Positions 1-49,481 of a stretch of 49,481 nt of DNA are shown here, piece by piece. Location of the stretch: positions 1 through 49,481 of the IMG/VR virus record IMGVR_UViG_3300012202_000002; one strand, given 5' to 3'. Numbering within the stretch: the stretch's first letter is position 1; every line of letters starts with the position of its first letter. The position numbers and the translations under genes were made by a program. Origin of the DNA: a virus. The notes under the pieces are model-generated. The model saw nothing but the letters and a program-made list of their open reading frames with translations, did no database searches and was not told where the DNA came from.

Positions 1-123
1 ACCAGCAATGGAACGATTCGATTCCGGTCTTGAAACAGTCGGCCAGGAAAATCTTTAATGGCGAGGTGGACAAGAAAGTTTTGGCTGAAGTAGCGATCCT
101 GGCTCCGGCAGCGGTGGTTTATC
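1..123. repeat. Terminal direct repeat, copy 1 (circular closure)
   Basis: These 123 bases are identical to 49359-49481. The scaffolding gene reads through the join in one frame. This is the usual sign of a circular or circularly permuted molecule whose assembled contig overlaps itself, not of a real duplication. The unique genome length is therefore 49,358 bp. Confidence 0.95.
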
Positions 124-314
124 AGCGAGTGATTCTGCCAGCAGCCTTTAAACGGATTCAGGAGCTGACTCAGCAGATCGAGCGGATGCGCGGAGTCAAC
201 CCTTCGATCACCGATCGAGGCGGCGATTCGGCCAGCCCGACTATCACCAAAAGCGGTAGTGGCGACTTCGTAAAAGACCTGGTTGACCGGTTCCGAAAAG
301 AAGCCGGGGCTTGA
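3..314 (+). CDS. Scaffolding protein, C-terminal part (continues from 48407)
   Basis: This is the C-terminal part of the gene that starts at 48407 and crosses the circular join. Joined, it is 421 codons. The visible part is helical and charged (KRIQELTQQIERM near 170), followed by a Gly/Ser/Thr-rich linker and a short basic helix ending in RFRKEAGA. A small basic C-terminal helix is what capsid scaffolds typically use to touch the coat protein. It lies just before the major capsid gene, the usual place for a scaffold. The apparent internal TTG start at 30 is not needed, because the frame is open from the other end of the window. The role is inferred from position and composition. Confidence 0.8.
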   Translation, partial: QQWNDSIPVLKQSARKIFNGEVDKKVLAEVAILAPAAVVYQRVILPAAFKRIQELTQQIERMRGVNPSITDRGGDSASPTITKSGSGDFVKDLVDRFRKEAGA

Positions 315-339
315 CAAACTCTGTCATTTCCTAGTAAGG
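311..339 (+). promoter_or_regulatory. Dyad operator / candidate promoter before the capsid gene
   Basis: TTGACA at 311-316 overlaps an inverted pair TGACA N5 TGTCA (312-326), followed by TTTCCTAGTAAGG. The same elements recur before other transcription units (4413, 24165, 25459-25584, 33231, 35218, 35344, 35761, 41134). TAGTAA at 332-337 could be a -10 with a 15-bp spacer, as at 25550 and 41134. Whether it is an operator, a promoter or both is inference. Confidence 0.5.
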
Positions 340-395
340 GTCCAGGTTAGACGCGCAAGACGCACTGGCCGAAGTTCGTCTACGGCCACCCGATT

Positions 396-504
396 CGAGA
401 GTATAACAATCCCTCGCGCTCACTCGCCTTGAGGAATCACACGGCGACTAGTCCCAAAACGATGAGTTTTAGGACCGAGTCGAATTGTTATTTCTCAACT
501 CTCG
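396..504 (+). ncRNA. Structured 5' leader RNA of the capsid gene (predicted)
   Basis: The 210-bp gap before the capsid gene holds nested complementarity. CGAGAG (396-401) pairs with CTCTCG (499-504), and ATAACAAT (403-410) pairs with ATTGTTAT (484-491). Inside, GACT/AGTC, GTCC/GGAC and AAAAC/GTTTT stack into one arm at 446-481 with a GATGA loop. CCTC (412-415) can pair with GAGG (431-434). The ribosome site GGAGA (511-515) lies just outside the closing helix. I read this as a multi-branch leader RNA that may control capsid translation. No known family is recognised. Confidence 0.5.
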
Positions 505-523
505 TAATTCGGAGACTCTTTAG

Positions 524-1732
524 ATGCCAACGCCAGTCAGCACTACGTGTGCGGCGGTTAACAACATCCTGGTCCAGGAAAGCGGACGTATTAACGGCGA
601 AATCAATAAGCGCGTCGTTCGCAGAAACCCCGTCATCGGCCTTGTCCCAAAGAAGGAATTCCCTACTGGGATGGGCTACGTCATCAGTAACCTAACCTGG
701 GAGCGTGCGCTTCCAGCCAGCTCTGAAGATACCTGGACCCCGGTCCAGCCTTCAGATGATACCTCGGCAATCAATTCCTGTTTGCCGCCAGTTGAAAAGA
801 TCACTTTCGGTCAAACGCTGAGGACATTCTTCCTCACCCACAAGGCGTTTGAAACTCCCGACTTCTGCATTCAAGACATCCAGGTCAGCTATCAATTCGA
901 GCGCCAGATCGAGCGCATGGTTGAAGTGCTCGCCAAGGTGACTGAATGGGAGATCGGTAACCACTACACCAACAAGTACATCGCGATCTGCGGGCACAAA
1001 CTCACCGTTTCCACTACCAGCGTAGTCGACAATGGCGGTAATGCATTTGATACGACCGTTTTGCCAAATGGCCGACTCACTCAAGGGGTGCTCGAAGACA
1101 TCTACATGTACCTGCATCGAGAGGGAACCGACGAGAGTGCCATTGGCCGAGTGGATGGTGGAGACGTTTATCTGCTAGTAACCAGCGCCGAGACCTCGCG
1201 CGACATCGTTCGAAGTAACCCGGACATCCGGCAGGATATTCGGTTCGCGTTCCAAGGTTACGGCAACGACAACACCCTCATTCAAGCCTTGGGCGAGGCT
1301 CGGAGTTACGGCGGATTCAAACATCTGCAGAATCCTTACCCGCCTCGGTATGCGTTCGATGGGACTAATTACGTCCGAGTCGAACCGTTCCGGCAGATCC
1401 AGACCAGCAAAGGCTTCATGTGGGTCCAGAGCGATCTGTACAAGCAGGCTCCTTACGAGCTGAGCTACGTGTTCATTCCCAACGTCATGTACATCGACGT
1501 GTTTAACCAGGTGCCCAATGTCGCCGGGATGACCTTTAACCCGAACCTCGATTATCTGGGCCGATTTATGTGGGTCAACGAGTGGCACCGGGATTGCAAC
1601 CCTGATCGGACAATTGGCTATTTCCGTGCCGTCATGAAAGACGCGGCGGAGCCGATTCACCCCGAGCTAGGTTTTTCAATTCTTCATGCCCGCTGCGGCG
1701 TCGATCTGGCTCTGCAAGGCTGCTACTCCTAA
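524..1732 (+). CDS. Major capsid protein
   Basis: This 402-residue protein lies directly after the scaffold and in the order portal, scaffold, capsid. The N-terminal arm (about residues 1-60) is followed by mixed alpha/beta sequence with many aromatics, and the C-terminus ends in a Cys-containing segment (ARCGVDLALQGCYS). The size fits an HK97-fold coat protein. No protease or long delta domain is visible, which agrees with a separate scaffold. The start is supported by GGAGA nine bases upstream. It has its own long structured leader and a downstream hairpin, as expected for the most highly expressed late gene. The assignment rests on context and length, not on a recognised signature. Confidence 0.75.
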   Translation: MPTPVSTTCAAVNNILVQESGRINGEINKRVVRRNPVIGLVPKKEFPTGMGYVISNLTWERALPASSEDTWTPVQPSDDTSAINSCLPPVEKITFGQTLRTFFLTHKAFETPDFCIQDIQVSYQFERQIERMVEVLAKVTEWEIGNHYTNKYIAICGHKLTVSTTSVVDNGGNAFDTTVLPNGRLTQGVLEDIYMYLHREGTDESAIGRVDGGDVYLLVTSAETSRDIVRSNPDIRQDIRFAFQGYGNDNTLIQALGEARSYGGFKHLQNPYPPRYAFDGTNYVRVEPFRQIQTSKGFMWVQSDLYKQAPYELSYVFIPNVMYIDVFNQVPNVAGMTFNPNLDYLGRFMWVNEWHRDCNPDRTIGYFRAVMKDAAEPIHPELGFSILHARCGVDLALQGCYS

Positions 1733-1753
1733 ACCGTTTTTTGGAGGCGAACT

Positions 1754-1797
1754 GAGCAAGGCAATTCGAAACCTGGCCGGGACCGGTTGCCTTGCTC
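1754..1797 (+). terminator. 11-bp stem-loop after the capsid gene
   Basis: GAGCAAGGCAA (1754-1764) and TTGCCTTGCTC (1787-1797) form a perfect 11-bp stem. The 22-base loop contains a further CCGG/CCGG pairing. No U-tract follows, so it is more likely a partial terminator, an mRNA-stabilising end or a processing site separating capsid mRNA from the downstream genes than a full terminator. Confidence 0.6.
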
Positions 1798-1812
1798 GGG
1801 GATAAAAAGAAA

Positions 1813-2163
1813 ATGGCAGACGACAATGTGACTTTCGATATGCCGCAAGGCTTCTCCCCACCGGAGAACCTCGATAGCGACAATACCTTTCAGGCGATGG
1901 CCACTTTCCGGGTCGTCGGCGACGATCAGCTAGAGCTAGTTGACGTTGACGGTTACCAGGTTGGCGAGGGCGAAGAGGAACAAGAGGAAGGGGGCGGACC
2001 AACTGTTACGCAGGCTGAAGCCGGTAACGCAGCGGCGGCCATGCAACCTAACATGAGCGAGGACCAGACGCCGCCTGGCGCGCCACAGGACCAGATGGGC
2101 AATAGATTCGTTGACGCGATGGCCCAGAAGTTCCGCAAAGCGACGGCCAGGCCAAGGAAATGA
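1813..2163 (+). CDS. Small acidic virion-associated protein, unknown
   Basis: 116 residues, acidic in the first half ([13 protein letters not shown] near residues 56-68) and basic at the C-terminus (RKATARPRK). There is a low-complexity Ala/Met/Gln middle. It sits between the capsid gene and the fibre gene and overlaps the latter by ATGA. The ATG at 1813 is preferred over an upstream non-ATG extension that would run into the 1754-1797 hairpin. It could be a head-decoration or accessory protein. No family is recognised. Confidence 0.65.
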
Positions 2164-3308
2164 GCGGCGGACTATTCGATTCTCTTGCGCCGAGCAGAGG
2201 CGATACCGAGCGAGCCAGCCTCTGGAAGATTAATGCTTTGATGTACCAAGGCGGAGGAGGAGGAGGCGGCGGAGGTGGGACTGGGCCACAAGGACCGCAA
2301 GGACCAACCGGCCCGCAAGGGCCAAGCGGCCCAACCGGCAGTCAGGGTCCGCCAGGCGCTCAGGGTGCCCAAGGCGTTGGAGGACCGCAAGGGCCATTAG
2401 GTCCGCCCGGTCCAGCGGGCACTAGCGTTGCTACTCAAACTGCCGCGAATTTCAACCAACCGGCAGTTGGCGCTAATGTAGTTGTTAGCCTAGTTCAGCC
2501 AATCGGAATCGCTCAAGGGCTGATTCTCTACATTGCCGGTACGACCCAGATCGGCGGCTACTACCGGGTTGTGTCGATGGTAGGTGCTCAGGCGACGATT
2601 GATAATCTTGGCTACGCTGGCAACGCTCCACCAGGTACACTGATTCCCGCTGGCAGCGAAGTTGGAGCCACTGGCCCGCAAGGCCCCCAAGGCTTACAAG
2701 GCCCCCAAGGCATTCAAGGCGTGCAAGGCATCCAAGGTCCGCCTGGCCCCACTGTGGTTAGCGCCGATGCCAATAACCAGGCACGGTTAGGAAGCGACAC
2801 ATTTATCTATGTACCGCCAGTGGTTGCGGTGGTGCCAACTGGTGCATATATCCCATTTGCTGGCTCAGCTCTTCCATCTGCCGAATGGTACTGGTGCGAT
2901 GGCGCCGAGCATGATCGGATAGTTAGCGCCCGGCTCTTCGCTGTCATTGGCATATTCTTTGGCGCTGGCAATGGCTCAACTACTTTCAACGTACCCGATC
3001 TGCGCGGGCGCGCTCCGATTGGCGCTGGTCAGGGAACAGGGCTCACGAATCGTGTGCTTGGTTCTATAGGCGGAGAAGAAACCCATTTGTTAACTATTCC
3101 AGAGTTGGCTGTGCACACCCATATTCAGAATCCGCATGCTCACGGGGGAGGTTTCGGTGCGGGCGCGAGTCTGTATGGAAGTGGACCTTCGCCAGCGGGT
3201 AATGTGACTACCGGAAATGCGACCGCTGTTAACCAGACCAGCGGTGGCGACACTCGGCACAACAATATGCAGCCGTTTTTGGCAGGTAACTTTATTATCA
3301 AAAACTAA
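2160..3308 (+). CDS. Collagen-like tail fibre with tail-collar domain
   Basis: 382 residues. The N-terminus carries [20 protein letters not shown], a motif also found twice in the protein at 3550. A ten-glycine run follows, then a Gly-X-Y collagen block (about residues 42-86), a beta-rich spacer, a second Gly-X-Y block (about 169-198) and a C-terminal phage tail-collar domain (WYWCDG near 240, [18 protein letters not shown] repeats, and a closing [15 protein letters not shown]). Collagen repeats trimerise as triple helices in phage fibres, and the collar-type tip is a receptor-binding module. The start overlaps the previous stop (ATGA). A fibre role is well supported; the receptor is unknown. 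Confidence 0.88.
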
Positions 3309-3311
3309 CTT

Positions 3312-3545
3312 ATGAGTGCTTCCCCACTAACTTGGCTCGTCGATGAAACCTTTACCGCTCACGCTAGTACTAACTACAGTTACTTAATCACCCATCAAAA
3401 TGGTGGGAAGTACGTTACGTGGGCTCTGGAGCGTAGGAGTTCTGTCCCAGATTACACGGCGGTCGGCGAGTTCGATACGCTCGCAGAAGGCAAAGCAGCG
3501 TGTGAGACTAATTTCCGTAGTCAGCCACCCGACAAACAAAGCTGA
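3312..3545 (+). CDS. Small hypothetical protein in the fibre cluster
   Basis: 77 residues with no membrane segment and no recognised motif. It is packed between two fibre-associated genes: four bases after the fibre stop and five before the next start. Its sequence (TWLVDETFTAHASTNYSYLITHQNGG) looks like a small beta protein with exposed aromatics. A fibre chaperone or small fibre subunit is possible, but this is only context. Confidence 0.6.
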   Translation: MSASPLTWLVDETFTAHASTNYSYLITHQNGGKYVTWALERRSSVPDYTAVGEFDTLAEGKAACETNFRSQPPDKQS

Positions 3546-3549
3546 TCCA

Positions 3550-4224
3550 ATGCCAGTTCTCGACAATTTCAGTCCAACGCATGGCGACAATGAATCCCGC
3601 AGCTTGCAAAAGATTAACGGGATTCTCTACGATATGCATGGCGCAGACCCAGACGGCGGTCCCTATACTAACTTAGCTCCTACCCACGGCGACACGAGGC
3701 AGTCGAGTCTGGTCAAGATCAACTCGATTCTGAAGTTGATCTATGACGGTGGCGGCTTCGGCGGCGGTGGCAGCGTTCCGACAGCACCCGGAATTGGCAT
3801 GGGCTATGGATATTTTGCCGTGTCAACAATCCTGCCCGATGGAACCTATCAGTTGATCAATACGATTCCTGACGCTGGTGGTGTCTACGGTAACGCGGCT
3901 CTATTCAACGCCGTGCCCAATGGGATTGAGGTCGCTCAGCCGGTAATTGTCTCGGTTATGCTCTGGGCTAAAGACAATGTTCCGCAGACGACCGAACGGC
4001 AGTTGGCTGTTCAGTTAGATAAGCAAAAGGGTACGATCGATCCGAGTTTGGTTTTAACCAGGGTGCCGACCGGCTTTATTTGGCACACGGCAACTGCAAT
4101 CTATCAAGGAATTCTGCTGCCGGGCGATATTGTTCGCGGTGTAGCCACGGCACCCGTCGGAGGTGACTCCTTCAGTATCGTCGATGGTTACGCGAGCGTA
4201 CTGGGAGTGCCAATTTCCTTATGA
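3550..4224 (+). CDS. Fibre-associated protein with duplicated SPTHGD motif
   Basis: 224 residues. Two copies of a roughly 25-residue motif (LDNFSPTHGDNESRSLQKIN at residues 4-23 and LAPTHGDTRQSSLVKIN at about 42-58) match the N-terminus of the collagen fibre. A Gly-rich hinge (GGGFGGGGS) follows, then a beta-rich body of about 140 residues. The shared motif suggests both proteins dock to the same virion site, with this one offering two docking units. The ATG at 3550 is chosen because it starts just before the first motif. An upstream extension would overlap the whole preceding gene. Confidence 0.7.
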   Translation: MPVLDNFSPTHGDNESRSLQKINGILYDMHGADPDGGPYTNLAPTHGDTRQSSLVKINSILKLIYDGGGFGGGGSVPTAPGIGMGYGYFAVSTILPDGTYQLINTIPDAGGVYGNAALFNAVPNGIEVAQPVIVSVMLWAKDNVPQTTERQLAVQLDKQKGTIDPSLVLTRVPTGFIWHTATAIYQGILLPGDIVRGVATAPVGGDSFSIVDGYASVLGVPISL

Positions 4225-4346
4225 GTAATATGACCAAAGAAAAAAAGAAGTTCAAAAAAAACGATGAGACTTATATGAGAAAGCTTATTGTAATAGTTAG
4301 TTTGTTAATGTTGGCAGGTTTTGATAAGGCTAAAGACCTTCACTGA
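4221..4346 (+). CDS. 41-residue membrane or lipoprotein-like peptide
   Basis: The start overlaps the previous stop as ATGA. The translation begins with a Lys-rich stretch and then MRKLIVIVSLLMLAGFDKAKDLH, which looks like a signal peptide or a single membrane helix. The region 4225-4420 is clearly more A/T-rich than its neighbours, a possible sign of recent transfer. It lies just upstream of the lysis genes, so a small lysis or exclusion peptide is possible. Coding status is moderately supported by coupling and hydrophobic pattern. Confidence 0.4.
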   Translation: MSNMTKEKKKFKKNDETYMRKLIVIVSLLMLAGFDKAKDLH

Positions 4347-4392
4347 GAAAGGCTATAAATCTTTACAAGACGACTATGATGCAGTGTCCGTC

Positions 4393-4420
4393 TATAATTC
4401 ACTAATAAGTGATTAGGTTT
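4393..4420 (+). promoter_or_regulatory. TATAAT box and AAACCTAA half-dyad before the LuxR-type gene
   Basis: TATAAT at 4393-4398 is followed by a small palindrome TCACT AATA AGTGA (4399-4412) and TTAGGTTT (4413-4420), the reverse of the AAACCTAA half-site seen elsewhere in this genome. No good -35 element is seen at normal spacing. It lies 45-70 bases before the HTH gene at 4465. Confidence 0.35.
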
Positions 4421-4464
4421 CCCATGAACCCGGTCCCACCCTACCGTTATGATGGCGCGAGACT

Positions 4465-4683
4465 ATGCGGGCGACCAAGAAGGAGATTAGGGAAAGACTC
4501 GCGACTTTGACCGCGCGCGAGCGCGAGGTGTTCGAGCTAGTGATTGCCGGAAAAATGACCAAGGAAATTGCGGAAGAGCTGCGGGTCACCCAAAGCACAA
4601 TCAAACATCACAGGTCGGCTTTGTTTCAAAAAATGGGCGCACGGCACGTAGTCGAATTAGTTAACATGGCGCATTCCCTATGA
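4465..4683 (+). CDS. Solo LuxR/GerE-type HTH regulator
   Basis: 72 residues, nearly all one GerE-type helix-turn-helix: LTAREREVFELVIAGKMTKEIAEELRVTQ then STIKHHRSALFQKM and ELV. Residues 14-68 match the family pattern LTxREREVxxLVxxGxxxKEIAxxLxxSxxTVKxHR. There is no receiver or ligand-binding domain, so activity must depend on dose or a partner. It sits directly before the holin-like gene and overlaps it by ATGA. This suggests a late-gene or lysis-timing activator, or a decoy for a host two-component regulator. The fold is secure; the target is unknown. Confidence 0.85.
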   Translation: MRATKKEIRERLATLTAREREVFELVIAGKMTKEIAEELRVTQSTIKHHRSALFQKMGARHVVELVNMAHSL

Positions 4684-4970
4684 GCGGGCCTACACCCGAT
4701 CCAAAAAACGGCATGGTGAGCCTGCTCGGCAACTTGGCCGCAAGCGGCGACAACTGGGTCAAGATGGGGATCATGGCTATGATCGTGATCAGCGGCGGCG
4801 GCAACTTCTTACAAACTAAACAGAGCGCCAAAGCAACTGATCACGAAGTCAGCCAAGCCCTTCGCGAGATTCACGATTTGCATGAGCAACTGAACGCGAG
4901 CATCCAGCGGCAGAAGGAGATACGGGACTTGCTCGAGAAGTTAACCAAGGAAAAACCCAATGGCTCTTGA
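4680..4970 (+). CDS. Holin-like single-span membrane protein
   Basis: 96 residues: a polar N-terminus, one hydrophobic segment (VKMGIMAMIVISGGGNFL, about residues 27-44) and a long C-terminal coiled coil (about 52-90, HDLHEQLNASIQRQKEIRDLLEKL). It is placed directly before and overlapping the endolysin, where holins and spanins usually lie. One span plus a periplasmic or cytoplasmic coiled coil fits a type III holin or an i-spanin. The sequence does not decide which. Confidence 0.6.
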   Translation: MSGPTPDPKNGMVSLLGNLAASGDNWVKMGIMAMIVISGGGNFLQTKQSAKATDHEVSQALREIHDLHEQLNASIQRQKEIRDLLEKLTKEKPNGS

Positions 4971-5676
4971 CGCTAGTTTCGTTCCCTTTGATCCGGGTCT
5001 AGTCAATTACATCCGCCGGATTCTTTCGGTAGCGGAAACCGATAAACCCGAATGGAACCCAAGCGCGGTCTACATCTACGCGGACGACAACCGGTTCAAA
5101 CCGCCTCATAAGCAGGTCACCCTGTCCATTGGATTTACTGAGGGCGGCGGCAATCTGAAAAAAGTTTTGCAACGTTACATCGACAAAGGCGGAAAGCTCG
5201 CCGTCTCGTTCGCTGGTTATCTGCCGACGCTCGGGAGTCCACCGAGCCGAGCGGGTGATAGCAAATTTATCGATCTGCTGAAGGAGGCCGGAAAAGAGAC
5301 AGCGATGGCTGAAGCACAAAACGAATGCTTCGAGGAACTCTATATGGCTCCGGCGTTTGCCTGGGCTAGCAAATACGGGTTTACTCTTCCGCTTTCCTAT
5401 TTGGTTATTGCGGATTCCTTTCTGCATTCCGGTTCGATGCAGCCGTTTTTGATGAATTCGTTTCCCGAGAAAAAACCAATCGACGGCGGGAACGAAAAAG
5501 CTTGGATCGAAGCTTACTTGAGAGTACGCAAAAACTGGTTAGCCGGTCATTCGAATAAGACGCTGCAAGGCACTGTTTACCGAGCCAATTGTTTTATTGC
5601 TGAGCTCACCCGAGATAATTGGATGTTAGCCGTTTCTCCAATCAACATGCATGGGACGAGCGTGGGTTACGCCTAA
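4960..5676 (+). CDS. Endolysin, GH46 (chitosanase)-like lysozyme fold
   Basis: 238 residues. The pattern resembles phage GH46-type muramidases or chitosanases: VTLSIGFTEGGGNLKKVLQRY with the expected general-acid Glu at about residue 61, AQNECFEELYMAPAFAWASKYGFTLPLSYLVIADSFLHSGS, then EKAWIEAYLRVRKNWLAG and a final NWMLAVSP block. It probably cleaves peptidoglycan glycan strands at lysis. It has no signal peptide, so release would need the upstream holin-like protein, which it overlaps by 11 bases. Family membership is by remembered pattern, so substrate choice (peptidoglycan or chitosan-like) is open. Confidence 0.75.
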   Translation: MALDASFVPFDPGLVNYIRRILSVAETDKPEWNPSAVYIYADDNRFKPPHKQVTLSIGFTEGGGNLKKVLQRYIDKGGKLAVSFAGYLPTLGSPPSRAGDSKFIDLLKEAGKETAMAEAQNECFEELYMAPAFAWASKYGFTLPLSYLVIADSFLHSGSMQPFLMNSFPEKKPIDGGNEKAWIEAYLRVRKNWLAGHSNKTLQGTVYRANCFIAELTRDNWMLAVSPINMHGTSVGYA

Positions 5677-5726
5677 AAAAACCTTTTGTTAGTAAAGTTA
5701 GCCAAAGAAAAAAGCAAAAACCCAAA

Positions 5727-6503
5727 ATGCGCGGAAAAAAACTAGTCAAAGTTGAGTTAACCTACTGGACGTATCTTACCCTGCCGGGAGATGGTTCAGG
5801 TTCACCCGATCATAGTCTGCCAGTCGAAGACGAGGATATGACTCCGGGGTGGGGAATCGAGGAAGGCCGTCCAGGGCATTTGCCGAGCAGACCGAGCAGG
5901 GAAGAGATTCTGGAAACACTCAAGGAATACGAGGACCAGATTCGAGCAAAGATTGATGAAATCAGGGATGCGGTCGCGGATCGAATTCCCGGCATTAGGG
6001 AGAAGCTAGAAGCGATCAAAGCGGAAGTTGCCGCTAAAATTGACGAGATTAAAAATCGGCCGGTTGATCCGGATTATGGGCTTGAAGAAGGTGGTGCCGC
6101 ACCGGGCCAGGGATTGCCCGATCGGGTGGCTGGACTGAAAGAAGCGGTCGTGGTCAAGTTGGAGCAAATCAAGCAAGAGATCGGTGACCAAATTCCGGGC
6201 ATTAAAGAAAAGATCGATGCTCTCAAAGTTCGGTTGGAAGAACTCAAACAAGAGTTAATTGATCGGCTTACCGGTGGCGATTGCGCCCGACGGATCGCAG
6301 AAATTAAGGCGGAAGTTAGAGCCAAGATTGATCGGCTTAAAGAAGAGTTGGCCAATCGAGGGCCGGACATTGCAGCTAAGATTGAACAGGTTAAAGCCGC
6401 TTTAGTGGCTAAGATTGAGTCAATCAAAGCGGGAGTTGATCCGGGTTATGGGATTGACGAGGGGGGAATAGCTCAACCGAAGCGGAGACGGTTTCGGAGA
6501 TAG
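5727..6503 (+). CDS. Repeat coiled-coil protein with PxxGIEEGG motifs
   Basis: 258 residues. Three linker motifs (TPGWGIEEG, DPDYGLEEGG, DPGYGIDEGG) alternate with long amphipathic helices of the type RAKIDEIRDAVADRIPGIREKL and EAIKAEVAAKIDEIK, which recur three times or more. It is a clear internal repeat protein and very charged. The ATG at 5727 follows an A-rich stretch. The motif DHSLP and PGQGLP also recur. It could be a fibre shaft, a head-fibre or an elongated spacer in the tail. No enzymatic motif is seen. The neighbours are endolysin and a nozzle-like virion protein. Confidence 0.7.
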   Translation: MRGKKLVKVELTYWTYLTLPGDGSGSPDHSLPVEDEDMTPGWGIEEGRPGHLPSRPSREEILETLKEYEDQIRAKIDEIRDAVADRIPGIREKLEAIKAEVAAKIDEIKNRPVDPDYGLEEGGAAPGQGLPDRVAGLKEAVVVKLEQIKQEIGDQIPGIKEKIDALKVRLEELKQELIDRLTGGDCARRIAEIKAEVRAKIDRLKEELANRGPDIAAKIEQVKAALVAKIESIKAGVDPGYGIDEGGIAQPKRRRFRR

Positions 6504-6532
6504 GTAAAAGTTTTATCGGGCTTCAACGCTTT

Positions 6533-8332
6533 GTGATCGTTGACTCGCCACAGCTAGTTAAGGATGGGGTGCTCACCCTCGAACAGGGAATGTCGAGCGG
6601 GCGGGCCCCTACCCTTATTGACAAGCAGCAATGCGCTTATGCGGCCAACGCGACGATGCGCGGCGGTTATGCCAAGAACCGGCCAGCTTTCCGCAAACTC
6701 ATTCTCGACTCAGGTGCCGCCTCTGTTGCTTGGCAGGCCGCTAACTTTCAGGGCGCTGGCTTTTACGACATTGGCGACGGTCAACAGCACGTGATCGGCA
6801 TGTCGAGCGGACGGCTCTACCAGCTCGATCTGGTTGGTAACCAAGTCACTTTCACTGATCGAACCATTGACAATCAGAATAGCCCGATCCGGCCACTGGC
6901 CTATTTCTGTCAGGCCGATGTTTACATGGTGGTTCAAGATGGGTTTGCCACTCCGATCATTATGCAGGGACCGACCACCATCCGGCGCGCTACGGCTAAC
7001 GAAGTACCGGTCGCTACGGCAATGACTTATGGCCAAGGTCGTTTATGGATCAGTAAAGCGCGGCTACTAGCGGCGGGAGATATTTTTGGTGGTCCAACTG
7101 CCGTAATCAGTTTCACTGAGAACCAATATTTGGCTGAAGCCAAAGGTGGTTTTGGCGTGCCGCTGCAATCCGGCGACATCATGGGGCTGGATTTCCTGGA
7201 GGTGGGCGATACCTCGACCGGCCAAGGTGACTTGCTCGTTTTCTGCCGGAAAGCCGTCTGGAGCGTACAAGCCGGAATTCCGCGCGGGCAATGGATAACG
7301 ACGCCAAGGATGCTCTCGGTTAGTCTGACTAATATTGGCGGTACTGGTCACCGCGCGATCATCAACGCTAATGGTGATTGCTATTTCAGAAGCAAAGACG
7401 GCTGGCGTTCTTACCGGGTGGCGCGCAACGAACAGTTCTATACCCTCTACGGCGGCCAGGTCAGTTACGGATCTGGATATGCACCGATCTCATTGGAAAT
7501 GGATCGGGTGATTCAAAACGATACGATTCAATTAATGGACTACGGGAGCGCTGTTCTGTTTAAAAACCGCGTGCTCGGGCTCGCTAGTCCGCAAACCTAT
7601 CAGACCACTCAACCCGAAGGGACTTTCGAGGGCGTCTATTTCCGGTCAATCGTGGCGCTGGACTTTAATATCGTGAGCGGGATGCGCCAGAAGCAGCCAC
7701 CAGCTTGGGATGGCGAATGGTTGGGACTCAACGTCCTTCAGCTCTTGGCCAACGACTTTACTTACGTCGAGCGCTGTTTGGTTTTCGCGCGCAACACCAC
7801 GACTGGCTTAAACGAAATCTGGGAGATCGTCGACGATAACTATGACGCTAACGCGCAGCCGATTAAGACCGTGATCGAGAGTCGCGCGATGGATTGCGAG
7901 AAGCCTAAGAACCTTAAACAACTGCGCCGTGGCGATCTCTACTTCACCAACGTTCTCGCCGAAACCGAGGTTGAAGTAAACTTCCGCTCGGACGGTTACC
8001 CGCAGTGGATTCCGTGGCACAAGTTCAAGATCAATTCCCAAGGCCAACTTCCGGGCGATCCAGGCGGAGCGCTTTGCAATATTCCAACTTGTTCGGTTCC
8101 GGGTATCTGCGCTGTTCCTGGCTCAAACCAAGGCGGTTATTGGTACCAGCAACCCCTTCCAACTCCGCCAACGGTCTGTGATCCGCATGTCAACAAACTC
8201 ATTCGCAATGGGTTTGAGTTTCAGTTCCAGATTGCTTGGACTGGGCCAGCGGTGCTGCACGCCTTTGTCATTCACTGTAACGAGCTGATCGAAAATCCCA
8301 ACGGGTCCGTAGCGGGCCAGAAAATCTGCTAG
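6533..8332 (+). CDS. Large tail hub / nozzle-like virion protein
   Basis: 599 residues, GTG start. The N-terminal sequence (LEQGMSSGRAPTLIDKQQCAYAANATMRGGYAKNRPAF) matches a type common in podovirus structural clusters, where a protein with repeated beta blades forms part of the tail nozzle or hub. Many GG, Trp and aromatic turns follow at roughly regular intervals. The C-terminal third contains several Cys (CNIPTCSVPGICAVPGS). It lies three bases before the next gene. It probably corresponds to the T7 gp12 position; this is inferred from order and composition. Confidence 0.65.
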   Translation: MIVDSPQLVKDGVLTLEQGMSSGRAPTLIDKQQCAYAANATMRGGYAKNRPAFRKLILDSGAASVAWQAANFQGAGFYDIGDGQQHVIGMSSGRLYQLDLVGNQVTFTDRTIDNQNSPIRPLAYFCQADVYMVVQDGFATPIIMQGPTTIRRATANEVPVATAMTYGQGRLWISKARLLAAGDIFGGPTAVISFTENQYLAEAKGGFGVPLQSGDIMGLDFLEVGDTSTGQGDLLVFCRKAVWSVQAGIPRGQWITTPRMLSVSLTNIGGTGHRAIINANGDCYFRSKDGWRSYRVARNEQFYTLYGGQVSYGSGYAPISLEMDRVIQNDTIQLMDYGSAVLFKNRVLGLASPQTYQTTQPEGTFEGVYFRSIVALDFNIVSGMRQKQPPAWDGEWLGLNVLQLLANDFTYVERCLVFARNTTTGLNEIWEIVDDNYDANAQPIKTVIESRAMDCEKPKNLKQLRRGDLYFTNVLAETEVEVNFRSDGYPQWIPWHKFKINSQGQLPGDPGGALCNIPTCSVPGICAVPGSNQGGYWYQQPLPTPPTVCDPHVNKLIRNGFEFQFQIAWTGPAVLHAFVIHCNELIENPNGSVAGQKIC

Positions 8333-8334
8333 CA

Positions 8335-8718
8335 ATGCCAGCTAACATAATAACAGTAACTCAAGATTTTCTGCCTCTACCAAATGAGCAGTTCAGTCCT
8401 ACGCTTGAGGCTACTGGGAAATTCCTGACTAATGTGACCTATGCTGCGATCGGCTCAGATGCTCACCAGGTTGGATTGGATTTCGATCTTCTCTTAAACG
8501 ATCGAACTACCTGGCTCGGTCCGATCAGGCTAGGCTACTCTGGCGCGGACGGGCCGATCCATCTTGGGCCTGGCGCATTTCACAGGATCGGGCTGCTGCT
8601 ACCTAGTTCTTTGCTCAGCGTTCTGGTTCGGGGTGTCCGTGCCCGACTCGCGCCGACGCCCGATCCAGCCTTCAGGTTACATCTGCAACTTCAGGCCCTT
8701 GATACCGATCCACCCTAA
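8335..8718 (+). CDS. Small virion-associated protein, unknown
   Basis: 127 residues, beta-rich (NIITVTQDFLPLPNEQFSPTLEATGKFLTNVTYAAIGSDAH), without Cys or membrane segments. It is tightly packed between the nozzle-like gene and the collar-domain gene. It could be a small tail cap or fibre adaptor. No family is recognised. Confidence 0.6.
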   Translation: MPANIITVTQDFLPLPNEQFSPTLEATGKFLTNVTYAAIGSDAHQVGLDFDLLLNDRTTWLGPIRLGYSGADGPIHLGPGAFHRIGLLLPSSLLSVLVRGVRARLAPTPDPAFRLHLQLQALDTDPP

Positions 8719-8721
8719 ACT

Positions 8722-9435
8722 ATGGCCGACGTAACTTTTACCGCAGTGACCCAGCCAGCTCCGGCTTGTTACCCACCGGATTTTAACGCGCTCATGCAGA
8801 TGATCGTGAATCTGGCTCTGCGCGGTACGGTCCCGGATAACAGCGGCGGCGGCATTTTTGTCGGCAGCACTCAGCCAACGAGTTCGCTGACTAACAAGGT
8901 GTGGTTTGTGATTGACGTTGCCGGGAGACCGTTGGGAATCAAGATGTTCTACAATGGTAACTGGCGTCCGGTCTATACGGGTGCTGCGGGTGACGTCAAG
9001 CTCTGGGGTGGCAATCCTAGCGGGAACTTCGATGGAACCGGACGAGGCATCCTTGGCACTTGGCATGATGGCTGGGCGCTCTGCAACGGGCTAAATGGCA
9101 CTTACAATCTGATCGATCGATTTATTGTTTGTGCCAGCCGTTATGTGGGCCAATGGGTAGCTGATGTCGACCCGTACAACGCCGGTGTCGTAGCTGGCGG
9201 AGCACCTTTCCACGTCATTCAGCCCACCGAACTGCCGCATCTGAGCGCGCACATTGGCGAAAGTGATGTGGGTGGCGGCACCGGTGGCAAGGGCCTTTCT
9301 GGCGGGGCCGGTCCTCCAACCGCGCTCGCTGAGGTCTTTACGGGTGCCGGTGCGCCAGTCGGCGGCCAAGCTCCCTTTACGACCCTCCCGCCTTATTACG
9401 CTTTGGCTTATATCCAATTCATTGGTTACCAATAA
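8722..9435 (+). CDS. Tail-collar domain protein
   Basis: 237 residues. A N-terminal segment ends near VWFVIDVAGRPLGIKMFYNGNWRPVYTG, a common virion anchor pattern. A collar-like domain follows with GDVKLWGGNP, GWALCNGLNGTYNLIDRFIVCASRY and the closing TLPPYYALAYIQFIGYQ. This Trp-Cys-Gly and PPYYAL signature is typical of phage collar or microcystin-dependent-protein-like tips. A Gly-rich loop lies at about 190-225. It may be an alternative or accessory receptor-binding tip to the collagen fibre. Confidence 0.78.
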   Translation: MADVTFTAVTQPAPACYPPDFNALMQMIVNLALRGTVPDNSGGGIFVGSTQPTSSLTNKVWFVIDVAGRPLGIKMFYNGNWRPVYTGAAGDVKLWGGNPSGNFDGTGRGILGTWHDGWALCNGLNGTYNLIDRFIVCASRYVGQWVADVDPYNAGVVAGGAPFHVIQPTELPHLSAHIGESDVGGGTGGKGLSGGAGPPTALAEVFTGAGAPVGGQAPFTTLPPYYALAYIQFIGYQ

Positions 9436-9438
9436 ACC

Positions 9439-10488
9439 ATGAGACTTCTTGTTTCAGACGCGCAAAAGCAGTTAGCCGAGTACGTTGACTACGGAACTTG
9501 CGCCACCGATCCGCGCGTCAGTCAGCGGATTAACATGGTAATTGAGCGACTCCTGCCAGCGCTTAACCCAGAGAAGACCATTGGCCGTTACATCTTCCCG
9601 ATTGTGTCTAACACGATCACGATGCCACGCGACATTAAGACCGTGCTAGCCGCTTTCATTGAGTTCCCGCAAGCGCCCATTCATCCTGGTTTTTGTCCCT
9701 GCGACCTTCGGCAGCTGGTCGACATCCGAAGCCGGTGGTATGACTTCCTGCCTGGCGGCCCGGTTCATTTTACCGGTGCCGCGCCCAATGTGATCAGCGA
9801 TCTGGGCAGCGGATTTTCGACCTTTGACGACATCACGCCCGATCGGCCCTGCATCCTGCGAGTCTATGCGGATGTCCCGCAGGCCACGCTTGAGGGCTAC
9901 GTCTACGTCAGCGCGCTCGACGTTAATAGTAACCCGATCCAGACACTCGATAACGGGTTTTACCGGAACGTCGACATGATTCCGATTCCGATCCTCGGTC
10001 AGGACCAGCCCTACTCCGATTCGCTCCTGGCCTATTCCCAAATACTTTCGGTCAACAAAGATCCGAGCGCCTCACGGATTAAGCTCTTTGCCGTCGATCC
10101 CGCGCTTGACCCGAGCGATCCGCTGGCGCAACGACCGATTGCAGTCTACGGGCCGGATGAACTAGCTCCTGACTATCGCCGATACAAACTCAATTGGTGC
10201 ATCTTAGATGGCGAGCAAGCGCAAATGGTTGTGGTCGCCAAGCGCTACTTCATTCCCACCAATGACCCTGATGCCGACTTGATCATCACCAACATCGGCG
10301 CGCTCAAAAATGGATTGCAAGCCCTCAAGTACGAGGACGCTGGAAGCGATCAGTTAGCCGATAGCCATTGGAAACGGGCGCTGGCGATTCTCGATACCGA
10401 CACCAAGGATTACGACGGCGACTACAAGGCAACTCCCCAGGTGCAAAGCTCCTGCTGGGGCGGAGGTGATATATGGAATCTGCACTGA
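9439..10488 (+). CDS. Head-tail adaptor-like structural protein
   Basis: 349 residues. The C-terminus (VVAKRYFIPTNDPDADLIITNIGALKNGLQALKYEDAGSDQLADSHWKRALAIL) has the helical pattern I associate with podovirus adaptor or tail-tubular-A type proteins. The N-terminus (DPRVSQRINMVIERLLP) is also helical, with a beta middle. Cys clusters CPC at about residue 85 and a C-terminal SSCWGGG are unusual. It overlaps the following gene by 16 bases. The role is by order and pattern. Confidence 0.6.
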   Translation: MRLLVSDAQKQLAEYVDYGTCATDPRVSQRINMVIERLLPALNPEKTIGRYIFPIVSNTITMPRDIKTVLAAFIEFPQAPIHPGFCPCDLRQLVDIRSRWYDFLPGGPVHFTGAAPNVISDLGSGFSTFDDITPDRPCILRVYADVPQATLEGYVYVSALDVNSNPIQTLDNGFYRNVDMIPIPILGQDQPYSDSLLAYSQILSVNKDPSASRIKLFAVDPALDPSDPLAQRPIAVYGPDELAPDYRRYKLNWCILDGEQAQMVVVAKRYFIPTNDPDADLIITNIGALKNGLQALKYEDAGSDQLADSHWKRALAILDTDTKDYDGDYKATPQVQSSCWGGGDIWNLH

Positions 10489-11084
10489 CCAAAGATTTCC
10501 TCATCTGCTCTTACCCCCGCAGCCGGACGCTTTGGCTCTCGAAATTTCTGACTCGTTCAGGCGCTTGTTTTTGCGCGCATGAAGCAACCGAATTCGCTGC
10601 GTCGAGTACCGAATTCTGGGCCAATGCGGATAAGGTCAGAGCCGAAACCGGCTGGCCGATCTTCGGCAACTCCGACTCAGCGAACATTTTCGTTTTACCG
10701 GCACTGCTCGCAGCCAGGCCGATGACCAAAGTGCTCTGGATCGAGCGGCCGATCACCGAAGTTAAACGCTCCATGATCCGAGCTGGGTTCGAGCTAGCGG
10801 ACTCTACCGCCGAAAAATTGGTTTATTTGCGCGGTCGTTATCAGGAACTGTTTGATTATGTCATAACCTACAAGAATCTGGCAGACCTCGATTACTGCCG
10901 GTGGCTCTGGGACTACCTGCTCGGGGCCCATGCAAGCTTCGAGTACGGCTGGTGGCAGTCGATGGATCAAACCCGGATCGCTTACGACGCGACGACCAAT
11001 CCGCCGAAGCTCAGAAAGACCGCGAAATTTTTGCAGTTCATCAACGATATGGAGAGGCCGACCCAATGGCATACGCAGCGATAA
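10473..11084 (+). CDS. Sulfotransferase-like protein in the virion cluster
   Basis: 203 residues. FLICSYPRSRTLWLSKFLT (residues 9-27) matches the PAPS 5'-phosphosulfate loop (YPRSGTTW type), and VLWIERPITEVKRSMIRAG (about 87-105) matches the 3'-phosphate site, with Arg at 92 and Ser at 100. Size and motif spacing fit a small sulfotransferase or related P-loop protein. The gene is embedded between two virion genes and overlaps both, so it is co-expressed late. It may sulfate host glycans or virion proteins. Activity is not proven, because the loop has R in place of the usual G. Confidence 0.65.
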   Translation: MESALTKDFLICSYPRSRTLWLSKFLTRSGACFCAHEATEFAASSTEFWANADKVRAETGWPIFGNSDSANIFVLPALLAARPMTKVLWIERPITEVKRSMIRAGFELADSTAEKLVYLRGRYQELFDYVITYKNLADLDYCRWLWDYLLGAHASFEYGWWQSMDQTRIAYDATTNPPKLRKTAKFLQFINDMERPTQWHTQR

Positions 11085-11935
11085 TCGGAACGCTAGTCAA
11101 CGTGGGGATGGACATCTTCAACCAGTCCCAGAAGGGCGGTGGCAGCAGTGCGTATCCCCACCAGCTGCAAGGTGCGGCGGATCGGTTCCTGACGCCGTTC
11201 ACCAACCAGAACTACTGGAATCTTGACCTGCCAGGGATGGCGACTCAATCGCTGGACTACGGTTACGCCAACGCTCCGAACCTTAACCAGTTCAACATGC
11301 AGCAGCTGCAAAAGCTGCTGGGGCAGGCCCTACCAGGTTATCAGCAGATGATGACCACAGCGACGGGCAATACCCAATCGCTTCTGCAAGGTATTATTCC
11401 TGCCGATGTTCAAAACCAGATCCAGCGCACGACCGCACAGCAAGCTATGGCGGGAGGCTTCGCCGGAAGTGGCGCGGCGGCGAGCTTAACCGCGCGCGAC
11501 CTAGGGCTAACCAGTTTGCAACTCCAGCAGACCGGTCAGAGTCAGATGACATCACTGATCGGTACCGCGCGCAATTATCTGATGCCGCAGCCGGTCAGCC
11601 CGACCAGTCTTTTGCCGCTTAGTGATTTGATCGGCGGCGCGGAGTGGAGTAAGTCGGCGACCTTCCAAGCTAACCAGGCGGCTTACACGGCTTTCGCAAA
11701 TGCCTTGGCGGCTCAGTACGGCCAGCCGCAGCAATCGGTCATGGGCGGTATTGGCGGCGACATTTCAAGCCTGGTCGGTGCTCTTGGTAAACAGAATCCC
11801 AGCACCGGCCAAAGCGGATTGAGTTCGCTCTTCTCGATGTTTGGCGGCGGATCTGGCGTAAGCGGTATTTCGAGCATTGGCGCAAATGTCGGAAGCGGGG
11901 GAAGTGGAAGCTACACGCCTGTTACCTTCGGATAA
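11066..11935 (+). CDS. Internal virion / ejection protein
   Basis: 289 residues. A hydrophobic N-terminus (MAYAAIIGTLVNVGMDIFNQ), Gln/Ala/Gly-rich helices (GGFAGSGAAASLTARDLGLTSLQLQQTGQSQM) and a Gly/Ser-rich C-terminus are typical of small podovirus core proteins that form the ejection channel (T7 gp14-like). It precedes the two large internal proteins, the same order as in T7-type core genes. The ATG at 11066 was chosen because it starts the hydrophobic segment and leaves only a short overlap with the previous gene. Confidence 0.65.
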   Translation: MAYAAIIGTLVNVGMDIFNQSQKGGGSSAYPHQLQGAADRFLTPFTNQNYWNLDLPGMATQSLDYGYANAPNLNQFNMQQLQKLLGQALPGYQQMMTTATGNTQSLLQGIIPADVQNQIQRTTAQQAMAGGFAGSGAAASLTARDLGLTSLQLQQTGQSQMTSLIGTARNYLMPQPVSPTSLLPLSDLIGGAEWSKSATFQANQAAYTAFANALAAQYGQPQQSVMGGIGGDISSLVGALGKQNPSTGQSGLSSLFSMFGGGSGVSGISSIGANVGSGGSGSYTPVTFG

Positions 11936-11941
11936 AAGACT

Positions 11942-13936
11942 ATGGCTGAAGGAATGTATGAAGCGCAAACCGGTGGGTTCCCGAGTGTAGCGGTCCCGCA
12001 CTCCGATCTGGGCGCGCCTTACATCATTAAGCCCGAGGATTGGTACCGGATGTTTGAGGCTACCGGGGGAGTGACCGGCTCGATTCTTCCAGAGATAACC
12101 AAGGTTACTCAGGCCGGTACGAGCCTGATTGATAACGCTTACAACCAGCAGCTCGAACACCAGAAGGCGATCGCAACCAACGCGGAGACCTTAGCGCGCG
12201 GCAAGTATTACGACGCTGAAGCCCAGAACATCTCCGGGCAGGCCGATCTCAATTTGGCGCTCAAAGCTCAAGAGGTTCAGCGGGGCGATCTTAATAACAA
12301 GATCCTGGGCCACACCGCGCAGACTTCCCAGTGGGCGATGGATAACGAGCAGAAGGCGCTCGATGACTTTGGCGCGTGGCGTGATGAGATCAAAAACGTT
12401 GATCCAAAGGCCACCGATTACGACCAAAAGATTGCCGACATTAACGCGCGCCACCCGGAAGCGAGCACTAACCCGACGACCCAGAAACTGATCACTCCTT
12501 ACATCGCTCAGCACAACACCACGCGCAGCCAGGACGACAACATCAACATCCTGACTAACCAGCTCAAAACCCTGCAAGATCCGGCTAACGCTCAGTATCT
12601 TCCGCCAGGTTTTAAGGCGCGCGAGACGGTGCAGCAAGGCGGCGGCGCGGCGGCCATCGATGCGATGAACCGGCAAAAGATCACCCAGCAATATCAGACG
12701 GTGCGCCCTTATGCGAGCCCGACTGAACGGACCTGGATCGATAACGAGATTACCCGGCTCAATGGTACGACGGGGCGTGAGGTTGGAGCGGAGAACGTCT
12801 CGCCCGATGCGAACATGCTCACCCCGCAAGGCGCACTCAATCCCGATTCCCAAGCCAACCTGGCTTACCTGCAAAACAAGTATCAGGCGAAGGCACCTCC
12901 GACTAAGACTGTCACGACCAAACAGGCTGAGACTAAGACCACTCCTGAGACGACGACCACTTACACGGTGCCGATGTCGGAAGCCGAACAGGCGCAAGCA
13001 CAGACTCCGACAGCACCGCCATCGGTCAACATGGACGTGCAACAGGCGATGCAAGGCACTAAGGCGTGGGGCTGGGTCGCCGAGCAGATCCAGCAAAACA
13101 AAATCCAAGCTCCGCCTAACCAAACTCCTGCAGAGCAAAACCAGTGGGTAGCTCAGCAATGGCTGGCCCGAATGCAAGCGACGAACGAGCCGATACCAAA
13201 GGCTGTTCAGGACCAAATTGATCGGGCCAAAGGTCCTCAGCCGGAGCCTAAGCCGGGCGAAACGCCGGTACCACCGCCGCAGACTCAACCGACCGGCAAA
13301 GCACAGAAGCCAGTTCGTGCGCGCCGAGGGGTGCCGCTCTCCGAAGCCGGAGAGGAAACCAATCTGCCGAACGCTTACGCGAGCGCGACTCCTCCACCAG
13401 CTGAAGGCGAGGCGACTCCGGTCCCGGTGCATTTGGCTAGCGAGACTCAAGTTCAGGGAGCGCCGCAGCCTTACACCATTCCCGGTGATGCTCGCCAGGC
13501 GGATTGGAGCAATTTCAAGTTTGGTCCGGCCACCACTTTTGGCCTCAATTACGACGGCTCGATTGATCAAAAGGACAATGGTCAAGGTGCGATGGGCCAT
13601 AACACCCGAGACAAGCGTTTGGTTGGAGCAAGTATCAGCGTAACCGACATGCAACGGACCTTCGGTGCTAATGTGGTTCGGCTCCAATCTGACGGCTCTT
13701 ACAAGACTGATCCCCAATTCGCTCAGGCCGCGCGCAACGGCGATGTCCAGGTCCAGATCGTCAGCCCGGATGGGAAGATGATTCAGATGCCGATTGTGGA
13801 CGTTGGTCCAGGTGCGAGCACGCATAACCGAATCGATTTAACCTACGCGGCCAGCCATCTGTTCGGGACCAAAGGCAAGACGATCCTTGGTTACCAATTT
13901 GTCGATCGCTATGGCCGCCCCCTCACAACCGGCTGA
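11942..13936 (+). CDS. Internal virion protein with C-terminal double-psi-barrel-like domain
   Basis: 664 residues. Residues 1-300 are helical and Gln/Ala-rich. A Pro/Thr/Gln-rich linker follows (about 310-500). The C-terminal domain (about 525-664) contains GPATTFG, DNGQGAMGHNTRD, VQVQIVSPDGKMIQMPIVDVGPGASTHNRIDLTYAAS. This pattern looks like an RlpA/expansin-type double-psi barrel with the Asp of VDVGPG as the likely key residue. Such a domain could act as a particle-borne peptidoglycan lyase that opens the wall during DNA ejection. The fold call is moderate. The gene overlaps the next by 26 bases. Confidence 0.65.
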   Translation: MAEGMYEAQTGGFPSVAVPHSDLGAPYIIKPEDWYRMFEATGGVTGSILPEITKVTQAGTSLIDNAYNQQLEHQKAIATNAETLARGKYYDAEAQNISGQADLNLALKAQEVQRGDLNNKILGHTAQTSQWAMDNEQKALDDFGAWRDEIKNVDPKATDYDQKIADINARHPEASTNPTTQKLITPYIAQHNTTRSQDDNINILTNQLKTLQDPANAQYLPPGFKARETVQQGGGAAAIDAMNRQKITQQYQTVRPYASPTERTWIDNEITRLNGTTGREVGAENVSPDANMLTPQGALNPDSQANLAYLQNKYQAKAPPTKTVTTKQAETKTTPETTTTYTVPMSEAEQAQAQTPTAPPSVNMDVQQAMQGTKAWGWVAEQIQQNKIQAPPNQTPAEQNQWVAQQWLARMQATNEPIPKAVQDQIDRAKGPQPEPKPGETPVPPPQTQPTGKAQKPVRARRGVPLSEAGEETNLPNAYASATPPPAEGEATPVPVHLASETQVQGAPQPYTIPGDARQADWSNFKFGPATTFGLNYDGSIDQKDNGQGAMGHNTRDKRLVGASISVTDMQRTFGANVVRLQSDGSYKTDPQFAQAARNGDVQVQIVSPDGKMIQMPIVDVGPGASTHNRIDLTYAASHLFGTKGKTILGYQFVDRYGRPLTTG

Positions 13937-16900
13937 GTTACCAACTCCAACCGAATTACCACCGGAGCTAGGTGCTCAACCGACCGCTCCTGAGAGTGTG
14001 CTCGCGCCTTACGCGGGCGAGCTGCTCAAGCAGACGCGCGCCACGGCTCCTGCCAACGCCGACATCCCAGCTCTTTCTGATGCTGCCGGAGCGCTCTTAG
14101 AGAAGCAAAAGCAATCAGGCGCTTGGGCGGCAGCGCCTTACGCCGGTATCTACGCGGCAGGCAAAACGCTCTCCAGTTGGGCTACTGAACCGCTCTTAAA
14201 TAGCGCCGACGTGCTGGACCCTTCCTACAAATACATGAGCAGCACGCCTGAACGGCTCCAAGAATTGAAGTCGGCGGCCCAGAGCGAGTACGCCGCGATC
14301 AATGACAAAGATTTCCAGCATCACAAGTACAACGACGAAGCCAGGATGAGCGCGCTTCGGGGCGACATGAGCGCGATCGACCGCGCCATGCAGCGCAAGG
14401 TTGAGCCAAACGCACCAAATACCTTTCAAGAGAACATTGCTGGGACACTCCGGGCCGAGGTCGATCCCAACCAGCAACCGCGCACCAGTTTGTTAGGTGA
14501 GACAGTCGCTCCCGACAAACCTTGGACCCCGCCCAGCCCGCTTTACGCCGACACCTGGCAATCGAAAATCGCTTCCGGTTTAGGCGGAATGTTGCCCTAT
14601 GTCGCTACCGGAATGCTCGGCGAAACAATGGGCGCAGCGGCTGAGCTAGGAGGCTTCACGGCTCAGAGCGCAGCCGGTATGCGCGAACAAGCCAAAACTG
14701 CCGGACTACCCGAAGAACAACAGCAAAAGGCGGCGCAGATGGGAGCACTCGAAGGGCCCATCAACATGGCCACCTTCCGCGCGATGAACATGATGCCTTG
14801 GCTCAAGGGCGAAGGCTCGCGCACAGTCGGCGAGTTTCTGCAAAATACCGCCAAGCGGGCAGCGACCTTTGAGGTGGGCAGCGAAGCCCAGCGGATCGCC
14901 GACAACGTGGTTGTTCAAGCCAGCGGTATCGATCCGAAGCGCAAATGGAGCGAAGGCTTAGGCCAGGACCTGGTGACCAACGCAGTGACCGGCGTTCTAT
15001 TTTCCGGTATCGCCGAAGGCCCGAGTTTCGCGCTTAAAGCGATGGGTAAAGCCAGGGGCCAAGTCTATCAAGGCGCTCCCGGCGCGCAGCCCGAAGGTAC
15101 CATTCCAGGAGAACGCACTGCAACCGGTGAACCGGTCACCCCTGGTGCCGCGATTCCGACGCAAGAAGAGGCAGCCAAGCAACGAGCCGAAGCCCAACAA
15201 ACGGCGTTTGCCGCTTTTGAGCCAGGCGCACCAGAAGCCCCGCCAGGCTCGCCAGAATCGCCGCTAGCGCGTCGAGCAGTCGAGCCGGTAGTTCCAGCTA
15301 CCGCAGCCGAGGAAGCGCCTCCTACGCGCGCACAGATCAGTGACCACCTCGATCAGGTTGAGGAAGAGCTGGGACCTAGAGGCCGCGCTTTACTGGCTGA
15401 CCAGCGCACGTTACCCCGTCGCTATGACGAACTCTTGGCAGCCAACGGACAGAACCGGAACAATTTCAAAGTTATTTACGATACCGATACCGGCGACATC
15501 ATTGTTAACCCTAACAACATCACCTCCCGAGCCGAACTCAATGATGCGCTGGTGCGCACGGTCTTACCGGAGAGCTTGCGCGACAAGGCGACGATCATTC
15601 CGGTCGATTCGTTTCACGATCACGCGGCTGACCCAGCGATTGCCGATATGCTGGCCGAGGACCCTAACAGTGATCAGACCAAGTGGGCCGTAGCCAACCC
15701 GGCTACCGGCCAGGTTTACATCAATGCCGGCAAAGCTGCGCAAGACCCGGCGAACGGCGTGCGCGAGGCGTTCAAGAGCGCCGTACACGAGATTGCCGGT
15801 CACAATGGAATTCGGCGCCTATTCACTGACCCGGAGTTTTTGCGCGATGAATTCGTGCGCATCTACAACGGGATGGAGCAAGGCGGAATGGGCCAGCAGA
15901 TCGCTTCGATGTTCGGTCACACCATGGAAAGTTTGGCCCGCGAGTACGCCTTTGGCACAGAACGACCCGATGGTTCCTGGGCAATGGATAACTGGGCCAA
16001 GGCGCAGATGGGTGATGAACTCTTGGCTCGGTACGCAGAACGCTTCAGTGTGGCCGAACTGGACCGGGCCCCGAACGTCATCCAGAAAATGGTTGGAATG
16101 GTTCGCGACGGACTGCTCACGCACATGGGCCTCAAATTCAATGACACCGAAGCTTTCGATCTGATTCGCAAAAGCTGGAAGGCAGCTGACCCCGAAAGAA
16201 TTCCTTCTAGCGTTACCGCGCTCCAAGCGCGTAGAATATCCAGGAGTTATGTTGACCCCAGAGATGAATCCCAGCGGGCGGTTGAACGCTCCACCCGAGA
16301 GTTCTTCGATGTCGCCCGAAGAGTTTCAGAAAGCGGACGCCCAGTTGAGCCAGAACATGGAAATGGGACAAGCGTTCAGCAGATCCTCGACTCGTCCGAT
16401 CGACTCGGTGCTCACGCCCGGAGCACTGGCCGAATCTACGATGACGGCACGCTCGGCGCGCGCACGTCGCGGAGCCGACCAGTTGGGGACAATGCCGAGC
16501 ATGTCCTCTATGACCCAATCGAGCCTGGGCGGAATCGATACCTCATTAAAACCAACCAGCCCGGAGGCTGGTACGGCCCCTACGGACTCAGCGCCGCAAA
16601 AGTCGGTAGCGGGCTCAACGCCGAGACCGCCCCGGCGTTCCATCCAGAGAATGTCCGCGCGGGCCGCTACGACCAAAACGCCGCCACTGCAGAGCAATAC
16701 GCCACAAGGCTTGGGTTAAGTAACCAGCTCTTCAACACCGGCTACCAGTTGGAAGGCTTTAAGCATGAGCCGGTCAACGACATCTGGAGCTATGTGGTTA
16801 GCCAGCCCCGATTCGATAACCACAGGCTCGCGACCTACGAAGAGATCGCCCGCTACATGTCTGAGCGCGGGTTTGAACCACTTGATGATCGGACCTATTA

Positions 16901-19900
16901 CGATCCGCAACGCCAGATCGGCGTTTTCGACGCCCATCCCGGCAACGTGCTCACTCATAATGACACCGGCAAAGTGCAGCCGGTCGATGTTATCCCAATG
17001 CGGCTGGGCGGAGAATTCGCTGATCATTTCGCCAAGCTCCTCGATGATCCAGCCAGGCTGCAGGGAGTCGACGTCGCAGCGCTGGAGCGCCAGCTGGCTG
17101 GAATGGGAATTGATGTCGACTTGACTAGGCCGACGCCGGAACAAGCAGTCCAGGAAAAGGAAGCTGCAGCTCAACTCGAAGCCCAACGGCAAACCGAGGA
17201 AGCCCAGCTCATCGCCAAGAACCGAGCGCAAGGCGGAAACCTCTCGCCCGAAGAACGGGCCCGGTTGGATGAACTCCAATTCGGATTAACCTACAAACGC
17301 GATGTTGAGAGCGAACTCGGACCCGGCACTGAAGAGGTCCCTAAACAAGTCTTGAAAGTCGCTCAAGCCACCATCGACGCGATGAGCCCAGGCCAGGCCC
17401 TCCGCGAAGCGGCTCGCAAGACGATCAAAAACCCTCTTGATCCGGTCGCGGTGCGAGCTGCAGCAGCTTCCCCGACTCAAGCGGTCTACGAGAAAACCGG
17501 TAAGCGAGTTTGGGAACCGCAGGCCGAAGCGATTTACCGGGAGAACAATAACGATGTCGGCCAGGTCGCACGCGCGTTGATGAGTGACAAGTACGGGAGT
17601 GACACCAGCGCCTACACTTACGCCCAAGTGGTCAATGATCTGCGCGATATGCGTGCCGCTAACGCTGGGTTTCCAGTCTACCAGGCGCAACTCGACGCGC
17701 TCAACTCCCGGCTCAACAAATGGTTCTTCGATAAAGGAACCGAGTGGGGCCAGGAAGGCGCGGCGCGCAACAATGCCTGGTACGGCCATGACGGAGTTCT
17801 TTCGAAGTACCAGAAACAGATCGCCGACGAAAACGAAAAGAAGGTCCGGCGCGATCCCGGTTTCCGCGATGCAGTCGATAAGACTCGTGACCAGCTCCGG
17901 CTAGTTGGCGAGCGAGCCATCGAAGATGCCAAGCCGGTAATCGAGAAAGCCCAGGAAGCGCACGACCGGGCGATGCCATACCGGATTGCTGAGGCTCTGA
18001 CCGATGAAGTTGCGCGCGCCATGAAGCTGGCTGGTGAAGGTGCCAATGTGCCTCCTGATTTCATTCAGAGATTCGAGAATTCCGTCAAGGCGCAGATCCG
18101 CCAGCAGCTACCCAAGATCGATCGCTTGACTCTGCAGAAAATTTCGGAAACTGATCGGGCGCGCCAGGTCATCTATTCTTGGGACACCTACCGTGAAGTT
18201 TATGAGCGGGCCATCGATGAGATGCGTCATGGCATGGATGAAAACTCTTTGAGTTTGTTTTTGCAAAACCTCGATCGCAATCTCGATACGCCGCTGGGCG
18301 AAGGACGGCTCAAAGGAGTCTTGCGCGAAGCCGGGGTGAAGATCGATGACTTGGTGCGTCAGCACCGGGCTAATGTTGGTTCGACCGCGCTCACTCTTGC
18401 GCAGACTTTGAGCGAAGGCTCGCATCTGACTAGCCAGCAATCCTTAGCTTTGCAGCGGGTGATCGAAACCCATATCGCAACGGCGGTCAACCAAAAGACG
18501 CGGAAGGTTTTCGACGACATTATCTCCAGAGCCAACAATGGAAATCCGCTCAAGAGCGGTCGACCCATCACGATGAAACGGCTCGTTGACCTGGTGAACA
18601 TGGGCGCTTTCGACGATCGCCAGGTGACCGAAGCGCTGGCTCCCGTTTTCGGTGCGAAGAGTTTTGATCCGGAAGTTTCTGCGCGAATCAGAGCGCTCGG
18701 TGACCAGCTCGAAGAGATCAAACGTCAAGGCCGAGGATCTGCCGCAATCCTTGCCAATATCCAAGAGATGCAACGGGCGCTGGCTCGCTGGCGATTTGAT
18801 TCGATGGGCCCAGGCAAGCAAGCCGGGGAAATGGCGATGAACATGTACATGGGCAATCTCTTAAGCGGGATTCCCACGCACGTGGTAGCGCTCACGAGCG
18901 ATTTCTTTAATGGCATGGGCAATGTCGCCACCAGGCTGCTTGCGACCAGGCAATTTGAAGCTTTCCCCGAAGTCCTTTACGCCATCGGTAAAGGATTCGC
19001 CCGCGGCGCTGACACTTTCGCTTCCATCATGCGCACCGGCTACGACCCAGCCAGTAACGTCGATCCCAACGATCTGCTCAACGGCGGTAAACGCTACATT
19101 TCGCCGGTCAATAGCCTTGAGACTGATCCCAGCCAGCGGATTTTGAAGAAGTACGGCCTCCAAGTTTTGGGAATGCCGATCGATTGGTACAAATACATCG
19201 GGCGCTCGATCACCGCTGCCCACTCTCTCATGTACGAAGGCTGGTCCGCGCCGATCAAATATCTCTCGGCTTACGATGCGATCCGCAAAGACGGATCTTT
19301 GAGCCAAGGCGAAGCGCTTAAATCCGCTCACGAAGCGATGTGGGGTGATGAAGCGCGCGTCCAGGCGGCAAAACAACAAGCCGCCGCTGAAGGACTCACC
19401 GGCCAGCAGGCGCGGTTGCGTACCCAGGAAATTATCGATTCAACCCTTGACCAGGGAATTCGCGACATCGGCGACTACTACGGCAGACACACGATCTACA
19501 CCCAGAATCCGCAAGGGCTCTTGGGTAGCGTAGGACGGCTCTTGAATCAGCTCGCTCGCGAACACCCGGCAGCGCGGATCGTCGCTCCATTTACGACCGT
19601 TGTCAGTAACCTGCTCAATAACAGTTTAGACTACAGCCCGGTCGGGCTCTTGCGCGGGCGCTCGCTCGAAACCGCTGAGAAATATCTGACCAGCGGCGGC
19701 GAGAAAATGAGCGATGCGCAGCTGAACATGTTGCGCAACGATCTGCTCATCAAAGGCTTCATGGGTACCGCGCTCACCGCTTCATTCTATCTCTTAGCTA
19801 AACAAATGGGTTGGCAGATTTCCGGCGCTGGGCCCTCCGATCCAAGGCTGATTAAACAGATGCGCGCCAACGGCTGGATTCCAAACTCGATCCGATTCGG

Positions 19901-20684
19901 TAACACCTACATTCCTTTCGAGTCGACCCCGCTGGCGGTTCCATTCGGTATGATCGGCGCGTATGAAGATGCGCAGCGCTACGAGAAACAAACCAACGCT
20001 TTCAAGTCGCTCCTCTACACCGCTTCCAACGGCGCGGCTTCAATCGTCGACCGAAGCTATTTGAAGGGCGTGACTCAGCTCCTCGACGCCTTCCATGGCC
20101 GAGCCGATGCCACCGGAGCCGTCAACGCGATGCAAAACGAGATTGCTTCGATGAAGAATTTTATCCCCGTTGTCGGCTCCAATTTCGCGACTCAGTTCTA
20201 CCGCCAGTTTGTTGATAACAAGATGTACCAACCTAACTCGGACGCGGACGGGCCACAGGCAGCCATGCAGACGCTTCTGCGCGACGTGCCTTTTACCTCT
20301 GGCGCGTTTGGCGCTCAGCCCAGGCTCAATATCTTAGGCGAACCAGTCCGCACCAGCCCGCTCACGCACCGCTTCTGGTCGACCGGCACTGACGACAGGG
20401 TCTGGAATTGGCTCACTGAACAGGATGTGCCAATCGGTAAACCATCCAAGCAAACCAAGCTCTTGGGCGATCCAATGACTGACGCCCAGTTCTATGATTA
20501 CAGCGCTTTCCGGGGCCAGACCGTCAAACAGTCGATCTACGATCAGATGGATAATTTGACCAAGCTCGATCCCGATGAGCGCAAGAAAGCGATCCAGAAA
20601 ATCGAGAACCGCGCGGATGCGTTGGCCAAGCAGCAGCTGATCAAGGGCGAGAAGCCCGATCTGAATTTGCAGCCCGGTCGCTAG
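13911..20684 (+). CDS. Giant polyvalent ejected protein with zincin and kinase domains
   Basis: 2257 residues. The N-terminus is Pro/Ala-rich. A zincin-type motif AVHEIAGHNGIRR sits at about 624-636 (HExxGH, H626/E627/H631), as in polyvalent phage proteins. Residues about 825-1035 match the polyvalent-protein kinase domain: RYLIKT (K880), FDAHPGNVL (D1007, N1012) and PVDVIP (D1026) as catalytic and metal-binding positions. Long coiled coils cover about 1090-1600. The C-terminal part has hydrophobic segments (GFMGTALTASFYLLAK near 1950) and the FRFGN/YIPFEST-type region common to large polyvalent proteins. It probably enters the host with the DNA. The ATG at 13911 is preferred over a TTG 24 bases upstream. 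Confidence 0.85.
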   Translation: MAAPSQPAELPTPTELPPELGAQPTAPESVLAPYAGELLKQTRATAPANADIPALSDAAGALLEKQKQSGAWAAAPYAGIYAAGKTLSSWATEPLLNSADVLDPSYKYMSSTPERLQELKSAAQSEYAAINDKDFQHHKYNDEARMSALRGDMSAIDRAMQRKVEPNAPNTFQENIAGTLRAEVDPNQQPRTSLLGETVAPDKPWTPPSPLYADTWQSKIASGLGGMLPYVATGMLGETMGAAAELGGFTAQSAAGMREQAKTAGLPEEQQQKAAQMGALEGPINMATFRAMNMMPWLKGEGSRTVGEFLQNTAKRAATFEVGSEAQRIADNVVVQASGIDPKRKWSEGLGQDLVTNAVTGVLFSGIAEGPSFALKAMGKARGQVYQGAPGAQPEGTIPGERTATGEPVTPGAAIPTQEEAAKQRAEAQQTAFAAFEPGAPEAPPGSPESPLARRAVEPVVPATAAEEAPPTRAQISDHLDQVEEELGPRGRALLADQRTLPRRYDELLAANGQNRNNFKVIYDTDTGDIIVNPNNITSRAELNDALVRTVLPESLRDKATIIPVDSFHDHAADPAIADMLAEDPNSDQTKWAVANPATGQVYINAGKAAQDPANGVREAFKSAVHEIAGHNGIRRLFTDPEFLRDEFVRIYNGMEQGGMGQQIASMFGHTMESLAREYAFGTERPDGSWAMDNWAKAQMGDELLARYAERFSVAELDRAPNVIQKMVGMVRDGLLTHMGLKFNDTEAFDLIRKSWKAADPERIPSSVTALQARRISRSYVDPRDESQRAVERSTREFFDVARRVSESGRPVEPEHGNGTSVQQILDSSDRLGAHARSTGRIYDDGTLGARTSRSRPVGDNAEHVLYDPIEPGRNRYLIKTNQPGGWYGPYGLSAAKVGSGLNAETAPAFHPENVRAGRYDQNAATAEQYATRLGLSNQLFNTGYQLEGFKHEPVNDIWSYVVSQPRFDNHRLATYEEIARYMSERGFEPLDDRTYYDPQRQIGVFDAHPGNVLTHNDTGKVQPVDVIPMRLGGEFADHFAKLLDDPARLQGVDVAALERQLAGMGIDVDLTRPTPEQAVQEKEAAAQLEAQRQTEEAQLIAKNRAQGGNLSPEERARLDELQFGLTYKRDVESELGPGTEEVPKQVLKVAQATIDAMSPGQALREAARKTIKNPLDPVAVRAAAASPTQAVYEKTGKRVWEPQAEAIYRENNNDVGQVARALMSDKYGSDTSAYTYAQVVNDLRDMRAANAGFPVYQAQLDALNSRLNKWFFDKGTEWGQEGAARNNAWYGHDGVLSKYQKQIADENEKKVRRDPGFRDAVDKTRDQLRLVGERAIEDAKPVIEKAQEAHDRAMPYRIAEALTDEVARAMKLAGEGANVPPDFIQRFENSVKAQIRQQLPKIDRLTLQKISETDRARQVIYSWDTYREVYERAIDEMRHGMDENSLSLFLQNLDRNLDTPLGEGRLKGVLREAGVKIDDLVRQHRANVGSTALTLAQTLSEGSHLTSQQSLALQRVIETHIATAVNQKTRKVFDDIISRANNGNPLKSGRPITMKRLVDLVNMGAFDDRQVTEALAPVFGAKSFDPEVSARIRALGDQLEEIKRQGRGSAAILANIQEMQRALARWRFDSMGPGKQAGEMAMNMYMGNLLSGIPTHVVALTSDFFNGMGNVATRLLATRQFEAFPEVLYAIGKGFARGADTFASIMRTGYDPASNVDPNDLLNGGKRYISPVNSLETDPSQRILKKYGLQVLGMPIDWYKYIGRSITAAHSLMYEGWSAPIKYLSAYDAIRKDGSLSQGEALKSAHEAMWGDEARVQAAKQQAAAEGLTGQQARLRTQEIIDSTLDQGIRDIGDYYGRHTIYTQNPQGLLGSVGRLLNQLAREHPAARIVAPFTTVVSNLLNNSLDYSPVGLLRGRSLETAEKYLTSGGEKMSDAQLNMLRNDLLIKGFMGTALTASFYLLAKQMGWQISGAGPSDPRLIKQMRANGWIPNSIRFGNTYIPFESTPLAVPFGMIGAYEDAQRYEKQTNAFKSLLYTASNGAASIVDRSYLKGVTQLLDAFHGRADATGAVNAMQNEIASMKNFIPVVGSNFATQFYRQFVDNKMYQPNSDADGPQAAMQTLLRDVPFTSGAFGAQPRLNILGEPVRTSPLTHRFWSTGTDDRVWNWLTEQDVPIGKPSKQTKLLGDPMTDAQFYDYSAFRGQTVKQSIYDQMDNLTKLDPDERKKAIQKIENRADALAKQQLIKGEKPDLNLQPGR

Positions 20685-20964
20685 CTTCTTTCCAGGCTTG
20701 GTCGGTTGGTTCTTTCAGAAACCCGAGCCGATAAAAAATTGTGAGCTGGTAGTCGCGCGCCCCACGGCACAGATGCGTCTGCGGCTTGCCTGAGAGGCTT
20801 GGATGATGGCAAATCTGGCTCGCGCGTGTGATGCAACGCTCGATCACGCTGGATGCCAAGCGCTCGTCGACATAGCGCCCACGCTCATCGGTCCGCAATA
20901 CGCAAGACGCGCATTGCTTTGGCATCACCGGCCAGTCGCGGGTGTCTTTCTTCCTTCGGCGCAT
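20641..20964 (-). CDS. Small Cys-containing phage protein (CASC...CHHP type)
   Basis: 107 residues from ATG 20964 (or 94 from ATG 20925). KQCASCVLRTDERGRYVDERLASSVIERCITRASQICHHP and THLCRGARDYQLTIFYRLGFL form a pattern I have seen in unannotated phage proteins. The Cys/His set suggests a small metal site. It is the last gene of the leftward operon and lies just behind a U-rich hairpin terminator, so it would need read-through. Its 3' end overlaps the convergent polyvalent gene by 44 bases. No Shine-Dalgarno sequence is seen at either start. Confidence 0.65.
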   Translation of the reverse strand: MRRRKKDTRDWPVMPKQCASCVLRTDERGRYVDERLASSVIERCITRASQICHHPSLSGKPQTHLCRGARDYQLTIFYRLGFLKEPTDQAWKEASDRAANSDRASRP

Positions 20965-21000
20965 AAAAAAAAGACCCGGAGCAAGTTTCCCCACTCCGGG
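20965..21000 (-). terminator. Rho-independent terminator of the leftward operon
   Basis: On the minus strand CCCGGAG (from 21000) pairs with CTCCGGG (to 20975), with a 12-base loop, and after two bases runs into eight U residues (20972-20965). It follows the leftward gene at 21085-21327 and stands immediately before the ATG at 20964, so it may attenuate that last gene. Confidence 0.75.
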
Positions 21001-21002
21001 CC

Positions 21003-21027
21003 AACCAACAGCGTCACTGAACCAACA
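21003..21027 (+). promoter_or_regulatory. AACCAACAG ... GAACCAACA leader motif on the plus strand
   Basis: AACCAACAG (21003-21011), eight bases, then GAACCAACA directly before ATG at 21028. This is the same motif as in front of five leftward genes, but facing right. The frame it would open is antisense to the leftward gene at 21085 and looks like a shadow, so the function of this copy is unclear. An AAATCCTATTAA half-dyad follows at 21039-21050. Confidence 0.4.
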
Positions 21028-21084
21028 ATGACGTGTCGAAATCCTATTAACATAGGGTTAATGTCGGGTCAATCTCGGAGAACC

Positions 21085-21327
21085 TCATTCGCCTCCGTTT
21101 TGCTGGCCATTGACGGAAACTGGTGGCTGCTCAACCAACACACTTCGAACATCACGAAACGCGATGAAGGAAGCCGCTCCCCCTTCAAATACGATCAGAT
21201 GTCCCGTATCAGGCGGAAAATAAATCCAATCTGGACGGGTCACCCTAATCAGGGTCCCACCGCTGGTTTCAATCAGAAATGGCCGAAATGGCCGATAAGC
21301 TGCCTGTTTGTGAATCTGCTCAATCAT
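21085..21327 (-). CDS. Small conserved protein (PFRPFxIxTSGG type), unknown
   Basis: 80 residues from ATG 21327: MIEQIHKQAAYRPFRPFLIETSGGTLIRVTRPDWIYFPP then HLIVFEGG. This resembles a short beta-rich protein type found in many soil bacteria and phages, with no known activity. A longer frame from 21369 would overlap the previous gene and the perfect palindrome at 21340-21354, so 21327 is preferred. Confidence 0.72.
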   Translation of the reverse strand: MIEQIHKQAAYRPFRPFLIETSGGTLIRVTRPDWIYFPPDTGHLIVFEGGAASFIAFRDVRSVLVEQPPVSVNGQQNGGE

Positions 21328-21339
21328 TCTCGTCTTTCT

Positions 21340-21354
21340 AAACCTAATAGGTTT
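21340..21354. promoter_or_regulatory. Perfect 15-bp palindrome of the operator family
   Basis: AAACCTAATAGGTTT is a perfect inverted repeat around one central base. It is the most symmetric copy of the AAAYCCTA family. It ends at the stop codon of the upstream leftward gene and lies 13 bases before the next start at 21327. It may be a protein-binding operator or an mRNA hairpin. Confidence 0.55.
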
Positions 21355-21803
21355 TATTGCCCCCGGCAATACCGAACCAGTCCGGGCAGCTCTAACTCCA
21401 GGCTCCGAGTAATCTGTTCAATGTAATCACCGGGATCGAGCCGGATCTGGTAAGGCTCAAAACTGATCGCCATCAGCTTGGCAAAGCTCGGAACGTCAAT
21501 CACCTCCGGGACACTCACGCTTTCGCCGCTAGAGTTGGTGGCCAGGACCAGCCCATAGCCGCACAACAGGCCATTGCGGATCTTGAATCGCGGCCAGACG
21601 GGCTCTCGCAACAGCCCGTTATCATCTACCCAGATGTCCAGGTCCAGCTTGCAACCAGCGTAGGGCGCACCTAACCGGCACACGGTAAAGCAATCGCACA
21701 TCAGCACTTGATGCCATACGTGGATTTCGTTCACGATTTCAATCGCGTGGACCTGCGCCTTGAACGGATCGATGAAAAAGCCTCGCAAGAATTTCGTTTT
21801 CAT
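21354..21803 (-). CDS. Phage early protein, DUF3846-like, unknown role
   Basis: 149 residues from ATG 21803, two bases after the preceding leftward stop (a start at 21824 is also possible). FIDPFKAQVHAIEIVNE, CDCFTVCRLG, LDIWVDDNGLLREPVWPRFKI and GLLCGYGLVLATNSSGE follow the order seen in DUF3846-type phage proteins (early, small, antirepressor- or defence-neighbouring). The match is by pattern only. GAAGGG ten bases upstream may serve as ribosome site. Confidence 0.7.
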   Translation of the reverse strand: MKTKFLRGFFIDPFKAQVHAIEIVNEIHVWHQVLMCDCFTVCRLGAPYAGCKLDLDIWVDDNGLLREPVWPRFKIRNGLLCGYGLVLATNSSGESVSVPEVIDVPSFAKLMAISFEPYQIRLDPGDYIEQITRSLELELPGLVRYCRGQ

Positions 21804-21804
21804 T

Positions 21805-22014
21805 TCAATCGAGCCCTTCGCCATCACCTAGATGTAGTATGGCTACTTGACGCCCTTTCTCGTCCAGCTTGGCCAGATAAGCGCGAATCTGCGGTTTACG
21901 CGAGTTTCTGCCTGCCTGATACGCTTGTGGGTAGCCTTCCTCGCGACCCTGTTTCTGGCCTACTGCCAGTCCGGCTAGGAAGCCGATAATTGCGCCTACT
22001 AATAATCCTATCAT
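21805..22014 (-). CDS. Small membrane protein of the early operon
   Basis: 69 residues: an N-terminal glycine-rich membrane helix (MIGLLVGAIIGFLAGLAVG) and a charged cytoplasmic tail. It is preceded by the AACCAACAAC ... AGAACCA leader, without Shine-Dalgarno. It could be a superinfection-exclusion or other membrane-acting early protein. No family is recognised. Confidence 0.7.
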   Translation of the reverse strand: MIGLLVGAIIGFLAGLAVGQKQGREEGYPQAYQAGRNSRKPQIRAYLAKLDEKGRQVAILHLGDGEGLD

Positions 22015-22034
22015 TGGTTCTTTCGTTGTTGGTT
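22015..22034 (-). promoter_or_regulatory. Leader motif before the small membrane gene
   Basis: On the minus strand AACCAACAAC (22034-22025) is followed by GAAAGAACCA and then ATG. It matches the leaders at 22494, 22839, 23742 and 24094. No Shine-Dalgarno sequence is present between motif and start. Confidence 0.6.
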
Positions 22035-22086
22035 CGCTGGTTAGTTCCAGCAGTCTGGCGACCGTCTAGCCCGATCGCCAGCATAG

Positions 22087-22260
22087 CTAAAACTTCCGTC
22101 CGTGACCTCGTGGTTGCTTGGTCAAGGTCGCGTTATGCGCCTTGGCCATCCGCATCGTTAGCCCTCGGGAGTGATGCTCCGTGTGATTATGCACCTTGGC
22201 CACGTGCACCGTTCCGAACGCTATGGTGCCAGCGCCGAGCAAGTGGATTATTCCTCTCAT
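22087..22260 (-). CDS. 57-residue His/Lys-rich small protein
   Basis: The ATG at 22260 overlaps the stop of the upstream leftward gene as ATGA, so it would be translationally coupled. The translation begins with a hydrophobic stretch (GIIHLLGAGTIAFGTVHV) and continues His/Arg/Lys-rich (HNHTEHHSRG, TKQPRGHGRKF). It is a plausible small membrane-associated or nucleic-acid-binding peptide. It fills an otherwise empty gap in the operon. Confidence 0.5.
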   Translation of the reverse strand: MRGIIHLLGAGTIAFGTVHVAKVHNHTEHHSRGLTMRMAKAHNATLTKQPRGHGRKF

Positions 22261-22493
22261 CCGCGCCTTTCTGCTAACTGCACTTGGTAGCTGTCCAGTT
22301 CGCCTGTCACCCGTTCAAATGCCGCTACCGCTTCCTCGATTCGCCCGACCGTCACGACCTCGCCTTCACCCCAGGCCAGCCAGTAGCCTCTGGAGCGCTC
22401 AAGCTTATGCAATCGACCGTAGTGAGCAGCGCCCTTCACGATCACATAGTCGTGGACTAGGAGCGTCACATCGACCATTCCGAATACGTTCAT
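22257..22493 (-). CDS. Small early protein, unknown
   Basis: 78 residues from ATG 22493: MNVFGMVDVTLLVHDYVIVKGAAHYGRLHKLERSRGYWLAWGEGEVV, then a helix. It reads as a small beta barrel plus C-terminal helix. The ATG at 22493 is chosen over 22553 because it directly follows the shared leader. No family is recognised. Confidence 0.72.
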   Translation of the reverse strand: MNVFGMVDVTLLVHDYVIVKGAAHYGRLHKLERSRGYWLAWGEGEVVTVGRIEEAVAAFERVTGELDSYQVQLAERRG

Positions 22494-22522
22494 CTGTTTG
22501 GTTCTTTCTTTACTGTTGGTTT
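22494..22522 (-). promoter_or_regulatory. Leader motif before gene at 22493
   Basis: On the minus strand AACCAACAG begins at 22521, followed by TAAAGAAAGAACCAAACAG and ATG. Motif and order match the other leftward leaders. Confidence 0.6.
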
Positions 22523-22577
22523 TTGCAAGAGTCGCACAGTTTCTGATAACCATGCGACTCTTGGATTTTGGACGGCC

Positions 22578-22838
22578 TTAAGCCGCTACTAATTCAGGCG
22601 TTTCCACCTTGGCTCGCTTGCCTCGCTTGCTCGTTATCGGAGCACTCGGCTCGGCGAAGATTGGTTTGGTCGCTTGCAATATCCAGGCGATCTCCGCATG
22701 CAATTGGCGCTTGGTCGCCTTCCCGATCCAGCCGGAATTGTCCGTGCCTAGGATCTTATGATTCAGCTCGTTCACACGGTCCCGCAGCGTACCCAACTCG
22801 CAGGGATCATAGAGGTTTCCGATTTCGCTTCTCGTCAT
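22578..22838 (-). CDS. Small helical early protein, unknown
   Basis: 86 residues from ATG 22838. The first part is helical (ELGTLRDRVNELNHKILGT), then GKATKRQLHAEIAWILQATKPIF and a basic tail (SKRGKRAKVET). It could bind nucleic acid. The ATG at 22838 directly follows the shared leader, so the longer frame from 22877 is not used. No family is recognised. Confidence 0.7.
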   Translation of the reverse strand: MTRSEIGNLYDPCELGTLRDRVNELNHKILGTDNSGWIGKATKRQLHAEIAWILQATKPIFAEPSAPITSKRGKRAKVETPELVAA

Positions 22839-22867
22839 AGTTTTTTTCAGTTTCTTTTCTGTTGGTT
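22839..22867 (-). promoter_or_regulatory. Leader motif before gene at 22838
   Basis: On the minus strand AACCAACAG begins at 22867, followed by AAAAGAAACTGAAAAAAACT and ATG. The second AACC element is replaced by AAACTGAAAAA, the most divergent leftward early copy. Confidence 0.55.
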
Positions 22868-22922
22868 GCAGCTTCACTGCTGCCTACTGGCCATCCGTAG
22901 ACGGCCAGTGTGGCAACTGTCC

Positions 22923-23741
22923 TTATCTGCCCAGGATAAAGTTGATCGCCTTGTCAGCTTGGCTCGCCGCCGTCACTAGCACGGTCGGGTCCTCCTTCAG
23001 CCTGCCTAGCCAGTTCTGCAGATAGGCCACGCTGTTGCGTTCGACCTGCTCATAGGTCCCACACATGTGGTCCAGACCACACGCTCCGATCTCCGCCACC
23101 AGTTCTTCCTTCCGATAAAAATCGTCACCATGGCTCTTGCCGAAGGTCCGATTTAACCGGCTCTGGCTTCCCGTCGAATGGACCAGCTCATGGAATAGGA
23201 CGTTGTAGTAAGCCGCCGAACTCACAAAGCTGCCACGCTTGGGCATCTCGATTTTATCCACTGCTGGCATATAGTGAGCATGCTGGAACCCATGTTTCAC
23301 TTGCGGGCCTCTGTCGCTGTAACCTTTGACGATTCGCTCAGCGGACAGGATCTCTGGATTGATCGGTTCAGCACTCGGCAGTCCGTCGCAATCACTCGCA
23401 TTAATTACCGTGTAGTAGCGCATCAAGTAACCCATGCGCTCTTCCTTGGTTCCATCGGCCAGTTTCTTCTCGTAGGGCTCACGCTTCACAAAGAGAATTG
23501 GCCATCGTTCCGCATCCGTCTTGATCTCTGCGCCAAGCTCCTTGGCTTGGTTGTAGGTGAGGAACCGCTTGTCCTCATATCCGCTATAGGCCAGCATCAT
23601 TGCATTGATGCCAGTGTATTCGCGGCCCTTGATATTACGCGCCGCTTGGGATGCCACTCGCCACGGCTTCTGCCAGGGCAACACTTGGCTAGTCTCGATT
23701 AACTCGATGAGTCGGTTAGTTACAATTTCGATTGGTTTCAT
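22923..23741 (-). CDS. ardC: ArdC-type anti-restriction protein
   Basis: 272 residues. The N-terminal domain (about 1-115: ITNRLIELIE-type helix, LPWQKPW, GREYTGINAMML, FLTYNQAKELGAEIK) matches the ssDNA-binding domain of ArdC. The C-terminal domain is a zincin with LFHELVHSTG (H184, E185, H188) and a downstream EELVAEIGA that would supply the third zinc ligand. ArdC proteins coat incoming single-stranded DNA and protect it from restriction. An early gene beside other small early genes fits protection of newly entered or replicating DNA. The start follows a clear copy of the shared leader. Confidence 0.92.
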   Translation of the reverse strand: MKPIEIVTNRLIELIETSQVLPWQKPWRVASQAARNIKGREYTGINAMMLAYSGYEDKRFLTYNQAKELGAEIKTDAERWPILFVKREPYEKKLADGTKEERMGYLMRYYTVINASDCDGLPSAEPINPEILSAERIVKGYSDRGPQVKHGFQHAHYMPAVDKIEMPKRGSFVSSAAYYNVLFHELVHSTGSQSRLNRTFGKSHGDDFYRKEELVAEIGACGLDHMCGTYEQVERNSVAYLQNWLGRLKEDPTVLVTAASQADKAINFILGR

Positions 23742-23763
23742 TTTGTTGGTTCTGCTGTTGGTT
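23742..23763 (-). promoter_or_regulatory. Leader motif before ardC
   Basis: On the minus strand AACCAACAG begins at 23763, followed by CAGAACCAACAAA and ATG. This is the most compact copy and shows both AACCAAC elements. Confidence 0.62.
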
Positions 23764-23764
23764 G

Positions 23765-23992
23765 TTAGTCGTTGTAGCCAAACGCAAACCTAGTCACGAT
23801 CGGCTGGTACCCGGTTATGTGTGAGCGTCCAGTCTCAAACTCGGCTAACACCACTCGTTGCCGATCGGCCCTTGGAAGTGCCAAATAGTCAGCCGGAGAC
23901 AGCTCTATGATTCGCGTGCTCCAGTGTCCACCTATCCGAACGCTCATGCTCCCGTCCTCATGCATCACAAGCTTGTTTGGTGAGTAGCGCAT
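23765..23992 (-). CDS. Small early protein, unknown
   Basis: 75 residues: MRYSPNKLVMHEDGSMSVRIGGHWSTRIIELSPADYLALPRADR. Unlike its neighbours it has a Shine-Dalgarno sequence (GAGGAGGG about nine bases upstream, inside the previous small gene). It is two bases from that gene's stop, so coupled translation is likely. No family is recognised. Confidence 0.7.
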   Translation of the reverse strand: MRYSPNKLVMHEDGSMSVRIGGHWSTRIIELSPADYLALPRADRQRVVLAEFETGRSHITGYQPIVTRFAFGYND

Positions 23993-23994
23993 TC

Positions 23995-24093
23995 CTATTT
24001 GCCCTCCTCGCTACCCAGAACTTCGTTCCACGTGAGCGTAATGAGTGAATCGCTCACCTCGTCGTAGACTATCGCCTTGATCTGTTGGTTCAT
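23995..24093 (-). CDS. 32-residue first gene of the leftward operon
   Basis: The ATG at 24093 directly follows a clear copy of the shared leader. The frame reads MNQQIKAIVYDEVSDSLITL then TWNEVLGSEEGK. It is acidic and short, with its 3' end carrying the ribosome site of the next gene. It may be a leader peptide or a real mini-protein. Motif, spacing and coupling support it. Confidence 0.55.
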   Translation of the reverse strand: MNQQIKAIVYDEVSDSLITLTWNEVLGSEEGK

Positions 24094-24116
24094 TTTGGTT
24101 CGCTTACTGTTGGTTT
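24094..24116 (-). promoter_or_regulatory. Leader motif at the operon head
   Basis: On the minus strand AAACCAACAG (24116-24107) is followed by TAAGCGAACCAAA and ATG. It matches the other leftward leaders in order and spacing. Confidence 0.6.
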
Positions 24117-24164
24117 GCTGGAATTTTTGTCCAGTGAGCCAATGTTCCACACTTCAACCAAAAC

Positions 24165-24189
24165 TGTCAAATCCTAACAGGTTCTGACA
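24165..24189. promoter_or_regulatory. Dyad operator in the divergent control region
   Basis: TGTCA (24165-24169) and TGACA (24185-24189) flank AATCCTAACAGGTTC, which itself holds CCT AAC AGG. On the minus strand TTGACA (24170-24165) could be a -35 for the leftward operon. It combines both half-site types of the genome-wide dyad family. Confidence 0.5.
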
Positions 24190-24225
24190 ACGACTTACAT
24201 AGTAAAATTGCCGAATTTAGTTCGC

Positions 24226-24255
24226 TTGACTGGCTCAACTCACGCTCGCCATAAT
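24226..24255 (+). promoter_or_regulatory. Sigma70-like promoter for the HTH gene at 24363
   Basis: TTGACT (24226-24231), an 18-base spacer and CATAAT (24250-24255) give a good rightward sigma70-like promoter about 110 bases before the start at 24363. Confidence 0.5.
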
Positions 24256-24362
24256 GCGATCACATCACACACTTGCCTGGCCGCCAGTGGAGGCCCGCGT
24301 AGCATTATGCGCAAACGCATCACGTTGACGTAGTACGCGCTTTGGCGCTATCGTTGCGCATC

Positions 24363-24842
24363 ATGAGCGCGCCCCTCTTCCGCAAACGCTCCGATGTGCC
24401 GTGGGCATTCGTTCGCGAGCTTTGGGAACAAGGCAAAACTTGCTACGCAATCGCCGATCTGTTCAAAATTCCACCAACTACAGTTTTCGACAGAGCTAAA
24501 CGCGAAGGCTGGCCAAGGCTCGTCAAACGCACCAAACGCGCAAACGGTACGCTTCTTCCTCGCGCTCAACGCGACTTGGACGGCTTCACTAAAGACCAAT
24601 TCGAAATCCTCGTGAAACGAGCTTTCCGTCACCTCAAAGCGCTACCAGATAAGCAACTCATTAATCACATGGCAGAAATTCGCTCTCTCCATGACGTGTG
24701 CGCACGGACCTTTGGCTGGAATGCAGTCCAATCAACGCGCGCGAACGGTTCGCGTAAATCGGGCCGGACGCGCAGCTCGCGCTCGCCTGACTACACGCAC
24801 GAGGATGACTCACTGGATTCTGAGACTGGTCACACTCCCTAG
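24363..24842 (+). CDS. HTH DNA-binding protein, possible terminase small subunit
   Basis: 159 residues. The N-terminus (WAFVRELWEQGKTCYAIADLFKIPPTTVFDRAKREGWPRL, about residues 11-51) is a clear helix-turn-helix of the kind used in terminase small subunits and transposase-like recruiters. The middle is helical, the C-terminus basic and then acidic. No other small terminase is seen near the large subunit, so this is a candidate, though it lies far from it. It is equally compatible with a regulator of the flanking divergent operons or an origin-binding protein. The ATG at 24363 is the natural start; an upstream extension has no support. Confidence 0.6.
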   Translation: MSAPLFRKRSDVPWAFVRELWEQGKTCYAIADLFKIPPTTVFDRAKREGWPRLVKRTKRANGTLLPRAQRDLDGFTKDQFEILVKRAFRHLKALPDKQLINHMAEIRSLHDVCARTFGWNAVQSTRANGSRKSGRTRSSRSPDYTHEDDSLDSETGHTP

Positions 24843-25458
24843 GGACTACAATAGATCCGCCATCATTCGGCCAGCTTTGGCCTTGCCATTAGCTCGGCAC
24901 GATTAGCTCGTAAGCAGCTCGGCATCAGGATGATGCACAAGGAAACCGATAGTTCGTGTGCGACCGTCCCCCCGTCGACGGGTGGGCAGGAAACGCGCGA
25001 CGCCGCCTCACCCGATACCCCAGGTTGGATAGATTCTTATTTTCTGTGGTGAGACGAGAATCCTTTTTTTTGGAGGTGACTGATTATCCGATTATCGGAA
25101 GTCGATAATTTGGTTTGGAAACGAGGGATCTAGGCATAGGAGTTCCTCACCGGGGGCTTACGGTTTTGGGATGGGACGAGCTTGCTCGCTCCGCTGGGTG
25201 CTCCGCACGGCCAAAGGATCTACGATCCTCTGGACACCTTCTGCCGGTACCGCTTCGCTACCGTCGCGCTAGCGCTCCGGCCCGGTATGCCGTAGGCGTT
25301 TTTTTTTCTTTGGTCGATGAAATTCGCGGCAGCGCTTTCGCTGGCCACGTCAGTGAGGGGACTATTCTACTAAAAGGAGTCAAGGATAGAGTCGAGCAAA
25401 AACGATATTATCGATGAAGTAGTGGGTGAGTATTGATTAAATCGATGTGACAAAAGCT

Positions 25459-25584
25459 GTTAGGATTTGATAGGAATTGTTCCTCGTGGAACATGTCTTC
25501 GGGAAAATGGATATAAGACTGAAGTCCAATATTTCTGGTATTAATAGGTTTGACAGAAACTGATGGCTATTACTAGGTTTTGTA
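25459..25584. promoter_or_regulatory. Cluster of three dyad half-sites before the gene at 25595
   Basis: GTTAGGATTTGATAGG (from 25459), TTAATAGGTTTGACAG (25541-25556) and TACTAGGTTTTGTAGG (25571-25586) are three similar sites, the last two 29 bases apart. TTGACA (25550-25555) with TACTAG (25571-25576) would give a promoter with a 15-bp spacer. It is the densest cluster of this motif in the genome. Confidence 0.55.
25478..25493. promoter_or_regulatory. parS-like palindrome
   Basis: TGTTCCTCGTGGAACA differs by one central base from TGTTCCACGTGGAACA, a known form of the bacterial ParB-binding site parS. It is intergenic and inside the control region. Only one copy was noticed. It may recruit host ParB, or be an unrelated 6-bp inverted repeat. 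Confidence 0.45.
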
Positions 25585-25594
25585 GGGACCCCCT

Positions 25595-25987
25595 ATGAGC
25601 GAAGAAGGAGAACGAGTTAAATCACGGATGCAGGAGATCGGGCGGCATGTGAACTCACGCATCCCGAAGGGCTGGGGTTTTGTGGTGTTGTGTTTTACCT
25701 ACGGTCCTGGTGGGGAAATGCATTACGTAGCCAGTAGCGAGCGGCTCGACATCGTACAGGCGATGCGGGAATGGATTCAGATTACTCGGGCTGGCTATGC
25801 GACTCATCAGGCTGATGAAGAGAGTGCGCTTAAAAACGAGTTTGAATTTTGGTGGGCTGAACAACTCAAGCGGCAAGAGACCAGCAGTTTCCGGGAAGAG
25901 ATGGAAGCCTGGAGAGAAGTCGCCTACGACGCATTTGTAGCCGGGATGGAATTTGAGAACGAGAAAGGACACTCGACCGATGACTGA
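25595..25987 (+). CDS. Conserved phage-type protein, unknown
   Basis: 130 residues. GWGFVVLCFTYGPGGEMHYVASSERLDIVQAMREWIQIT (about residues 26-66) is a beta-beta-helix unit I associate with small uncharacterised phage proteins. The C-terminal half is helical and acidic. It heads the rightward operon, downstream of the dyad cluster. No Shine-Dalgarno sequence precedes it. No activity can be proposed. Confidence 0.72.
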   Translation: MSEEGERVKSRMQEIGRHVNSRIPKGWGFVVLCFTYGPGGEMHYVASSERLDIVQAMREWIQITRAGYATHQADEESALKNEFEFWWAEQLKRQETSSFREEMEAWREVAYDAFVAGMEFENEKGHSTDD

Positions 25988-26390
25988 ACAAGAAGCCGCA
26001 TTCTGGGCAAAAAGATGCGCGTTTCCTTATCTGCCGGAACCGATTGGAGAGTTTGAGGTTAACGGCAGCGAGGTGCCCGTGTGGCTGCGCAAGGTGGGTC
26101 AATGGGATCAGAGGCTCTTGCACCTGGAGACTTTGAAAGAGCACGGTGGCTCGATTGTGATTGCTGGCCGGAGCCGGTTAGAGAAGGGCGTTGTTCTCTA
26201 TCTCTTTGGGCTACGCGGAGTGGAAGAGACCCGTAAGATCCGCTCGACTGGACTCATTCTGCTTCCCCTGACTATCGAGGCCGAAGCGGTGGCAGCGCGG
26301 ATTATGTTTGCGCTGGTCAACGAGTTTGAATCGCTAGCGCGTAACCAGGGCGCTCAGATTGCCCGGCACTATGAAACGGAGGCCAGCTAG
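25980..26390 (+). CDS. Hypothetical early protein
   Basis: 136 residues from ATG 25980, overlapping the previous stop by eight bases. Features: TEQEAAFWAKRCAFPYLPEPIGEFEVNGSEVPVWL, KEHGGSIVIAGRSRLEKGVVLYLFGLRG, then a helical end. There is no membrane segment or catalytic motif. The long upstream extension to 25953 is not needed. Confidence 0.68.
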   Translation: MTEQEAAFWAKRCAFPYLPEPIGEFEVNGSEVPVWLRKVGQWDQRLLHLETLKEHGGSIVIAGRSRLEKGVVLYLFGLRGVEETRKIRSTGLILLPLTIEAEAVAARIMFALVNEFESLARNQGAQIARHYETEAS

Positions 26391-26392
26391 CA

Positions 26393-26788
26393 ATGGATGA
26401 AGATTTTGAAGAAGTGCCTTCTCCCCCGGAAGCCTGGACTGAAGACCAGCTCAAAGATTTAAAGAGCTGCGCGATCAGTCTCTATCTCATGTACAAGGCG
26501 GTCGAGGCCCCGGAAGCCTACAAGGAAATGGTCGCCTTCAGCGCCAAGTGTTTAAGCGAGAAATGGGAGATGGAACGCCCGCGCGTCGAAGCGGCCTTGG
26601 GTGAGACCATGATGTTTTTAACCAAAGCCGATTGGTGCCACATCATTCTTAACCGGGGCGGCAACTACACCCATGCGGCCAACGCGGACCCCAAAGAGGT
26701 CAACGATAATGAAGCGCTTCTAGAGTTTTTCCAGGACGGCTTGGCGATGATTCCGCCCCGAAACGAATCGAAGATTATTTTACCATGA
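26393..26788 (+). CDS. Acidic helical early protein, unknown
   Basis: 131 residues, mostly helical and acidic (MDEDFEEVPSPPEAWTEDQLKDLKSCAISLYLMYKAVEAPEAYKEM). It overlaps the next gene by ATGA and follows the previous by two bases. A DNA-mimic or protein-binding inhibitor is possible from its charge, but no family is recognised. Confidence 0.68.
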   Translation: MDEDFEEVPSPPEAWTEDQLKDLKSCAISLYLMYKAVEAPEAYKEMVAFSAKCLSEKWEMERPRVEAALGETMMFLTKADWCHIILNRGGNYTHAANADPKEVNDNEALLEFFQDGLAMIPPRNESKIILP

Positions 26789-26976
26789 AGGAACAAAGCG
26801 AACATAACAAAACCAACGTCGAGGGCCTGGTGACCGTCTGGGTTGGACCAGAGATGAAAGAAGAACTGCGCGCGAAGTGTAAGACTTACGGGATCAGTCT
26901 ATCCGCTGCGGCTCGATTCCTTTTCCGGCGCTGGTTAGCCGCTCAACAGAAAGTTTCCAGGGCGAAAGAGGGCTAG
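26785..26976 (+). CDS. Ribbon-helix-helix small regulator
   Basis: 63 residues: VEGLVTVWVGPEMKEELRAKCKTYGISLSAAARFLFRRWLA has the beta strand, helix and GISLSAAARFL turn-helix of Arc/CopG-type repressors. It probably binds DNA as a dimer and may regulate the early operon. It is coupled to the upstream gene and followed by a strong hairpin. Confidence 0.7.
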   Translation: MKEQSEHNKTNVEGLVTVWVGPEMKEELRAKCKTYGISLSAAARFLFRRWLAAQQKVSRAKEG

Positions 26977-26984
26977 CTAGCAGT

Positions 26985-27033
26985 AAAAAAAAAGCGCTGG
27001 TCGAAATATTTTCAGCAGTTTCGGCCAGCGCTT
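26985..27033 (-). terminator. Strong leftward-facing hairpin terminator
   Basis: A 15-bp stem with one G-U pair (26992-27006 with 27019-27033) and a 12-base loop is preceded on the plus strand by nine A, so it is a hairpin plus U9 for leftward RNA. Both neighbouring genes run rightward, and no T-run follows on that strand. Confidence 0.65.
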
Positions 27034-27059
27034 GGACACATGGAAGGATCAAAAGAACA

Positions 27060-27647
27060 ATGAGCACCAAAGCTCACAACAAAGTAGATGTCCGAGTTGA
27101 ATCAATCAATCCAGAACTAGCAAAAAGTTACTTGAATAAAATGGGCAAGAACCGGCACGTGACCCAGCATCACCTCAAAACTTTAGTGCGGGACATGAAG
27201 GCCGGGCGCTGGGTTTTTAACGGTGACCCGATCCGGTTCAATGGCGAAAAATTAATCGACGGCCAGCACCGGCTCAACGCGCTAATCGAGAGTGGCAAAA
27301 CGTTGGATTTTGTTGTTATTCGCCAATTGCCCAAGGAAGCTTTTGATACGATGTGGCGAGCCGGAGAAACCGTCCATCATCAAATGAACGATTACCTGCC
27401 TGACTCAATGAATGCGAAAGGCGATTACGATGACCCGGAGCGCCTGCAACGCCTACTTAAAATAGCCAGGGCGATCGAGGCGGTACTCCCCGAGGGCTGG
27501 CATTACGCCTGTATAATCAGTGACAAGGAGGTCACTGAAGCCAGCACCAACATGATTTTTAATAGCGAGAGCCCGGAAGTCAGTGAAGCGATGACCATCG
27601 AGTTGATCACCCGGTTCGCACGTGGCGTCCGGCCCAAACAAATATGA
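27060..27647 (+). CDS. ParB/sulfiredoxin-like domain protein
   Basis: 195 residues. VTQHHLKTLVRDMKAGRW, then FNGEKLIDGQHRLNALIESGKTLDFVVIRQLP (DGQHRL at 67-72) is the conserved centre of the ParB/Srx-like fold found in many phages. The C-terminal part (about 105-195) is helical without a clear partition-type HTH. Such phage proteins are variously nucleases, kinases or NTP-binding factors. The parS-like palindrome about 1.6 kb upstream makes a link to DNA segregation worth testing, but a true ParB role is not shown. Confidence 0.75.
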   Translation: MSTKAHNKVDVRVESINPELAKSYLNKMGKNRHVTQHHLKTLVRDMKAGRWVFNGDPIRFNGEKLIDGQHRLNALIESGKTLDFVVIRQLPKEAFDTMWRAGETVHHQMNDYLPDSMNAKGDYDDPERLQRLLKIARAIEAVLPEGWHYACIISDKEVTEASTNMIFNSESPEVSEAMTIELITRFARGVRPKQI

Positions 27648-27910
27648 CTCAGGTCATCCTCATTTTTATTAACGCCCTTCTCATTCTCTGTAACGTTGCG
27701 CTCTCGATTGGAGGTTGGCGTTTGATGCTCCGGGCCCGCGCTCATATGGCTCAGACCCAACTGAACCTAGAGGAGGCGGAGCGATTACTTGCTGTTGCTG
27801 CTGCCATGGGAAATTTCCCCCACTTGATTACCCATGAAAAAAAACAAAAACAAACACGTGGTACTTCGGTACCGGATTCTATCAATCCCTGGAGAAGGCA
27901 ACCCAACTAG
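27644..27910 (+). CDS. Small membrane protein with coiled coil
   Basis: 88 residues: one strong membrane helix (VILIFINALLILCNVALSIGG, residues 4-24) followed by an amphipathic helix (RAHMAQTQLNLEEAERLLAVAAAM). It overlaps the preceding gene by ATGA. The final 25 residues overlap the next gene in another frame. Its function is unknown; it could be a membrane-acting early protein. Confidence 0.6.
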   Translation: MTQVILIFINALLILCNVALSIGGWRLMLRARAHMAQTQLNLEEAERLLAVAAAMGNFPHLITHEKKQKQTRGTSVPDSINPWRRQPN

Positions 27911-28271
27911 TTTCACCTTGCCGCGCTGTGTCGCCGAGTTAGCTGAGAAGAAGGCGCGCAAAAAAAAGATACCTTTAGCTGAACATCTATTTCAGATAAT
28001 CGACCGGGATCTAGATATTCCGGTCCCTTTGAGCAAAGAACGGATCGAAGCCGGTCACAAACTCTGGATCGAAGAGTTCGAGCTGGTTCGGGCCTCAGGC
28101 AAGCCGTTTCGATTCGAAGTCGAGGTTGATTGGCCGCACGCCGACGAACTGGAAGCGCGAGCCCATAAAGAGAAACGCTCGCTACCGGAATATCTGATGT
28201 CAAAAATTGATTACCTCCTTATTGGATCTGTCACCCTGCTCCTGGCGGGCCTTTATGATAACCTGATATGA
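27834..28271 (+). CDS. Early protein, possibly two RHH-like repeats
   Basis: 145 residues. Two similar units are visible: TSFTLPRCVAELAEKKARKKKIPLAEHLFQIIDR and RFEVEVDWPHADELEARAHKEKRSLPEYLMSKIDY. Each reads as strand, helix, turn, helix, which suggests a duplicated ribbon-helix-helix-like fold. A short hydrophobic C-terminus follows (LLIGSVTLLLAGLY). The start overlaps the previous gene by 77 bases, so the true start could be further downstream. Confidence 0.6.
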   Translation: MKKNKNKHVVLRYRILSIPGEGNPTSFTLPRCVAELAEKKARKKKIPLAEHLFQIIDRDLDIPVPLSKERIEAGHKLWIEEFELVRASGKPFRFEVEVDWPHADELEARAHKEKRSLPEYLMSKIDYLLIGSVTLLLAGLYDNLI

Positions 28272-28393
28272 GCGAAGAAGAACTGCTTGAACAAGTTGCC
28301 CAAGCCTTACTCAAAGCCGAGACGCGCGAAGACATTCGCGCAGCTCTGGCGCCCTTGAGCGCTGAGCAGCGGGCCGAACTCGGACTGGTATGA
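28268..28393 (+). CDS. 41-residue acidic helical peptide
   Basis: ATGA overlaps at both ends link it to its neighbours. Translation: MSEEELLEQVAQALLKAETREDIRAALAPLSAEQRAELGLV, split here as two helices. It is strongly acidic. It is too short for family recognition, but coupling and composition support it. Confidence 0.6.
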   Translation: MSEEELLEQVAQALLKAETREDIRAALAPLSAEQRAELGLV

Positions 28394-28584
28394 GCGCGGC
28401 TGAGATAACGATCAAGCGAGCTGAACCTCCCAAGAACGGCTGGCACGCGACTCTAGCCAACTACGGCGCTTACGGGATGACTTCCGCTCAGGCACTCGAT
28501 AATTTAATTAGTCGCATGATCGATGACGTGATCGAAACCGAGAGCACGCGCATCGCTAACGAAATCGCAATTCAAAGCCGATGA
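28390..28584 (+). CDS. Small hypothetical protein
   Basis: 64 residues. EITIKRAEPPKNGWHATLANYGAYGMTSAQALDNLISRMIDDVIE looks like a short HicB-like beta-beta-beta-helix unit. No partner toxin is seen beside it. It is coupled by ATGA overlaps to both neighbours. Confidence 0.62.
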   Translation: MSAAEITIKRAEPPKNGWHATLANYGAYGMTSAQALDNLISRMIDDVIETESTRIANEIAIQSR

Positions 28585-28826
28585 CTGACGAACTAACTTT
28601 TCGTTCGCGGCCACTGCCGCGTTACGGTGACGTAGTGAAGCGCTGGGATATGGGCATCGGCATGATCTACGCCGTGACCAAGGACGGCAGCCTCATGATC
28701 GCATTCGAGTCCGGTTGCGTGTGCTGCGGCTACCAAGGCTTAGAATACGTCGGTTCAATCTACGATCTGAATCACGAACAAACGGCGCGCGAAGCGCCTG
28801 CCCAAGGGCTGGACGCGGATGACTAG
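28581..28826 (+). CDS. Small Cys-containing protein
   Basis: 81 residues, beta-rich with CVCCGYQG in the middle (about residues 47-54), which may bind a metal. It overlaps the gene before it by four bases and the one after it by eight. No family is recognised. Confidence 0.62.
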   Translation: MTDELTFRSRPLPRYGDVVKRWDMGIGMIYAVTKDGSLMIAFESGCVCCGYQGLEYVGSIYDLNHEQTAREAPAQGLDADD

Positions 28827-29037
28827 AGCTGAACATTTGGAGTGGTGTAAGCAGCGAGCACTGGAATATGTAGATGCGGGCCAGCTACAGAACGCTTTTG
28901 CATCGATGGGAAATGATCTGAATAAACACGATGAAACTAGGGATCACCCAGGCATCAAGCTTGGGCTACAAATGCTTATTATGGGGCAATTAAACGCACC
29001 GGAGTCCATGCGTCGATACATTGTAGGATTTCGTTAA
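28819..29037 (+). CDS. Widespread small phage protein (TRAEHLEWCK type)
   Basis: 72 residues: MTRAEHLEWCKQRALEYVDAGQLQNAFASMGNDLNKHDETRDHPG and a C-terminal helix pair. I recognise this pattern as a short conserved protein of many actinobacterial and other phages, always without known function. Its conservation in distant phages argues for an important early role. Confidence 0.82.
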   Translation: MTRAEHLEWCKQRALEYVDAGQLQNAFASMGNDLNKHDETRDHPGIKLGLQMLIMGQLNAPESMRRYIVGFR

Positions 29038-29062
29038 CGCCGTCGCCGCAAAAGCAACTGGA

Positions 29063-29452
29063 ATGACCAACAAACCAATCTTGTGTCTGGACTTTGACGG
29101 CGTGATCCACGCTTACACCAGCCCCTGGACTAACCCGGAAACGATCTCTGATTCGGTCACGCCCGGTTTCTTTGATTGGGCTCAAGAGGCGGGCAAGCTC
29201 TTCCGGCTGGTCATCTATTCGAGCCGGAGCAAGAGTCCCGACGCGAAGTTTGAAATGAACAAATGGTTCTTGCGCGAATTCGCTGCCTACCGTGCTGCCG
29301 GTGGTAAAGCGGATTTGCCATCGATCGAGTTTGCTCACGAGAAGCCAGCCGCCTTTTTGACGATCGATGATCGGGCCGTTTGCTTCGACGGTGATTGGAA
29401 CAATTTTGTTCCGGCCCGCATGCGAGCGTTCAAACCCTGGAACAAACGATGA
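29063..29452 (+). CDS. HAD-like phosphatase
   Basis: 129 residues. CLDFDGVIH (Asp10 and Asp12 as nucleophile and acid), VIYSSRS (motif II Ser region) and FLTIDDRAVCFDG (motif IV Asp pair) are in the order expected for a compact haloacid-dehalogenase fold. It resembles phage 3'-phosphatase-type proteins. It may remove phosphates from nucleic-acid ends or nucleotides. The substrate is not indicated. It overlaps the next gene by four bases. Confidence 0.8.
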   Translation: MTNKPILCLDFDGVIHAYTSPWTNPETISDSVTPGFFDWAQEAGKLFRLVIYSSRSKSPDAKFEMNKWFLREFAAYRAAGGKADLPSIEFAHEKPAAFLTIDDRAVCFDGDWNNFVPARMRAFKPWNKR

Positions 29453-29664
29453 GCGATGAAGAGACTGAAGCTTGGGTCGTGTGGAGCGAGGAACACGCAG
29501 CGTGGTGGGCCAGAGGTAAACGGGGTTATACAACGAGCCTCGCGTGCGCTGGCCGTTACAGCCCAGAAGAGGCACGAGCCATCTGCGCGAACGCCAACGC
29601 CTATTGCGCGCCCGGCACCTGGAATGAGTGCGCGATGCCGGACCCTTTACTGAAGGCCGAATGA
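29449..29664 (+). CDS. Small conserved phage protein (AWWARGKRGYT type)
   Basis: 71 residues: AWVVWSEEHAAWWARGKRGYTTSLACAGRYSPEEARAICANANAY. This Trp-rich beta-hairpin with the GYT...AGRYS motif recurs in many phages and prophages as a short protein of unknown role. It is coupled by ATGA to the HAD gene. Confidence 0.8.
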   Translation: MSDEETEAWVVWSEEHAAWWARGKRGYTTSLACAGRYSPEEARAICANANAYCAPGTWNECAMPDPLLKAE

Positions 29665-29665
29665 A

Positions 29666-30319
29666 ATGACGCACTCACACGAAGTCTTAGAGTCGGTTTC
29701 GATGCCGAAGCGGATCGCCAATTTGCCGCGCGATCCTGACCGGGGCTACCCAGTTCCCTTCTTTGTTGCCTATATCGATGGCAAACCCGATTTCCGCATT
29801 GCCGATGATGAGAAGCGCCTCCGGTGCATCAAAGAAAAACTGTGTTGGATCTGTGGCGAAAAACTGGGCCACTACATCGGCTTTGTGATTGGGCCGATGT
29901 GCACCATTAACCGGATCAGCACCGAGCCGCCCATGCACCGGGATTGCGCTAACTATAGCGTCCGGGTCTGCCCATTTCTGTTGAATCCAAATCAGAAACG
30001 CAATCCCAAGAAGGTCGATGTAGTGATCGATAACCCAGGCGGCATCATGATCAGTCGTAATCCGGGTTGCATGGTTTTGTGGATGGCTAACGGCTACGAT
30101 TTGGTGCGCGATCGCGAGGGAAAAATATTGTGCGCAGTAGGTGATCCGACTGCGCTTTATTGGTATGCGGAAGGCCGAGCCGCGACCAGGGCCGAGGTCC
30201 TCGAATCGATTGAGACCGGTTTACCCATTTTACGTGAGCTAGCCCACGAACAGGGTCCGGCAGCCGAAGCCGCTCTGGAGCGAGCACTGGTGCGCGCCAT
30301 GAACTTAGTCCCAAAATGA
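29666..30319 (+). CDS. Conserved zinc-finger-like phage protein
   Basis: 217 residues (a start at 29702 is also possible). LPRDPDRGYPVPFFVAYIDGKPDFRI, CWICGEKLGHYIGFVIGPMC, EPPMHRDCANYSVRVCPFL and ALYWYAEGRAATRAEVLESIETGLPIL follow the full pattern of a protein I recall from many phages and actinobacteria. CxxC and HxxC sets would bind zinc. No activity is known. It is the longest member of this small-gene block. Confidence 0.82.
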   Translation: MTHSHEVLESVSMPKRIANLPRDPDRGYPVPFFVAYIDGKPDFRIADDEKRLRCIKEKLCWICGEKLGHYIGFVIGPMCTINRISTEPPMHRDCANYSVRVCPFLLNPNQKRNPKKVDVVIDNPGGIMISRNPGCMVLWMANGYDLVRDREGKILCAVGDPTALYWYAEGRAATRAEVLESIETGLPILRELAHEQGPAAEAALERALVRAMNLVPK

Positions 30320-30744
30320 AGCCCAAACAGGAACGCCGCCGTCTGCGAGAGCTGTACGCGAAGATTCCAACCTTCAAATGCATCGAGGGTTGCACCGATT
30401 GCTGCGGGCCGGTCCCGGCCACACGCGAAGAGCGTCGGCTTAACCCCGAGTTTCTCCCCACCGCCGCCGACATCATTCACGTGCTGCAGAACGGCGCAGC
30501 GAGCCAGGAGGAACTTAAAGCCGCACCACGCCTGGCTGATTGGGCTTACGGCGCCGGATGCCTCTCCTGCCCTTACGAGATCGCGCACGGCGGTTGCGCG
30601 ATCTACGATGACCGGCCATTCTTGTGCCGAATCTACGGCACGACCCAGAACCTGCCCTGCCCGCATGGCCGCGCACCGGAGAAGATGCTCTCTCTTGGAG
30701 AAGAGCGCTCGCTGATGCATTCCTACCTGGAGCTGTTCAAGTGA
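30316..30744 (+). CDS. YkgJ-family cysteine cluster protein
   Basis: 142 residues. FKCIEGCTDCCG (Cys 22, 26, 29, 30), then GCLSCPY, GGCAIYDDRPFLCRIYGT and LPCPHG give the cysteine spacing of the YkgJ family, thought to bind zinc or an iron-sulfur cluster. It overlaps both neighbours. The role in phages is unknown; post-translational or RNA-related chemistry is possible. Confidence 0.85.
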   Translation: MKPKQERRRLRELYAKIPTFKCIEGCTDCCGPVPATREERRLNPEFLPTAADIIHVLQNGAASQEELKAAPRLADWAYGAGCLSCPYEIAHGGCAIYDDRPFLCRIYGTTQNLPCPHGRAPEKMLSLGEERSLMHSYLELFK

Positions 30745-31079
30745 AGACAATAGAACAGTGGAAAGATGAACTAACCGAGTTCTTTCGTCGTCGTCCTGGC
30801 GCTTCTATGGCTGAGATAGCCAGGCTACTACCCGATGCCAGGGGCGAGCGCAGCCTGTGTGCAGACCAGGAAGGCACGATCCTGATTTGGCCGGATCTGG
30901 AGCAGAACCTGGTGACTGCCTTATGCCAAATGATGAATAGCGGAGAAATTGAAGTGAGGCCCTGCCATGTGCTGATCTACCTCATCGATGGTTGCGTGCT
31001 CCAAATGCCGATCGCCAAACAAATGAAGAGGCCATACAAAAAAACCCATTGGCTACCGGTCACTTTGTCCCTCAAATGA
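30741..31079 (+). CDS. Hypothetical protein with winged-helix-like pattern
   Basis: 112 residues with GTG start overlapping the previous stop. TIEQWKDELTEFFRRRPGASMAEIARLLPDARGERSLCADQEGTILIWPDLEQNLVTALCQMMNSGEIEVRPCHVLIYLIDG suggests helices followed by a small wing. It is the last gene of the rightward early block. No family is recognised. Confidence 0.65.
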   Translation: MKTIEQWKDELTEFFRRRPGASMAEIARLLPDARGERSLCADQEGTILIWPDLEQNLVTALCQMMNSGEIEVRPCHVLIYLIDGCVLQMPIAKQMKRPYKKTHWLPVTLSLK

Positions 31080-31098
31080 GCGACTTCGGTGGCCAGGA

Positions 31099-31117
31099 CC
31101 AGCGCTTTTTCCGCTGG
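31099..31117. terminator. Short hairpin between convergent genes
   Basis: CCAGCG and CGCTGG form a 6-bp stem with a 7-base loop in the gap between the convergent early block and the tailspike gene. No T-run follows on either strand, so any terminator activity would be weak. Confidence 0.3.
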
Positions 31118-31133
31118 GGAGTTTCATAGTAAG

Positions 31134-32696
31134 CTAGGAATTAGCGGGTTGGGCGGAAGGAGGGTAGCCATCGACGTAGGATTTGCAACGCCCGCGCGGG
31201 GAGGGAGTAGTGGGAGCGGGCCAGCCATCGATGAAAGATTTAACGGAATGGGTTTTGGAGTGAGAGGGGGGAGGATAGGCGGTGACGTAGCTTTTGGCGA
31301 TTGGAGTAGAAGCCTTGCTGGGAGGGGTGACGGCACCGGCTTGTCCACTGCCTGAACCACCGCTACCGCCGCCACCACCGCTGACGGGGATAGTCAGGAA
31401 TTCGTAGGCACCCATATCCCACAAGCCATCGCCGCCGCGGGTATTACCATCGGGGTCGAGTTGGACGGAGTGGGTAGCGCCGTTGGGAGGAGAGGTAGCG
31501 GGATTAATGAGAGCGCGCCCGACGTTAATCCCGCGGGCGTTGGCGCCGAAGAAATGGAAATCGCCGCTATTGGGGGCTTTGAAGGGCGGGACGATATTGT
31601 AGAGAGCGCCAGGTTCACCTGTGGGATTGGAGGTGTCGTAGGCGTTATGGTCGTGGGCCCACCCGCCTTGGAAGCTGGCACTGGCCCCTACCAGGATATT
31701 GTTCTGGAACTCGCAGCCTGAGATGGTGCCGGTGCTGTTATCGAGTCTGGCACCCAAGGGGAGATGATAGATGGAGTTATTCCAGATATGGACATCGGTG
31801 GCGTTGGCGGCTTGATCGACCTCGAAGGCTCGAGCATTGGAGCTAGGCCAGTCGGCTGCGCCGAAGAGGCAGTTACCGTAGATCCAGGCGTGAGTGGTGT
31901 TGAAGTTAAGGAAGATGCCTTCGACGGTGAAATTGTAGCAGCGGTTATTACGGACAGTGACGTTGGTGCATTCGCCGAAACTTATCACGTTGGGATGCAT
32001 GACACCTGGATTACCGGTGCCGGAATCGTGCAGCAGGCAACCTTCGATGAGCATGTTATTGAAGACACCGGCATTAACGGCAAAGAAGATAGAGGTGTCA
32101 TGCGGACCACCGACCTCGCAGGAGGAAATCGAGTAATCGGACTTCAGTGGGGTGCCGGTGATGTCGAACCCGCGCATGTCGCCGACCTGGGCACTGATTC
32201 CCGGCCAGATGGAGATGCAGGAAATGTTCTTGAGCACGATGTGATCGGTAGGGTTGTTGCCGCTCCAAACACCGGCTTCGCCTCCTCCACTTCCTCCGGT
32301 GTTGCCCCATTTAACTAGGAAAGCAGAGGCCAGCCCAATCGGAGCGCTTCGCCCGTCGAGGGTGACGTACCGGACGGGGCTAGAAAGAGCGCCGATAGTA
32401 ATTCCTACTCCACCGACAGCGTTGATAACGATCTGGGTTGTGGCAAAAGATGGGCTCCAGCCGGGAGCAGCTACGGGAACTGCATCGGAAGAGATCGCTC
32501 GCAATATCTGGATCGGCTGACCGGCTACTCCCCCTTTGTTGATTGGCAAAGCTTGATAGTTGCCGCCAGCTACCCAGATGTTGTCTCCAGATCTGACACT
32601 TACCCAATTGATGTTGGCGAATTCAGTGAAGGCGTTATTCCAATCGCTTCCGTCACCGGTTCCGGTGGCGGCTGTGCGGACGTAGAAATTAGGCAT
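31134..32696 (-). CDS. Parallel beta-helix tailspike-like protein
   Basis: 520 residues. The N-terminus (MPNFYVRTAATGTGDGSDWNNAFTEFANINW, then GDNIWVAGGNY) is the start typical of right-handed beta-helix proteins. Regular turns follow: IVLKNISCISI, DYSISSCEV, MLIEGCLLHDSGTG, VTVRNNRCYNF, AWIYGNCLF, VHIWNNSIYHL, GCEFQNNILVG. After a Gly/Ser hinge, the C-terminus carries three repeats (KSYVTAYPPP, KSFIDGWPAP, KSYVDGYPPS). It could bind or cleave host surface glycans. It is alone on this strand, between early genes and attP. The ATG at 32696 is preferred over an extension to 32981 that covers the zinc-ribbon gene. Confidence 0.82.
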   Translation of the reverse strand: MPNFYVRTAATGTGDGSDWNNAFTEFANINWVSVRSGDNIWVAGGNYQALPINKGGVAGQPIQILRAISSDAVPVAAPGWSPSFATTQIVINAVGGVGITIGALSSPVRYVTLDGRSAPIGLASAFLVKWGNTGGSGGGEAGVWSGNNPTDHIVLKNISCISIWPGISAQVGDMRGFDITGTPLKSDYSISSCEVGGPHDTSIFFAVNAGVFNNMLIEGCLLHDSGTGNPGVMHPNVISFGECTNVTVRNNRCYNFTVEGIFLNFNTTHAWIYGNCLFGAADWPSSNARAFEVDQAANATDVHIWNNSIYHLPLGARLDNSTGTISGCEFQNNILVGASASFQGGWAHDHNAYDTSNPTGEPGALYNIVPPFKAPNSGDFHFFGANARGINVGRALINPATSPPNGATHSVQLDPDGNTRGGDGLWDMGAYEFLTIPVSGGGGGSGGSGSGQAGAVTPPSKASTPIAKSYVTAYPPPSHSKTHSVKSFIDGWPAPTTPSPRGRCKSYVDGYPPSAQPANS

Positions 32697-32720
32697 GTTT
32701 TTTTGGGTTTCTCTTGGGTT
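32697..32720 (-). promoter_or_regulatory. Variant leader motif before the tailspike
   Basis: On the minus strand AACCCAAGAGAAACCC (32720-32705) is followed by A7 and CATG. It resembles the AACCAACAG ... GAACCAA leaders of the early leftward genes with AACCC in place of AACC, and it also lacks a Shine-Dalgarno sequence. Confidence 0.4.
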
Positions 32721-32795
32721 GGCGGGACGATTGGCTAATGATGATAACCTACCTCCCATACAGTTTCCAGAAGCTCTAGAACCAAACGACGCAAG

Positions 32796-32986
32796 ATGAT
32801 AACTGACCCTGATAATCACAGCGTGCCTCTTGACACCTACACTTGCCCGCGCTGCGGACGCGCGTGAGCTACAACCCCAACGACGTGCGCGAGCGCTACT
32901 GTGGCGCTTGCCACGCCTTCGAGGATGACCTCCGGCGGCGCTCTCAATTTCATTCTTGGCCGAAAGTGAGGCGGAATCCAAAATAA
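32796..32986 (+). pseudogene. Frameshifted small zinc-ribbon gene
   Basis: ATG 32796 reads MITDPDNHSVPLDTYTCPRCGRA and stops at 32865. Two bases along, another frame continues with SYNPNDVRERYCGACHAFEDD and ends at 32986. Together they give CPRCGR-SYNPND-YCGACH, the CxxC...CxxC zinc ribbon of a common small phage protein. The break is at GCGCG (32860-32864), where a GC dinucleotide looks inserted. It is either a real inactivating mutation, a recoding site or a sequence error. Confidence 0.7.
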
Positions 32987-32995
32987 AACCGGATT

Positions 32996-33158
32996 TTACG
33001 AGAGAAGGCTAACTAGACTCAAAATCCAGTCTGAAGCGATTCAGGTGTGGGTTCGATCCCCTCCATCGGCACTCCCTAAACTCTCGTAAGACCCTCTAAA
33101 TCCATCACTTACGAGGAGACTACCCTAATCCTATCCTAATCCTATCCCACCCTAATCC
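32996..33158. other. attP region: tRNA-Leu(CAA) 3' part flanked by arm-type repeats
   Basis: 33018-33071 matches the 3' part of a tRNA-Leu: loop CTCAAAA with anticodon CAA, a long variable arm, GGTTCGATCCC and acceptor end CATCGGCA. The 5' anticodon strand breaks pairing at one base, as expected where the att core ends. TTACGAGAG (32996-33004), CTCTCGTAA (33081-33089) and TTACGAGGAG (33109-33118) flank it as likely integrase arm sites. An exact 11-bp tandem repeat CCTAATCCTAT (33124-33145) and a third partial copy follow. The integrase gene starts 430 bp downstream. Confidence 0.8.
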
Positions 33159-33230
33159 ACCACTGAGATAGTCTTAATCGCGACCATTTTGGTGGCGGAA
33201 GTGGGTAGAAACACCGTTGTCGCAATCCTG

Positions 33231-33259
33231 TTGACATACCGAGGGGGTTGAGTTATTAG
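33231..33259 (+). promoter_or_regulatory. Promoter for the integrase operon
   Basis: TTGACA (33231-33236), a 17-base spacer and TATTAG (33254-33259) form a good sigma70-like promoter. The -10 is part of TTATTAGGTTT, a half-site of the dyad family, so a repressor bound there would block transcription. The next ATG is at 33270, so the transcript would have almost no leader. Confidence 0.6.
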
Positions 33260-33269
33260 GTTTCGGCAA

Positions 33270-33590
33270 ATGAATCCATATCAACGGCTCCTCGGAGTCA
33301 TACAATCGAACGGCAAGCTCAATAGCTATTTGGAGAGCAGTTGGGCACGCCGGAATTACACCAGCGAGAACGCCGTCTTTGTCGAGTTTTACCAGAGCAA
33401 CCGCGACGATGTTTGGGAAGTCTTAGGCGATAAGGCCAGGGTTTCAAGGCGGGGGTTGGCCCGCTACGTTGGTGATCTCATCAGCCGATACCGAGTGGCA
33501 AGGGCTCAAGACTTCGAACACGGGCTTGGCATGGAAGCCTTCGAGATAGTGGCTCGGTGGGCAAAGCCAGCCGCTAAGGAGGTGCAGTGA
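33270..33590 (+). CDS. Small protein coupled to the integrase
   Basis: 106 residues, helical and basic (NPYQRLLGVIQSNGKLNSYLESSWARRNYTSENAVFVEFYQ, then KARVSRRGLARYVGDLISRYRVARAQDFEHG). It overlaps the integrase by four bases. Position and charge suggest a directionality or DNA-bending factor, but no family is recognised. It would be leaderless or nearly so. Confidence 0.65.
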   Translation: MNPYQRLLGVIQSNGKLNSYLESSWARRNYTSENAVFVEFYQSNRDDVWEVLGDKARVSRRGLARYVGDLISRYRVARAQDFEHGLGMEAFEIVARWAKPAAKEVQ

Positions 33591-34813
33591 GCAAAATCAG
33601 GACTGTAATCGAGGATAGCGCGCTGCCCTCAGGATGGATAAAGTACCGGAGCGAAACAACCGGCAAAATTACTTTCCAGGTCACAGCCGGAGTGGTAAAC
33701 GGCAAAAAGATGCGCCAAGAGTTTGGCGAGCATCGTTACGGTTCGGTTCGCAATGCGCTGGCAGCAGCCAAGAACTGGGAAAGCGAAATGGAACGCGAGA
33801 TCAGAGTGAATCGCTCTAGCGTCATTGAACTTCCTCCTCGCGATCGCTGGGTCTACTTGGCCTACATCGAAAAGATCCGCGAAGCTGGCATGACGCTCCA
33901 AGAATGCATTGAGGAGGGGCTCAAACGCCGTCAGGAACACACGGTTAAGCGAAGCATTACGGTACAGCACGCAGTCGAAGAGTTTCTCCGCTACAAACGC
34001 GCTCAGAAGTGTAGGGAGAGCTATTTCAAATCGATGGGACCAATGCTGAAAGGTTTTGCCAAAGGCTTCGATGGGGCCAAGCTCAATGAGATCACCCACG
34101 AGCAGATTGAGGAATTCTTGGGTCGTCGCCAGATAAGCGACGGCACCTGGAACAACTGGCGGCGGGATTTGCGCACGCTTTTCAACTTCGCCAAGAGCGA
34201 GCGTAATGGCTGGATCAAGGTCAATCCGGCTGAGAGCATTGTGCACAAAAAAGTCGACCGGGGAGCAGTGACGATCCTCCAAATCGATGAGGCTAAAAAG
34301 CTCAATGAGGCCAAAAAGGTCTTGGCTAAAGCGGTCGAATTTTATCCTCGGCTGGTGCCGTTTTTGGCTCTTGGTATGTTTGGTGGGATACGCCGAGAAG
34401 AGCTGCAAAACGCGCAGTGGGAAGACATCCATTGGGAGCATGGAACCGTGGAAGTGCATAGCGCTAAAAACCGAGACGTGCCTAGTCGCTACGTTCACAT
34501 GCAACCAGTCCTGGTTGCGTGGCTCACCAAGTACCGGCAGGAGTCCGGTCCGATCTGCACGATGCAGTACGCCCGGCGCAATGATCTGCAGGCCCTGTCC
34601 ATCAAAACCGGGGTCGATTGTAGCGATAACATCTACCGGCATTCCTTTGGCTCCTACCATTACGCGGCCTTCGAAGACAAACAGAAGACGATGCTAGAGA
34701 TGGGGCATACCAGCCAGGCGACCTTTGATCGCTACTACAAGCGGGCGATCCCGAAGCGTATTGCCCTTACCTACTGGGAGCTGACACCAGAGGTCGTGCT
34801 CCCAGCTGCATGA
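33587..34813 (+). CDS. int: Tyrosine integrase
   Basis: 408 residues, GTG start with AAGGAGG five bases upstream, the best ribosome site in the window. An N-terminal arm-binding region and a core-binding helical domain (about 120-220) precede the catalytic domain: GMFGGIRREEL (Arg269), YRHSFGSYHY (R351-H352), MGHTSQATFDRYYKR (His374 and Tyr383 or 384). It catalyses site-specific recombination between attP and a host tRNA-Leu gene. The RHSFGSYH pattern is typical of verrucomicrobial integrases as I know them. It follows a small coupled gene and converges on the RHH gene. Confidence 0.93.
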   Translation: MSKIRTVIEDSALPSGWIKYRSETTGKITFQVTAGVVNGKKMRQEFGEHRYGSVRNALAAAKNWESEMEREIRVNRSSVIELPPRDRWVYLAYIEKIREAGMTLQECIEEGLKRRQEHTVKRSITVQHAVEEFLRYKRAQKCRESYFKSMGPMLKGFAKGFDGAKLNEITHEQIEEFLGRRQISDGTWNNWRRDLRTLFNFAKSERNGWIKVNPAESIVHKKVDRGAVTILQIDEAKKLNEAKKVLAKAVEFYPRLVPFLALGMFGGIRREELQNAQWEDIHWEHGTVEVHSAKNRDVPSRYVHMQPVLVAWLTKYRQESGPICTMQYARRNDLQALSIKTGVDCSDNIYRHSFGSYHYAAFEDKQKTMLEMGHTSQATFDRYYKRAIPKRIALTYWELTPEVVLPAA

Positions 34814-34839
34814 GAGGCCCTCCGTGGCGCTTGTTCGCT

Positions 34840-35145
34840 CTACTTGGCTAGCTTCGCCTTCTTTGCGGGCCGCGTGCGCTTTGCCTCTATCGCATTATGC
34901 ACGCTCTCCTGCATAACCGCTCCTGGGGGCCGGGTCCACTTGTAAGGACTCTTGGCCCTCTTGGCTTCTCCGCTCGGGTGGCGTTCGACCACCAAGGGCG
35001 CGTCCCCTTTATCGAGATCGGCCATCACTAGCAGCCGCAAATAATCGGTGCGCGTGAGTCGCAGCTTTGCGGCGCGCACATCGATTTCCTCTTTCATGGA
35101 AGTCGGCAAGGAAAACGAACAGGTTGTATGTGGATCGTCAAGCAT
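34840..35145 (-). CDS. Ribbon-helix-helix protein, candidate lysogeny repressor
   Basis: 101 residues. TTCSFSLPTSMKEEIDVRAAKLRLTRTDYLRLLVMADLDKG (residues 7-47) is strand, helix, turn, helix, as in CopG/Arc repressors. The C-terminus is very basic (KRAKSPYKWTRPP, KRTRPAKKAKLAK). It is divergent from the early genes at 35404 with a dyad-rich gap between, like a lysogenic switch. It may bind the AAAYCCTA or TGWCA half-sites. No Shine-Dalgarno sequence is evident. Confidence 0.7.
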   Translation of the reverse strand: MLDDPHTTCSFSLPTSMKEEIDVRAAKLRLTRTDYLRLLVMADLDKGDAPLVVERHPSGEAKRAKSPYKWTRPPGAVMQESVHNAIEAKRTRPAKKAKLAK

Positions 35146-35205
35146 AGTTGGTACGAGCTAGATACGCATTAGGTGGGTAATTCGGACGTATTGGTATGGG
35201 TAGCT

Positions 35206-35232
35206 ATGCTACATTTTGTTAGGTCTTGTCAA
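35206..35232 (-). promoter_or_regulatory. Leftward promoter for the RHH gene with overlapping half-site
   Basis: On the minus strand TTGACA (35232-35227) and TAGCAT (35211-35206) are separated by 15 bases. GACCTAAC between them matches the dyad half-site. GTAGC TAT GCTAC (35200-35212) is a further small palindrome over the -10. The RHH start is at 35145. Confidence 0.45.
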
Positions 35233-35272
35233 TTAAAAGGTTGCTGGCCAGGGGCGCGTAAAGTGGATAAAA

Positions 35273-35359
35273 GGTTACCATTCCGTAACAGTTAAAGCCT
35301 CTGTAATACTGGATAAGTATGAGAAAATTCGCTCCAGCTTCTCTTGACAAATCCTGTCA
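35273..35359. promoter_or_regulatory. Operator-like repeats before the HTH gene at 35404
   Basis: GTTAC CATTCC GTAAC is an inverted repeat (35273-35288). TTGACAAATCCTGTCA (35344-35359) is a TGACA N5 TGTCA dyad, the same arrangement as at 312-326. Together with 35218-35232 it makes the gap between the RHH and HTH genes a probable control switch. Confidence 0.5.
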
Positions 35360-35403
35360 GCTTCTGATTTTCTCTATCAAGGGAATCCCTCCCGTCCCTC
35401 GCC

Positions 35404-35694
35404 ATGGCTGACGATGACCTTCTCACCTACAAGGAAGCGGCTGAGTATTGCCGCTACAAATCAATCAAACCGTTGCGCGCCGCCGTGCGCAGACGCGAAC
35501 TCAAAGCAATGCGACCCAGCTACAATCGGGTTGTGTTTTTCAAAGGTGAACTTAAGCGTTGGCTTCAAACCAAGAAAAAGCGAATAATCCCATGTTCTGT
35601 TTCCTCGTCCAAATCGTCATACTCGCCCTCGGCTTCATCCTCGGATGGATCGGATGTCTCCTCTACGGCGTCTATTTCCTTCGACGAAAGCTGA
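35404..35694 (+). CDS. Excisionase/MerR-like HTH protein
   Basis: 96 residues. LLTYKEAAEYCRYKSIKPLRAAVRRRELKAMRPSYNRVVFFKGELKRWLQ (about 5-55) is the helix-turn-helix plus wing of excisionase-family DNA-binding proteins. The remaining 36 residues are Ser-rich and out-of-frame with a small membrane gene, so they may be incidental sequence after a lost stop. It is the first rightward gene after the switch region, a normal place for a Cro- or Xis-like factor. Confidence 0.75.
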   Translation: MADDDLLTYKEAAEYCRYKSIKPLRAAVRRRELKAMRPSYNRVVFFKGELKRWLQTKKKRIIPCSVSSSKSSYSPSASSSDGSDVSSTASISFDES

Positions 35695-35732
35695 CTCGGC
35701 AGGTTGGTCAGAGCCCATTGCGCTGGCGATAA
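35592..35732 (+). CDS. 46-residue membrane protein overlapping the HTH gene
   Basis: ATG 35592 reads MFCFLVQIVILALGFILGWI then GCLLYGVYFLRRKLTRQVG, a strong membrane helix and basic tail. It overlaps the HTH gene in another frame by 103 bases. The hydrophobicity is far above chance and it fills the gap before the next gene. It may be an early membrane-acting peptide. Confidence 0.6.
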   Translation: MFCFLVQIVILALGFILGWIGCLLYGVYFLRRKLTRQVGQSPLRWR

Positions 35733-35760
35733 AGCCTTTTTTAAAACCCCCCACTTATCA

Positions 35761-35781
35761 ATTCCTAACAACTCCTGACAA
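35761..35781 (+). promoter_or_regulatory. Half-sites just before the annealing-protein gene
   Basis: ATTCCTAACAACTCCTGACAA ends directly at the ATG at 35782. It holds one CCTAACA and one TGACA element of the dyad family. No Shine-Dalgarno sequence is seen, so the motif may also act in the mRNA leader. Confidence 0.4.
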
Positions 35782-36996
35782 ATGAGCACCGAAGCCAATC
35801 CGTTCGCGGGCGCCGTCGATGGCGAGACCGAAGGCAAAGAGACCGTGCGCAGCGCGCGCCTAGAGGTGATGCCTCCCACCGTGATCGAATCTCTCAACCG
35901 GGCCGAGATCGATGTAGCGATCACTACGGCCAAGCGCTACCCGCGCGACATCGATAACTCGCTCCGGAATATCAAAACGCTCGCGATTAAGAACGGCGAC
36001 ATCGCCGCGACCTGCTCTTACGGAGTGCCGCGCGCCGGAAAGGTGATCGTGGGCCCGAGCGTGCACTTCGCTCGGATCATTGCTACCTACTGGGGCAATA
36101 TCAATGCTCTGGCGCGCGTGGTCGATGCCGACCGGGACAACGCCACCTGTCAGGGGGTCTGCCACGACATGGAAACCAATTACCGCTTTGCGATCGAGAT
36201 CGAGTGGCCAGTCCAGCCACCGCATAACGATACGCCAGAGCGCTGGAAGGATCAGATGCGCCTGGCCAAGGATGCAGGCACCGCCGTTGCTTTCCGGCGC
36301 GCGGTTTACGGGTGTCTGCCCTACGCGCTATTTCGTCCGATCTGGAAAGAGACGCAGTTTGTCGCAGGCGGCAAAGGTAAGAGCTTCGAGGAGCGAAAAA
36401 CCAACATGTTCAGTGCCTTTAAAGAGCTAGGAGTAAATGAGCAGGAGGTCTGGGCTTTCCGGGGCTATACCGGCAAAGAAGCAATCACCGCTGAGGATCT
36501 GATTGAACTCTATGCGCTCATTACTGCGATCACTGATAAGATGGTGACAGTTGAAGAAGTCTTTGGTCCACGCGGGACCGCTGCGGTCAAGGCGCAAATT
36601 CCAAAATCCAAGGCGCAAAAAACCAAAGCCCCAGATGAACCCGATAAAGCAAAGCCGACTCAAACTGAACAACCCAAGGATGCGGCGAAAAAAGAAGAAC
36701 CGCCAGTACCAACACCCGCCGAGGCGTCTCCGCAAGAAAAGCAACAGCCAGCAGCAGAGCCGTCAAAAAAAGACGACCGGCCCAAAGTCGAAAACATCCT
36801 TGTGGCTCAAATCAAAGATCGCCTCACAAACGCTGGGGTAAATGAGGCGCAGTTCTTAGGCTGGCTGCGCAAGATCGGATGCATCGGGCTCTCGGTCACG
36901 ATGTTAGAAACCGTTGCGGAGAAGTGGCTCAGGATGGCGCTCTCGGATTGGGAAGGAGTCTTGGAACAACTCAAGGAGAAACAAGTCGATGCCTGA
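35782..36996 (+). CDS. Phage annealing/recombination protein (RecT-like functional type)
   Basis: 404 residues. The core (about 30-265) contains EIDVAITTAKRYPRDI, AATCSYGVPRAGKVIVGPSVHFARIIATYWGNI, DMETNYRFAIEIEWP and GTAVAFRRAVYGCLP, which follows a family of phage proteins that I believe act as single-strand annealing or recombination proteins. A Lys/Pro/Gln-rich linker (about 275-335) connects to a small C-terminal helical domain. The next gene is a PD-(D/E)XK nuclease, so the two form a likely Red-like pair. The ssDNA-annealing function is inferred from this pairing and the pattern. Confidence 0.7.
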   Translation: MSTEANPFAGAVDGETEGKETVRSARLEVMPPTVIESLNRAEIDVAITTAKRYPRDIDNSLRNIKTLAIKNGDIAATCSYGVPRAGKVIVGPSVHFARIIATYWGNINALARVVDADRDNATCQGVCHDMETNYRFAIEIEWPVQPPHNDTPERWKDQMRLAKDAGTAVAFRRAVYGCLPYALFRPIWKETQFVAGGKGKSFEERKTNMFSAFKELGVNEQEVWAFRGYTGKEAITAEDLIELYALITAITDKMVTVEEVFGPRGTAAVKAQIPKSKAQKTKAPDEPDKAKPTQTEQPKDAAKKEEPPVPTPAEASPQEKQQPAAEPSKKDDRPKVENILVAQIKDRLTNAGVNEAQFLGWLRKIGCIGLSVTMLETVAEKWLRMALSDWEGVLEQLKEKQVDA

Positions 36997-38152
36997 AATT
37001 GAAATCCCAGCGCACGTTCGTTATCCGCGCGGCAGCGCGTTCTGGATCTACTCCAACTGCGACATTTCTTTCGAGCTGATGCATAAGGCCGGGGAAGAAC
37101 CAGCGACGGTTTTTGCCGACAAAGGCACTAAATTGCATTCGGTCTGGGCCGGACGGCTGTCCCCGACTGCGCTCAGCAAAGAAGAATTCGAGGATTGGGA
37201 AGATGGCGAGGACCGCTACCAGCTGGCGCTGCGCACCTGGTTGCAAGGCGAAGAGAAGCCGCACCTGCTCATGACTGAGCACCGCTTCTGGATGCGGATG
37301 GGACTGAGGCCGATCTATTCGGGGCAACCGGATAAGGTGGCAGTGGTTGGCCCGCGCGCGTTCATCCCTGACTTTAAAAGCGGGTGGCATCCACCGGATG
37401 CGATTAGCGCCACCAACTCGCAGCTGCGCTCCTACGTCCCGCTGGTTCATCAGGAGATTGAAGGCATCGAGGAGATCACGGTCAAAATCGTTAAACCTGG
37501 GAAACAAGATCCAGCCGCAGTTTTCAATAAAGACGCGATTCTCGACGCGACCGCTTGGGCGATTGAGGTAGTGGGCCGGATCAAAGCGCCGGGTGAAAAG
37601 AAACCTAACCGTGGGGCCTGGTGCCAATACTGCTCGGGCAAAGTGTTGTGCCCGCTCTGGCGGGACGAACTCAAGAGCTTGGCGGTACTCAAAGTCAATG
37701 CGGTTGCCGAAGTCACTGACCAGGTGCTGCGCGAGATGGGCCCGCGCCTCTCAATAGCTAAAAAGGTAATCGAGCGCTTGGAAGCGTGGTTAGAAAAACG
37801 AGTCAAAGAAGTCCCAGAGCTTTTCCCAGAGTGGCGGATCGAACCCGGCGACGAACGGCGGAAGGTGGTTAATCTCTCCAAAGCCTTTGGAATTCTGCAT
37901 GAGGCTGGAGTCACGCCAGAGGAATTCATCGCCGCCTGCGATGCGCCGGTCGGCGAACTGGAAAACCTCTTTAAAATTCACAAGGGACTCAAAGGCGCAG
38001 TGGCACAAACCGAGTTCAATAAAGCGCTGGGCGATGCGATCGAGAAAAAACGCAACCGGGATAAGCTGGTCTACATCCCGAGCTTACCACAAGGCAATGG
38101 TGAACCGGCCAGGCGAGAGGAAGAGGAACACGCGGAGTTGCCTTTTGTTTAA
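36989..38152 (+). CDS. PD-(D/E)XK exonuclease with Cys cluster
   Basis: 387 residues, with AAGGAGA before the ATG. IYSGQPDKVAVVG and FIPDFKSG (Asp128, Lys130) carry the catalytic Asp and D-x-K of the fold. WCQYCSGKVLCP (about 211-222) is a CxxC...C cluster as in Cas4/AddB-type nucleases that bind an iron-sulfur centre. GTKLHSVW near 45-52 fits the N-terminal helix motif. It should resect DNA ends for the partner annealing protein, which it overlaps by eight bases. Confidence 0.8.
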   Translation: MPEIEIPAHVRYPRGSAFWIYSNCDISFELMHKAGEEPATVFADKGTKLHSVWAGRLSPTALSKEEFEDWEDGEDRYQLALRTWLQGEEKPHLLMTEHRFWMRMGLRPIYSGQPDKVAVVGPRAFIPDFKSGWHPPDAISATNSQLRSYVPLVHQEIEGIEEITVKIVKPGKQDPAAVFNKDAILDATAWAIEVVGRIKAPGEKKPNRGAWCQYCSGKVLCPLWRDELKSLAVLKVNAVAEVTDQVLREMGPRLSIAKKVIERLEAWLEKRVKEVPELFPEWRIEPGDERRKVVNLSKAFGILHEAGVTPEEFIAACDAPVGELENLFKIHKGLKGAVAQTEFNKALGDAIEKKRNRDKLVYIPSLPQGNGEPARREEEEHAELPFV

Positions 38153-38172
38153 ATTCAGCAGAGCAATTAAAA

Positions 38173-38552
38173 ATGGAGCTAGAACTATGGCTCGGCGGTT
38201 ACCTTATACCCAGCCTCAACTCGACCTACGGGAAGATGTGGGCCAACAAGTACGCGATCATTGGGGAAAAGCGCAAGGCCGAGCGCGCCCTATTGTCCGC
38301 ATTACTCGCTACGCAATCCAGCTCCTCGATGAGTTCGACAACCTCAAAGGAGCTGCCAAGTTCCTTATTGATCAGCTCCGCTATTCAAAACTTATCCGCG
38401 AAGATCGAGCGACGGAAGTCGAGATCGAAGTTACGCAAGTCAAAGTTAGCCGTCGTGTTGAAGAAGGGACCCATGTCAAAATCTTTTATCCAGCTCAACC
38501 CGCATCTGGCTCGCGCGCGGGAGTTGGCAGAGTCACCCTTCCTGTAGAATAA
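38173..38552 (+). pseudogene. rusA: RusA-type Holliday junction resolvase split by a frameshift
   Basis: Frame 1 (ATG 38173) starts as RusA: LGGYLIPSLNSTYGKMWANKYAIIGEKRKAERA. Frame 2 carries the rest: PIVRITRYAIQLLDEFDNLKGAAKFLIDQLRYSKLIREDRA and EIEVTQVKVSRRVEEGTHVKI, including the Asp-rich DNL core. A -1 shift at GCCC near 38282-38285 joins them cleanly. Each frame alone also stays open past the join (frame 1 to 38547; frame 2 from ATG 38187 to 38552). It is either a broken gene, a programmed frameshift or a lost C in the assembly. Confidence 0.72.
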
Positions 38553-38576
38553 CAATGCCATAGGAATGCCATTATT

Positions 38577-38855
38577 ATGATCGGCAAAATCTTGAGCGAA
38601 GAAGAGACCACTCGGCTCAAAGAGCGGATGAAGCGCATGGCCCAAGAGTTAGAGGAGTACGGCAACGGCGCGGTCGTGTTAGCTTCGATCGAGGATAGCG
38701 ACGGCGCTTACATCATGCATTGTCGCAAAGGAAACTTTCAGCTGATTCGCGGCATGGTCTACGAGTATTTCTACGATTGGCGCTGTGGAGCGGTCAGCGC
38801 AGGAACGGTTAATGATGACGATGGATCGAGCGACGAAGCCGAGATCCGTGAATGA
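38577..38855 (+). CDS. Hypothetical protein of the recombination block
   Basis: 92 residues: a helical N-terminus (SEEETTRLKERMKRMAQELEEYG), a beta section (GAVVLASIEDSDGAYIMHCRKGNF) and an acidic tail. It overlaps the next gene by eight bases. No family is recognised. Confidence 0.65.
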   Translation: MIGKILSEEETTRLKERMKRMAQELEEYGNGAVVLASIEDSDGAYIMHCRKGNFQLIRGMVYEYFYDWRCGAVSAGTVNDDDGSSDEAEIRE

Positions 38856-39210
38856 TCAACTTGAATTCGCAGCCACCGAGAAGACTCCGCCAAAGTCCTT
38901 AGCTCAGCACTTGGAGGACATTTGCCGCCGGAAACACGGAGGCAATCCTGAAAGCGAAGAGGCCAATCGCTCGACTGCCAAAGCCCGCGATCGCAAGCGT
39001 GTTCTTGAGGCCATCAGATCCTCCCGGTCCGGCCTCACCTGCCAGGAAATTTCTTTCACCATTCACATGCCCTATACCACTTGTTCGGCTCGCTGCTCTG
39101 AACTGCTTCGCGATACGGTCATTATCCGAAAGCCCCTAGGCAAATCCTATGAGCGCCGCCAAACCACTAACGGCAAGTACGCCGCCGTCCTCATTCTAAA
39201 AACAACTTGA
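38848..39210 (+). CDS. Winged-helix protein
   Basis: 120 residues from GTG 38848 (upstream ATGs at about 38812 are possible). RDRKRVLEAIRSSRSGLTCQEISFTIHMPYTTCSARCSELLRDTVIIRKP and TTNGKYAAVLIL follow the winged-helix pattern of small phage DNA-binding proteins that read GLTxxEI, then a recognition helix, then a wing. It may regulate or organise replication. It is coupled to both neighbours. Confidence 0.7.
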   Translation: MNDQLEFAATEKTPPKSLAQHLEDICRRKHGGNPESEEANRSTAKARDRKRVLEAIRSSRSGLTCQEISFTIHMPYTTCSARCSELLRDTVIIRKPLGKSYERRQTTNGKYAAVLILKTT

Positions 39211-39911
39211 ATAATCAACTGCCAGCGATTCAAGAATCGACGCGAGCCGGTTACATAGCATGGCTCAAAGTTTCAGTGCCGGGCTGGCTCGTACCCGGCA
39301 ACATCGAGGCTTTCACTCACGCGCTGGGCGATTTACCGAAGGAAACCGCAATCGTTGAGATCGGTTCTTTCTGCGGACTCTCGGCCTGTGTGTTGAGTTA
39401 CATCAAAACCAAGCTCGCTCTTCCCCACCCGTTCTACACCTGTGATACCTGGGCCTTTGAGAGCTTGTTGTGGTTAGCCGATGATCAGCCTTTTTTCGAT
39501 TCAACCGTTTTGCGCCACAGTGATTTCAAATCCTATGTGCGCACGAGCTTTCAGCGCAACGTGCTCACCTTTTGTCAACCCGATCCACCGCACAGTTTCG
39601 AACTGGATTCCGATAACTTCTTTCTCCATTGGAGCGCGCAGCGGGAGTTGACCGACGTTTTTGGACAGGTCTCCACGCTCGGCGGCCCCATCGGTTTTTG
39701 CTACATCGACGGAAACCATACCTACCCGTTTGCCAGGCGCGATTTCGAGAATGCTGACCGGCACTTAGCGCCGCGCGGCTACATTCTCTTTGATGATTCG
39801 GGCACCAACGAGTGGCCGGACGTGGCCCGAGTTGCGCGAGAAGTCATCGAGAGCGGGCGCTACGAATTGATCAGTCAGAATCCGCATCACTTGTTTCGAA
39901 AGAAGACTTGA
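39207..39911 (+). CDS. Class I SAM-dependent methyltransferase
   Basis: 234 residues, with a TTG start overlapping the previous stop. AIVEIGSFCGLSACVLSYI (about 49-67) is the SAM-binding first motif, and FCYIDGNHTYPFARRDFENADRHLAPRGYILFDDS (about 170-204) matches the later strands of the Methyltransf_24 type. Such enzymes often modify sugars or small molecules. No DNA-methylase (D/N)PPY motif is present. Its substrate is unknown; a surface glycan is possible. Confidence 0.78.
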   Translation: MNNQLPAIQESTRAGYIAWLKVSVPGWLVPGNIEAFTHALGDLPKETAIVEIGSFCGLSACVLSYIKTKLALPHPFYTCDTWAFESLLWLADDQPFFDSTVLRHSDFKSYVRTSFQRNVLTFCQPDPPHSFELDSDNFFLHWSAQRELTDVFGQVSTLGGPIGFCYIDGNHTYPFARRDFENADRHLAPRGYILFDDSGTNEWPDVARVAREVIESGRYELISQNPHHLFRKKT

Positions 39912-39915
39912 CCGG

Positions 39916-39932
39916 TTGTCAGAATCTGACAA
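39916..39932. promoter_or_regulatory. Perfect 17-bp palindrome TGTCA N5 TGACA
   Basis: TTGTCAGAATCTGACAA is a perfect inverted repeat around one central base, five bases after the methyltransferase stop. It is the mirror arrangement of the TGACA N5 TGTCA sites at 312 and 35345. It heads a 190-bp gap before the replication genes and may control them. Confidence 0.55.
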
Positions 39933-40101
39933 GAACAAAGGTAAGAAGGTTGGTTGGAAAGTGTAGAACGTGTCCGCCGTGTAAACCCATGTGTTTTCTG
40001 GCGGGGATGGGGTTCCTACGTCTACACATAGGCCCCAACCAGCCTGCCCCATCTCCGCCTGAAGACACGCTACGCTCCTAGAGAAACGGAGGTGGATAAA
40101 A

Positions 40102-40428
40102 GTGTCCAAGTCCAAGCCGACTTGCGAGTTGGAAGTCGTTGGTTACTGCCTAAGCCGAGGGCTCATCGAAGAGGACGGCTCTTACATGTGGAATCACTGG
40201 CATGCCAACGGATTTAAGAACGGCAGAATTCCGGTGAAAGATTGGCAAGCACAGATCCGCGCCTGGCAATTAGCCGGTTATTTCCCCAGCCAGAAACCGC
40301 AGCGATTTAACGGTTCAAACGGTCACCACCAAAAGATCAATTGGACCAAGCATAACAAGGTCGCCGAAGCCAGCGAGGCGGCGCTCAAACTCAAACAGAC
40401 CAACTTATGGCCGACGCAGAACTTGTAG
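40102..40428 (+). CDS. Replication initiator-like small protein
   Basis: 108 residues, GTG start behind GGAGGTGG. DGSYMWNHWHANGFKNGRIPVKDWQAQIRAWQLAGYF (about 28-64) is the Trp-rich helical unit seen at the C-terminus of phage replisome organisers (DnaT-like). It overlaps the helicase-loader gene by 22 bases. It probably helps to load host helicase at the phage origin. Confidence 0.7.
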   Translation: MSKSKPTCELEVVGYCLSRGLIEEDGSYMWNHWHANGFKNGRIPVKDWQAQIRAWQLAGYFPSQKPQRFNGSNGHHQKINWTKHNKVAEASEAALKLKQTNLWPTQNL

Positions 40429-41132
40429 GCGACTTGATTGAGAAAGCTGGCTTTAACCCGTTCCCGCGCGGGAAACGGCCCCCAGACGAACAACGCGAAT
40501 GCCGCTGGTGCGGGAAGCCATTGCGCGCTCCCTACCAGTGGGACCCATTTCATTCGAACTGGGTAAATCTGGTAACCTTGCACGTCGAATGCTCTGAGGA
40601 GATGGGAACCAGAGTGCATCAAGGTTTGCCGCTCTTTAAGACCGGAGATGAGTCCGAAGACGAGAAGAAATTCCTGAGCCGGTTTAACGGCTACGACCAG
40701 CGCCTGGTGCCAGAGGAACTCAAAACCATCGATGCCCTTTGGGACCAGGCCCAGAAGAAAAACAAGATCCACCTGGTTATCGCTGGACCGGAAGGCAGCG
40801 CCAAAAGCCGGACTCTGTACGCACTTTGCCAGCAGATTTTTACAGACTCCAGAAAACGGCCGGCAACGTACACGTTCGAGGAACTGGTGCTCGATCCCGA
40901 CCGGCACGTCATGCGCACCATGCAAAGAGACCGGTGGGTACTTTTCGATAACCTGGGCCTGGTCGACACCTCTCCCACGGTCAAAGGACTCATTGACGCG
41001 GCACTCAAATACCGTTTCAACCGGGACAAACCCACCTTCCTTTCTTGCGATGACGACCGGTTTGCCGACAAGGAATGGAACCGTTTCAGCGACACCGCGC
41101 TGATTGTTTTTGTGAAATTCCCCAATGGCTAG
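40407..41132 (+). CDS. DnaC-like helicase loader ATPase
   Basis: 241 residues. A zinc-finger-like CRWCGKPL (32-39) with downstream His and Cys, then Walker A GPEGSAKS (127-134), Walker B VLFDNLG (178-184) and PTFLSCDDDRF as sensor region give the AAA+ fold of DnaC/IstB-type loaders. With the preceding initiator-like protein it should recruit host DnaB. No phage helicase or polymerase is seen. Confidence 0.85.
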   Translation: MADAELVGDLIEKAGFNPFPRGKRPPDEQRECRWCGKPLRAPYQWDPFHSNWVNLVTLHVECSEEMGTRVHQGLPLFKTGDESEDEKKFLSRFNGYDQRLVPEELKTIDALWDQAQKKNKIHLVIAGPEGSAKSRTLYALCQQIFTDSRKRPATYTFEELVLDPDRHVMRTMQRDRWVLFDNLGLVDTSPTVKGLIDAALKYRFNRDKPTFLSCDDDRFADKEWNRFSDTALIVFVKFPNG

Positions 41133-41133
41133 T

Positions 41134-41160
41134 TTGACAATTACTGACAAATCCTATTAA
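41134..41160 (+). promoter_or_regulatory. Candidate promoter/dyad before the small basic-protein genes
   Basis: TTGACA (41134-41139) and TATTAA (41155-41160) are separated by 15 bases, and TGACAAATCCTATTAA (41145-41160) is the best full half-site of the dyad family. It is two bases after the loader stop and should start the packaging operon. Confidence 0.55.
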
Positions 41161-41164
41161 GCTG

Positions 41165-41253
41165 CCGCGCTAGCGGAGTCCGCTCCAGCGCGGGAAACGC
41201 TCTCATACAAAAAACCAGGTCTGGCCCCGAGCCTGGCAAAAACTATTCGGGGC
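41165..41253 (+). terminator. Two competing hairpins and a GC hairpin before 41262
   Basis: CCGCGC/GCGCGG plus AGCGGA/TCCGCT form a strong hairpin at 41165-41193. CCAGGT/GCCTGG (41215-41236) behind A6 is a leftward terminator. It excludes GCCCCGA/TCGGGGC (41224-41253), which is followed by TTT on the plus strand. This looks like an attenuator or bidirectional terminator between the replication and packaging operons. Confidence 0.5.
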
Positions 41254-41261
41254 TTTACCAA

Positions 41262-41450
41262 ATGAAAGCTCACAGAGCCAAATCCAGCCGTGGCGGAGGC
41301 GCAGGGATGAGCCTCACCCACGATGTCACTGGGGCCCCGCACGACGAAAAAGCGATGCGGGGAGCAAACACCAAGACGGATGTCGAGCCGATGTCGACCT
41401 CCGAATTCAAAGGGCACATTTCCAGAGGCCGGAGGCAACTGAATAAATGA
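41262..41450 (+). CDS. Small basic protein, unknown
   Basis: 62 residues, Lys/Arg/Gly-rich (KAHRAKSSRGGGAGMSLTHDVTGAPHDEKAM, FKGHISRGRRQLNK). It heads a cluster of six short genes before the glycosyltransferase and terminase. It overlaps the next gene by ATGA. It could be a DNA-condensing or packaging accessory protein. No family is recognised. Confidence 0.6.
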   Translation: MKAHRAKSSRGGGAGMSLTHDVTGAPHDEKAMRGANTKTDVEPMSTSEFKGHISRGRRQLNK

Positions 41451-41647
41451 GTCATTTTCCGGGACCGGAAGCGCCTTACGGCCCATCTTGTGAAGAGCTT
41501 AACCGGATTACTCCCGATCCGGTCTTGCCGCCTTTCGGAGCGGGTAACGCGCTCTTCACACAAATCACAACGCCAGCGCCGGTACGGGTCGCTTTCGGTG
41601 GGTCCAGCCCTCAGCGATCGATTCGGCGTATCGAAATACGAAAGTAA
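41447..41647 (+). CDS. Small Pro-rich protein, unknown
   Basis: 66 residues, Pro-rich with little predicted helix (FPGPEAPYGPSCEELNRITPDPVLPPFG), ending basic (IRRIEIRK). It is coupled to the previous gene by ATGA. No family is recognised. Confidence 0.55.
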   Translation: MSHFPGPEAPYGPSCEELNRITPDPVLPPFGAGNALFTQITTPAPVRVAFGGSSPQRSIRRIEIRK

Positions 41648-41649
41648 GA

Positions 41650-41757
41650 ATGGCCGAAAAAAAATACAAAGAGGGCCGCAAACGGGAAGAGAAAAAGGAC
41701 AGCCCAGCTGAGCGGATGCGTGAAGCCCGCAAGGAGAAGGCTCGGCGCAAAAAGTAA
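41650..41757 (+). CDS. 35-residue highly charged peptide
   Basis: ATG 41650 follows the previous stop by two bases. MAEKKYKEGRKREEKKDSPA then ERMREAREKEK-like repeats of Lys, Glu and Arg. It fills the gap between two genes in the same operon. It is probably a single charged helix. Confidence 0.5.
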   Translation: MAEKKYKEGRKREEKKDSPAERMREARKEKARRKK

Positions 41758-41769
41758 GGAGGGCCTCCA

Positions 41770-41970
41770 ATGGCCAAATTAACCTCAAAGCAGCGAGCGA
41801 AACTGCCAAAGAGTGCCTTCGCTCTTCCATCCAAGGATGGTTATCCCGTCCAGGATAAAGCCCATGCGCGGAACGCTCTTTCAAGAGTGAGTCAACATGG
41901 GAGTCCATCAGAGAAGAAAAAAGTCCGGGCAGCGGTCCATCGCCGCTATCCGTCAATCGGTAAAAAATAA
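41770..41970 (+). CDS. Conserved small phage protein (SKDGYPVQDKAHARNA type)
   Basis: 66 residues: LTSKQRAKLPKSAFALPSKDGYPVQDKAHARNALSRVSQHGSPSEKKKVRAAVHRRYPSIGKK. I recognise this as a widespread short phage protein (DUF6582-like) with an invariant YPVxDKxHARNALSRVS core. It is basic. The role is unknown, often near structural or packaging genes. Confidence 0.82.
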   Translation: MAKLTSKQRAKLPKSAFALPSKDGYPVQDKAHARNALSRVSQHGSPSEKKKVRAAVHRRYPSIGKK

Positions 41971-42231
41971 ATGAAAGTTAGACTTGCTCAAAAATTAACT
42001 GTCGGAGCGCCGGTCATTTTTCATGACCTCATTGCTCTGATTTACTTTAACGGAACAGTGAGCGCCATCACTCCCAACGTGAGTTTAGTGGTATCAACTC
42101 CTGGCGGAGCTAATTATCCGCCGCCGCCACTCAAACCTGGCGCGGTCGCTAAACCCACCACTCGCACGTTGAGTTTGGACAAGGCGCTCGACGGAGACGT
42201 TGAACTCCCGCTCCTAACCGGGATGTACTAG
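41971..42231 (+). CDS. Small beta-rich protein, unknown
   Basis: 86 residues beginning directly after the previous stop. VRLAQKLTVGAPVIFHDLIALIYFNGTVSAITPNVSLVVSTPGG looks like a small beta barrel; a Pro-rich loop follows. It may be a decoration or adaptor subunit. No family is recognised. Confidence 0.6.
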   Translation: MKVRLAQKLTVGAPVIFHDLIALIYFNGTVSAITPNVSLVVSTPGGANYPPPPLKPGAVAKPTTRTLSLDKALDGDVELPLLTGMY

Positions 42232-42232
42232 A

Positions 42233-42397
42233 ATGCCGCTTACCAAAAAGGGTAAGAAGATCAAGAGCGCAATGCAGAAGGAGTACGGCCAGAAGAAGGG
42301 CGAAAACGTCTTCTACGCCAGCGCCAACAAAGGCACCATCAAAGGAGCTGATCCGAGAATCGATCGACAACGGCAGAAAAGACAAAAGGGAAAGTGA
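42233..42397 (+). CDS. Conserved basic small protein (YGQKKGENVFYAS type)
   Basis: 54 residues. MPLTKKGKKIKSAMQKEYG then QKKGENVFYASANKGTIKGAD matches a short protein found in very many phages, with an invariant KKGExVFYASxNKG core. It is basic and probably binds nucleic acid or the packaging machinery. The stop overlaps the GTG start of the glycosyltransferase. Confidence 0.82.
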   Translation: MPLTKKGKKIKSAMQKEYGQKKGENVFYASANKGTIKGADPRIDRQRQKRQKGK

Positions 42398-43407
42398 AAG
42401 TCGCTATCGCCTTCAGTGATGTGCCCTCGTACATCAACAAAGACAAGGGCATGCCAGGTCATATCGAGCCGGGCCCGCTTAATCAAGCGCAGTTGGCCTG
42501 GCTCTGGTTCGATTGGGTAGCGGAGCTAGGCGGAGTGGAAAATCACGAGCTGGTGGTTTTGGTGCCGGAAGGGCAGGAGTTACCGGAGTCGGTCAAGGCT
42601 TGGAAAAAGGTTTACCGGATCACTGATCGCCACAAGATTTCAACCTGGCCGGAAGGTCCCAACGCGAGTTTCCAGCAGGTTATCTGGTGGATGACTTTGC
42701 GGAAAATCGGCGAACCGGTTTTCTGGATTGAACCAGATGCGATCCCGCTTAAACCCTATTGGATCGATGCTTGGGTAGAGGAATATCGAAGCTGCAATAA
42801 ACCTTTCATGGGCGCACTCCAGGCGGAGATTAAAAACTATTGCCCAGCGCACATGACGGGTAACGCGATCTATCCGGCTCAAGCGGCGACACTCGCGCCG
42901 AAGCTCCTGCAAGCCAAACATTCGGCCTGGGACGTTTGGTCAGCGCCGGAGGTTCTTCCCCAGATGCACGCGACTAAGCTCTTGCAGCACGCCTGGCAGC
43001 ATGGGCCGATTACCACGATGGCGGAGTACCAAAAGGAGATTGATCCCGCAGCCAACATTTTTCACACCGATAAGTTCGGAGCGCTAGTCAAGCTGATGCG
43101 CGACCAGCGCAACGGTACAGTGATGGAACCGGATGCCGGACAAATCATCCGTCGAGTCTTTAACACCGAGGAACTTAAGCCGGGGCCAATCACTCCCCTA
43201 CCAGAAACGCAGAATGTTTCTGTGTTACCGGCTGCTCACACGGTTGAGAGCGTCTTGCAACTGATCAAGGATGTCATCAAAAGCGAAAAAGACCGGATCA
43301 AGCTGATGGAATTTTTGCGCGATGGTCAGTACCTCTTAGTCGAATTCGGACGGGGCCGACAATCGCGGGAACCAAAGCGTCTGGCTCGCAGCCATGGCCG
43401 AGCATGA
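42394..43407 (+). CDS. GT-A-like glycosyltransferase
   Basis: 337 residues, GTG start. VFWIEPDAIPLKPYWIDAWVEEY (Glu113/Asp115 as the D-x-D-like metal site), KPFMGALQ and HMTGNAIYPAQA follow the order of GT-A-fold transferases of this phage type. The C-terminal third is helical. Placed directly before the terminase and overlapping it, it could glycosylate phage DNA or virion proteins. The sugar donor is not indicated. Confidence 0.75.
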   Translation: MKVAIAFSDVPSYINKDKGMPGHIEPGPLNQAQLAWLWFDWVAELGGVENHELVVLVPEGQELPESVKAWKKVYRITDRHKISTWPEGPNASFQQVIWWMTLRKIGEPVFWIEPDAIPLKPYWIDAWVEEYRSCNKPFMGALQAEIKNYCPAHMTGNAIYPAQAATLAPKLLQAKHSAWDVWSAPEVLPQMHATKLLQHAWQHGPITTMAEYQKEIDPAANIFHTDKFGALVKLMRDQRNGTVMEPDAGQIIRRVFNTEELKPGPITPLPETQNVSVLPAAHTVESVLQLIKDVIKSEKDRIKLMEFLRDGQYLLVEFGRGRQSREPKRLARSHGRA

Positions 43408-45130
43408 ATGTTTCAGCGGGCTCAAGTTTCCAGCGCATTGGAGTGAGGCGTACAAGCACTTCTACTGCGCACGCAAAGGGTTGCGGCCAGGTCGCTACTA
43501 TCACCGCAAGCGCATCATAGAGCTTCTTTGGAACCAGCCAGAGGACCTCGTTTGGCATTCCTGGATGGACCGGGCTCTGAGGAGTTTCTGTTCCTACGAT
43601 TGGCTCACCTGGACCGGGCCAGCGGCCAGCGCCAAGAGTTCAAACGCCAGCCTATTCGCGCTGGTTTACTGGTTAGAGAAACCGCACCAGACCAGTGTCA
43701 TCATGGCCAGCACCACGCGCAGCGCGCTAGCCAGACGGCTCTGGTACTACGTCCAGGATTACCATTCGAAGATCGATCCCGATTTCGGTTACGTCGGTGA
43801 ACCGATCTATTCCCAGTACATGATCCGGTGGCGCGAAGGCGACATGAAGAACGGAATTTACGGGCTAGCGATCGAGGACGGCCCAATTGAAGAAGCACTC
43901 CATAACTTAATCGGTTACCACAATGAACGGGTGTTACTCGTCGTCGATGAGGCGCAAGGTACGCGGGAAGCAATTTTTAGAGCCTGCGACAACCTGGCCA
44001 AAAATCCTGAATTCAAATGTCTGCTCTTGGGCAACGCGGAAAGCCGCGAAGATCCTCATGGCCGCTTCAGCGAGCCGATCAATGGCTGGCTTTCGGTTGA
44101 TCCCGATAAGGACGAGGAATGGCAGACTCGTGGTGGCCCGAGTCATGGTCGGGGCCTCTGCGTATTCTTTGATGGGCGCAAGAGTCCGGCGATCGTCGAG
44201 CAAGATGGAGCGGAGAAATACCCCTTCCTCATCAACAAGAACCAGATCGACGCGGCGCTGGATTATTACAAAACTCCTGACGACCCCCGCTTTTGGAGCC
44301 AGTCAATCGGTTTCTGGCCGCCAGTCGGCTTTACCCGAACGGTTCTGGACGAGGTTATTGTCCGCAATAATCACGTGATGGAACCAGCGACCTGGTACAC
44401 CAGTTTCAAAAGCGGGGCAGCGCTCGATCCATCCTACGAGGGGGGAGATCGGAAAATATTTTTACCGTTCCGCTTTGGCCGGATTCCTTTATCGGAAGAA
44501 GGCCAATTTAGCTGGCAAATTGAATTCGGTACCCCGGCTGAACTCAAAATTTCGGTACGCGATCCACTAGAGCTGCATTACCAGATTATGCAGCAATGCG
44601 TTGAGCGCTGCAAAGTGCTCAACATTTCGCCCGACCATTTTGCGCTTGGCTCCAGCGGTGAAGGCGGCGGACTCCTCTCGATCTTTCGGCGCGAATGGGG
44701 CCCGGTAGTCGGAATTGAAGAAGCGGGGCGAGTCAGCGACCGGCCAGTCTCGGCAGCGAACCCAAAACCCTGCAATGAAGAGTATGACCGGGTTGTGTCG
44801 GAGCTGATGTTTGCGGTGCGCGAGTTTGCCGTCAACGACGCTCTGCGCAACATGCCCGAGCAAGCCGTTAAAGAGCTGTGTGTGCGCAAATGGGAGATCG
44901 CCAATAAAAAGATCCGGGTCGAAACCAAGGACGAGCTGAAAGGCCATTACACGAAGAGCCCGGACTACGGCGATGCGGTTGCCTTCTGTGTGGAACTAGC
45001 GCGTCGGCACGGCGCGATTGCCGGTCACATCATGCGCGGAGAAGACCGCAAATGGATGAAGGACGCGCAAGCGGAGTACGACAACGCGATGGTTGACCAG
45101 GATTCTTTCCTCTATGCAACGACTGAATGA
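43394..45130 (+). CDS. terL: Terminase large subunit
   Basis: 578 residues. The ATPase domain has Walker A GPAASAKS (75-82) and Walker B VLLVVDEAQG with D185-E186. The RNase H-like nuclease domain has ALDPSYEGGD (D345) and PDYGDAVAF (D527) as metal-binding Asp residues. It cuts and pumps DNA into the prohead. It overlaps the glycosyltransferase and the next gene. The circular contig would fit headful packaging or cohesive-end circularisation; the sequence does not decide. Confidence 0.93.
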   Translation: MAEHECFSGLKFPAHWSEAYKHFYCARKGLRPGRYYHRKRIIELLWNQPEDLVWHSWMDRALRSFCSYDWLTWTGPAASAKSSNASLFALVYWLEKPHQTSVIMASTTRSALARRLWYYVQDYHSKIDPDFGYVGEPIYSQYMIRWREGDMKNGIYGLAIEDGPIEEALHNLIGYHNERVLLVVDEAQGTREAIFRACDNLAKNPEFKCLLLGNAESREDPHGRFSEPINGWLSVDPDKDEEWQTRGGPSHGRGLCVFFDGRKSPAIVEQDGAEKYPFLINKNQIDAALDYYKTPDDPRFWSQSIGFWPPVGFTRTVLDEVIVRNNHVMEPATWYTSFKSGAALDPSYEGGDRKIFLPFRFGRIPLSEEGQFSWQIEFGTPAELKISVRDPLELHYQIMQQCVERCKVLNISPDHFALGSSGEGGGLLSIFRREWGPVVGIEEAGRVSDRPVSAANPKPCNEEYDRVVSELMFAVREFAVNDALRNMPEQAVKELCVRKWEIANKKIRVETKDELKGHYTKSPDYGDAVAFCVELARRHGAIAGHIMRGEDRKWMKDAQAEYDNAMVDQDSFLYATTE

Positions 45131-45755
45131 CCAGAGCACGGTGCCACCGGACGGCTACCGCTATCTCCAGGCCGAAACGCGGATCACGATTCGCGGCGGC
45201 GACTACTGGGACCTCTTCACTCAAGTCGGTAAGCATCGCAAAGTGAATAACTTGCCGCTCGGGCCATTATGGAAAGAGGAAGTCGAGGATCAACTTTGCC
45301 GAACGTTGCCACCTGGCTTCTGCAAAGAAATCGATCCCAGCCGGAAAGCGATCGGAGTCCTCACCCGGATTCATTGGGAGGATGTCCAACGTGGGATGGG
45401 CGTCATGATCGATTGGGCCTCACAAGGCCGCCCACACGTTGCCCAAGATGTAGCCGAGAGTCGGGCTAGCATTTGCAGTCGCTGCTATTACAACGTCTCC
45501 CTGGCAAGCGGCTGTCACAGTTGCCAAGGAATCGTTAACCTGGTCTACCGGGCAGTCGGCGGCGCTCGCACCAGTCTCGATCCCTTGCTCAAGCAGTGCG
45601 CGGTCTGTAAGTGTTCCAATCAAGCGCAAGTTCATTTTCCGATTGAAGTCCTGGCCGAAAATACACCCGATGAAATGATCCCGCTCTTTCCTGATTTTTG
45701 TTGGAAAAAGCAGGAACTAATCGAACTCAAGAAAGAAGTGGTAGTCCATGGCTAG
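45114..45755 (+). CDS. Zinc-ribbon-like protein between terminase and portal
   Basis: 213 residues from ATG 45114. The N-terminal half is mixed alpha/beta. The C-terminal half has eight Cys in pairs (SICSRCYYN, GCHSCQG, KQCAVCKC, and one near FCW), consistent with two zinc sites. Placement between terminase and portal, with overlaps at both ends, suggests a packaging or portal-assembly accessory. Similar Cys-rich proteins occur at this place in other podoviruses as I recall. Confidence 0.68.
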   Translation: MQRLNDQSTVPPDGYRYLQAETRITIRGGDYWDLFTQVGKHRKVNNLPLGPLWKEEVEDQLCRTLPPGFCKEIDPSRKAIGVLTRIHWEDVQRGMGVMIDWASQGRPHVAQDVAESRASICSRCYYNVSLASGCHSCQGIVNLVYRAVGGARTSLDPLLKQCAVCKCSNQAQVHFPIEVLAENTPDEMIPLFPDFCWKKQELIELKKEVVVHG

Positions 45756-48120
45756 CTCCGAGAATTTCCTTTTAGAGACGATTGAGCCAGCGGGCAATAA
45801 TGGGAATGGAGTTCGGGCTCAGCTCTACGTCCCGACTTCCAGAGTCGGTGACGCTTACAGCGCCCGCCAGGTCTGCATTCGGCTCCTGGATAACGACCGG
45901 TTGCGGGCTCGTGAGCGGGCCAAAGTTCAAGGGATGATCGATGGAAACGTTCCGTATGATCCCAATAAGTTGAAGGCTCTGGGCCAGGGTTGGCGAAGCA
46001 ATCTCAATTTCATGGAGGGGTACGCGAACCTGCAGAACGTCAAGACGCCGTATTACGCCCTGATCGCCGGAGTGCCCTACTTTGCGGAAATTCGCACCAT
46101 GGAAGGCGACGTCGAACTTTTCAGTAAGATCATCACTGAAGAGTTTACCGGCGCAATCAAGGAGTGGCCCGACTTCTCCTTCCAGATGCAGAAGGCTCAA
46201 CAGGAAATGCTCAAGTTCGGCATAGGGCCAGTCATGCTGCCCGATATGTACGACTGGCGTTTTCAAGCTTTGCGTCACCGGGACTTGCTGGTACCAGAAC
46301 ATTCCCCAGCGACGATCTCGAAATGGCCCTACTGCGCCATTCGCACCGAGATGACAGCCAGCGAACTCTGGGACAAAGTGCGGCCCGAGAACGCGGAGGA
46401 TGCCGAGGAAATAGGCTGGGATATTGAGGAGACCCGACTCGCAGTACAGTATGCCAGTCGTGACATCTTTAACGGTCGGTTGACCTGGGACGGGCGCAAT
46501 TGGGAAGCGTGGCAGGCAGCGTTCAAGAACAACGACATCTATATGTCGTTCATGGCCGCCGAATCGATCATGGTCTATCATTATTTTGTTAAGGAGTATT
46601 CGGGCCGGATCAGTCACTACATCGTGAGCGAGAATACTCTCATCCCGGAATTTCTGTTCAAGCGGATTGACCGGTTTGACAGTTTCGAACAGATCCTAAC
46701 ACTGTTTCGAAACGACATCGGTAACGGCGATTACCATTCCATCCGGGGCCTTGGTCGCTTGCAGTACCAGCATGTGGAAGTCACTAACCGGCTCAAAAAC
46801 CATCTCTTCGATATGGCAATGGTCGGAACCGCGATCAACCTGAAACCATCGACCAGCAAGGCTCGGGACGAGCTGCAGCTCTTGCAACTGGGGCCCATAA
46901 ACATTCTGCCACCGGACGTTGAGCTGGTCCAAAATCGAGTCGTCGGTTTTCTCTCGGATGCGATGCAGGTCGACCGCGAATTTACCGCGCACCTTAACCA
47001 GAACCTTGGCACCCTTCGTCGCCAGGGCGGCGTTGGTTACGGCGGTCACATCACACGTCCCACCGCCACTCAGGTGCAGCAAGACATCGTGGCCACAACG
47101 CAACTCACTGAAGGGCAGATGGTCTTGCACTTCCTGGACCTCGACATGCTTTACCAGCAGATGTACGATCGGATGAGCGATCCCAACACTCCCGATAAGG
47201 CGGCTCAGAAATTCCAAAAAAAGTGCGCGGATCGCGGAGTCACGACTCTGGCCCTGCGCCACACCAAGTATGTCCGCGCTACTCGGACTGCAGGGTACGG
47301 CAGTCCCCAGATGCGCCAGATCCAGGCTCAATCGATGATGCCCTACGTAGGGATGCTCCCGGAAGCCGGTCGCTACAACTGGGTCCGCGATCAGGTAATC
47401 TCCATAACTGGCCCGGAGAACGTTGACCGGTACATGCCAGAGCAGAACTTCCCCACGCATGATCAGTGGGAAGCTAACCTAGAGGACGGTGTTATGCACG
47501 CTGGTCAACACGTGATGATTGCCGAGGGCCAGAAACACCCGATCCACGCTGACGTGCACCTGCTCTCGATGGAGCAGATGATTCAGATGGGTGATTCCCT
47601 CTACCAATCCAGCCCGATTGAAAGCGCGATCTCAGCTTTGATGAAGCTCCAGCAGTACGTGCAAATCTGTATGCCGCACACTCAAGCGCATATCGATTTG
47701 ATGGGTCAGGATCGGATGCACGAGAACGAGCTGGAAGCGCTTCAGAAGCGGCTTGGTGGAGTCAAAAACAATATGCAGCAGATTGACGCGATTGTGGAGC
47801 AAGGCCAGGAACACATCGGCGCGACTCAGAGTGCACAGGGTACCGCGCAAACCAAAGACCAAATTAAGTTGGCTCAGGCGCAGAACGAAATCGCGATCGA
47901 CCGGGCGATGGCCGCAGCCAAGATCAAGAATCAGAACATCAAAGCGATGTCGACCATTACGACTAACCAGCAAAAGGCCAACGCCAAGATCCAGACTGAA
48001 CGCCAAAAGCTCGGCCAACAGGTCGGCCAAGCGAACTTGATGACGAGCCCGATCCAACCACCGCCAGGCAGCGGAATGGGTGAACCGGAGCTTGGAGCTG
48101 AGGAAGTGCCATTCGCATGA
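45748..48120 (+). CDS. Portal protein
   Basis: 790 residues. It follows the terminase and precedes the scaffold. Its core includes FMEGYANLQNVKTPYYALIAGVPYFAEIR, GIGPVMLPDMYDWRF, SIRGLGRLQYQHVEVTNRLKNHLFD and the aromatic-rich wing. The C-terminal about 150 residues are a long Gln/Ala/Lys coiled coil, as expected for a podovirus portal barrel. It forms the dodecameric ring through which DNA is packaged and ejected. Size fits large podovirus portals. Confidence 0.85.
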   Translation: MASSENFLLETIEPAGNNGNGVRAQLYVPTSRVGDAYSARQVCIRLLDNDRLRARERAKVQGMIDGNVPYDPNKLKALGQGWRSNLNFMEGYANLQNVKTPYYALIAGVPYFAEIRTMEGDVELFSKIITEEFTGAIKEWPDFSFQMQKAQQEMLKFGIGPVMLPDMYDWRFQALRHRDLLVPEHSPATISKWPYCAIRTEMTASELWDKVRPENAEDAEEIGWDIEETRLAVQYASRDIFNGRLTWDGRNWEAWQAAFKNNDIYMSFMAAESIMVYHYFVKEYSGRISHYIVSENTLIPEFLFKRIDRFDSFEQILTLFRNDIGNGDYHSIRGLGRLQYQHVEVTNRLKNHLFDMAMVGTAINLKPSTSKARDELQLLQLGPINILPPDVELVQNRVVGFLSDAMQVDREFTAHLNQNLGTLRRQGGVGYGGHITRPTATQVQQDIVATTQLTEGQMVLHFLDLDMLYQQMYDRMSDPNTPDKAAQKFQKKCADRGVTTLALRHTKYVRATRTAGYGSPQMRQIQAQSMMPYVGMLPEAGRYNWVRDQVISITGPENVDRYMPEQNFPTHDQWEANLEDGVMHAGQHVMIAEGQKHPIHADVHLLSMEQMIQMGDSLYQSSPIESAISALMKLQQYVQICMPHTQAHIDLMGQDRMHENELEALQKRLGGVKNNMQQIDAIVEQGQEHIGATQSAQGTAQTKDQIKLAQAQNEIAIDRAMAAAKIKNQNIKAMSTITTNQQKANAKIQTERQKLGQQVGQANLMTSPIQPPPGSGMGEPELGAEEVPFA

Positions 48121-48410
48121 TTACCCTGGAAGAGTTCAGGACCTTAGAGGGCTACGCGGACCTGCGCGCGGCGGTGGGCGAATTCCTGCGCAGCGATGCC
48201 GGAATGTACGCGCTGCGGATCTTGCGCGATCGGGCTCGGCCAACCGATGTTCCACCAAACATGCCGGAACTAACCAGCGCGCGCGAGCTATCGAAATACC
48301 ACGGCTATCACAATGCGCTGGATGATTTCGAACTCTTAGCTAAACCGAAGATAGTTGGGCCGGAAGTAGATAGCACTTTTGAAGACCACAAAACCGATGA
48401 AGTAGTATGA
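48117..48410 (+). CDS. Small protein between portal and scaffold
   Basis: 97 residues, helical and acidic (TLEEFRTLEGYADLRAAVGEFLRSDAGMYALRILRDRARP, then YHGYHNALDDFELLAKP). It is coupled by ATGA to both neighbours. Placement suggests a portal accessory or a scaffold partner. The YHGYHNALDDFELL motif recurs in phage proteins of this position as I recall. Confidence 0.68.
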   Translation: MITLEEFRTLEGYADLRAAVGEFLRSDAGMYALRILRDRARPTDVPPNMPELTSARELSKYHGYHNALDDFELLAKPKIVGPEVDSTFEDHKTDEVV

Positions 48411-49481
48411 GCCTCGATAACCTTGGAGAATTCAGTAATCGCGGGGGCGACACCACGCAAACAACAGTGACAGCTGAACCGCCCGCGGCTGGTACAGGCG
48501 AACCGCAAGGGACTCAAACGCAGCCGGTTACGACGCCACCGGCTGTGACAACTCCCGAGCCAAAAATCGAGACGAGTAAGCCGGAATCCTTCATGGCCGA
48601 CATCGTGACGGCTTTTCAAAAGTCGATTCCTGAAGAGCCGCCAGTTCAAGAGCCCGCCCAGAAAACGACGACAGCCGAGCCAGAGCCTAAGCCAACAGAA
48701 ACCAAGCCAGAGGAAAAGACCGGCGATGATTTCGGCCTGCCAGAGCCGCCTACCAATTTGACTGAGCGGGGCAAGCGCAGCTGGCGCAGTTACCAGGAGA
48801 AAGCGCATCAGGCGATTGGCCAGCGCGAAAAACGGATCAAAGAACTCCAAGGCGAGATTAACGCGCAGAAGGAAGCGCTCACGGTCGATCAAGACGAGGT
48901 TGGCAAACTTAAAAGCGAACTGGCAAACGCGCACAAAACCTTAGAGCAGACCGCGATTGAGCGCTCGCCGATGTTCAAAGAAAAGGTCCTCGACCAGCAG
49001 GAATCAATTAAAGGCCGGTTAGCCAAGATCGCCGAGGGAACCTCGCTGACCGCGAGCGATGTCAACCGACTGATCAACGGGGATCTGGGTACGCGCGAGG
49101 AGATGCTGCAGGCTCACCCGCTTAGCCCAATGCGCCAACAGCAAGTAGTCGATCTGTTGGAACGTTGGGATCAGGTTGAAGAGCAAAGAAATTCGATGCT
49201 GACTAATGGAAAGGCCAGCTACCAAGAGCACCTGCGCAAACTGCAGCTCGAAGAGGAAGGGCGTAAAGCGCAATTCGTGCGCGAGTCGACCGCAATCTTT
49301 GAGGATGCTCTCACTGTGCTCGCGCCAAAGATCGAGCCCTATCAGCCGATCGAAGGCAACCAGCAATGGAACGATTCGATTCCGGTCTTGAAACAGTCGG
49401 CCAGGAAAATCTTTAATGGCGAGGTGGACAAGAAAGTTTTGGCTGAAGTAGCGATCCTGGCTCCGGCAGCGGTGGTTTATC
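48407..49481 (+). CDS. Scaffolding protein, N-terminal part (continues at base 124)
   Basis: The ATG at 48407 overlaps the previous stop. Residues 1-130 are Thr/Pro/Glu-rich and disordered. A long coiled coil (about 135-260: QREKRIKELQGEINAQKEA, VGKLKSELANAHKTLEQ) and further helices follow. The frame is open to the window end and continues without a break at base 124 of the window, giving 421 residues in total. Disordered N-terminus, coiled coil and basic C-terminal helix are usual for scaffolds. It lies just before the capsid gene. Confidence 0.78.
   Translation, partial: MSLDNLGEFSNRGGDTTQTTVTAEPPAAGTGEPQGTQTQPVTTPPAVTTPEPKIETSKPESFMADIVTAFQKSIPEEPPVQEPAQKTTTAEPEPKPTETKPEEKTGDDFGLPEPPTNLTERGKRSWRSYQEKAHQAIGQREKRIKELQGEINAQKEALTVDQDEVGKLKSELANAHKTLEQTAIERSPMFKEKVLDQQESIKGRLAKIAEGTSLTASDVNRLINGDLGTREEMLQAHPLSPMRQQQVVDLLERWDQVEEQRNSMLTNGKASYQEHLRKLQLEEEGRKAQFVRESTAIFEDALTVLAPKIEPYQPIEGNQQWNDSIPVLKQSARKIFNGEVDKKVLAEVAILAPAAVVY
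49359..49481. repeat. Terminal direct repeat, copy 2 (circular closure)
   Basis: Identical to bases 1-123 and inside the scaffolding gene. Read as overlap of a circular contig. Confidence 0.95.

Follow-up and report, generated by a model that had tools for sequence, protein, structure and literature searches.

A/C-rich leaders in the leftward operon

The window (i.e., the whole 49,481-nucleotide stretch of viral DNA analyzed here) derives from a soil-type phage, and five early genes of its leftward operon carry a shared leader (Table 1). Each of the five ATGs is preceded by AACCAACA(G/A), as the initial annotation had proposed. The spacing, measured between the word's first base and the A of the ATG, is 20 to 29 nt: 22 nt at the first gene (24115 to 24093) and at the ArdC-like gene (23763 to 23741), 29 nt at 22838 (from 22867), 28 nt at 22493 (from 22521), and 20 nt at 22014 (from 22034). 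A second module, GAACCAA, adjoins the ATG at four of the five starts (24093, 23741, 22493, and 22014) and is absent from 22838. None of the five has a purine ribosome site, with no GGAG, GAGG, or AGGA before the ATG.

Other genes of the operon lack the leader, again in agreement with the earlier description. The coupled genes are 22260, which overlaps the upstream stop codon (ATGA), and 21803, which lies 1 nt past the upstream stop. The gene at 23992 starts 2 nt past the upstream stop and has a Shine-Dalgarno (SD) sequence (GAGGAGGG). Two further copies of AACCAACA occur at leader genes, one directly past the ATG of the first gene (24083-24090; ATGAACCAACAG) and one as the second module of the 23741 leader (23744-23751), and the AACCC variant described ahead of the beta-helix (tailspike-like) gene is present. 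Searches of PHROGs, Pfam, and Rfam returned no family for most of the small ORFs of the operon, and the 80-amino-acid (aa) protein of 21085-21327 had no match in Verrucomicrobiota genomes and four other genomes.

Table 1. Leaders and associated features in the window
Feature	Positions	Strand	Layout or remark
Leader, first gene (32-aa ORF 23995-24093)	24093..24115	-	AACCAACAG TAAGC GAACCAAA ATG
Leader, ArdC-like antirestriction gene (22923-23741)	23741..23763	-	AACCAACAG CA GAACCAACAAA ATG
Leader, 86-aa gene (22578-22838)	22838..22867	-	AACCAACAG, A-rich after; GAACCAA absent
Leader, 78-aa gene (22257-22493)	22493..22521	-	AACCAACAG TAAAGAAA GAACCAAACAG ATG
Leader, 69-aa glycine-zipper-like gene (21805-22014)	22014..22034	-	AACCAACAA CGAAA GAACCA ATG
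Variant leader, beta-helix (tailspike-like) gene	32696..32721	-	CCAACCCAAGAGAAACCCAAAAAAACATG
Anti-leader hairpin (candidate)	21003..21039	-	UCGACACGUCAUUG-UUGGUU-CAGUGACG-C-UGUUGG-UU
Intrinsic terminator, directly behind the candidate anti-leader	20965..21002	-	13-pair stem, 4-nt loop, U8
Rightward ORF behind the 21003 copy	21028..21426	+	Judged not to be a gene

The leader as a probable translation-initiation signal

The word is strongly enriched in the window: AACCAACA occurs 12 times versus 1.13 expected from dinucleotide-preserving shuffles, the largest count in any shuffle being 5. GAACCAA alone is more weakly enriched (14 observed versus 7.1 expected; 1 of 100 shuffles reaches 14). Copies of AACCAACA are also concentrated at starts, with 6 of the 12 located 8 to 35 nt before a start, a zone that covers 1.7% of positions by chance (binomial P = 2e-8). 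The start regions of the leader genes combine absence of an SD sequence with low structure, their openness being 0.67 (0.61 to 0.75 individually) versus 0.50 at 45 other phage starts (P = 6e-4).

Low structure and composition could by themselves account for these observations if any A/C-rich, unstructured stretch before the start sufficed and no particular word were needed, the repeats having spread by duplication within the operon. Looser A/C-rich contexts do occur at other starts (5727, 4960, and 32696), direct repeats shared by some leaders (22014/23746/24095 and 22505/22851) reach past the word, and in Bacteroidota, low structure and key adenines, and not a word, have been linked with initiation (PMC6847099). 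We nevertheless regard this explanation as unlikely, given that AACCAACA is exceptional among words of the same composition (the other arrangements of A5C3, 56 in all, have at most two start hits each, versus six) and that the same word recurs in a Verrucomicrobiota genome (G002) and in other phages.

In G002, no 6-mer is more enriched before genes than AACCAA (17 versus 1.1), and on contigs that were not picked for the motif, the figures for chromosomal starts are 11 versus 0.80. The G002 leaders share the two-module layout of the phage (AACCAACAGAAAGAACCAACATG) and precede Fe2+-transport, autotransporter, PEP-CTERM, ABC-transporter, and DUF5069 genes. A pooled random sample of Verrucomicrobiota gave A-rich and SD-like words, with AACCAA not leading; the AACCAA leader is therefore at most a lineage trait. 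AACCAAC leaders recur in other, unrelated viral contigs. A scan of 85,000 genomes for the exact composite returned mostly scattered chance matches across all phyla, so that on its own the exact composite does not mark a phylum.

A second Verrucomicrobiota genome (G196), in which 6% of starts are SD-like, contains a distant syntenic prophage whose terminase, middle, and portal-position genes show 20 to 31% identity to those of the phage (terminase, 25%); G196 was the sole genome with such syntenic relatives. No comparable terminase match was found in 247 Bacteroidota genomes (best, 2e-4) or in 249 Pseudomonadota genomes (no hits). Judged from the terminase and the style of the leaders, the phage probably infects Verrucomicrobiota. 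Queries with ArdC, a tail protein, and DUF3846 retrieved no close relative of the leftward operon, nor is the operon covered by L127, a phage that is 88% identical.

That the A/C-rich leader replaces the SD sequence as a translation-initiation leader is well supported. The proposal of an unusual initiation signal is supported by the position of the word at starts, its absence from coupled genes, the unstructured start regions, and its recurrence on chromosomal genes of a Verrucomicrobiota genome; the copy at 21003 probably does not fit it. The associated idea that the signal marks one transcript class holds inside the phage, where all five full leader copies lie in the leftward operon and AACCAACA is absent from other starts with a gap of >8 nt; it fails beyond the phage, to which the leader is not private. 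Our best reading is that of a host-type, SD-independent, translation-enhancing element, which looks like the kind of start signal that one or more Verrucomicrobiota lineages employ.

We infer that the leader recruits the ribosome. The 30S subunit would bind the single-stranded A/C-rich stretch directly, probably via protein bS1, and the stretch would keep the start codon open. Each uncoupled gene across most of the leftward operon has a leader copy of its own, and a temperate phage would in this way employ a start signal found in its probable host phylum. Direct base pairing between CCAAC and GUUGG in 16S helix 45 was weighed as well and set aside: GUUGG belongs to a strand already paired within the ribosome, and its match to the phage word extends over just 5 nt.

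The element at 21003

At the end of the operon, the initial annotation had noted one copy facing right at 21003; there are in fact two (21003 and 21020), with no credible gene behind them. The plus strand at 21003 does read as a perfect leader (AACCAACAG-N7-GAACCAACA-ATG), and real genes in other phages do follow leaders located behind a terminator, as would be expected if this were simply the leader of a gene running rightward from 21028, with no anti-leader RNA. The ORF, however, scores -27.7 bits by the phage codon model, runs antisense to two leftward ORFs (21085-21327 and 21354-21803), and had no homologue in phage records. Its ATG lies inside a hairpin (openness, 0.43 versus 0.61 to 0.75 at the leader starts), and that hairpin is strong only on the leftward strand. 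A rightward gene was set aside on the basis of codon score, homology, and structure, and we consider it distinctly improbable.

On the leftward strand, the hairpin folds at -16.4 kcal/mol, versus -8.0 kcal/mol on the rightward strand, a difference due to three G-U pairs. Its words UGUUGGUUC and CUGUUGGUU, in the hairpin loop and 3' arm, complement the second and the first leader module, respectively. The first of these anti-words sits in the loop; the second is paired in the stem of the longest fold and is free in a shorter RNA. The 136-nt stretch that holds the element has a fold z score of -2.67. Since the G/C-rich terminator dominates full-length duplex energies, which are therefore uninformative, co-folding was used instead, and the five leader starts ranked first among 51. 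No consensus promoter was found directly before the candidate RNA, and Rfam 15 at the gathering threshold gave no match in the whole window, including to c4 antisense RNA.

A strand-specific hairpin with the complement of the word at the operon end, together with repetition of the word on one transcript at a fixed distance before genes, might also be expected if the word, instead of being a ribosome signal, were bound by a phage regulator as DNA or RNA (e.g., by an RNA-binding repressor, or as an antitermination or anti-processing signal). The word, however, is found ahead of many chromosomal genes of G002 that are unrelated, as well as ahead of genes in unrelated phages, and it is absent exactly where genes are coupled, making such a site very unlikely.

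The evidence favors an antisense element directed against the leaders over one more leader, and the anti-leader layer is favored over its rivals. As read from this one locus, from which alone it is known, the element looks like an anti-leader small RNA, whose existence and action we infer. The operon transcript would end, just before the terminator, in a hairpin RNA displaying the complement of both leader modules; once accumulated, this RNA would pair with the leaders and reduce translation, as feedback or as silencing in the lysogen. It is conceivable, although we hold this only tentatively, that such an operon-end RNA downregulates the gene set jointly through the common SD-free leader and could hit host mRNAs that share it. 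An SD-independent leader, AACCAACA(G/A)-N2-8-GAACCAA-ATG, with a candidate anti-leader hairpin RNA as a second, less secure layer is the best joint explanation of the locus, and we consider it probable.

Parallels were sought elsewhere. An anti-leader-type scan of 388 Verrucomicrobiota genomes gave 8 genomes, which is near background, and no clear counterpart. A scan of viral contigs for an anti-leader with a T-run gave at least 119 matches; those examined mostly proved to be either repeat arrays or leaders in reverse reading that had a two-sided terminator ahead of them. Five contigs (L427, L435, L492, L463, and L494) carry TTGTTGGTTAAT repeats between stop codon and terminator; this group is not an independent case, because its genes lack AACCAAC leaders.

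Significance and comparison with known systems

How start codons are found in bacteria that barely use SD sequences remains to be explained; for Verrucomicrobiota, the question has received hardly any study. A short word repeated in a phage operon and found before Verrucomicrobiota chromosomal genes provides a testable start signal. The 3' RNA, if real, would show how a gene set can be silenced through a non-SD start signal, would be a natural probe for that signal, and would represent a base-pairing regulator directed at the non-SD start signal itself.

Like the phage leaders, SD-scarce initiation in Bacteroidota (PMC6847099) and in some Verrucomicrobiota, of which Akkermansia and IMCC26134 have been named (PMC10783764), involves no SD sequence, low structure, and A-rich upstream sequence. 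Those studies describe base preferences, whereas the phage has a repeated two-module word, AACCAACA..GAACCAA, of which we found no description in the literature searched.

ACA/CA-rich words that boost translation are silenced by the small RNA GcvB (PMC3879156). Both systems have a position-tolerant A/C-rich word before the start, a complementary G/U-rich RNA, and several targets, and the phage element, in the manner of GcvB, has a G/U-rich segment complementary to the leaders of several genes and ends in a terminator. GcvB is bacterial, and the enhancers that it silences stand beside SD sequences (PMC3879156), whereas the phage leaders have none; the candidate phage RNA, unlike GcvB, is located at the end of its target operon, and the likeness in enhancer activity and in silencing is by analogy. 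In phage P1, c4 RNA blocks ant (PMC12197685). The c4 RNA of P1/P7 resembles the candidate in being encoded by a phage and in its complementarity to the region of a phage mRNA where ribosomes bind; its complementary words probably lie in loops (PMC12197685). It controls ant, whereas the candidate RNA, which has no Rfam match and sits downstream of its targets, would address five leaders.

Leaders before leftward starts

The phage genome (an IMG/VR virus record, linear, 49,481 bases) encodes an integrase, and the phage is therefore probably temperate. Its leftward operon, for which no close relative was found, encodes an ArdC-like antirestriction protein and a DUF3846-like protein, for which phage contig L129 has a relative (43%); the remaining small ORFs matched no family. 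Each divergent early transcript is preceded by one copy of a 26-nt inverted pair (85% alike), a candidate operator or promoter element.

Features discussed, in window coordinates
Feature	Position	Strand	Remark
Integrase	33587-34813		phrog_1, Phage_integrase
Presumed terminase large subunit	43394-45130	+	Named by size and place in gene order
Leftward operon	24093 to 21085	-	
ArdC-like antirestriction protein	22923-23741	-	Leftward operon
DUF3846-like protein	21354-21803	-	Leftward operon; weak match
Candidate anti-leader hairpin	21003-21039	-	14 pairs, UUGGUU loop
Terminator	20965-21002	-	13-pair stem and U8; directly 3' of hairpin
Leftward ORF	20641-20964	-	ATG immediately after terminator U8
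26-nt element, copy 1	24164-24189	-	TGTCAGAACCTGTTAGGATTTGACAG
26-nt element, copy 2	25448-25473	+	TGACAAAAGCTGTTAGGATTTGATAG

Five leftward genes are preceded by an A/C-rich leader with up to two modules, the word AACCAACA(G/A) and GAACCAA. In line with the initial annotation, the word precedes five leftward ATGs (24093, 23741, 22838, 22493, and 22014; distance, 20 to 29 nt), all except 22838 also have GAACCAA at the ATG, and the word is absent at 22260, 21803, and 23992, which overlap an upstream stop codon or lie ≤2 nt from one. No other start in the window with a gap of >8 nt carries it. Looser AACCC contexts occur at 32696, where the variant had been reported, and at 5727 and 4960. In the first gene, the word recurs just 3' of the ATG (ATGAACCAACAG).

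The comparison with shuffled DNA proposed in that annotation gave 12 copies of the word in the window versus 1.13 expected (dinucleotide-preserving shuffles). Rather than being equally frequent elsewhere, the word is concentrated at starts: with genes and their starts selected by hand from ORFs, 6 of the 12 copies lie 8 to 35 nt before a start, where 1.7% of positions qualify (P = 2e-8). Each of the other 55 arrangements of its letters has at most two copies before starts, and GAACCAA alone is enriched only about 2-fold. The five leader start regions are also more open than 45 other phage starts (mean unpaired probability, 0.67 versus 0.50; P = 6e-4).

The word reads as a start signal because it is found in the coding orientation, its spacing to the ATG varies little, and it precedes uncoupled genes only, without a Shine-Dalgarno (SD) sequence. 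Precedents come from enterobacteria, where translation is enhanced by CA-rich and ACA words located 5' of starts and by CA repeats even when these lie 3' of the initiation codon, and where SD-less initiation can be driven by ACAA repeats (PMC3879156). Some Verrucomicrobiota are listed as SD-scarce (PMC10783764). We found no description of the leader word in the open-licence literature.

The copy at 21003

Read as the + strand, this copy (AACCAACAG-CGTCACT-GAACCAACA-ATG) looks like a perfect leader before ORF 21028-21426 and had been taken to face right. As a gene, however, this ORF scores -27.7 bits by the phage codon model, is antisense to 21085-21327 and 21354-21803, and lacks homologues among phage records. 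ORF 21354-21803 scores +19.6 bits but was part of the training set, and the model discriminates poorly among small ORFs: several of the leftward ones score about 0 or below, and some chance antisense ORFs are slightly positive. Read leftward, the same DNA (UCGACACGUCAUUG-UUGGUU-CAGUGACG-C-UGUUGG-UU) forms a hairpin, here called the candidate anti-leader. The hairpin is stronger leftward (-16.4 versus -8.0 kcal/mol; with the terminator, -40.1 versus -20.3 kcal/mol), since three G-U pairs would be C-A mismatches rightward. We favor the leftward hairpin over the rightward leader. A 136-nt stretch including it has a z-score of -2.67 relative to dinucleotide shuffles, and no Rfam family matched the anti-leader at the gathering threshold.

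Within the hairpin, UGUUGGUUC and CUGUUGGUU are exact complements of GAACCAACA and AACCAACAG, respectively (i.e., both leader modules). In co-folding with the anti-leader, the five leader starts were the top five among 51 starts (-16.4, -13.2, -13.1, -12.1, and -6.3 kcal/mol; 1% of random 60-mers attain -5.8 kcal/mol), a ranking that is largely a consequence of word complementarity. In the longest fold, the stem takes up the second word, so full pairing would require hairpin opening or a later RNA start. The ORF following the terminator has a slightly negative codon score; because its ATG adjoins U8, its start would need read-through or a leaderless message.

Leaders in Verrucomicrobiota and other phages

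Searches of Pfam, PHROG, PDB, and phage records with the presumed terminase gave no match (none meaningful in PDB). Its relatives were seen only in two viral contigs (88% in L127 and 65% in L128) and one Verrucomicrobiota genome (G196), where a distant prophage-like region has the terminase (25% identity), middle gene (31%), and portal-position gene (20%) in the same order. The best terminase match in 247 Bacteroidota genomes was 2e-4, and 249 Pseudomonadota genomes gave none. Given the G196 region, these results, and the leaders described below, the host is likely a member of Verrucomicrobiota. G196 has 6% SD-like starts, and CCAACC is enriched.

The proposal that the signal serves one transcript class is supported inside the window, at the uncoupled leftward-operon starts, but the word is not private to this phage. 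In G002 (Verrucomicrobiales bacterium isolate Gx485_bin111), no 6-mer is more enriched before starts than AACCAA (17 versus 1.1 expected); as this genome came to notice through the motif, we recounted on contigs picked independently of it (11 versus 0.80). Its layouts match those of the phage (AACCAACCCTAACCAACAGAAAGAACCAACATG, AACCAACCGAAAGAACCAACATG, and AACCAACAACAGAAAGAACCAACATG), and the leader-bearing genes are chromosomal in kind, judging from their domains (Fe2+ transport, autotransporter, PEP-CTERM, ABC-transporter, and DUF5069). Across 241 genomes of Verrucomicrobiota, a two-module pattern defined more loosely occurred about 2-fold more often than its reversed control (hand tally of the table), and several of these genomes carry near-identical leaders. 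The AACCAA leader is at most a lineage trait rather than a phylum-wide one, because AACCAA was not a leading signal in a pooled random Verrucomicrobiota sample.

AACCAAC leaders are also present in other phages. In one group of low-GC phages that encode a major head protein (L424, L438, L450, L387, L444, L473, and others), AACCAACA-N-AACCAACA-ATG leads a 328- to 340-aa gene downstream of the head protein gene, which itself has AACAAACAAA-type leaders. Contigs L095, L496, and L014 have several leader copies each; these loci were picked by motif scans, so the extra copies alone count. Separately, L427, L435, L492, L463, and L494, whose genes lack AACCAAC leaders, have TTGTTGGTTAATTGTTGGTTAAT repeats between stop codon and terminator, and intermediate-GC viral contigs (L417, L410, L084, L400, and others) have TGTTGGTTCA repeat arrays, possibly iterons.

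Possible action and known systems

Most likely, each leader is unstructured A/C-rich mRNA that would recruit the 30S subunit without an SD sequence, and the 3' end of the operon would yield an RNA able to cover the leaders. This candidate RNA, proposed from the sequence of one locus, may arise by processing of the operon 3' end, as suggested by the lack of a consensus promoter just before it. As it accumulated, translation of ArdC and its neighbors would drop. Such an arrangement could act as a timer built into the operon, an advantage given that the need for antirestriction arises chiefly at entry, or could keep the operon silent in the lysogen.

SD-scarce initiation has been described by base preferences and low structure (PMC6847099). 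The candidate anti-leader would act like GcvB, which uses a G/U-rich segment to silence C/A-rich enhancers (PMC3879156). It would also resemble the c4 RNA of phage P1, whose sequence is complementary to the region of ant bound by the ribosome (PMC12197685).
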